Shown one piece after another: positions 1 to 29,443 of a stretch of 29,443 bases of DNA. The stretch lies in the IMG/VR virus record IMGVR_UViG_3300044637_002739, positions 1 through 29,443 of that record; one strand, written 5' to 3'. The translations under genes and the position numbers were made by a program. The notes beneath the pieces were generated by a model. It was not told the origin of the DNA. It saw nothing but the letters and a program-made list of their open reading frames with translations, and made no database searches. Numbering within the stretch: position 1 is the first letter of the stretch; each line of letters begins with the position of its first letter. Origin of the DNA: a virus.

Positions 1-1382
1 GAGTAGGTCGGTCCAATATTAGTATGATAGAAATTAACTACAGCATATTTAGATGGATATTTTAAATCAGCCCTTAACTTTTTATTAGAGTAATAAAGAT
101 CAATATTAAATATTTCTAAACTTGATTTGAACTTTTGAGCAAATGAAGCTAAAGTTGTTTCAGCTGAATAAGTCCAACCATAAGTATAATAGTATCTATC
201 AGATGTTAAAAATAATTGAGCGCTTAAAAAATCTTCAAATGCAAAGTTATTTTCAACACCAACATAAGTAGGGTTTGCCCAATAATCGGTATTTTCGGGT
301 GTTATATTAGATGTTGCTAAATTACTTATACTTTGAGTATAAGCGACTACACATTGGTATATCTTACCATTCCAAATAACCTGATCTTCTACATTAAAAG
401 CAGTAGTTGAAGTAATCTCTCTAAATTCTTGTATAGCAGCCACTTTGTAGAAATTTGTAGCTGATGATTGACTCGCGACAATTCTAAATTCAGTTCCCGG
501 TTTTAAACCCTGTGGATATCTCAGAAGTTCTTTGATTTCTATTCTGTTACCATTAAGTGTCATACCACCCTGATAAACCAAAGGAACGTCAGTTCTTGTA
601 AGAACCTCCATTATCAAATTTGTGTCCAAAGGTAGATCATTTCTATCTAAAGAATATTCAAAATGTGTTAGATCATTAAAATTTGAACTTGTGACTGTTA
701 TGATTCCATCATTTTTATCACTACCCACTATATTTAATTTTCTACCATAGTAATATTCATCAAAAAATTCTCTTTCGTTCCATAATGAAAGTTTTGGTAT
801 ATAATTAGAATCTCTGTAATCATAAACACCAAAAGCATTAACACCAGAAATAGTAATATCAATATAATTTTCAGGTTCTATATAAGTGGATTGATATTGA
901 GCCTCAAAAGTAGCATTATCCATCATGGAAACTACCATTATTTTACTACCACCAGTTGAAATTACAGTATAGACTTGATTTGTATTATTAAACTCTAAAA
1001 ATGTAGTATCAAACTTAATTAAAGTTCCAATTGGAAACTTTGTTTCAAACCCATCACCATAAATCCACTTAGTATAGAAAGCAGGATCATTGTTTACTGG
1101 CTCTATTTTACTTACTCTTTCTTCAACTAAAGTCTTAGAACCATAAAAATGAAATCCCTTTTCATTAAATAGTTGAAATTTTTTAGTGGTCAATTCACCA
1201 GGTAACTCATATTCAAAAGAAGGTATATTTTCTAAGGTATAGACAGCTGCTGTTTTGTAAGTATCTGTAGAATTTTTGTGAAACAGTATATCACCTTCAA
1301 AACGATCAGTGGTTTCATTGTATTTAAAATTTAAATAATCACCCTCTTTGTTGAAGAAGAACAGTTTTTTGTGATTTGACAT
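1..1382 (-). CDS. Large virion-type protein, 5' part only (runs off the window)
   Basis: An open frame starts at an ATG at 1380-1382 and reads leftward without a stop to the window edge, giving about 460 residues of the N-terminal part. The N-terminus reads MSNHKKLFFFNKEGDYLNF. The sequence is rich in Y, F, N, T and S with many short beta-type stretches and has no signal peptide or membrane segment, which suits a tail, baseplate or fibre protein. Around residues 325-370 the pattern VIWNGKIYQC followed by DYW resembles the small aromatic carbohydrate-binding modules of the CBM5/12 type, so sugar binding is possible but unproven. A TAATATATAC element lies 19 nt before the start, as for other late genes here. 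I do not recognise the family; the missing C-terminus may hold the diagnostic part. Confidence 0.75.
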   Translation of the reverse strand, partial: MSNHKKLFFFNKEGDYLNFKYNETTDRFEGDILFHKNSTDTYKTAAVYTLENIPSFEYELPGELTTKKFQLFNEKGFHFYGSKTLVEERVSKIEPVNNDPAFYTKWIYGDGFETKFPIGTLIKFDTTFLEFNNTNQVYTVISTGGSKIMVVSMMDNATFEAQYQSTYIEPENYIDITISGVNAFGVYDYRDSNYIPKLSLWNEREFFDEYYYGRKLNIVGSDKNDGIITVTSSNFNDLTHFEYSLDRNDLPLDTNLIMEVLTRTDVPLVYQGGMTLNGNRIEIKELLRYPQGLKPGTEFRIVASQSSATNFYKVAAIQEFREITSTTAFNVEDQVIWNGKIYQCVVAYTQSISNLATSNITPENTDYWANPTYVGVENNFAFEDFLSAQLFLTSDRYYYTYGWTYSAETTLASFAQKFKSSLEIFNIDLYYSNKKLRADLKYPSKYAVVNFYHTNIGPTY

Positions 1383-1401
1383 CTATTAATATGACTTTTG
1401 A

Positions 1402-1411
1402 GTATATATTA
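1402..1411 (-). promoter_or_regulatory. Candidate late promoter element (TAATATATAC)
   Basis: Exact match to the recurrent TWATATATAM 10-mer, 19 nt before the start of the minus-strand virion-type gene ending at 1382. Confidence 0.45.
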
Positions 1412-1437
1412 ATTTTACATTTCTCAATCAAAGAAAA

Positions 1438-1447
1438 TAATATATAA
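1438..1447 (+). promoter_or_regulatory. Candidate late promoter element (TAATATATAA)
   Basis: Exact match to the recurrent 10-mer, only 3 nt before the ATG at 1451. If it is a -10 element, the mRNA would be leaderless. Confidence 0.4.
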
Positions 1448-1450
1448 GAT

Positions 1451-1813
1451 ATGGGTAAAATTAACAATTATGATGATTTTCTAAATGAAGAATTCTTCAG
1501 AAAGATTTTTAAAAAAGGAAAACAACCACAAAAGTCACAAATTGACTCATGTGTTGCGGAAATATTAGATTTTCTAAATGAAAACGGTATTTATACTTGG
1601 GATGATTTTCTTTATTCTAAAAAAGCTGATAAATATATTATAAATAAGATAATTGACACATCTACTAAAAACATGAAAGAACTAGAAGAGGTGAGATTTA
1701 AATTAAGACTTGAATTATCAAGTAGACAACAATTAAAAGACTATTTAAAAGAGCTTGAATCAAATGAAGAATATGAAAAATGTGCTTTAATAGTTAAAAA
1801 ACTAAGTAACTAA
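1451..1813 (+). CDS. Small protein with UVR-like C-terminal helix pair
   Basis: A 120-residue charged, mostly helical protein with no signal peptide or membrane segment. The last 30 residues (RQQLKDYLKELESNEEYEKC and onward) look like the UVR motif of UvrB, UvrC and ClpC-type proteins: two short helices with a central acidic E-Y/F-E-K/A turn, usually a protein-interaction element. A related C-terminus is seen in the 62-residue protein at 3100-3288. The start sits 3 nt after a TAATATATAA element. The next gene follows after 15 nt on the same strand. The function is unknown; the UVR resemblance is by eye only. Confidence 0.75.
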   Translation: MGKINNYDDFLNEEFFRKIFKKGKQPQKSQIDSCVAEILDFLNENGIYTWDDFLYSKKADKYIINKIIDTSTKNMKELEEVRFKLRLELSSRQQLKDYLKELESNEEYEKCALIVKKLSN

Positions 1814-1828
1814 AAAATAACTAAATAT

Positions 1829-2839
1829 ATGAAGGTTAAAAAATTTAACGATAAGAAGAAAGAAGAAGGAAAAGATATTCTTTTCAGTGCTAAATCTTTA
1901 GAAAAAGATAAAGAAGACAAACCATCTTTTAAAACATCAGTAGATGACCAAGAAAAAGTCGAGAAAGAATTCAAAAAAGAATTAGATAAGATTGAAAAAT
2001 TTGAATCCTTTATTACAATAAGTATAACAAATGACGATGATGATTTAGGAATCTCAGATGACTTTGGTAGACCAACCGATGAATACGAAGTTGATAAACA
2101 ATCAAGTATAGAACTCAGAGGTGCTGATTTTTTAGAAGATGAGATTGATAGCGATTACCAAGAAAGCGAAATGTCAGGATGTGGATGTTGTGGTAACTGT
2201 TCTGGAGAACAAGATTGCGAATGTGGATGTGAAAATTGCAAATGTTCACCTGATGAGAATATACAAAGAGCTTCTGATTTTATCAATTCTCTTTTTTCAG
2301 AAAATCTTAAATACCATTTAGATAATAATAAACCTATTACTGAAAATATATTTAGACCAGGTTCTGAATCTTTTTATGATGTTATTAAAGAAGCTCGTAA
2401 ATTATTTGATTTAGGAAGAGTTAAGTTATGTGATATTGACAAAGAAATTTATGAATCAACTGAAATTGGAAAATTTGGATATTTCAATGGTGAACTGGTT
2501 CCTTTAGATTTACCAATGGAAAACATTGAATCTATACAAGAAGCAGAATACAAAGGTAAAGAAGTTGAATTAAATCATCCAATGAGAAATACAAAATCAG
2601 GTAAGAAATACTATGTATATGTTAAGAATCCTAAGACTAAAAAAATAATTCGTGTGAATTTTGGAGATGTTAAAGGAGGATTAACTGCTAAAGTTAGTGA
2701 TCCAGAAGCTAGAAAGAATTTCGCTTCAAGACATAAATGTTCAACTAAAAAAGATAAAACTAAAGCAGGTTACTGGGCATGCAGACTAAACAAATACGGT
2801 CATTTGTTTGGAGGCAAAACTTATCCGGGATTCTGGTAA
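1829..2839 (+). CDS. Protein with nine-cysteine cluster and phage C-terminal domain
   Basis: A 336-residue protein in three parts. Residues 1-110 are very charged (K/E/D) and probably disordered. Residues 118-139 hold nine cysteines (118, 120, 121, 124, 130, 132, 134, 137, 139), a density typical of metal-binding clusters. A helical middle part follows. From about residue 245 the C-terminus has K-K-Y-Y-V-Y-V, P-K-T-K-K-I-I-R-V-N-F-G-D and then RHKC...KTKAGYWACR. As I recall, this pattern recurs at the C-terminus of many T4-like cyanophage and pelagiphage proteins of uncertain, possibly virion, function. The start follows the preceding gene by 15 nt with an A-rich leader and no Shine-Dalgarno sequence. 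Metal binding and a virion role are inferences. Confidence 0.8.
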   Translation: MKVKKFNDKKKEEGKDILFSAKSLEKDKEDKPSFKTSVDDQEKVEKEFKKELDKIEKFESFITISITNDDDDLGISDDFGRPTDEYEVDKQSSIELRGADFLEDEIDSDYQESEMSGCGCCGNCSGEQDCECGCENCKCSPDENIQRASDFINSLFSENLKYHLDNNKPITENIFRPGSESFYDVIKEARKLFDLGRVKLCDIDKEIYESTEIGKFGYFNGELVPLDLPMENIESIQEAEYKGKEVELNHPMRNTKSGKKYYVYVKNPKTKKIIRVNFGDVKGGLTAKVSDPEARKNFASRHKCSTKKDKTKAGYWACRLNKYGHLFGGKTYPGFW

Positions 2840-2858
2840 AAAATTATATAACTATGAA

Positions 2859-3125
2859 ATGTTACCATTTCAAGAAAATAAAATAAGTGATAATACTTTT
2901 ATCAGAATATTCAGTCAAAATACTGATTCTGGTGAGTTTATGTGGCACAGAGATCATGAAAATCGTATTGTTGAATCTATTTGCGAAACAGATTGGATGA
3001 TTCAAATAGATAACGAATTACCAAAAGTAATAGAAGGTGAAGTGTTTATACCAATGGGCGCTTATCATAGGCTAATAAAAGGAACAGGTGATTTAAAAAT
3101 CAATCTAACAAAACTGGTAAATTAA
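2859..3125 (+). CDS. Small cupin-like protein
   Basis: An 88-residue protein beginning MLPFQENKIS. The core reads GEFMWHRDHENR, then DWMIQIDNELP, then VFIPMGAYHRLIKGTG. The spaced histidines (HRDH and YHR) and the beta-rich pattern fit a minimal cupin. Similar short proteins with WHRD..DR and IP...YHR blocks occur, to my knowledge, in T4-like marine phages, with unknown activity. I chose the ATG at 2859. A TTG at 2808 in the same frame would add 17 residues and overlap the previous gene by 32 nt, which is less likely but not excluded. The 3' end overlaps the convergent gene at 3100-3288 by 26 nt. Metal binding is inferred from the histidines. Confidence 0.7.
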   Translation: MLPFQENKISDNTFIRIFSQNTDSGEFMWHRDHENRIVESICETDWMIQIDNELPKVIEGEVFIPMGAYHRLIKGTGDLKINLTKLVN

Positions 3126-3288
3126 ATCTATTTTCAATAAATTTATTTAATTCAATACATTTTTCAAATTCATCAATTTCTGCAAGTTCCAGAACTACTC
3201 GCCGCAAATATCTTCTTGAATATATTTTAAGTTCCTTAGAATAAGGTTTTCCAGATAAACATCTATCATAAACTTCAATAGGGTTCAT
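3100..3288 (-). CDS. Very small charged protein downstream of gp47-like gene
   Basis: A 62-residue helical protein whose ATG lies one base after the stop of the gp47-like gene, so the two are almost certainly co-transcribed. The C-terminal half (RRVVLELAEIDEFEKC and onward) has the same E-F/Y-E-K-C turn between helices as the protein at 1451-1813, again resembling a UVR-type motif. Its 3' end runs 26 nt into the convergent cupin-like gene. The function is unknown. The tight coupling to a recombination nuclease suggests a DNA-related or regulatory accessory role, but nothing in the sequence proves this. Confidence 0.6.
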   Translation of the reverse strand: MNPIEVYDRCLSGKPYSKELKIYSRRYLRRVVLELAEIDEFEKCIELNKFIENRFNLPVLLD

Positions 3289-3289
3289 T

Positions 3290-4417
3290 TTAATCGTTTT
3301 GTGCGTTATAATTATCTTTATAAATCTTGATTATCTCATCAAATTCTGAAATAACTCCAGATTTGAACTTTTCGTTGTCGTATTTTTGTTTTAGAATATA
3401 CTCTTTAACATAGTCCTCATAATCTAAAGAAATGGAAATATCCATAGTTTCTTCATCGATTTCAATTGACTCATTCAACTCATCATCATCTTGTAATTCT
3501 TTAGTGATGTCGTCAATATACTCAACAGAAGCAAAATTACTCTTTTCTAATATAATTTCCAATTTTCTTCTTAACTTTCTATTAGAGATAAGTAGGTTAT
3601 TAGATATAGCAATATCAATATAGTCTTTAGAATCTTTTAAGTTTTCAAGTGTTTGAACACCATCTTCATCGATAACTCTTACTTTCTTAAATACCGGAGA
3701 TACATTATTAGGAATAAACTCTTCAGTTTCATCATCAACATTTATAACAAAAATTCCTTTTTGATCACCATAGTCATTTCTATCCATTTGAAAAACAGAA
3801 CCAACAAAAGTAAAGTTTTTATTAGTTTGAACTAAGTGAATATGACCTGAATAAACTCCTTTAAATGCTGAGAAGTTTTCAATATCAATTTTATCAGAGT
3901 TTTTATGAGCAACTGAAGTAAGGTGCATTCTACAACCATTCAAATCAGAGTGACAGAATAAATAGTCACAATCTCTATTTTCATCAATGCTTTTTATTTG
4001 TTCAATTCTCTTTTCAATATAAGGCATCATTAGAATCTTCTTACCATTCCATTCAATTTTAGTAACTTTGTCATAAATTGAAACATTAGGAATATATCTA
4101 AAAGGTCTAATTGAGTTAATTTCAGAAGCTGATTTAGACCACAAATCGTGATTTCCAATAATGATATGAGTAGGAGCTATTTTAGATAGTTCTTCAACAA
4201 CATCCATTCCATAATTAAGAAGATTAATAGGAATAACGTTCCTGTTATCAAAAAGGTCACCTAAATGAACTATGATATCCCCGGGTTGAATTCTTTTTTT
4301 TAAAGTTGGAATAAGAAAATCTTCAAAGTATTCTCTATGAACTTTATACCACTTATCAACTGAATTAGGATAACCTAAACCAATATGTGTATCACCTATT
4401 AGATAAATCTTTGCCAT
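3290..4417 (-). CDS. 47: gp47-like recombination endonuclease subunit (Mre11/SbcD family)
   Basis: A 375-residue calcineurin-like metallophosphoesterase (T4 gp47 is about 340). All family motifs are present: GDTH at 8-11, GDLFDNR at 53-59, GNHD at 88-91, the CHSD histidine at 156 and GHIH at 191-194. In T4 gp47 pairs with the ATPase gp46 to resect double-strand ends for recombination-dependent replication. No gp46 homologue is visible in this window. Residues 250-375 are acidic, as expected of the partner-binding region. A TATAAATA box, identical to the T4 late promoter core, lies at 4440-4447, 22 nt before the start. The 62-residue gene at 3100-3288 follows with one base between. Confidence 0.93.
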   Translation of the reverse strand: MAKIYLIGDTHIGLGYPNSVDKWYKVHREYFEDFLIPTLKKRIQPGDIIVHLGDLFDNRNVIPINLLNYGMDVVEELSKIAPTHIIIGNHDLWSKSASEINSIRPFRYIPNVSIYDKVTKIEWNGKKILMMPYIEKRIEQIKSIDENRDCDYLFCHSDLNGCRMHLTSVAHKNSDKIDIENFSAFKGVYSGHIHLVQTNKNFTFVGSVFQMDRNDYGDQKGIFVINVDDETEEFIPNNVSPVFKKVRVIDEDGVQTLENLKDSKDYIDIAISNNLLISNRKLRRKLEIILEKSNFASVEYIDDITKELQDDDELNESIEIDEETMDISISLDYEDYVKEYILKQKYDNEKFKSGVISEFDEIIKIYKDNYNAQND

Positions 4418-4439
4418 ATTAATATACTTTTTTACTTAG

Positions 4440-4447
4440 TATTTATA
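4440..4447 (-). promoter_or_regulatory. TATAAATA box upstream of gp47-like gene
   Basis: On the minus strand this reads TATAAATA, the exact T4 late -10 core, 22 nt before the gp47-like start. In so AT-rich a genome the match could be chance. Confidence 0.3.
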
Positions 4448-4467
4448 GTCTAAAAACACAAATAGTT

Positions 4468-4818
4468 TTACTCTTCGTTTTTTTCAGATTTTCTTCTAGC
4501 TTCTCTAGCGCATTTTTCACAACCACTACCAGAATACAAATGAGCGTCTGGTGTTTGTTCAAAAACTCCATGAACTGGACATATTATTTTGACTTTAGTT
4601 CTGCAATTTTCATAAAGAACTAAATCATAATTATACTTATTATTGTGTTTAATTCTAGATCTAATTATAAAATCTTTACTTTTTTTATTTTTTCTATTTA
4701 AAGCATTAAACTCTTTTTCAATCGATTTCTCTTTTGATTTGCAATTTTTATTACAGAACTTTCTATCTGGTCTACCATATTTTATTTCCTTACCACAATA
4801 TCTATAATTACAGTTCAT
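4468..4818 (-). CDS. Zinc-finger protein with endonuclease-associated repeat domain
   Basis: A 116-residue protein with two cysteine-rich parts. Residues 3-26 have C-x4-C then F-C-x3-C (CNYRYCGKEI, FCNKNC), a likely zinc finger. Residues 57-105 read HNNKYNYDLVLYENCRTKVK, then ICPVHGVFEQTP, then GSGCEKCA. This is the short domain (DUF723-like) often seen next to or fused with phage homing-type and Vsr-like nucleases, where it is thought to bind DNA. No nuclease catalytic core is present, so this may be a remnant or a stand-alone DNA-binding protein. It ends 50 nt before the gp47-like start, on the same strand. Confidence 0.75.
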   Translation of the reverse strand: MNCNYRYCGKEIKYGRPDRKFCNKNCKSKEKSIEKEFNALNRKNKKSKDFIIRSRIKHNNKYNYDLVLYENCRTKVKIICPVHGVFEQTPDAHLYSGSGCEKCAREARRKSEKNEE

Positions 4819-4902
4819 TGATTATCTATTAAATATAAAAAGTGGAAAAGGCAAAATTTACAACATATTTGAAGTAAAACGACTTAGAGATAAAAACATG
4901 AA

Positions 4903-4912
4903 AAATATATAA
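4903..4912 (+). promoter_or_regulatory. Candidate late promoter element (AAATATATAA)
   Basis: One base off the recurrent 10-mer, 28 nt before the tail tube start, in the spacing class shared with other major structural genes. Confidence 0.35.
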
Positions 4913-4940
4913 AGAAAAGTACAAAAAATAATTAAAAAGT

Positions 4941-5561
4941 ATGGCATTACCACATTTTACACAAGTAACAAATGCAGGCTCACCGGGTGGACCAGGAACT
5001 CTACCAGATGAAGTAGTATATCTTAACTTGTTTGAGATAACTTTTATCTTACCAGTTATCTTACAAGCACAGGGAAGAGATCCTATCTTATTGCTTCAAA
5101 ACGCAACTAAAATCGACTTAAACTTAACTGAATTCGACGTTGCAGAAAAAACTCAGAGATTTAAATACTCTACAAGATTATTTATGGCACCCCCAACTAA
5201 AACGGATGTGGCATTTTCTATTCCGATGCAAGTAAACGTGAATCAAGCTGGTTCTATGGAAACTTGGAATACAATGAAAGCTTGGTATGATTTAGTATTT
5301 AACTCTCAAAACGGAGCTCTTCACTACAAATCTGATATTATCGGAACGGTTATTGTTAACCAACACGATAAAAAAGGTGTGGTTCTTAGAAGAGTAACTT
5401 TCCAAAACGTTCAATTAAAGAAAATTGGAGGTTATGGACTTGACTGGGGTTCTAACGCAATCATTGAAAACGTTGCATTAGACTTCGTAGCTGACTACTT
5501 TATCGACGAATATATCGATCAAAACTTCAGAATCGAGCCACCATTGGTTTCTGGATATTAA
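4941..5561 (+). CDS. 19: Tail tube protein (gp19-like)
   Basis: A 206-residue beta-rich protein (T4 gp19 is 163). After a short N-terminus it reads YLNLFEITFILP, a long beta region, then TWNTMKAWYDLVF and a closing GYGLDWGSNAIIENVALDF, the pattern of the gp19/phage tail tube family in which stacked hexamers form the channel inside the sheath. The gene is monocistronic on the plus strand, opposite to the sheath and baseplate genes, and ends in a strong terminator at 5581-5604. The related tube-like baseplate proteins gp48 and gp54 are alternatives, but those are usually longer. Its codon use favours more C-ending codons than its neighbours, as expected of a highly expressed structural gene. 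Confidence 0.82.
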   Translation: MALPHFTQVTNAGSPGGPGTLPDEVVYLNLFEITFILPVILQAQGRDPILLLQNATKIDLNLTEFDVAEKTQRFKYSTRLFMAPPTKTDVAFSIPMQVNVNQAGSMETWNTMKAWYDLVFNSQNGALHYKSDIIGTVIVNQHDKKGVVLRRVTFQNVQLKKIGGYGLDWGSNAIIENVALDFVADYFIDEYIDQNFRIEPPLVSGY

Positions 5562-5578
5562 TAAAATTAATACAAATA

Positions 5579-5608
5579 AAAAACCCATCAAATTTGATGG
5601 GTTTTTTT
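5579..5608. terminator. Bidirectional terminator between tail tube and gp51-like genes
   Basis: AAACCCATCAAA and TTTGATGGGTTT form a perfect palindrome flanked by A- and T-runs, between convergent genes ending at 5561 (+) and 5627 (-). It can serve both strands. Confidence 0.85.
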
Positions 5609-5626
5609 GTTTTATAATGTTTGTAA

Positions 5627-5881
5627 TTAGAAGCTTGGCATACTAAAGTTTCCAAAGTTAGGAGAACTCATATTTCTCATCATGCCGTCATAATTTGGCA
5701 TTCCTTTAGATTGTTCACCTTCCTGTTTCTTACGAGAAGAATCCTCTTCTTCACTAAGTTCATTAACAAGTTTGATGTTTTCTTCCAATAACCAAAATGG
5801 CCAACTATCAATTGCAGATTCTTGTAATCTCCAGTGTTTTTGAAGTAACAACTTATTCTTTAATATATGCGTCAAAGGCAT
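5627..5881 (-). CDS. Small baseplate-associated protein (gp51-like candidate)
   Basis: An 84-residue protein starting at the ATG at 5879-5881, overlapping the end of the gp26-like gene by 29 nt. It opens with hydrophobic/basic MPLTHILKNK, has a central WPFWLLEENIKLVNEL helix, then a charged E/K/Q linker and a flexible M/N/S/F-rich tail. In T4, gene 51 (baseplate hub assembly) lies directly after gene 26, so position supports a gp51-like role; sequence similarity is weak. A GTG at 5953 would extend it deep into the preceding gene and is unlikely. Confidence 0.6.
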   Translation of the reverse strand: MPLTHILKNKLLLQKHWRLQESAIDSWPFWLLEENIKLVNELSEEEDSSRKKQEGEQSKGMPNYDGMMRNMSSPNFGNFSMPSF

Positions 5882-6788
5882 CTGGAACAACGAAAATACC
5901 TGAGGCTCCGTTGGGAAATTGCATATCTGTGCGGACCTCCTCACCGCACTCACAAGTTGATTTTAATTCAGAAATACCAATAGTCATTTTTCCAACAGCT
6001 GCATTAAGGAATTGAAAAGAGATATCATCCATTTCTTCAAACTCTTTTACTTTTGACTTAACACCATCAATAGTAATTGAAGATCTCCCAGGCATTAAGA
6101 AAGGAATAATTTTTAAAAAGGCCAAGTTTGGAGTTCTTTTTTCTTGATTTTCTCTAATGATATAATCAGTGAAAGCTTTTTGTAGACCTATATTTGGAGG
6201 ACAAAGTTCAAAGAATTTACCATTTACAGTTTTAAACTGAAATGTTCTTGTAGCAAGATTAAAATATTTTTCTAACTTCTCATCCATTTCATGGAAATGG
6301 AAGTTACTTCTTACTAATTCAACTTTCAACTCATTCCCACAACCACACTTAACAGTAACTGCTAAAGCATTTCCTTGTTGGAATGTCAACTCTCTGATTA
6401 AGAAAATTAAAAATAATCTGTCTTGGTCTTTAATCTCTAAATAAGAACCTATTTTGCCATCAGGGAATTTAATACGAACACATGCTTGAAGCATATCATT
6501 CATTTTTTCAACAATATCATAGAAGTTGTTATCATCAACCATTGCATAGGATTGAATCTCTCTAACTTGCGCTGGACGAACCATAAATAGTGTTCCTGTA
6601 GGATAAAACTGACCACAAGGCAATTCTCTGATATCCATATTGAAATATTGCAAGTCACTAGTTCTATTTACCTGTGGATTCTCCACAAAAGGAATATCAC
6701 CCGAAGCTTCTTTTTGACCTTGATCTAAGTCTTGTAAATGTCTTTTTAGGTAATCCTCTTCCGACATTTCATTTTTATTATTTGACAT
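5853..6788 (-). CDS. 26: Baseplate hub protein (gp26-like)
   Basis: A 311-residue protein (T4 gp26 is 208) of the T4 baseplate family. After a charged N-terminus of about 50 residues come RELPCGQFYPTGTLFMVRP and a helical region with DQDRLFLIFLIREL, then two C-x-C pairs, KCGCGNE (148/150) and CECGEE (about 279/281), which probably bind zinc. In T4 gp26 belongs to the central hub on which the baseplate is built. The C-terminal end overlaps the small gp51-like gene, as expected from T4 gene order. Two overlapping TATATA-type elements lie at 6809-6827. Confidence 0.8.
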   Translation of the reverse strand: MSNNKNEMSEEDYLKRHLQDLDQGQKEASGDIPFVENPQVNRTSDLQYFNMDIRELPCGQFYPTGTLFMVRPAQVREIQSYAMVDDNNFYDIVEKMNDMLQACVRIKFPDGKIGSYLEIKDQDRLFLIFLIRELTFQQGNALAVTVKCGCGNELKVELVRSNFHFHEMDEKLEKYFNLATRTFQFKTVNGKFFELCPPNIGLQKAFTDYIIRENQEKRTPNLAFLKIIPFLMPGRSSITIDGVKSKVKEFEEMDDISFQFLNAAVGKMTIGISELKSTCECGEEVRTDMQFPNGASGIFVVPDAFDAYIKE

Positions 6789-6808
6789 ATAATTTTAGAT
6801 TATTTTTT

Positions 6809-6818
6809 TTATATATTA
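6809..6818 (-). promoter_or_regulatory. Candidate late promoter element (TAATATATAA)
   Basis: Exact match to the recurrent 10-mer, 20 nt before the gp26-like start, with a second partial copy (TAATATATG on the minus strand) just upstream at 6819-6827. Confidence 0.45.
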
Positions 6819-6875
6819 CATATATTATCTCCTCTATTATAATCTAAATTCACTAAAAAGTTTTATTTAAATAAA

Positions 6876-6909
6876 AAAACCCTCAACTTTTTAAGGTTGA
6901 GGGTTTTAA
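6876..6909 (-). terminator. Terminator after the sheath gene
   Basis: Read on the minus strand, ACCCTCAACC pairs with GTTGAGGGT around a short A/T loop and is followed by a T-run. It lies 18-51 nt past the stop of the sheath gene and so isolates it from the gp26-like gene. Confidence 0.8.
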
Positions 6910-6926
6910 ATTATTTTTCTTAAAGA

Positions 6927-9900
6927 TTATCCGTTGATGAATCCACCAGCTGCGATAGCTCCTGTTCTAAGAATTGTTACATTGTTTACGATGATACCCA
7001 TACCTTTAATCGGTTCAACATATGTATCAAGAACACCAATTTGGTTATCAATAATCTCAGGAGTGTTGTTTTCCTCATCCATTTTATTGAAGTAGTTATA
7101 TAAACCATTCTTACTTACATAAGTCTCACAGATAACATCTGCTCTTAATTTAATATCCGATCTGATATCAGATGTGTTGAATTTCCATTGGAAGTCTAAC
7201 AACATTCTTGATAATTCTCTCTCAAGTTCGATTAGAACCTCTCTTACGTGGATGTAAGAAAGAGCTGACTTAACAAGCGTTTGAGCCGTATTCTCAGTTT
7301 CAATAATGAATCCTCTATTTCTTTTGAATACTAGTGGATTAATTTGTGCTTGATTCAAATATTCGATATCCTCTGGTGTGAAATCCTGTTCAATTGAATT
7401 GATTCCAGTGATTCTACCATTTGTAACACCCGCTGCGATTGTCCAAGGAGTAACATTTCCAACATTTGAAATATGTTTAGCCATATAGGTAGTCGCAACA
7501 AACGGTGCTGGTGGATGATCCAATGGTCTACCATTATCATTAATGTTTACATAAGGGAAGAAATAACCTACACAAGTTGTTCCTGCTCCATCAGCAAATG
7601 AGTAAAGGAATGCTGGATTACTTTCAGGATCACCACCTTTAGAAACATATTCCATTTGTAAAACACCCTCTGTGTTTACGAATGTTGGTGAAGAAGAGTT
7701 TTTAAACATTCTCGCAGATGGCATATTAATGAATCCAAATGCGTCTAGTCTATCACCACAGATATCAACTAATTGTTGTTTACTCTTTTCTGTAAGACCT
7801 AAACCAAATGAGTCAACTAAATATCTAAAGTCAATTGCCTCTTTGTTAGTCAATGATTTAAATAAAGGAGTTCCTTTAGCGACTAAGTTCAAAACAGAGT
7901 TTTGTCTAGCTTCAGTTCCATCAGGTAAAGAAGCATTTCTGATTCTAAATCCTTTCAAAGAAAGAACCTTATAAGTTGTAGCATATTGGTCAACAGTTGA
8001 GTATCTTTGTGTTTGAAGTTGTCCTCCAGAGAATCTTGTAGCGATTCTAGAATCACAAGTAACTTCAGTTAAAGAAGCATCACCAGAGTATTGTCTTTTA
8101 GACAAGATTCTTGTAAGTTTTCTTGGATATTGACCAGTTTGTAATGTGGTAGCATCGTAGTAAGCTTCTAAGAAATCACCAACTTTTACTTCTGAATATC
8201 TCTCACCATTAATTAAAACTTTATTTGGAACTTGAACATATCCAGATGGAATTTCAATCTCTACTGTTTGTTTGAAATTTGATTTTTCAGATTTGATGTA
8301 GAATGTGTTGTTTGCTAAAGCCGCAACATCAACATCAGTTGCTAAATCAGAATCTTTAAATTCAACATATAATGTTCCATCGTTATCTACATACATTCTC
8401 AAATAATGTCTAACAAGATAGTCATACATTCTTGATACATCTGTAAGTGACTCATAAACAACTTCTTCAGCTACTGTGTAAGCGTAATACTCAGAAGCAC
8501 CTGTGCCATTACCATATCCTAAAAGACCAGCAATTTGTTGTGGAGTTTTTCCGTTAAACGCGGTCACTTCGTTAGAAGCTATCGTGAATGAACCTTTATT
8601 TAAGGTAGAATCAGGGAAATAAACTTGTTCAAATGTCGCTAAGTCAATTTTAAGATCCCAGTTTGCAACATCTGATCTGAAAATGATATAATCATAACCA
8701 GCCCAAGATTGAGTGTTACCACCATTTGTTGCTTCTTCACCATCTACGAATAACACATCAACTGTTGTATTAAGTAAAAATGGATTACTAGCTGATGCTC
8801 CAGATGCGTCTAAGAATAATCGGTTACTAAAGAAGTAATCTTTTGTATTAATTTGACCATCGTAGTTTTTAGTGTAGAATGTTGAGTATTTACCAACAAC
8901 ACCAATAGAATCACTGTTATTATTGATATCAGCCATATCTGATTTAGTCTGAACACCTTCACTTCCTAAGATAAACTCATTATCTTCAGTGTAGATTACT
9001 AAATAACCATTTAAGATATCAGATAACTGAGCCGTTGTCAAACCAGTAGTCAAGTTAAATGATTTATTTAGAAGAGAACTTTGAACAATATTTGAAATTG
9101 TAATATTTTCAAAACTATATTTTTCATATGTAACTGGATTTAATACCAATGACATTCTATTTTTATTAGGACCATCAATTAGATTAACTAATCTGTTAAA
9201 CATTTTGAATTTTCTCCATTGTTTGTAATTTGTAACAGATGGTGTATCATTTGTTCCAGGGAATTCAATTTTGATTACACCGGATCCAGCAGTAACTTCA
9301 GAAATGTAGTAGTCACTAGTTGAGTAAGTTCCAAACTCATAGTCAATATACTCAGAAGTTCCAACAGTTACATCTTCAACTGAGAAAGATAAAGGAGAAA
9401 CAAAAGACTGAGAAGCAACTCCTAAGTCAATGTAACCTAAAACTATATCAGTAGCACCAACAGCTGGATTAACACCAACAGATAAACTACTAACTACTTG
9501 AATCTCACCAGTAGTATCAAGAATGAAAGCAGATGAGTAAGTAGCTAATGTAGTGCTAAATGGATAGTCACCAGCGTTCATAACCAAAGTAGCGGTTGCA
9601 GCGATAGGAATGAGAGTATCACCAATCACACCAAAGGCGCCTGGACCAGCTCCGTATGTCACACTAATAGATGTTGTAGCTGTAACGATAGCAGGTGTAG
9701 ATGAAACTAAATCCACGTTATAAACAGAACCTTCACCAAACCAAGCTGTTCTTTCAGGATTCCCAACCAAACCAGTTGTTAATAAAGTTTCAGCAAATTC
9801 ATTAGCAGGGTTTAAATCAAATCCATAAGCGTGAGCTGGTTGAGACACGTATGAATAAGAACCATATCCTGGACCTAAATCACCTAACATTGCAGTTACG

Positions 9901-10937
9901 TTACCCGGTAAGTCAAGTGGAGTTGAAACAATCTGAACATCTTCAGTGATTGTTTCTTTATATGATAAGAAATTAATTTCATTTTCACCACCATCAGCAA
10001 TTGTATTACCCAATAAGTCTAATACACCATTGTAGTAATCAGTTTCAACTACATCATTGTTAAATGCACAGAACACACCTGTTCTATCAGTATCTCTGTT
10101 AATAGTAGTTTCGATAAAGATATTTCTACCATTAAGATCTCTAAAATATGGAATCAACGACAATCCTTCGTAGTATGCTAATGTTGTAATATTTCTATCA
10201 TCCGCGAAGTTTCTAACTTGAGCTTTTCTAAGACCAGATGCACTAAAGTAATTACTCCATCTTGGATCAACTGCCAACTCTTGATAATTAGACCAATCAC
10301 CTGCGATAATAACAACATCAACAAGATAATCAGAAGCATAATCTAAAGCGTTTACATATGACGGCAATTTCTCAATAGAACCATACCATTCAAGTAATGT
10401 TCTATCAAAACCAGTTAAAGTAGACTTAAAGATGAAAACAGAAACATATCTATCCGAAAGATTAGTAATATTAAATGCTCTCTCAGAATAACCTGATGTG
10501 TTTTTAGTAAGGTTAATAAAAGAATCAGTGTCTCTTTTCCAGAAACCTGTTGTATCAAAGAATCTTCTATAAGGACCCTCTCTTTCAATATCATTACTTG
10601 AAGCTGCAGAAGATGATAAAGATTGATACTCAATAACATCTAATGTATCATCAGTTACTAAAAGGTTCATAGCGAAAACTGGAGCAGTTTCCACCATTTT
10701 AGAAACTGTTCTATGAAAGAATGAACCCTTTCTTTCTAATCCTCTATCTAATTGTCCGAAAATAGACTCCAACTCAGAAGTTGTAGTTATTCTAATCGGC
10801 GTATTAACAGGCCCTTTTCTTGAAACACCAATAACAAGGTTTGTAATACCTTCAACTACTGGGCTTGTGATTACAGACTTGTCAAATTCTTCTAAGAAGA
10901 TTCCTGGTCTCTTGTATTTTCCAATTTGAATTGCCAT
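6927..10937 (-). CDS. 18: Tail sheath protein (gp18-like), about double length
   Basis: A 1336-residue contractile sheath protein; T4 gp18 has 659. The N-terminus has the sheath signature (KYKRPGIFLEE, then VIGVSRKGPVNTPIRIT and FGQL). The C-terminal part, from about residue 1030, has FRYLVDSFG, DICGDRLDAFGFINMP, the APFVATTYMAKHI segment near 1147 and the closing helical region with NTAQTLVKSALSYIHVREVL and GIIVNNVTILRTGA, which carries the interlocking strands of the fold. The extra 600-700 residues lie in the middle, are beta-rich and T/S/V/G-rich, and are probably surface-exposed inserted domains. It has its own promoter element at 10965-10974 and its own terminator at 6876-6909. The family call is firm; the insert is unrecognised. 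Confidence 0.93.
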   Translation of the reverse strand: MAIQIGKYKRPGIFLEEFDKSVITSPVVEGITNLVIGVSRKGPVNTPIRITTTSELESIFGQLDRGLERKGSFFHRTVSKMVETAPVFAMNLLVTDDTLDVIEYQSLSSSAASSNDIEREGPYRRFFDTTGFWKRDTDSFINLTKNTSGYSERAFNITNLSDRYVSVFIFKSTLTGFDRTLLEWYGSIEKLPSYVNALDYASDYLVDVVIIAGDWSNYQELAVDPRWSNYFSASGLRKAQVRNFADDRNITTLAYYEGLSLIPYFRDLNGRNIFIETTINRDTDRTGVFCAFNNDVVETDYYNGVLDLLGNTIADGGENEINFLSYKETITEDVQIVSTPLDLPGNVTAMLGDLGPGYGSYSYVSQPAHAYGFDLNPANEFAETLLTTGLVGNPERTAWFGEGSVYNVDLVSSTPAIVTATTSISVTYGAGPGAFGVIGDTLIPIAATATLVMNAGDYPFSTTLATYSSAFILDTTGEIQVVSSLSVGVNPAVGATDIVLGYIDLGVASQSFVSPLSFSVEDVTVGTSEYIDYEFGTYSTSDYYISEVTAGSGVIKIEFPGTNDTPSVTNYKQWRKFKMFNRLVNLIDGPNKNRMSLVLNPVTYEKYSFENITISNIVQSSLLNKSFNLTTGLTTAQLSDILNGYLVIYTEDNEFILGSEGVQTKSDMADINNNSDSIGVVGKYSTFYTKNYDGQINTKDYFFSNRLFLDASGASASNPFLLNTTVDVLFVDGEEATNGGNTQSWAGYDYIIFRSDVANWDLKIDLATFEQVYFPDSTLNKGSFTIASNEVTAFNGKTPQQIAGLLGYGNGTGASEYYAYTVAEEVVYESLTDVSRMYDYLVRHYLRMYVDNDGTLYVEFKDSDLATDVDVAALANNTFYIKSEKSNFKQTVEIEIPSGYVQVPNKVLINGERYSEVKVGDFLEAYYDATTLQTGQYPRKLTRILSKRQYSGDASLTEVTCDSRIATRFSGGQLQTQRYSTVDQYATTYKVLSLKGFRIRNASLPDGTEARQNSVLNLVAKGTPLFKSLTNKEAIDFRYLVDSFGLGLTEKSKQQLVDICGDRLDAFGFINMPSARMFKNSSSPTFVNTEGVLQMEYVSKGGDPESNPAFLYSFADGAGTTCVGYFFPYVNINDNGRPLDHPPAPFVATTYMAKHISNVGNVTPWTIAAGVTNGRITGINSIEQDFTPEDIEYLNQAQINPLVFKRNRGFIIETENTAQTLVKSALSYIHVREVLIELERELSRMLLDFQWKFNTSDIRSDIKLRADVICETYVSKNGLYNYFNKMDEENNTPEIIDNQIGVLDTYVEPIKGMGIIVNNVTILRTGAIAAGGFING

Positions 10938-10964
10938 ATTGTTTATATTTTTTTTAATTTTATA

Positions 10965-10974
10965 GTATATATAA
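10965..10974 (-). promoter_or_regulatory. Candidate late promoter element (TTATATATAC)
   Basis: Exact match to the recurrent 10-mer, 27 nt before the sheath start; on the minus strand it continues as TTATATATACTATA. Confidence 0.45.
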
Positions 10975-11003
10975 AAAAGAAAAAACAGGTTTTTTTCTTT
11001 TTT
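10973..11003 (-). terminator. A/T-rich hairpin between coiled-coil gene and sheath gene
   Basis: Six A, G, six A on the plus strand pairs perfectly with six T, C, six T around a CAGGT loop: a 13-bp stem with one G-C pair, starting at the stop codon of the gene above. It could be a weak terminator. The stem overlaps the sheath promoter element by two bases. Confidence 0.35.
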
Positions 11004-11500
11004 TACTTTTTACTTTGAATTTCTTGAGTATCTTTTTTAAGCTCTTTTTCTACTTCAATCATTTTGTTTTTGTGAGAATCCATAAGTTCTTTCATCTCTT
11101 TTGATTTTTCTGCCAATATTTTATCAAAATTCGTGATTTTATCATTAAGTTCTTTTAAATCCTTTTCACCAGTAAGTGTTGATTTGTTAGCCTGTGCCAA
11201 AACTCTATCACTATTAGCAGTTTCTATCTCATTTTGAATTCTACAAATTCTCAAATAATCGACTAAAAACTGATTTTTATTCTCTTTCTCAGGAAGCACT
11301 GTTTTTAACTTTTGTTCTATTTCTAAATTATTCTTTGTAGAATTATAGAGTTGGTCGATTTGAGTCTTCTTTGCATTATATTCCTTTAAGTCAGCTTCAA
11401 TGTCATTAACACTTTGTTTTGCCAATTTCTCATCTGGTCTATCGGTTGTTGATATAGCTAAAGCTTCTTTAAAAAAATCATATTTTCTTAGATATCTCAT
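11003..11500 (-). CDS. Coiled-coil protein downstream of the 959-aa gene
   Basis: A 165-residue, almost entirely helical protein rich in K, E, N and L with heptad-like spacing from about residue 30 to the end. The N-terminus MRYLRKYDFFKEAL resembles those of three other proteins in this window (starting at 11497, 21789 and 22491), which may be a targeting tag. Its ATG overlaps the stop of the 959-residue gene by 4 nt (ATGA), so the two are translationally coupled and probably act together. No signal peptide or membrane span. The role is unknown; a virion or scaffold component is likely from context. Confidence 0.75.
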   Translation of the reverse strand: MRYLRKYDFFKEALAISTTDRPDEKLAKQSVNDIEADLKEYNAKKTQIDQLYNSTKNNLEIEQKLKTVLPEKENKNQFLVDYLRICRIQNEIETANSDRVLAQANKSTLTGEKDLKELNDKITNFDKILAEKSKEMKELMDSHKNKMIEVEKELKKDTQEIQSKK

Positions 11501-14376
11501 TTTGAAATCACCCCTGGGGTAAATTTACCCTCGTTATATTTTTTATCAACAACCTCTCTGTAATTAATGAATGCTGGTTTTATAGATTTTAAAGAATTAG
11601 CAACATTATCCTTAGATTCTAACTTTAATATGTTTAGACCTTTAACTTTATTATCTTCCATTTTTTTAAGAGATAACCAGTTAACATTTGTAATTGTTAT
11701 GTTTTCTGTAATTGTTTTAGGTTTATCCTGTTCTTTTACCAAACCTTTCACTTCAATTGATTTAGATCTATTATTTGCAATACTTTCCAAAGCTTTCTTA
11801 GTCATAACTGTGTGAATAATAGGATATGGACCACTACCTAATCTATCTCTCATTTCAGGAGCAACATCAGAATCACCTTTACCTATTTCAGTAGATGGAT
11901 ACTCACTTTGTATAAGGTTTCTAAACCAAGCCATTGTTTTAGACATCATAACATAATATTTATCATTTGCCATTTCATTAACAAAAAGATACCAACGAAC
12001 AATTTTTCCTTCGGAATCCTTACCATTTACTTGAAGAGTGGTAAATCTAAACTTACTTTCTTTTAAAACTTCATCAGAAGTAACAGAACTTGATTTTGTA
12101 AATTGTAAGTTAGAAACAGTTATAGCATCAGCAGTTTCATTATTGATTTCTATATCATTTTTCCCTGTTTTCTTATCAACCATACCCAACTGAACGTCTG
12201 AGTTTTTATCAAAGAAATCTGTTCCGGTCTCACCGAAGTACTTTTCGATAGCCTTCTTTTGAGCACCAGCGGAATCACCACCCCCACTTGATTTATAAAG
12301 ATTATCACCATCTAATAGATCAGTCATTAGTTGTCTTAAAGCAACACCTGCTCCTTCTCTAACATTTCCAGCACCATCATCTAAAACAGTTTCTTTTGCA
12401 AAAATAGGAGAGAATCTTGTATCAGCAAATATATCCATTACAGCATCTTCCCAAATATTGAATGTCTTTTTATGTCTATATGGACCGTGTTCAGTAGCCG
12501 ATGGTGCACCAGAAGAACTACCAAATGTAGTATATTCATTATAAGTTAATCTATCAACAGCACCGTCAGTTCTAGCTCCTGGAATAACATCTGTTGTATG
12601 TAGTTTATAAGCTCTGTTGAAAAGTCTAACAATCTCAATTATTGGATTCATTCCGTTAATGACGATAGATTTACCTTGTTTTTTAGAAGCATCTTCTACT
12701 TTCTCTTCAACTACTTTTACTTCTTCTTCAGAAAGTAAGAAAGCATCAAAGTCTAAGTTTTCATCAAAGTATTCTTTAATCTCTTTTGAAATTTCAGCGG
12801 ACTTGTCTTCTTTATTCTCATCCTGAGCTTCATCTCCTTCCGCTTCTCTAATTAAAGTTAAATAAGAATTATATTTTAATAATTTAGATTCTTGTTTTTT
12901 CACAACTTCTTTTAACTCTTCCGGATCAATTTTTTTCAATTCTTTCATTGAATCAACAAACTGTTGAAGTGGTTTACCTAAATCACCCAATCCAGCATAA
13001 AGATTTTGACCATCAAATTGAATAGCTCTCATTGTAAATCTAGCTATTTTCTCAGCTACAATGATTTTTTTATTTTTATCTTTGATAGTATCCACAGATT
13101 CAACAAACAAACTGTCAGCCGGCGCATTTAAAGTAGCTTTTTTATCACCAATTAAATATCTCAGTATTTCTTTATATAAAGATTTTATAGCAACTTTACT
13201 TTCTTCGTCAACTGATTTATCAGTAATAGCCTTTAAGAAGTCAAATGTAACACCGATACCTTTATCTTTAGGATTTTCTAATACTTCACATGCTTTCTTT
13301 AATTTAGTATAAGCTTGCGTTAAATGGTCTTCTTTTCCAGTTCCAACATTTCTATCTTTACCACCACCAGCACCGATACCTGATTTATCACCAACCATAC
13401 TAGTTTGAATTGGTCCTTCTTCAAATATGAAACTTTCTTTAACTAAAGATAATTTTATTTTTATATCTTTACCTAATTGTAATTTGTTTTTGTCCATTTT
13501 GGATTTATCAGCCTTTATAGTATAAGGTTCTAAAGTTTTTGCATTTGCAGACCAAATTTGCTCAATTGCCAATTTATTCTTATTAATTTTGACATCTTTT
13601 TGAATTCCCTCAATAGTTTCACCACCTTTTGTAATGTGAAAATAATCTTCAGGTGATGACACAATAGCCTTAGGTTTAAATTTCTTATAATTAGCCAAAA
13701 CCAAAGAAAGAGCTTTCAAGTTCTTAATCATTGTAGGGTATCCTGTTTTGATTGATATTTTATCACCTGGTTTTCCTTCTTCACTTTCTTCCTCGTCATC
13801 ATCTTCAGTTTTATCAGCATCTTCAGATAAAGGACCACCTTTACCATCAGAATCTTTATACTTTTCTAAGAACTTTAAAAATTCCTCTAAAGCAGCGATT
13901 ATAACTTTTTTTGACTCTTCTGATTTCTCACTAACTTCTAAATCTTCTAAATTATCAATAGTGCTTTGTGTGATGTCTTTAAGTTTACCAACTTTTTCTC
14001 CATCATCTACAGCTTTTTTAAGAACTCCTAAAATAGAAGATATTTGAACTTTTGAAATATCTTCTTGATCTTCTTTAGAAAGTGTTCTAATAGCTGATTC
14101 ACTCACTAATCTTTCAAATTGAGATTTCATTTGCTTAGAGACCAAAGATATTCTACCCATATCAACACCTACACCAATCTTACGAATAACAAAGTTTATG
14201 AATCTACCTAAAAGTGAGTCTCCCCATTTCACGTTATTACCAAAAGCTCCAGAACCAGGAGCATTTTCTTCTAAAATTAATTTAGTTGTTAGATCTTCCA
14301 ACATTTTATCTTGTTGAATTCTTTTTCTTTCATTAATATTTTTAAGGTAATTATCTCTTGAGTGTAAATGTCTCAT
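11497..14376 (-). CDS. Large virion-type protein of unknown function (959 aa)
   Basis: A 959-residue charged protein without signal peptide or membrane segment. The N-terminus MRHLHSRDNYLKNINERK is basic and helical. Residues 40-95 hold a Gly-rich stretch and WGDSLLGRFINFVIRKIG. Around 180-205 is a D/E/S-rich acidic linker, and another E/D/K-rich linker lies near 510-535. The C-terminal third is mixed alpha/beta. The size, late-type promoter element at 14397-14406 and place next to the sheath gene point to a virion protein, perhaps internal to the head or part of the tail. I recognise no family. It is translationally coupled to the coiled-coil gene below. Confidence 0.8.
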   Translation of the reverse strand: MRHLHSRDNYLKNINERKRIQQDKMLEDLTTKLILEENAPGSGAFGNNVKWGDSLLGRFINFVIRKIGVGVDMGRISLVSKQMKSQFERLVSESAIRTLSKEDQEDISKVQISSILGVLKKAVDDGEKVGKLKDITQSTIDNLEDLEVSEKSEESKKVIIAALEEFLKFLEKYKDSDGKGGPLSEDADKTEDDDEEESEEGKPGDKISIKTGYPTMIKNLKALSLVLANYKKFKPKAIVSSPEDYFHITKGGETIEGIQKDVKINKNKLAIEQIWSANAKTLEPYTIKADKSKMDKNKLQLGKDIKIKLSLVKESFIFEEGPIQTSMVGDKSGIGAGGGKDRNVGTGKEDHLTQAYTKLKKACEVLENPKDKGIGVTFDFLKAITDKSVDEESKVAIKSLYKEILRYLIGDKKATLNAPADSLFVESVDTIKDKNKKIIVAEKIARFTMRAIQFDGQNLYAGLGDLGKPLQQFVDSMKELKKIDPEELKEVVKKQESKLLKYNSYLTLIREAEGDEAQDENKEDKSAEISKEIKEYFDENLDFDAFLLSEEEVKVVEEKVEDASKKQGKSIVINGMNPIIEIVRLFNRAYKLHTTDVIPGARTDGAVDRLTYNEYTTFGSSSGAPSATEHGPYRHKKTFNIWEDAVMDIFADTRFSPIFAKETVLDDGAGNVREGAGVALRQLMTDLLDGDNLYKSSGGGDSAGAQKKAIEKYFGETGTDFFDKNSDVQLGMVDKKTGKNDIEINNETADAITVSNLQFTKSSSVTSDEVLKESKFRFTTLQVNGKDSEGKIVRWYLFVNEMANDKYYVMMSKTMAWFRNLIQSEYPSTEIGKGDSDVAPEMRDRLGSGPYPIIHTVMTKKALESIANNRSKSIEVKGLVKEQDKPKTITENITITNVNWLSLKKMEDNKVKGLNILKLESKDNVANSLKSIKPAFINYREVVDKKYNEGKFTPGVISK

Positions 14377-14396
14377 TAAAATGATTTAATTTTTTT

Positions 14397-14406
14397 GTAT
14401 ATATTA
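14397..14406 (-). promoter_or_regulatory. Candidate late promoter element (TAATATATAC)
   Basis: Exact match to the recurrent 10-mer, 20 nt before the 959-residue gene. Confidence 0.45.
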
Positions 14407-14477
14407 TTTTCTTTATCCCGAATTTTGTATATTTGTAAATGAATAGAGAAACAATAAAAATTAAAATCTAAAAATTC

Positions 14478-14508
14478 TTTGGTTTTCTATAAAAATTTTG
14501 TATATTTG
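14478..14508 (+). promoter_or_regulatory. Bacteroidota-type promoter (TTTG-N19-TATATTTG)
   Basis: TTTG at 14478-14481 and TATATTTG at 14501-14508 are separated by exactly 19 nt, matching the -33/-7 consensus of the Bacteroidota primary sigma factor. Transcription would begin near 14515, shortly before the ATG at 14533. A second TATATTTG at 14428-14435 lacks an evident -33 partner. Confidence 0.75.
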
Positions 14509-14532
14509 TATAAATAAATAAAAAACACTACG

Positions 14533-15006
14533 ATGAACTGGTCAAATATTATCTGCATTGAAATCAAAAAATATAACAATCAACAACTTGATGTTATCTG
14601 CGAACAACTTAATCTACAACCTGGTATTTTGAAAGATTTCAAAGACTCTGGTTCTACTCGATTATACTGGGAAAAAGACAAACCTTACGTTATAGGTAGT
14701 GTGAAAAAAGAAGATTTGCGTGAAAAATTTCACAAACCTCTTTACAAAGGCCTTTACTTGAATATTAACTATTCTCACCTTTCTCAAAAAGAAAAAGATA
14801 AACTTTTGAAGATTCAACCAACTGATTTTAAAACTAAAAAGAATACTAAAGTTTTTGCAGAAGTTAAAAAAGAATCAAACAAAAAAGTTTCTAATGTAAA
14901 TGAAGTTCTTGAGACAGACGCGATTCTTGATAAGATTCTTAAGTTAGGAATGAACTCATTAACAATAAATGAAAAAAAGTTTCTTGATGATTTATCAAAA
15001 TCTTAA
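14533..15006 (+). CDS. Protein with Bacteroidota-type C-terminal motif
   Basis: A 157-residue soluble protein. Residues 1-100 are mixed alpha/beta with aromatic and lysine-rich segments that I cannot place. After a K/S/N-rich linker the last 35 residues (DAILDKILKLGMNSLT, then EKKFLDDLSK) match a short helical motif found at the C-terminus of many Bacteroidota proteins, where it reads roughly LDKISKxGxxSLTxEEKxFL. This is a host-lineage marker rather than a function. The gene is monocistronic, with a host-type promoter at 14478-14508 and a terminator at 15011-15027, so early expression by host RNA polymerase is likely. Confidence 0.8.
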   Translation: MNWSNIICIEIKKYNNQQLDVICEQLNLQPGILKDFKDSGSTRLYWEKDKPYVIGSVKKEDLREKFHKPLYKGLYLNINYSHLSQKEKDKLLKIQPTDFKTKKNTKVFAEVKKESNKKVSNVNEVLETDAILDKILKLGMNSLTINEKKFLDDLSKS

Positions 15007-15057
15007 AAAACCACTCAAATTGAGTGGTTTTTTTTATTACAAATATTTGATAAAAAA
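14992..15057. repeat. First copy of a duplicated 3'-flank repeat
   Basis: TTATCAAAATCTTAAAAAA (14992-15010) and AATATTTGATAAAAAA (15042-15057) flank the terminator hairpin. Both recur at 15073-15121. TTATCAAA and TTTGATAA are also inverted repeats of each other. Confidence 0.7.
15009..15036 (+). terminator. Terminator after the 14533-15006 gene
   Basis: The stem CCACTCAAATTGAGTGG at 15011-15027 is preceded by A-run and followed by eight T. The same 17-mer recurs at 27704-27720. Confidence 0.9.
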
Positions 15058-15072
15058 AAAAAATTGACATTC

Positions 15073-15121
15073 TTATCAAAATCTTAAAAAATCCATGTTT
15101 TAGTGAATATTTGATAAAAAA
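15073..15121. repeat. Second copy of the duplicated 3'-flank repeat
   Basis: The 19-mer TTATCAAAATCTTAAAAAA (15073-15091) and AATATTTGATAAAAAA (15106-15121) repeat exactly, but the terminator hairpin between them is replaced by a 14-nt spacer. Confidence 0.7.
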
Positions 15122-15157
15122 GTAAGAATATATATTTTAACAAATAATTTATTAATT

Positions 15158-15466
15158 ATGAATTTAGGCAAATCATTTGCAACAGCACCAAAAGAGTTAA
15201 AATTCAATAATAAAGTCTTCACTCACCCAAAAGAAATTTTAGAAATATTAGAATCTGAAAAATTCTATTGGTTAATTGACTCTACAATTAGTGATGCAAT
15301 AATTGAAATAAAAAATAATACTTTAATATGGCATGATGGAAACTTTCTATCAGGCAATTGGCACTACGGAATATTCACAAAAGGTGAATTTTACGGAACG
15401 TGGGAGAACGGAATATGGGAAGGTGGACAATTTAACGGCACTTGGATAAGTGGCATCAAAAAATAA
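15158..15466 (+). CDS. Small protein with aromatic-glycine pentad repeats
   Basis: A 102-residue protein. Residues 1-50 are ordinary mixed sequence. From about 55 to the end the protein follows a W/F-x-x-G pattern repeated about nine times at roughly five-residue spacing (IWHDGNF, GNWHYG, GTWENGIW, GGQFNGTW). Such repeats resemble MORN-type or short beta-solenoid folds and would make a flat beta sheet. There is no signal peptide. An AATATATATT element lies 21 nt upstream. The next gene begins 9 nt later on the same strand. The function is unknown. Confidence 0.75.
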   Translation: MNLGKSFATAPKELKFNNKVFTHPKEILEILESEKFYWLIDSTISDAIIEIKNNTLIWHDGNFLSGNWHYGIFTKGEFYGTWENGIWEGGQFNGTWISGIKK

Positions 15467-15475
15467 TTTTCAAGC

Positions 15476-15925
15476 ATGAAAAAAAGAAAATTAGCGATTG
15501 AAGAACTATCAGAGGTAGTATTCTCTGACGAAAAAATTAAAATAAATAAACAAAGAGAAACTTTTATTTTTGAAATTGGTAAAGAAACAACAACAGATAT
15601 AGCAGAAGGTGTGGCTATTATGATGAAAATGATAGATAATAATCACAAAATCTGGGATTTTGAATTTGAAATAAACGAAGACAAAATCACCCCTGAAAAA
15701 TCACTATATTGGTTAACAGGTGGTCACACAGAATGGAAACAACTGGAACACTATGAAAAAACTTGGTCTGATTGTTATCTAATTTTTCAGGAGGAATTTG
15801 GAATATCAATTATGAACATAATCAAAAAATCTAAAAAACTAAAAGATATAAGAGAAGAGTTCAAAAGATGTTTAAACTTACCAATAATATACGACTTCGC
15901 ACTAAGTCAAAATTTAATAAAATAA
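15476..15925 (+). CDS. Unknown 149-aa protein
   Basis: A soluble, lysine- and glutamate-rich protein with no recognisable motif. Residues 1-40 suggest beta strands (FIFEIGKE), the centre has WDFEFEINEDK and a W-L-T-G-G-H segment followed by aromatic residues, and the last 60 residues are helical. It follows the pentad-repeat gene by 9 nt and ends just before a terminator, so the two genes probably form a short operon. Confidence 0.7.
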   Translation: MKKRKLAIEELSEVVFSDEKIKINKQRETFIFEIGKETTTDIAEGVAIMMKMIDNNHKIWDFEFEINEDKITPEKSLYWLTGGHTEWKQLEHYEKTWSDCYLIFQEEFGISIMNIIKKSKKLKDIREEFKRCLNLPIIYDFALSQNLIK

Positions 15926-15930
15926 TTAAA

Positions 15931-15961
15931 GAAACCTATCAATTTGATGGGTTTCTTTTTT
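15931..15961 (+). terminator. Terminator after 15925
   Basis: GAAACCTATCAA pairs with TTGATGGGTTTC, including one G-T pair, followed by a T-run. The stem resembles those at 5584-5601 and 22447-22470. Confidence 0.8.
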
Positions 15962-15970
15962 TATATATAC
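15961..15970 (+). promoter_or_regulatory. Candidate late promoter element (TTATATATAC)
   Basis: Exact match to the recurrent 10-mer, 3 nt before the ATG at 15974 and immediately after the preceding terminator's T-run. Confidence 0.4.
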
Positions 15971-15973
15971 TAT

Positions 15974-16213
15974 ATGGAAAGTTTCAAATCAGTATGCTCA
16001 AATCCTTGGTGTAAAGGACACTTTACTTACACAGAATTAAACTTTATCAAAACAGACGATGGATTCGTACATCCAAAAGAATGTAACAAATGTAGAAGTT
16101 TTGACAAAGAATTAAGTGGAGGAGTCGAATGGAAAGATAGAACTTATGAAGGTTCAAGATTTGATGATGAACCACATGAAATAAAATACAAAGTAACTAA
16201 TTACAAACCATGA
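15974..16213 (+). CDS. Small zinc-ribbon-like protein
   Basis: A 79-residue protein starting MESFKSVCSNPWCKG. Cysteines at C-x4-C near the N-terminus and C-x2-C (CNKC) about 30 residues later could bind one zinc ion; the rest is charged and polar. I placed the start at 15974 because the in-frame ATG codons at 15944 and 15947 lie inside the terminator hairpin of the previous gene. The stop overlaps the next start by 4 nt (ATGA), so the two genes are coupled. The function is unknown; a zinc-dependent nucleic-acid or protein contact is possible. Confidence 0.7.
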   Translation: MESFKSVCSNPWCKGHFTYTELNFIKTDDGFVHPKECNKCRSFDKELSGGVEWKDRTYEGSRFDDEPHEIKYKVTNYKP

Positions 16214-17061
16214 ATGCACACTTCTTTGACTTAAATACAGCAATTGTAGTAGATAGTGAAGTTTGGATTGTTTCAAAAAAAAATCCAAATGAACCTTTAG
16301 TTAAAATAACTCAATCAGAGTTTAATCTGATTAGAAAATCAATTTACAAAAATAAAGGTGAATCAATTACTATCGACGGTGTAGAATACTGTATACAAAG
16401 TGAACTTTTTGAAAAAATAAAGAATCGATGTAAATCACTTAGAGTTGAAATTACAAGCTTAGCCTTTTCAATGCAAGAATTTATGAAGCCGGATTTAATT
16501 AAATCTTTAGACTATAAAATATGGAAAGAACATTTTGTAAGGTTAAAAAATTCTGACGACGATGTTTATTTTATTTGTTCAAAAAATACGAAATCAAATT
16601 ACGATTTTTTAATTGAAAAGTTAGAAACTTATTTAAAAGAAGAACTTGGACTTAAAATAAAAAATTATTACTTTATATCAGAGACATTCTTCAACAGAGA
16701 CGAGGATAAAACAGCTCATAAAAAAGTTAAACTACTTCTACAACACTTAGTTGGATATAAAACAGATGGTAATATGTTCACAAATGAGGAAATACCAAAA
16801 TACGAGAAGATTTATTTTTATGACGATGAGGTAAAAACTTTGAATTTAGCGAAATCAATAAATGATGTTCTTAGATTTGTCTTATCTAATACCGAACCTG
16901 ATATAAAAAGTGGTATAGAGAGTTTAGTAAGAGAAAATGAAATTATTTTAGATATAAAAGGAGTCACTTATAATAAAGTAAATATGTTCACGACTTCAGA
17001 AGTTAAACTTAGTATTGATAGAATTATGAAAACTTACGAAAGTTTCATAAATAGACTTTAA
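16210..17061 (+). CDS. Unknown 283-aa protein, possibly HAD-like
   Basis: A soluble protein translationally coupled to the zinc-ribbon-like gene. The N-terminus has FFDLNTAIVVDSEVWIV followed by a helical region. Around 155-160 is YYFISETFF, and near 200-220 comes IYFYDDEVKTLNLAKSI. The F-Y-D-D-E segment followed by a helix is reminiscent of motif IV of HAD phosphatases, and FFDLN could correspond to motif I, but the second aspartate of D-x-D is absent. Catalytic activity is therefore doubtful and the family assignment weak. The 3' end shares a TTAA with the convergent terminase gene. Confidence 0.7.
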   Translation: MNAHFFDLNTAIVVDSEVWIVSKKNPNEPLVKITQSEFNLIRKSIYKNKGESITIDGVEYCIQSELFEKIKNRCKSLRVEITSLAFSMQEFMKPDLIKSLDYKIWKEHFVRLKNSDDDVYFICSKNTKSNYDFLIEKLETYLKEELGLKIKNYYFISETFFNRDEDKTAHKKVKLLLQHLVGYKTDGNMFTNEEIPKYEKIYFYDDEVKTLNLAKSINDVLRFVLSNTEPDIKSGIESLVRENEIILDIKGVTYNKVNMFTTSEVKLSIDRIMKTYESFINRL

Positions 17062-17681
17062 CCTTTTTTATCACTATCTTTATTTATCATTGCTTGTTTT
17101 ATCATCTCATTAAGTGATCTACTATCCATAATTGCACCATCCTTACTTTCACCCTCTTCTTCTGATTGTTTAATTTCTTGATTCTCAATCTCATTGTATC
17201 CTAAATCTTTTCTTAATGTCTTATAGAATTTTTCCAACTCTGTCTTTTGACCCGATAAGAATTTAGCATTCTCTCTAATTTGACCAATTGTTTGATTCAC
17301 AACTTCATGCATTCTAGCAGAGTTATCACCATTGTCCACTTGTCTCAATTGAGATAAGAAATTCTTTCTAGTCATCTTTGTTAAGAATATACCTTCAGCA
17401 TACACAACAGCATCTTCTTTCATTTTATTTTTAATATAAGGATGTTCTTTAAGCTGAGGAACGTCACCTAAATATAAATCAACAAGTGATTCTAATACAT
17501 TCATAGACTGTTGACTAGCAACTGTTAAGTCAGCATCATAATCATAAATTTCTATTTCACCTAAATCCGGTAAATCTTCTGGTTTTGCTAAGTGCTTAGA
17601 TATATCAAACTCACCACCTTCTGATTGAATTTGGTCAAACTCATCTTTTAATCTGTTTCTTTCTTGCTCTGATTTAGACAT
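17058..17681 (-). CDS. 16: Probable terminase small subunit (gp16-like)
   Basis: A 207-residue helical, charged protein encoded head-to-head with the large terminase. Residues 120-150 (NSARMHEVVNQTIGQIRENA and onward) align by eye with the T4 gp16 segment containing S-P-R-H-M-E-V, a helical core conserved in the family, and the preceding DLPDLGEIEIYDYD resembles its N-terminal part. T4 gp16 has 164 residues. In T4 gp16 oligomers recognise phage DNA and stimulate gp17. Genes 16 and 17 are neighbours in T4 on one strand; here they are divergent. The last 40 residues are acidic then basic and probably flexible. Confidence 0.65.
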   Translation of the reverse strand: MSKSEQERNRLKDEFDQIQSEGGEFDISKHLAKPEDLPDLGEIEIYDYDADLTVASQQSMNVLESLVDLYLGDVPQLKEHPYIKNKMKEDAVVYAEGIFLTKMTRKNFLSQLRQVDNGDNSARMHEVVNQTIGQIRENAKFLSGQKTELEKFYKTLRKDLGYNEIENQEIKQSEEEGESKDGAIMDSRSLNEMIKQAMINKDSDKKG

Positions 17682-17697
17682 AGACGTGGTTTTTTAC

Positions 17698-17709
17698 AAT
17701 ATATATAAA
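17698..17709. promoter_or_regulatory. Symmetric TATATATA element between the divergent terminase genes
   Basis: AATATATATAAA lies 16-18 nt from both starts (17681 on minus, 17728 on plus). It is one base off the recurrent 10-mer in either direction, so it could serve both genes. Confidence 0.45.
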
Positions 17710-17727
17710 AAAATATTCTCTGTCCTT

Positions 17728-19863
17728 ATGGCAGCCAACGAGCAACAAGAAAAACAAATGGTTTTTACCACTAAATTAGTGGATGAATCAACAGATAAAA
17801 TAAACGATGGTATTGTAATAAAACGATATCAAAATCCTTGGCTTAAAAGTGAAGTAGGATTAAGAAGATCGGGTGTAACATTTAGGATGACACCAGATGA
17901 ACAACAAGAATATGTTAGATGTGCCTTAGATGTTCATTATTTCGTTGAAAAATATTGTAAAGTAAAAAGAGAGGATGGTTCTATTGGTAATATTCTACTC
18001 AGAGATTATCAAAAAGAAATACTAGATAACTTTGTAAATAGTAGATTTAATATACTTATGGCATCTCGACAGGTTGGTAAAACAATATCATCAGCTATTT
18101 TCATGTTACACAAAATTCTATTTGATAACGATAAAAATATAATGATTGTAGCAAACAAAGGAGACACAGCTGTTGAAATCGTAGATAAAATAAAATCAAT
18201 CTATACACTTCTTCCTTTCTTTTTAAAACCAGGTATTAAGACTTGGAATCAAAAATCATTAACATTTGAAAATGGATGTAGAATCAAAACATCAGCTAGA
18301 ACAAAGACTCCAGCTATTGGTTTTACCATTGATGTTCTTTACTTAGATGAGTTTGCTCATATTCCATCAAATATTATTGAACCTTACTATACAGCTGCTT
18401 TTCCAACGACAGCAGCTGTTCAAAACTCTAAGATTATTATCACTTCCACACCAAATGGAATGAATCTATTTCATAGACTTCTAACAGATGCAGAAAGACC
18501 AGAGGGAGATCCACAAAAGAACAACTATAAAGCAATGAGGGTATATTGGTATCAAGTTCCTGGTCGATTTGTAACTTATTTGAGATTAAATCCTCACAAA
18601 TTATATGATCATGGTGTCACAAAAGAAGATGTATTTGAACTATGTAAAGAGAAATGGGGTGAAAAAACAAAAATAGAAATGGGTTGGAACTCAGATTTAC
18701 AAAAGGATATTATCTATGTTTACAACAACGAAAATTGTTCAGATGAAGAAGTTAAATCTTTATCAATAGAAGACAATAGAGGATTTGAGGTTCCAGTAAG
18801 AGCACTATCTGAGGCAACTACCTGGAAAGAAGAAGCAATTAAAGATATAGGTGGAGAAGACGCATTTAATCAAGAATATGGTCTTAGATTTATCAATGCT
18901 TCAAAATCACTACTAAATGAGGCAATTATTGATGAGTTGTTAAGAAATAAGAAAAATTATGTGTTTGAAGAAATTACAGAATTTGATAAAAGAATTAAAT
19001 TTAGTTACTCAGATTTAAAATTCGTAGATGATGATGATTTGTTTCTACCTTTAAAAAGAAAAGATTATAAAGTTATAATATCAGTCGATATCTCAGAAGG
19101 ATTAGGTCAGGACTACTCAGTTATAAATATATTTAGAATTAACAATAAAACAAAAGAAGTAATAGATATACAGAAAAATAACTATAAATCACTAGTTGAT
19201 TTCTTTAAATTAGAACAAATAGGAATATTTAGAAGTAATATAATATCAATAAAACAGCTATCAGAACTTTTATATTTAATTTGTTTTGAATATTTCAATC
19301 CTGAAAATGTAAAAGTAGTATTAGAGTTAAACAACTATGGAAATACTCTTTTAGCAGAAATGCCACACGTTTTTGATGGTAAAAACGATTACGGGTCATC
19401 TATTTTCGTTAGATATAAACACAGAATTGACGCCACAGAAGAAAAAGTTGGACTAAAGGTTGGAGAAAATAAAAATCTAATGGTTAAAGACTATCAAGAT
19501 TTGATGTATTCAAAAGGATTTGGAATCAATAACGAGGATACTATTAGAGAAATTACTACTTTTGTAAAGCACACAACCACGGCAGGAAATACTAAATATG
19601 CCGCAGATGTAGGACACGATGACTGTGTAATGACAATTGTAAACACGACTTCTATATTTCAAAAAACCGATTTTAAAGAAATGGTTGATGAGTGGTCTAA
19701 TAAACACACCGATAAAGAAATGATGCAATTCATAAATCAATGTATGAACAACATTGATTTTGTCGAAGGCGTAGATTATGGTTCATTTTTAAGAGCAAAA
19801 AATCTCGCTAAAACAAAATCTGGTAAATCAAATATGGGAGGTAGTTGGTTTGGAATTGGTTAG
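17728..19863 (+). CDS. 17: Terminase large subunit (gp17-like)
   Basis: A 711-residue DNA-packaging motor (T4 gp17 is 610). The ATPase half has Walker A SRQVGKT at 113-119 (T4 reads SRQLGKT) and Walker B VLYLDEFA with D207 and E208, then ITSTPNG as the coupling motif. The nuclease half has the RNase H-like acidic residues D454 (ISVDISEG), E533 (VLELNN) and D631/D632 (VGHDDCV). It pumps DNA into the prohead and cuts it at headful. I chose the ATG at 17728 because an upstream GTG at 17686 lies against the opposite gene start and would read through the TATATATA element. The final bases are shared with the convergent ClpS-like gene. Confidence 0.95.
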   Translation: MAANEQQEKQMVFTTKLVDESTDKINDGIVIKRYQNPWLKSEVGLRRSGVTFRMTPDEQQEYVRCALDVHYFVEKYCKVKREDGSIGNILLRDYQKEILDNFVNSRFNILMASRQVGKTISSAIFMLHKILFDNDKNIMIVANKGDTAVEIVDKIKSIYTLLPFFLKPGIKTWNQKSLTFENGCRIKTSARTKTPAIGFTIDVLYLDEFAHIPSNIIEPYYTAAFPTTAAVQNSKIIITSTPNGMNLFHRLLTDAERPEGDPQKNNYKAMRVYWYQVPGRFVTYLRLNPHKLYDHGVTKEDVFELCKEKWGEKTKIEMGWNSDLQKDIIYVYNNENCSDEEVKSLSIEDNRGFEVPVRALSEATTWKEEAIKDIGGEDAFNQEYGLRFINASKSLLNEAIIDELLRNKKNYVFEEITEFDKRIKFSYSDLKFVDDDDLFLPLKRKDYKVIISVDISEGLGQDYSVINIFRINNKTKEVIDIQKNNYKSLVDFFKLEQIGIFRSNIISIKQLSELLYLICFEYFNPENVKVVLELNNYGNTLLAEMPHVFDGKNDYGSSIFVRYKHRIDATEEKVGLKVGENKNLMVKDYQDLMYSKGFGINNEDTIREITTFVKHTTTAGNTKYAADVGHDDCVMTIVNTTSIFQKTDFKEMVDEWSNKHTDKEMMQFINQCMNNIDFVEGVDYGSFLRAKNLAKTKSGKSNMGGSWFGIG

Positions 19864-20144
19864 GAATTTTCTTCCATAGTCACAGAAAGACCAGAACTTT
19901 GTAACTTCTCCTTCATAGTAGAAATAGTTTCAAAATCACCATATTTAACATCACACTTACCTTTGAAATGTACAATGTGAGCACATTGATTAGCTTGTTC
20001 ATATTCATGACCACACACTTTCATTAGACAAGTTATAACCCAATCAAAAGAGTTAAAATCATCATTGTGTAAATCTAATCTATAAGGTTTTGAAAGTATT
20101 TCTTTTGCCTTACTTTGTGTTTTCTTTTTTGTAATAGTTGCCAT
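19860..20144 (-). CDS. clpS: ClpS-like protease adaptor
   Basis: A 94-residue protein matching ClpS over residues 20-90: a basic flexible N-terminus, then YRLDLHNDDFNSFDWVI, GHEYEQANQCAHIVHFKGKC and a closing beta/helix segment. ClpS delivers proteins with N-terminal hydrophobic residues to the ClpAP protease. The pocket residues of E. coli ClpS have counterparts here: N-D-D at 27-29 and the VH histidine at 59; the gatekeeper methionine is replaced by F33, as I recall for Bacteroidota ClpS. The gene lies 21 nt downstream of the HAD gene and probably shares its host-type promoter. Redirecting the host protease is an inference. Confidence 0.88.
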   Translation of the reverse strand: MATITKKKTQSKAKEILSKPYRLDLHNDDFNSFDWVITCLMKVCGHEYEQANQCAHIVHFKGKCDVKYGDFETISTMKEKLQSSGLSVTMEENS

Positions 20145-20165
20145 ATGACTTATATTATTGTTTTA

Positions 20166-20681
20166 TTAGAAAGTTTTTAAAGTTTTATTTACCACATCAA
20201 CGACAGTGACAGCACAACTTTGTTTTTGAGCCCATTCTTCAAAATGTGGAAGATGATCTTTTCTATCATCATACATAATAAAATGTCTACAACCAGTTTT
20301 TACTATCATTTGTTCAAATAATTGTGTTTTAAATTTAAAAGTATCTTCACCCCAATTCAGAAAAACCTCATCAAATTCAAAACCATAATGATCTAAAATC
20401 TTTTGAACACCTTTTCTCATACCAGTGGCTTTATCCAATCTACCAGTGGCTAAAAATAAATAACCAGTTGGATCATCCTTAGCATCTAAATATTTTTTAT
20501 AAGTCCACTCATTTTTAGGGGTATCAAATATATCCATATCCAAAGTTTCAAACTTTGACCACCAACCTATGTACGGCCAGGGTTTTCCTGTTTTTTCTTC
20601 CCAAATTTGCATACCAGGATCAGGAAGCATTGTGTGAACTAAGGTATCATCAAAGTCGAAGCAATATAATGTTTGATACAT
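20166..20681 (-). CDS. HAD-family phosphatase, RNA-repair-associated type
   Basis: A 171-residue HAD protein with all motifs: YCFDFDDTLVHT (D9, D11), FLATGRLDK, the lysine region DTFKFKT and IMYDDRKDH. The insert with WPYIGWWSK and the closing DRKDHLPHFEEW are typical of the short 'Swiss Army Knife' HAD group often linked to RNA repair or polynucleotide phosphatase activity, such as T4 polynucleotide kinase phosphatase-like domains. No kinase domain is attached. It leads a two-gene unit with the ClpS-like gene under a host-type promoter. The substrate cannot be read from the sequence; 3'-phosphoryl RNA or DNA ends are plausible. Confidence 0.87.
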   Translation of the reverse strand: MYQTLYCFDFDDTLVHTMLPDPGMQIWEEKTGKPWPYIGWWSKFETLDMDIFDTPKNEWTYKKYLDAKDDPTGYLFLATGRLDKATGMRKGVQKILDHYGFEFDEVFLNWGEDTFKFKTQLFEQMIVKTGCRHFIMYDDRKDHLPHFEEWAQKQSCAVTVVDVVNKTLKTF

Positions 20682-20704
20682 TTATTAAATTTTATTTTTT
20701 TTCA

Positions 20705-20733
20705 CAAATATATATAAAAAAATTAATTATCAA
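20705..20733 (-). promoter_or_regulatory. Bacteroidota-type promoter for the HAD-ClpS unit
   Basis: On the minus strand, TTG (20731-20733) is followed after 18 nt by TATATTTG (20705-20712), close to the Bacteroidota consensus. The overlapping TTATATATAT also nearly matches the late-type element, so dual use is possible. Confidence 0.5.
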
Positions 20734-20750
20734 TAATAACATAAAAAAAA

Positions 20751-20760
20751 TTATATATAA
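20751..20760 (+). promoter_or_regulatory. Candidate late promoter element (TTATATATAA)
   Basis: Exact match to the recurrent 10-mer, 3 nt before the ATG at 20764. Confidence 0.4.
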
Positions 20761-20763
20761 ACC

Positions 20764-21222
20764 ATGGATAAAAAAATAAATAATTCTAAAATTAAAATAC
20801 CAAAAATGAATTTTAAACTAAGCATTCAAAATATAGTAACAGCTCTACTGTTACTTTTCTGTATTTTATTCTTTTCAATGTGGTTTCTTAAAGGAACTGG
20901 ATACAAAAAAGAATATAAAAAATTAGAACAAGAATTTGAAAGAATTCAAAAAGTTAGAGATTCTTTACAAACTGTTAATATTAAACTTGAAAAAGACTTT
21001 GATAAGAGAGAAATTGAGATCAAAAAAAGAGACAGTTTAATTAGAATAGTCGAACAAGAGTTAGCGAAAACAAAATCAGAACTAAAATTGGCTAAAAAAG
21101 ATGTAACCAAATGGCAATCAGATTATCAACAAACTAAAAAGAAGATTGAAAATTTGAAAAAAGATCCAATAAAAAGAGAAGATGAAGACTTAATTGAGTC
21201 ATTATCAGAAAAATTAAAATAA
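20764..21222 (+). CDS. Membrane-anchored coiled-coil protein (spanin-like candidate)
   Basis: A 152-residue protein with a basic N-terminus, one transmembrane segment at about 26-45 (IVTALLLLFCILFFSMWFL) and a long coiled coil rich in K, E and L to the end. This N-in, single-span plus coiled-coil layout is that of inner-membrane spanins, which help disrupt the outer membrane during lysis, but many other phage membrane proteins share it. It is followed after 4 nt by a second coiled-coil protein with a signal peptide. No holin or endolysin is recognisable nearby, so the lysis role is only a suggestion. Confidence 0.8.
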   Translation: MDKKINNSKIKIPKMNFKLSIQNIVTALLLLFCILFFSMWFLKGTGYKKEYKKLEQEFERIQKVRDSLQTVNIKLEKDFDKREIEIKKRDSLIRIVEQELAKTKSELKLAKKDVTKWQSDYQQTKKKIENLKKDPIKREDEDLIESLSEKLK

Positions 21223-21226
21223 TTTT

Positions 21227-21724
21227 ATGAAATCAATAATTATAACAACATTATTTATGTTCTTTTCGTTTTTGACATTTAGTCAAAAATATCCAAGAAT
21301 TGAAAAAGACTCATTAGGAAACAAATTTGTCATAATGACTTATGAACAGGCTCAAAAAATTGATAACACATTCGAATTAGTAAATCTATTAGAAAAAGCA
21401 GGAGCCGAGTGTGACAGTTTAAGTCTTTCTTATATAAAAGTAATAAGTAAACTTGAAAAACAAGTATCTCAATTAGAAACCGACTTAACCTTATACAAAG
21501 GCCAAGTAATTGATAAGGATAATCAAATAGTCAATCTCACACAAAGATTGAAAAACTGCGAAGATGACTCAAAACTTTGCGACGACCAAATATCTGTTAG
21601 AGATAAACAGATAACTCTTTTAAATGATGAAATATCTACATTAAAAACAAAAAGAAACATAGCTTACGGAGTTGGAATAGGAGGAACAGTTTTAGGAATA
21701 TTATTAGCAATATTAGTTCGTTAA
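21227..21724 (+). CDS. Exported coiled-coil protein with C-terminal membrane anchor
   Basis: A 165-residue protein. Residues 1-20 form a signal peptide (MKSIIITTLFMFFSFLTFSQ, with the S-Q-K ending common in Bacteroidota). The middle, 50-145, is a heptad-patterned helix with three cysteines (NCEDD...KLCDDQ and an earlier AECDS). The end has a transmembrane helix (IAYGVGIGGTVLGILLAILV) with a single arginine after it. It would expose a coiled coil in the periplasm, anchored at its C-terminus. There is no lipobox, so it is not a classical outer-membrane spanin. Pairing with the upstream membrane coiled-coil protein is likely from the 4-nt spacing. Confidence 0.8.
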   Translation: MKSIIITTLFMFFSFLTFSQKYPRIEKDSLGNKFVIMTYEQAQKIDNTFELVNLLEKAGAECDSLSLSYIKVISKLEKQVSQLETDLTLYKGQVIDKDNQIVNLTQRLKNCEDDSKLCDDQISVRDKQITLLNDEISTLKTKRNIAYGVGIGGTVLGILLAILVR

Positions 21725-21754
21725 TTATATTGAAAAAAATACGTTTTTTTAATA

Positions 21755-21764
21755 TAATATATAC
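21755..21764 (+). promoter_or_regulatory. Candidate late promoter element (TAATATATAC)
   Basis: Exact match to the recurrent 10-mer, 24 nt before the ATG at 21789. Confidence 0.45.
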
Positions 21765-21788
21765 ATTATAAAAAATCAAAATTTGAAA

Positions 21789-22427
21789 ATGAAACACATT
21801 AGAACATTTGAAAGTTATCGTATTAGAAAAAATAGAGAAGAAATTATTAAAGAATCTGTTCTCCAAATTAACGATATCTATAAAGTTAAGACTATGATTG
21901 ATATTCCACAATCATTAATCAATGCTTATGTGAAAAAAGTTAAAGATACAACAGGTAAAAACCTTCGTCAATTTTTTGGTGATGTTGACATCGCTGAAGA
22001 GATCATTAAATACATAAACATGAACAATCTTGATATTGATAAACTTCCAGGTAACGCACTTATGGGTGGAGCTCAAGGACAAGGTCAAGCACAAGGACAA
22101 CCACAAGTTCAGGTAGAAGGTGAGGCTGAAGCTCAACCCGAAGCTCAACCACAAGGACAAGCTCAACCCGAAGCTCAACCACAAGGACAAGCTCAACCTG
22201 AAGCTCAACCCGAAGCTCAACCACAAGGACAAGCTCAACCACAAGGACAAGCTCAACCACAAGGACAAGCTCAACCACAAGGACAAGCTCAACCACAAGG
22301 ACAAGCTCAACCACAAGGACAAGCTCAGCCTGAAGCTCAAGCAGCACAAGGAGAATTTGAAGAGCCACAGGCTCAAGGTGAAGCACTTCCAGAAGAAGAG
22401 GAAGAGGAAGAAGACGAAGAAGCATAA
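21789..22427 (+). CDS. Q/P/A/G-repeat protein with tagged N-terminus and acidic tail
   Basis: A 212-residue protein in three parts. Residues 1-90 are helical and basic, beginning [11 protein letters not shown], close to the N-terminus of the protein at 22491. Residues 91-183 are Q/G/A/P low complexity, including a regular array of six-residue QPQGQA and four-residue QPEA units at 116-183. The last 25 residues are very acidic. An acidic, low-complexity tail is typical of prohead core proteins such as T4 gp67 and gp68, so a scaffold or core role is a reasonable guess. I use the ATG at 21789; a TTG two codons earlier is in frame. Confidence 0.75.
22134..22337 (+). repeat. In-frame tandem repeat array (QPQGQA and QPEA units)
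   Basis: Eight 18-nt units (caaccacaaggacaagct type) and five 12-nt units (caacccgaagct type) occur in one frame. The last six 18-nt units are tandem and nearly identical. The array encodes residues 116-183 of the repeat protein and leaves open shadow frames on both strands. Confidence 0.95.
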
Positions 22428-22446
22428 TTTTACTACTATAAACTTT

Positions 22447-22477
22447 AAACCCATCAGAAATGATGGGTTTTTTTATT
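22447..22477 (+). terminator. Terminator after the repeat protein
   Basis: AAACCCATCA and TGATGGGTTT form a perfect 10-bp stem closed by a GAAA tetraloop, followed by a T-run. Confidence 0.92.
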
Positions 22478-22487
22478 TAATATATAA
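22478..22487 (+). promoter_or_regulatory. Candidate late promoter element (TAATATATAA)
   Basis: Exact match to the recurrent 10-mer, 3 nt before the ATG at 22491, directly after the terminator. Confidence 0.4.
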
Positions 22488-22490
22488 TTT

Positions 22491-23105
22491 ATGAAATTTC
22501 TTAAAACTTTTGAAAGTTATAATCAAGATACTTTGATAATAGTTGATGTTCAAAAATCATTTAAAAAATACTTTTCTGAAATGTATCTAAACGAGTTGAA
22601 AAAATATTGTAACAACTTCAACAATGTTTACCAAATCTGGGACAATCATATCGACGGTAAAAATGTAGATAAGGATTATCTTTATGATGAAAAACCTGAT
22701 ATTCCAGTTCACAAAGACATTTACTATTTTCCAAATCAAAAGGAATTAATAGAAAAACGATACAATTACGACGTTGACGCCGATTTCTACAAGAAAGTTC
22801 TTGACAAAAACGTATATGAAGAAATTAGTAAAAAAGAAGAAGATAAAACTTTAAAAAAAGGAGATATTTTTAATACAAAAGAAGGAACAATAATTACTTT
22901 TATAAACAACAATCACGTTTGGTTTCACGTTCCTAAAAAACTCTATGAATTATTATTAAATCTAAAAGGCAGAGAAGTTACTATAGTAGGTGGAGCAGAC
23001 TCAGAATGTCTAGAAGACATCGTAACAACTGCTGAAAGTTTAGGTGTTAAAATAAAGAGAGATTATAAGTTTATCTATACAGCATCGAGTTGTCCAATTA
23101 AGTAA
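22491..23105 (+). CDS. Isochorismatase-fold cysteine hydrolase-like protein
   Basis: A 204-residue protein of the isochorismatase/nicotinamidase-like fold. After a tag-like N-terminus (MKFLKTFESYN) comes TLIIVDVQKSF, the first strand with the catalytic aspartate D19. Near the end, REVTIVGGADSEC places C173 where the catalytic cysteine sits, followed by the helix TTAESLGVKI. The third residue of the triad, a lysine, cannot be assigned with certainty. Relatives hydrolyse nicotinamide, isochorismate or similar amides and vinyl ethers. Nicotinamidase action would feed NAD salvage, but the substrate is unknown. It stands as a single gene after a terminator; its 3' end overlaps the convergent gp25-like gene by 8 nt. 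Confidence 0.78.
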   Translation: MKFLKTFESYNQDTLIIVDVQKSFKKYFSEMYLNELKKYCNNFNNVYQIWDNHIDGKNVDKDYLYDEKPDIPVHKDIYYFPNQKELIEKRYNYDVDADFYKKVLDKNVYEEISKKEEDKTLKKGDIFNTKEGTIITFINNNHVWFHVPKKLYELLLNLKGREVTIVGGADSECLEDIVTTAESLGVKIKRDYKFIYTASSCPIK

Positions 23106-23472
23106 CAACAGCATTTACTTCATATCCAGCAATTGTAAAATCAATAGTCATAAATTCCTCGTGTTTTTCAGGATGGTCAAAAAATTCTACTTCTACTGTA
23201 TACTCAATTCCTTGAATCTCAGAAATATATCTATTTATTTGTGAAATAATATCAGACTGTATTGATTCAGCTGATAACCTAGTCTCATGTAGCAATTCAT
23301 ATAAATCAGCTCCAAGATTTGGTTCACCAAAAACTTCACCCTTATTAGTGAAAAGAATCATTTCATATTTTTGAACAATAACTCTAATAACATCATCCTC
23401 TATTAATTCAGGATCTCTGAATCTAGGATGTCCAGGATAACCGATATAAAAATCTATGAAACTACTAGCCAT
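23098..23472 (-). CDS. 25: Baseplate wedge protein (gp25-like)
   Basis: A 124-residue protein (T4 gp25 is 132) of the gp25/W family. It has VIRVIVQKYEMILFTNKGE, then the family signature region EPNLGADLYELL, a helix with two short turns and a final beta hairpin with YTVEVEFFDH. gp25 sits at the inner ring of the baseplate, where it contacts the first sheath disc. It stands next to the clamp loader gene (11 nt apart), but a late-type element 4 nt before its start suggests separate late expression. Confidence 0.87.
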   Translation of the reverse strand: MASSFIDFYIGYPGHPRFRDPELIEDDVIRVIVQKYEMILFTNKGEVFGEPNLGADLYELLHETRLSAESIQSDIISQINRYISEIQGIEYTVEVEFFDHPEKHEEFMTIDFTIAGYEVNAVVT

Positions 23473-23476
23473 AGAC

Positions 23477-23486
23477 TTATATATTA
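23477..23486 (-). promoter_or_regulatory. Candidate late promoter element (TAATATATAA)
   Basis: Exact match to the recurrent 10-mer, 4 nt before the gp25-like start and overlapping the last three bases of the clamp loader gene end at 23484. Confidence 0.4.
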
Positions 23487-24449
23487 TATTAAGTTATCTC
23501 TATATTTACCAATAACGGTCATTGCTAAAATGAGAGGATCAGAAACAGAGTCAAGTTTTGAAGAATAATCTGATAGAATATAATTACAAATAAATAACTT
23601 ATCAATGTTTTTACCATTTTCGATAGACCAATTAACAAAAGTATTACCCAAAAGTTTAAAAAGAACATCTACTCTTTCAGCTCCAAAAATATTGTTTATA
23701 AAATGCCAAAGTTTTTCATAATCATAAGACTCATCATACAACATTTCAAATAACTCTAACTTAACTTTATTTGAAACTCCTGAATATTCTTTTGAAAGGC
23801 TTCCGGTAGAAATAAAATTTTGCAACTCAACCATTATACTTCTGAAATCTGGAAATTTCTTTGTAATAATTGAGATTAAATTTTCTTTTGGAATAGTAAT
23901 ACTCTCCTGTGGTAGTATTACATTTTTAATTCTTTTAAAAATCTCCTGTTTAAGAAATCTTTCTTCTTCAATATCGATACAATCAAAATTTATTTGTGGT
24001 ATTCTTGACTTAATACCATCGGAAATCTTATTTATATGATTAGTTGTAATAATAAATCTAACATTTCTGTTATATTTTTCAATAAATGCTTTAAAAGCAT
24101 CTTGAAATTGAGAAGATACTCTCTCAAACTCATCTAAAAAGATGTATTTAATATCAGAATCTGTATCCATCATTGGAGTATACTTACAAAAATCTTCAAT
24201 TTGAGTTCTTAGAACATCAATAGAAGTAAATAAAGATGAATTTAACTCTAAAAAGGGTTTATCTTTTGTGTATTTACCAATTAGTATTCTAGCCAAACTA
24301 GTCTTACCGGTTCCATAATGTCCATAGAAAATATAATTACCGTTAATACCATTTTCAAAATTTTTTCTAATTCTTGGTAATAACACTATATCTTCAATAG
24401 ATTTAGGTCTCCATTTTTCCCATAAAAGTAATTGATTCATCGAACTCAT
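23484..24449 (-). CDS. 44: Sliding clamp loader ATPase (gp44-like)
   Basis: A 321-residue AAA+ protein, the same size as T4 gp44 (319). It begins LLWEKWRPKSIEDIVL, a typical clamp loader opening. Walker A is GHYGTGKTS (43-51), Walker B is IFLDEFE (D106, E107), sensor 1 is TTNH (N137) and the arginine finger is in SRI (R149). With gp62 it opens the sliding clamp (gp45) and loads it at primer ends; the loaded clamp also activates late transcription in T4. gp62 and gp45 homologues are not in this window. No late-type element precedes it, fitting early or middle expression. Confidence 0.94.
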   Translation of the reverse strand: MSSMNQLLLWEKWRPKSIEDIVLLPRIRKNFENGINGNYIFYGHYGTGKTSLARILIGKYTKDKPFLELNSSLFTSIDVLRTQIEDFCKYTPMMDTDSDIKYIFLDEFERVSSQFQDAFKAFIEKYNRNVRFIITTNHINKISDGIKSRIPQINFDCIDIEEERFLKQEIFKRIKNVILPQESITIPKENLISIITKKFPDFRSIMVELQNFISTGSLSKEYSGVSNKVKLELFEMLYDESYDYEKLWHFINNIFGAERVDVLFKLLGNTFVNWSIENGKNIDKLFICNYILSDYSSKLDSVSDPLILAMTVIGKYRDNLI

Positions 24450-24506
24450 AAAACTTATATCAAAAAATGAGAGTAAAGTTAAAAAATAAATGTAGTGGAT
24501 GACTTT

Positions 24507-24516
24507 TTATATATAA
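24507..24516 (+). promoter_or_regulatory. Candidate late promoter element (TTATATATAA)
   Basis: Exact match to the recurrent 10-mer, 4 nt before the ATG of the gp15-like gene. Confidence 0.4.
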
Positions 24517-24520
24517 ATCT

Positions 24521-25717
24521 ATGATAGGAGAAAGATTTAATTTCGAAGATGTTTTCTTTAGAGATTTAACAGTATGTGTTCTTGACACATTTGAAGGACA
24601 AATAAGATGGGTTAATAAATTCTCATCTGGAAATGTTCCGGTAAATGTTCCATTTTATTACTCTTTAACCGGTGATGAAAGATTCTTATTAGATTCTTTT
24701 TCAGATGACGTGGTTTCTGAGAACAGATTTGTCGAATTAAACACTGACCAAATTCCAAGAGGCCACTTAACAATGACTGGATTCAACATAAAGTCTGATG
24801 AATTCGCTAATCCAAATGTTTGGTTAAGAATGGTAGTTGAAAATGAAGTTGAAATTAGAAAAGTTTTAGCAAAAGTAAGAGCAATTCCAATTACGGTTAA
24901 CTATGAACTCACAATTTTACTTTCTAGTGAGATTGATACTTTTAAATGCGCACAGGCTATTATGGATACAATGTGGATTTATAAGTTTATGTATTTTGAA
25001 CATAACTTTATGAACATTGACGCTGTTATTTTAATGCCTGATACAAATCAAATTGAAATGGCTAGAGAAAAAAATCTAACATCCGATAATAATATCAAAC
25101 TAAAAGCATCTTTCGAAGTTAGCACCTATTATCCAGCATTTAGAAAAGATAGAATCAATATGTCAGGATACCCAAGACAATACGGAACCGGAATGTCCGA
25201 CTTAAATGGATTCCCTGTAGACGGCGGATTCAGTGACTTTTTTGGACAACCAGGAGACGCACCAAGAGATCCAAATCTTGGAACACCGTGGGTATTTCCA
25301 TCATCGTCTATTCCAGGATCAGTAGGATCGGTAGGAGGAGTTGAGAATACCGATGGATCCGGTGGAGCTGGTAATCCTGGTGGTCCTGGCGGCGGAGGTG
25401 GAACCTCAGGTTCTTCCGGTTCTGCTGGAACATCAGGAACCAGTGGATCAGGTTATCCAATTGGATTGACAGATAGTAGTTTCTTTGGTAGAAGCGCAAG
25501 TCCATTAGGTTCAGACCCATCAAGAAGAATCATAAATGGTGGATTCTCAAATGATCCCGACTACTATCTAATTGCACCAAAAAGAACAAGATGGTTTAAT
25601 AATATACTACAAGCTAGACAAAAAGCATCAACTCCTCTAACTAATCCTAATGCTGGCAATCCAGCTCCTGGTAATAATGGAGGTCCGAATCCACCAATAA
25701 ATCCAAATCCTATCTAA
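24521..25717 (+). CDS. 15: Tail sheath stabiliser/completion protein (gp15-like)
   Basis: A 398-residue protein (T4 gp15 is 272). Residues 1-215 have the gp15 layout: FFRDLTVCVLDTFEGQIRW, NVPVNVPFYYSL, LPRG-like QIPRGHLTMTGF, then PITVNYELTILLSSEIDTFK and FEVSTYYPAF, with alternating strands and a central helix. In T4, gp15 caps the end of the sheath and tube so that the tail can join the head. The C-terminal part differs: about residues 260-310 are a Gly/Ser/Pro-rich flexible stretch (GGPGGGGGTSGSSG), and the last 30 residues are Pro/Asn-rich. These tails are probably disordered. The family call is by eye but consistent in length and pattern. Confidence 0.78.
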   Translation: MIGERFNFEDVFFRDLTVCVLDTFEGQIRWVNKFSSGNVPVNVPFYYSLTGDERFLLDSFSDDVVSENRFVELNTDQIPRGHLTMTGFNIKSDEFANPNVWLRMVVENEVEIRKVLAKVRAIPITVNYELTILLSSEIDTFKCAQAIMDTMWIYKFMYFEHNFMNIDAVILMPDTNQIEMAREKNLTSDNNIKLKASFEVSTYYPAFRKDRINMSGYPRQYGTGMSDLNGFPVDGGFSDFFGQPGDAPRDPNLGTPWVFPSSSIPGSVGSVGGVENTDGSGGAGNPGGPGGGGGTSGSSGSAGTSGTSGSGYPIGLTDSSFFGRSASPLGSDPSRRIINGGFSNDPDYYLIAPKRTRWFNNILQARQKASTPLTNPNAGNPAPGNNGGPNPPINPNPI

Positions 25718-25749
25718 AAATAAAATGGTAAAAATTGACTTTTTTGTCT

Positions 25750-25759
25750 TAATATATAG
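25750..25759 (+). promoter_or_regulatory. Candidate late promoter element (TAATATATAG)
   Basis: Near-exact match to the recurrent 10-mer (last base G), 29 nt before the ATG at 25789. Confidence 0.4.
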
Positions 25760-25788
25760 TTTAATAAAGAAAAAAAAATATTATAAAT

Positions 25789-27072
25789 ATGAAGAATCTT
25801 AAACTCGAGTTGTTTAATTTCAGAAAGAATCTCTCACTTGATCAAGAAGAGGTTTCTACTATAGTAGAAGGTCACATGAATGCTTGCAACGAACATTCTG
25901 AAAAGACTATCATTAATTCACTTAATGAAAAACTCAAAGCTTATACATACGATAAAAGTGTGAAATCTCTTTTAGAATCTCTAAATGATGATATGTCTAA
26001 CTATGAGTTATTATATGAATTAAAAAATTTGTATAATGTTTTAAACACAAAAAACCAAGGGGAAATTTATAGACAACCAATTAACGTTCTTTTACAAACA
26101 ATTAACTTAGAAAATGACCAAGACAGAATGTCTAAAGTATTAAATGAGTTAGCTATTTATGATTGGGTTCCTGAGATTAAACTTTTTGTTCATAATTTAA
26201 CAACAACTCCTGAGAAAAGATCTAATCTTCTTAGTGGTGGTAAAGGTGAATCAGTTTATTCACTTGTTGAATCAGTAGAAGATGGTCATATCGCATTAAT
26301 TAGAGATTCTTGGTTTCTTTTAACAGAAAACTCAATTGAGAAAACTTTAGTTGAAACACATGTTAAAGACGAAGAAGAATTAAGAAGTTTAAGAACTTTA
26401 GAAACAGCTATGAAATATGCTACAATTTCTGAAGACAGAGTTAATTTTAGAATTTCTGAATACTTAACACTTGGACTTTCAGTTGCTAAAAAAGGTGGAA
26501 TCTTTATCAATGATGATGAATTAAATGAAGATACAACTTTAGAGTCTCTTTTTTCTTCACCTATCGTTCCAATTGTAAATAAAAATTTCTACCCTGTTTT
26601 ATTAGAAGTTTCTCAAAACTTAGATAAATTTGTTGAATTAGACGTTGTTAAAAGAATTGGCAACCTAATCAATCCTTGTTTAGAGTGTTATGCATTCAAT
26701 TACAAAAACAACACTTATCTTTACAGATGTGATGAAAGATACGGTAACTCATTCTTTAAATATGAATCAGCTTTAGAATTAGTAAACGAAGTAAGAAATG
26801 AATTAAATTACGATTTAACTTATTTCTATGAAAATAAACTTTCTAAAGAATTAGTTGTTAAAAGAAAATTAGAAGATAAAGAAAGAGAAATCACTTTAAA
26901 ATTAGAAGATGTAAACTTTAATATTGAAAAAATTAAAGGATCTATTCAATTAATTGGTGAATCTGAAGTTTTAACTACAGCACTTAAAAACTTAGAAAAA
27001 AGATCTAATTCTCTTTCATCTGAGTTAGACGGAGTTAAAGAAATTCAATATAAAGAAAGAATCAAACTTTAA
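25789..27072 (+). CDS. Unknown 427-aa protein, probably virion
   Basis: A soluble, mostly helical protein. Residues 1-130 are helical with few aromatics, 150-260 mixed with LVESVEDGHIALIRDSWFLL, residues about 290-325 include CLECYAFNYKNNTYLYRCDE with three cysteines, and 355-427 form a charged coiled coil. There is no signal peptide. Codon use favours common codons as in the sheath gene, and it has a late-type element and its own terminator, so an abundant structural or morphogenetic protein is likely. I recognise no family. It lies between the gp15-like gene and the late sigma factor. Confidence 0.8.
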   Translation: MKNLKLELFNFRKNLSLDQEEVSTIVEGHMNACNEHSEKTIINSLNEKLKAYTYDKSVKSLLESLNDDMSNYELLYELKNLYNVLNTKNQGEIYRQPINVLLQTINLENDQDRMSKVLNELAIYDWVPEIKLFVHNLTTTPEKRSNLLSGGKGESVYSLVESVEDGHIALIRDSWFLLTENSIEKTLVETHVKDEEELRSLRTLETAMKYATISEDRVNFRISEYLTLGLSVAKKGGIFINDDELNEDTTLESLFSSPIVPIVNKNFYPVLLEVSQNLDKFVELDVVKRIGNLINPCLECYAFNYKNNTYLYRCDERYGNSFFKYESALELVNEVRNELNYDLTYFYENKLSKELVVKRKLEDKEREITLKLEDVNFNIEKIKGSIQLIGESEVLTTALKNLEKRSNSLSSELDGVKEIQYKERIKL

Positions 27073-27088
27073 TTATTAAAATAAATTA

Positions 27089-27118
27089 AAAAACCCTCTT
27101 TTAAGAGGGTTTTTTTGT
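27089..27118 (+). terminator. Terminator after the 427-aa gene
   Basis: AAACCCTCTT and AAGAGGGTTT form a hairpin with a short TT loop, followed by a T-run. Confidence 0.9.
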
Positions 27119-27139
27119 TTTATAAACTTTTCAATAAAT

Positions 27140-27149
27140 TAATATATAA
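27140..27149 (+). promoter_or_regulatory. Candidate late promoter element (TAATATATAA)
   Basis: Exact match to the recurrent 10-mer, 55 nt before the late sigma factor start; the longest leader among the matches. If real, the late sigma factor could boost its own synthesis. Confidence 0.4.
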
Positions 27150-27151
27150 CA

Positions 27152-27182
27152 TGAAGTAAATAGCTTCAAGAGTTTAATCTCT
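27152..27182 (+). other. Two small hairpins in the leader of the late sigma factor gene
   Basis: TGAAG/CTTCA (27152-27168) and AGAG/CTCT (27169-27182) are adjacent inverted repeats in the leader. TAGCTT at 27161-27166 can alternatively pair with AAGCTA further down. The stems are short, so the structure is tentative. Confidence 0.3.
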
Positions 27183-27204
27183 AAAAAAAATAAAGCTATA
27201 ATAG

Positions 27205-27570
27205 ATGTACCTTAATAACAAAGATTTATATGTCGAGATAATCGTATCGAAAGCACAAGGAAAATTAACAAGAAACGCAGATAAAATGCTAGAACTTCTA
27301 GCAAAGAAAACAATCAAAAAAATGAGATACTGGTCAAACGATGATAAACTAGACTGTTATCAATCAGGACTATTGGATATGTTCCAAAACTGGTATAATT
27401 TCAATGAAGATAAATCAGTCAACGCCTTTGCTTACTTCACCGAAGTATTCAAAAGAGGCATAGCAAAAGGATTTAACGAACTTTATAAGAAAAAAGGAGA
27501 TAATGATAACCTCATAAAACTTTTATCAATTGAAGGTTCAAATGATGGACAAGGACTTCACTCTATCTAA
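27205..27570 (+). CDS. 55: Late-transcription sigma factor (gp55-like)
   Basis: A 121-residue protein; T4 gp55 has 185. The N-terminus YLNNKDLYVEII matches T4 YVNNKELLQAII, the centre has KMRYWSNDDKLDCYQSGLLD (as in gp55 W-K-Q-E-M-I-A-D-G), and FNEDKSVNAFAYFTEVFKRG matches T4 [20 protein letters not shown]. This core resembles sigma region 2, which reads the late -10 box. The C-terminal part of T4 gp55, which binds the sliding clamp, is missing; the protein ends after NDGQGLHSI. The 5' leader is 55 nt from the candidate late element. The small ORF at 27542-27697 overlaps its end in the next frame. Confidence 0.85.
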   Translation: MYLNNKDLYVEIIVSKAQGKLTRNADKMLELLAKKTIKKMRYWSNDDKLDCYQSGLLDMFQNWYNFNEDKSVNAFAYFTEVFKRGIAKGFNELYKKKGDNDNLIKLLSIEGSNDGQGLHSI

Positions 27571-27697
27571 TATCAATCTAAAAACATTTGATATAGTAAT
27601 GACACCATCATTTCGTGGTGCTAGTATACCAATCAAACCTCGTTTCTATTCTAGACAGAAAAGACGAAAAGAAAAAATTCAAAACATATTTAAATAA
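27542..27697 (+). CDS. Small basic protein overlapping the late sigma factor gene
   Basis: A 51-residue ORF (ATG at 27542; a second ATG at 27545) that overlaps the sigma factor gene by 29 nt in the next frame and ends just before a terminator. It reads MMDKDFTLSNINLKTFDIVM, then PSFRGASIPIKPRFY, a basic RQKRRKEK patch and the end KIQNIFK. The Q-N-I-F end is similar to clamp-binding peptides, so it could supply the clamp contact missing from the short gp55-like protein, or act like T4 gp33. That idea rests on position and four residues only. Confidence 0.6.
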   Translation: MMDKDFTLSNINLKTFDIVMTPSFRGASIPIKPRFYSRQKRRKEKIQNIFK

Positions 27698-27700
27698 AAA

Positions 27701-27729
27701 AAACCACTCAAATTGAGTGGTTTTTTTAG
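27701..27729. terminator. Bidirectional terminator between small ORF and glutamine synthetase
   Basis: CCACTCAAATTGAGTGG at 27704-27720, flanked by A- and T-runs, lies between convergent genes. The stem is identical to that at 15011-15027. Confidence 0.92.
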
Positions 27730-27742
27730 TTACATAAAATAA

Positions 27743-28828
27743 TTAAACATTTACCTCTGAATAAACAGTAGATAACATTCTATCCGAAACCAAATAAGGG
27801 TCACAGTTAGAAGCAGGTCTTCTATCTTCAAAATATCCACAACCATCTACTTGAGACTGAGCAGGAATTCTAATTGAAGTATCTCTTGTAGAAAAACCAT
27901 AACTAAAATCTCGAATACCAGAAGTTTCATGAGCTCCTGTCAATCTTTGTTCATTATGTAGTCCATAAACAGCAATGTGTTCCATATGATTTGACTCTAA
28001 TTTAGGCATAGATTCCATAATGATTTCAATACCACCTTCTTTTCTCATTTCACTTGAAGAGAAATTAACGTGACACCCAGTTCCATTCCAATCACCTTTG
28101 ATTGGTTTTGGATGAAGTGAAACATTCACATTATGTTTTTCAGCAACTCTATGTAGAATATAACGTGATATCCACAATTGGTCTGATCCACTTAAAGCAG
28201 TAACAGGCCCAATTTGATATTCCCATTGACCAAGAAGTACTTCAGCATTTATACCAGAGATATCCAAACCAATCTCCATACACATATTCATATGTTCTTC
28301 AACAATTTCTCTACCGATTACAGAATCAGCTCCAATTCCACAGTAATAATCACCTTGAGGTCTAGGACTTTTAGAAGGATCCAATCCAAATCCAAGAGGT
28401 AATCCAATACCTTCTCCAAAAGGCATATTTGGTTTATGTGTTAGAGTATATTCTTGTTCCCAACCAAACCAAGGAGCATCATTTTTAGAAAGATTATCTA
28501 AAGACAATTCTTTAACGGTTTCGGCTAGTTTTCTTCTGTTGTTAGTTTTATGTGGTGTTCCATCCGGATTCAATACCTCACAAAGAACTAATTTATGTGG
28601 ATTTCCTCTAAAAGGATCATCCACAACAAATACTGGCTTAAGTAGACAGTCGGTATTCTCTCCTTTTCCAGCTTTAGCTTGTAAAGTAGAACTACCATCA
28701 AAAGACCACATTGAATAATGCGAAATGTTATTGTCTAACAAAACAGATTCTGTTGCAATTTTAGTCTTACTTCTAAGCTGCTGTGGCTCGGATCCGTCTA
28801 ACCAAATATACTCTTGTTTAATTTTCAT
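27743..28828 (-). CDS. glnA: Glutamine synthetase, type II (eukaryote-like)
   Basis: A complete 361-residue enzyme of the GSII family (plant and GlnII enzymes are about 330-360). GS makes glutamine from glutamate, ammonia and ATP. Family motifs appear in order: EYIWLDGS (6-13), WSFDGSST (41-48), WEQEYTL with E124 and E126, YYCGIGAD, GINAEVLLGQWEYQIGP with E196 and E203, GDWNGTGCHVNFS with H253, NEQRLTGAHET with R295, TSIRIP with R320 and GYFEDRRPASN with E334. All metal- and substrate-binding residues I can place are kept, so it should be active. It is single, with a terminator, and lacks a late-type element. A phage copy is unusual. Confidence 0.96.
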   Translation of the reverse strand: MKIKQEYIWLDGSEPQQLRSKTKIATESVLLDNNISHYSMWSFDGSSTLQAKAGKGENTDCLLKPVFVVDDPFRGNPHKLVLCEVLNPDGTPHKTNNRRKLAETVKELSLDNLSKNDAPWFGWEQEYTLTHKPNMPFGEGIGLPLGFGLDPSKSPRPQGDYYCGIGADSVIGREIVEEHMNMCMEIGLDISGINAEVLLGQWEYQIGPVTALSGSDQLWISRYILHRVAEKHNVNVSLHPKPIKGDWNGTGCHVNFSSSEMRKEGGIEIIMESMPKLESNHMEHIAVYGLHNEQRLTGAHETSGIRDFSYGFSTRDTSIRIPAQSQVDGCGYFEDRRPASNCDPYLVSDRMLSTVYSEVNV

Positions 28829-28854
28829 ATAGTGTTTTTTTTATTTTATTTATT

Positions 28855-28888
28855 TTTGAAACAAAGTTTAGTTTTTATGATATATTTG
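28855..28888 (+). promoter_or_regulatory. Possible Bacteroidota-type promoter (TTTG-N22-TATATTTG)
   Basis: TATATTTG at 28881-28888 is a perfect -7 element; the nearest TTTG (28855-28858) is 22 nt upstream, three more than ideal. It would start transcription close to the ATG at 28904. Confidence 0.5.
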
Positions 28889-28903
28889 TATAAAATAAAG
28901 GAT

Positions 28904-29161
28904 ATGAAAGAAGTGTTAATTCAATTATGGGAAAATTTTGATAATGATTTACATCAATCAGATGGATGTTCTTTACACATAGATATGAATGAAAGAGATA
29001 TCTTTCTGAATTTACAAGAACAAGACTATCCAGTTGGATTACCATCAGAGGTATCTATACCAGATTCTATCTATGATATTTTAGAAAAGAAAAAAAGTAT
29101 TAGACTATCAGAAATAGAAATGAATAATCTAATGGGTTTAAAAGATATTATTGTTCTATGA
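28904..29161 (+). CDS. Small acidic protein of unknown function
   Basis: An 85-residue protein starting MKEVLIQLWENFDND. It is acidic, has CSLHIDMNERDIFLN and VSIPDSIYDILEKKK segments and ends in a hydrophobic LMGLKDIIVL. I start it at 28904 because an in-frame ATG at 28814 would cross the -7 promoter element. Its TGA overlaps the next ATG (ATGA), so it is coupled to the membrane protein that follows. No family is recognised. Confidence 0.7.
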   Translation: MKEVLIQLWENFDNDLHQSDGCSLHIDMNERDIFLNLQEQDYPVGLPSEVSIPDSIYDILEKKKSIRLSEIEMNNLMGLKDIIVL

Positions 29162-29443
29162 TTTTTAAAATTTTATCTATTTTATTTATTTTAAACAGCC
29201 TCTATTATATTCTAAATTATAAAAGAATTGATGAACCTTTTAAAATGAGAGATAAAAATAATAAACTTGACTTATTTCACTATATGTTAAAAGTTGGTTA
29301 TATTATTTGGCTTGTTATTGGTATTTTTAATTTCTACTCAATCTTTATTCTAATACTTTCTTCTTTAATCTTATTTAGAATTCCAATCTATCTAGTTAGT
29401 AAGAGATTTTCTTTAGTTTACCACCGATTAGTTCCACCATTAA
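29158..29443 (+). CDS. Small membrane protein, 3' end cut by the window
   Basis: An open frame from the ATG at 29158-29160 runs to the window end without a stop, giving 95 residues. It has a hydrophobic N-terminal segment (IFKILSILFILNSLYYIL), a polar stretch with two charged patches, then one or two further membrane segments (VGYIIWLVIGIFNFY and SIFILILSSLILF) and a basic end. It is translationally coupled to the preceding gene by an ATGA overlap. The function is unknown. Confidence 0.7.
   Translation, partial: MIFKILSILFILNSLYYILNYKRIDEPFKMRDKNNKLDLFHYMLKVGYIIWLVIGIFNFYSIFILILSSLILFRIPIYLVSKRFSLVYHRLVPPL

Follow-up and report, generated by a model that had tools for sequence, protein, structure and literature searches.

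A type II glutamine synthetase at a conserved genomic address in uncultured megaphages

A divergent type II glutamine synthetase (GSII) is encoded at a conserved genomic address in a lineage of uncultured megaphages, where codon comparisons show it to be under strong purifying selection. The gene was identified in the virus record IMGVR_UViG_3300044637_002739, which was analysed over its entire length of 29.4 kb (29,443 nucleotides; hereafter the window). Its product is probably an accessory enzyme that makes glutamine during infection and thereby feeds the amidotransferases of the host, and the sequence comparisons suggest that megaphages of this lineage supply their own nitrogen donor during infection. 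Phage-borne glutamine synthetase (GS) is already known from moraphages (2025) and jumbo phages (2026). What may be new here is the type of the enzyme, its phage-only clade, the fixed address with its alternative occupants, a candidate control element and the evidence for selection, some of which may be tabulated in the supplements of those reports.

The gene and its predicted enzyme

27743..28828, minus strand: type II glutamine synthetase (GSII), 361 aa, ATG start; supported by Pfam, phmmer, NCBIfam and an AlphaFold2 model

An earlier note on this DNA had called the ORF a full-length GSII, and this call stands, as the motifs DGSST, EQEY, GINAEV, GDWNGTG, NEQRLTG and FEDRRPASN are all found in it. 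Both the N- and C-terminal GS domains of Pfam scored above their own cut-offs. In phmmer comparisons the protein matched the GSII of yeast (E=8e-98) and maize (E=1e-95), with solved GSII at about E=1e-88 to 1e-98 and type I enzymes at 1e-11 or weaker, while the NCBIfam GlnII model aligned with residues 1-359 (E=1.6e-119, 398.9 bits); these values put the GSII match far beyond chance. The GlnII score lies below the 500-bit equivalog cut-off of that model, which is a threshold for naming and not a biochemical definition of type II, and the GSII of a 735 kb phage that is placed among Bacteroidota GSII likewise falls under it (393 bits). The type I and type III models reached 64 and 44 bits, respectively, against 399 for GlnII. 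Having the two-domain fold, a length within 330-380 aa and a closer relationship to GSII than to GSI or GSIII, the protein was assigned to GSII, and by its scores it is homologous to GlnII, yet divergent. The PHROGs collection contained no GSII family, its best match being an unnamed family of 480 positions (E=5.5e-19), and the BFVD fold library held no close GSII for the window model, the nearest named matches being amidoligases.

Thirteen active-site columns of the maize enzyme (D56, E129, E131, E192, E199, G245, H249, R291, E297, R311, R316, E330 and R332), which we take to be catalytic or metal-binding from general knowledge of GSII structure, were compared by alignment. All 13 are identical in the window protein and invariant in 185 other viral GSII (109 of the window type, 62 other viral proteins and 14 of a second type described below), so that the loss of catalytic residues which the earlier note had put forward as a weak point of its reading was not observed. 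The intact active site also rules out a degraded or pseudo-enzyme, including in the case of the long-branched second type. The AlphaFold2 model (pLDDT 90, pTM 0.91) superposed on the Streptomyces, human and maize GSII structures with TM scores of 0.86-0.93, and the top 50 solved-structure matches were all true GSII. On the complete active site and the GSII fold, the enzyme is predicted to be catalytically competent, in line with the probable role given above.

Cellular GSII, such as those of Streptomyces (4bax), yeast (3fky) and maize (2d3a), share with the window protein their fold, length class, catalytic residues and two domains, but are only 45-58% identical to it; the window protein differs from them in its phage-only clade, its inserts and its sub-cut-off GlnII score. 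It exceeds them in length mainly through a 7-residue insert at positions 132-138, with smaller inserts relative to maize at 31-33, 53-55, 111-114 and 150-151. The 7-residue insert, which could alter assembly or kinetics, sits in a lower-confidence loop; the region 131-160 belongs to the parts modelled with the least confidence.

The carrier phages and the address of the gene

The features of the window that describe the carrier and the surroundings of the GS gene are the following:

17686..19863, plus strand: T4-type large terminase (PF03237, E=3e-20; phrog_5989, E=2e-48)
23484..24449, minus strand: DNA polymerase clamp loader (phrog_168, E=1.4e-48), syntenic in 64 loci
24521..25717, plus strand: conserved 398-aa protein in 71 of 111 loci, without a Pfam or PHROG match
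25789..27072, plus strand: conserved 427-aa protein without a family match, in 79 of 111 loci (median identity 83%), used as GS-independent bait
27205..27570, plus strand: gp55-like late sigma factor, 121 aa (phrog_234, E=9e-7), in 84 of 111 loci (median identity 93%), flanking the 3' side of GS
28904..29161, plus strand: 85-aa ORF diverging from GS on its 5' flank, in 87 of 111 loci and kept at empty sites too; the mechanical ORF table starts this frame at a TTG at 28814
29158..29442, plus strand: small ORF running off the end of the window, the next conserved flank, in 75 of 111 loci

The window thus encodes several T4-type core genes, namely the terminase, the gp55-like sigma factor, the clamp loader, an SbcD-like nuclease subunit and a tail sheath. 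The sheath protein (6927-10937, minus strand) is unusually long with 1336 aa, and known sheath families match mainly its C-terminal part. The earlier description of the carrier as a T4-like phage fits these core genes; as to kinship it calls for caution, the nearest complete relatives in the DNA comparison being huge phages of 635-642 kb and not isolates of the T4 family. When the 3.7-kb GS end of the window was compared at the DNA level with 50,697 phage records, it matched only five uncultured huge phages, among which LR745206 (635 kb) and LR756502 (642 kb) were 74-75% identical over 78-84% of its length. PMC7162821 assigns both to its Mahaphage clade, in which it puts all of its genomes larger than 634 kb and for which Bacteroidetes are the predicted hosts. 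The main text of that paper makes no mention of glutamine.

Gene order around GS is kept in 111 related contigs, with the terminase present on the sigma side in 53 loci; since loci are often cut by contig ends, the synteny counts in these 111 loci are lower bounds. In most of these contigs, and in the complete LR745206 and LR756502, GS has the gp55-like sigma gene on one side and the two small ORFs on the other, and for this reason the window can be placed, on gene content and order, in a lineage of uncultured megaphages that have T4-type core genes. Its assignment to the lineage of LR745206 and LR756502 is supported by the whole block from the terminase to GS, which together with both flanks was found in the same order in L082 and L083. 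In LR756504, a complete relative of 636 kb, no GS match was found, and next to a gp55-like protein of 60% identity the neighbours are rearranged.

To sample loci without regard to GS, the neighbouring 427-aa protein served as bait, and the contigs reaching at least 4.5 kb downstream (n=60) were inspected. In 46 of these 60 contigs the address, flanked by the sigma gene on one side and the 85-aa ORF on the other, was occupied by GSII, always in minus orientation; as the search covered the nearest 80 loci, this describes occupancy in the kin of the window and not in all megaphages. Two types could be distinguished: type A, that of the window, in 32 contigs, and type C in 14, the latter being about 50% identical to the window protein. 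Type C retains the complete active site, and the DNA upstream of it differs from that of type A. Type C at the same address was seen in L233, L370-L380 and similar loci. The remaining 14 contigs carry no GS at the address, and where this could be measured the distance from the sigma gene to the small ORF is mostly 62-411 bp. No GS was found elsewhere in ten empty-site contigs (up to 180 kb), which, with the empty sites themselves, indicates that the gene is not essential everywhere. In one near relative without GS the address is filled by a 230-aa class III adenylate/guanylate cyclase (L374:7075-7767, plus strand; PF00211, E=4e-23).

Mapped on a bait-protein tree, the states A, C and empty require at least six changes. 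Contigs with type A lie on both sides of this tree; all those with type C belong to a single sublineage, the sister group of which has A; and the empty state is scattered, one such site (L346) adjoining the closest kin of the window. The simplest reading of this pattern is an ancestral type A, one apparent replacement by type C and several losses. Replacement is preferred because the flanks diverge by only 15-19% where type C takes the place of type A, whereas the GS proteins themselves differ by about 50%. Another intact GSII in this place, set between flanks that are 81-85% identical, also points to selection acting on GS activity itself. Otherwise, the shared address and gene order are those of a GSII inherited vertically within the phage lineage.

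Measures of selection and composition agree with a long-established phage gene. The dN/dS ratio was 0.08-0.19 between the window gene and its relatives, with a median of 0.067 in 50 close pairs. The GC content at third codon positions is 0.18, equal to that of the terminase and other phage genes (0.17-0.21), which argues for long residence in the phage. As a host-type gene that is under selection in a genuine phage genome, as judged by synteny, complete genomes and dN/dS, it qualifies as an auxiliary metabolic gene.

Related lineages turn what was an anecdotal auxiliary gene into a comparative system, in which similar megaphage core blocks carry type A, type C or no GS. Comparing this state with habitat nitrogen and with the GS type of the host may reveal when an own nitrogen donor benefits the virus.

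Distribution and origin of phage GSII

The earlier note regarded a full-length GSII as rare in phages, an assessment that does not hold for uncultured jumbo phages and megaphages, where it is common: 128 close GSII loci were identified in IMG/VR, and at least 570 with a broader query. Among the 50,697 phage records, GSII was found only in uncultured huge phages, namely LR756502 and LR745206 (73% and 72% identical to the window protein, respectively) and the 735 kb LR756501 and LR756503 (49% in this search). The remaining matches in this collection were weak (about 25% identical), and its isolated phages gave no GSII-like match.

As the earlier note had proposed, phage GSII were placed in trees together with cellular GSII. 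Type A forms a single phage-only clade (support 100/99), which has a long stem of about 0.3-0.4, stands outside Bacteroidota GSII and does not join eukaryotic GS. Even the closest cellular proteins share only about 55-58% identity with it. An AU test of types A and C as one clade gave p=0.535. The GSII of the 735 kb LR756501, which is intact like that of the window and about 53% identical to it, is placed among Bacteroidota sequences and has different neighbours, and its position there indicates a separate acquisition. Together with further jumbo-phage lineages, this copy shows that GSII entered large phages several times. From the hosts predicted in PMC7162821, type A might have been expected to come from Bacteroidota; this was not supported, since only the 735 kb copy fell among Bacteroidota. 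The phage-only clade represents a candidate for biochemical study.

Further GSII lineages are borne by jumbo phage contigs of 190-300 kb, most of them with a terminase; several phylogenetically distinct ones occur in L246, L258, L260, L262, L276, L284 and L239 (contigs of 190-298 kb). More distant type A GS were found in L206, L208, L211, L213, L216 and L218-L220, at most about 6 kb from a terminase that is only about 30% identical to that of the window. As these genes adjoin so different a terminase, the comparison suggests that type A GS is present in other, older phage lineages as well.

Several viral GS have been reported before. Moraphages, with genomes of 200-307 kb and Bacteroidota hosts predicted for most, carry GS in 9 of 25 cases (PMC12619734), and glnA has been reported in jumbo phage surveys (PMC13037316). 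Like the gene of the window, these are auxiliary genes of large, uncultured and mostly aquatic phages, and the GS described in moraphages may include some of the distinct jumbo-phage lineages listed above. The window differs from the latter in its type II enzyme, its address beside a gp55-like sigma gene and its 635-642 kb kin. Neither report gives GS type, tree or genomic position in the portions available, and supplementary tables may hold some of these. Viral type II GS were also described in 2007 from GOS ocean data, where they grouped with eukaryotic GS and mimivirus (PMC1821046), unlike the window type.

Terminator, candidate control element and proposed role

28859..28869, no strand assigned: 11-bp palindrome AAACAAAGTTT (AAACWWWGTTT), lying some 40 nt before the start of GS; putative operator or promoter element
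27697..27727, no strand assigned: bidirectional intrinsic terminator between the convergent GS and gp55-like genes (-15.9 kcal/mol, z -5.5, T-tracts both ways)

The palindrome is located at -41 to -59 in distinct type A upstream regions, exact in 28 of 60 and with at most one mismatch in 37 of 60, against 0.3% and 3.3%, respectively, of random 100-nt windows, a contrast that somewhat overstates the evidence because related upstream regions are not independent. Among relatives whose neighbouring bases differ it is found displaced and inverted. It was not found upstream of type C genes or at empty sites, and a genome-wide regulon was ruled out, as the palindrome was no more frequent than a reversed control in five large phage records. 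This pattern suggests a control site specific to GS.

The earlier note had argued for expression outside the late programme from a separate terminator and the absence of the late motif. The terminator proved to be common to GS and the convergent gp55-like gene, and hairpins of a similar kind follow GS in most of the relatives displayed. With 7 copies in the window against an expectation of 5.9, the T4 late motif TATAAATA does not exceed chance, and that it is missing in front of GS is therefore little guide to timing. As the Bacteroidota -7 motif TAnnTTTG was not above chance in the window either, no timing was assigned.

In the proposed mechanism, GS would be expressed during infection from its own regulated promoter, and the enzyme would assemble into the usual multi-subunit ring of GSII. 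It would convert ATP, glutamate and ammonia into glutamine, with glutamate and ammonia taken from the host, and the glutamine would pass to host amidotransferases for nucleotide, amino-sugar and NAD synthesis while the genome of about 600 kb is copied. Adenylylation acts on many bacterial type I GS, and type II enzymes are not known to have that switch. The phage enzyme should thus escape the controls on type I GS, and glutamine supply could become independent of host nitrogen control. The users of glutamine would be mostly those of the host, since neither a class II amidotransferase nor PII was found in six large phage records and a class I GATase domain was found in only two of the six. A link of GS to phage amidotransferases or PII was therefore discarded for most records.

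The absence of these partners also fits an active GS whose main benefit is signalling: more glutamine and less glutamate, 2-oxoglutarate and ammonia would make the cell read its state as nitrogen-replete and mount no starvation response, with nucleotide nitrogen being secondary. The GS gene having its own conserved palindrome, not common across the phage genome, and the substitution of a different GSII, which suggests that selection is on the product and not on one particular protein contact, are in keeping with this. Signalling and supply share the same chemistry and are inseparable by sequence, and we consider signalling as the main benefit rather improbable. A broader proposal, which we regard as tentative and less likely than not, is that the address is a dedicated, regulated slot for a nitrogen-metabolism gene. 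An ancestral phage GSII under its own palindromic operator would later have been swapped as a whole for another GSII in one sublineage and lost in several others, depending on the host or the habitat; a supply of glutamine, or a spoofed nitrogen status, would then be generally needed in some megaphage infections.

It is very unlikely that the enzyme acts on another amine, gamma-glutamylating polyamines or a modified nucleotide instead of ammonia. Gamma-glutamylpolyamine synthetases do exist in the GS family (PMC5403932), and phages are rich in unusual amidoligases, the nearest named matches in the viral fold library. The NCBIfam gamma-glutamylputrescine model, however, scored 39 bits against 399 for GlnII, the flap Glu301 and every glutamate and metal ligand are retained, and the best solved structures are exclusively true GSII.

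In some bacteria GS moonlights as a regulator-binding protein, and a catalytically idle GS could engage the nitrogen regulators of the host as a decoy or in a structural role. We give this slightly less credence still, because the catalytic residues are invariant in the 185 viral proteins, purifying selection is strong, and a swap for a GSII only about 50% identical would break specific contacts. Finally, a bacterial GS joined to a phage contig by contamination or chimeric assembly, which the earlier note had kept in mind and which the cellular family and the position near a contig end might suggest, can practically be dismissed: both flanks are conserved and the same junctions recur in dozens of separately assembled contigs, among them records of 385-476 kb, and also in the complete genomes of 635 kb and 642 kb, and the gene has a phage-only clade, distant cellular relatives and phage-like codon GC.

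L424, taken from the 436 kb record of L007, encodes at 1405-2820 (minus strand) a protein of 471 aa that has, close to the C-terminus, a domain like that of class I glutamine amidotransferases, and the neighbouring 233-aa ORF (224-925) resembles, by eye, the start of an ATP-PPase of the QueC type.
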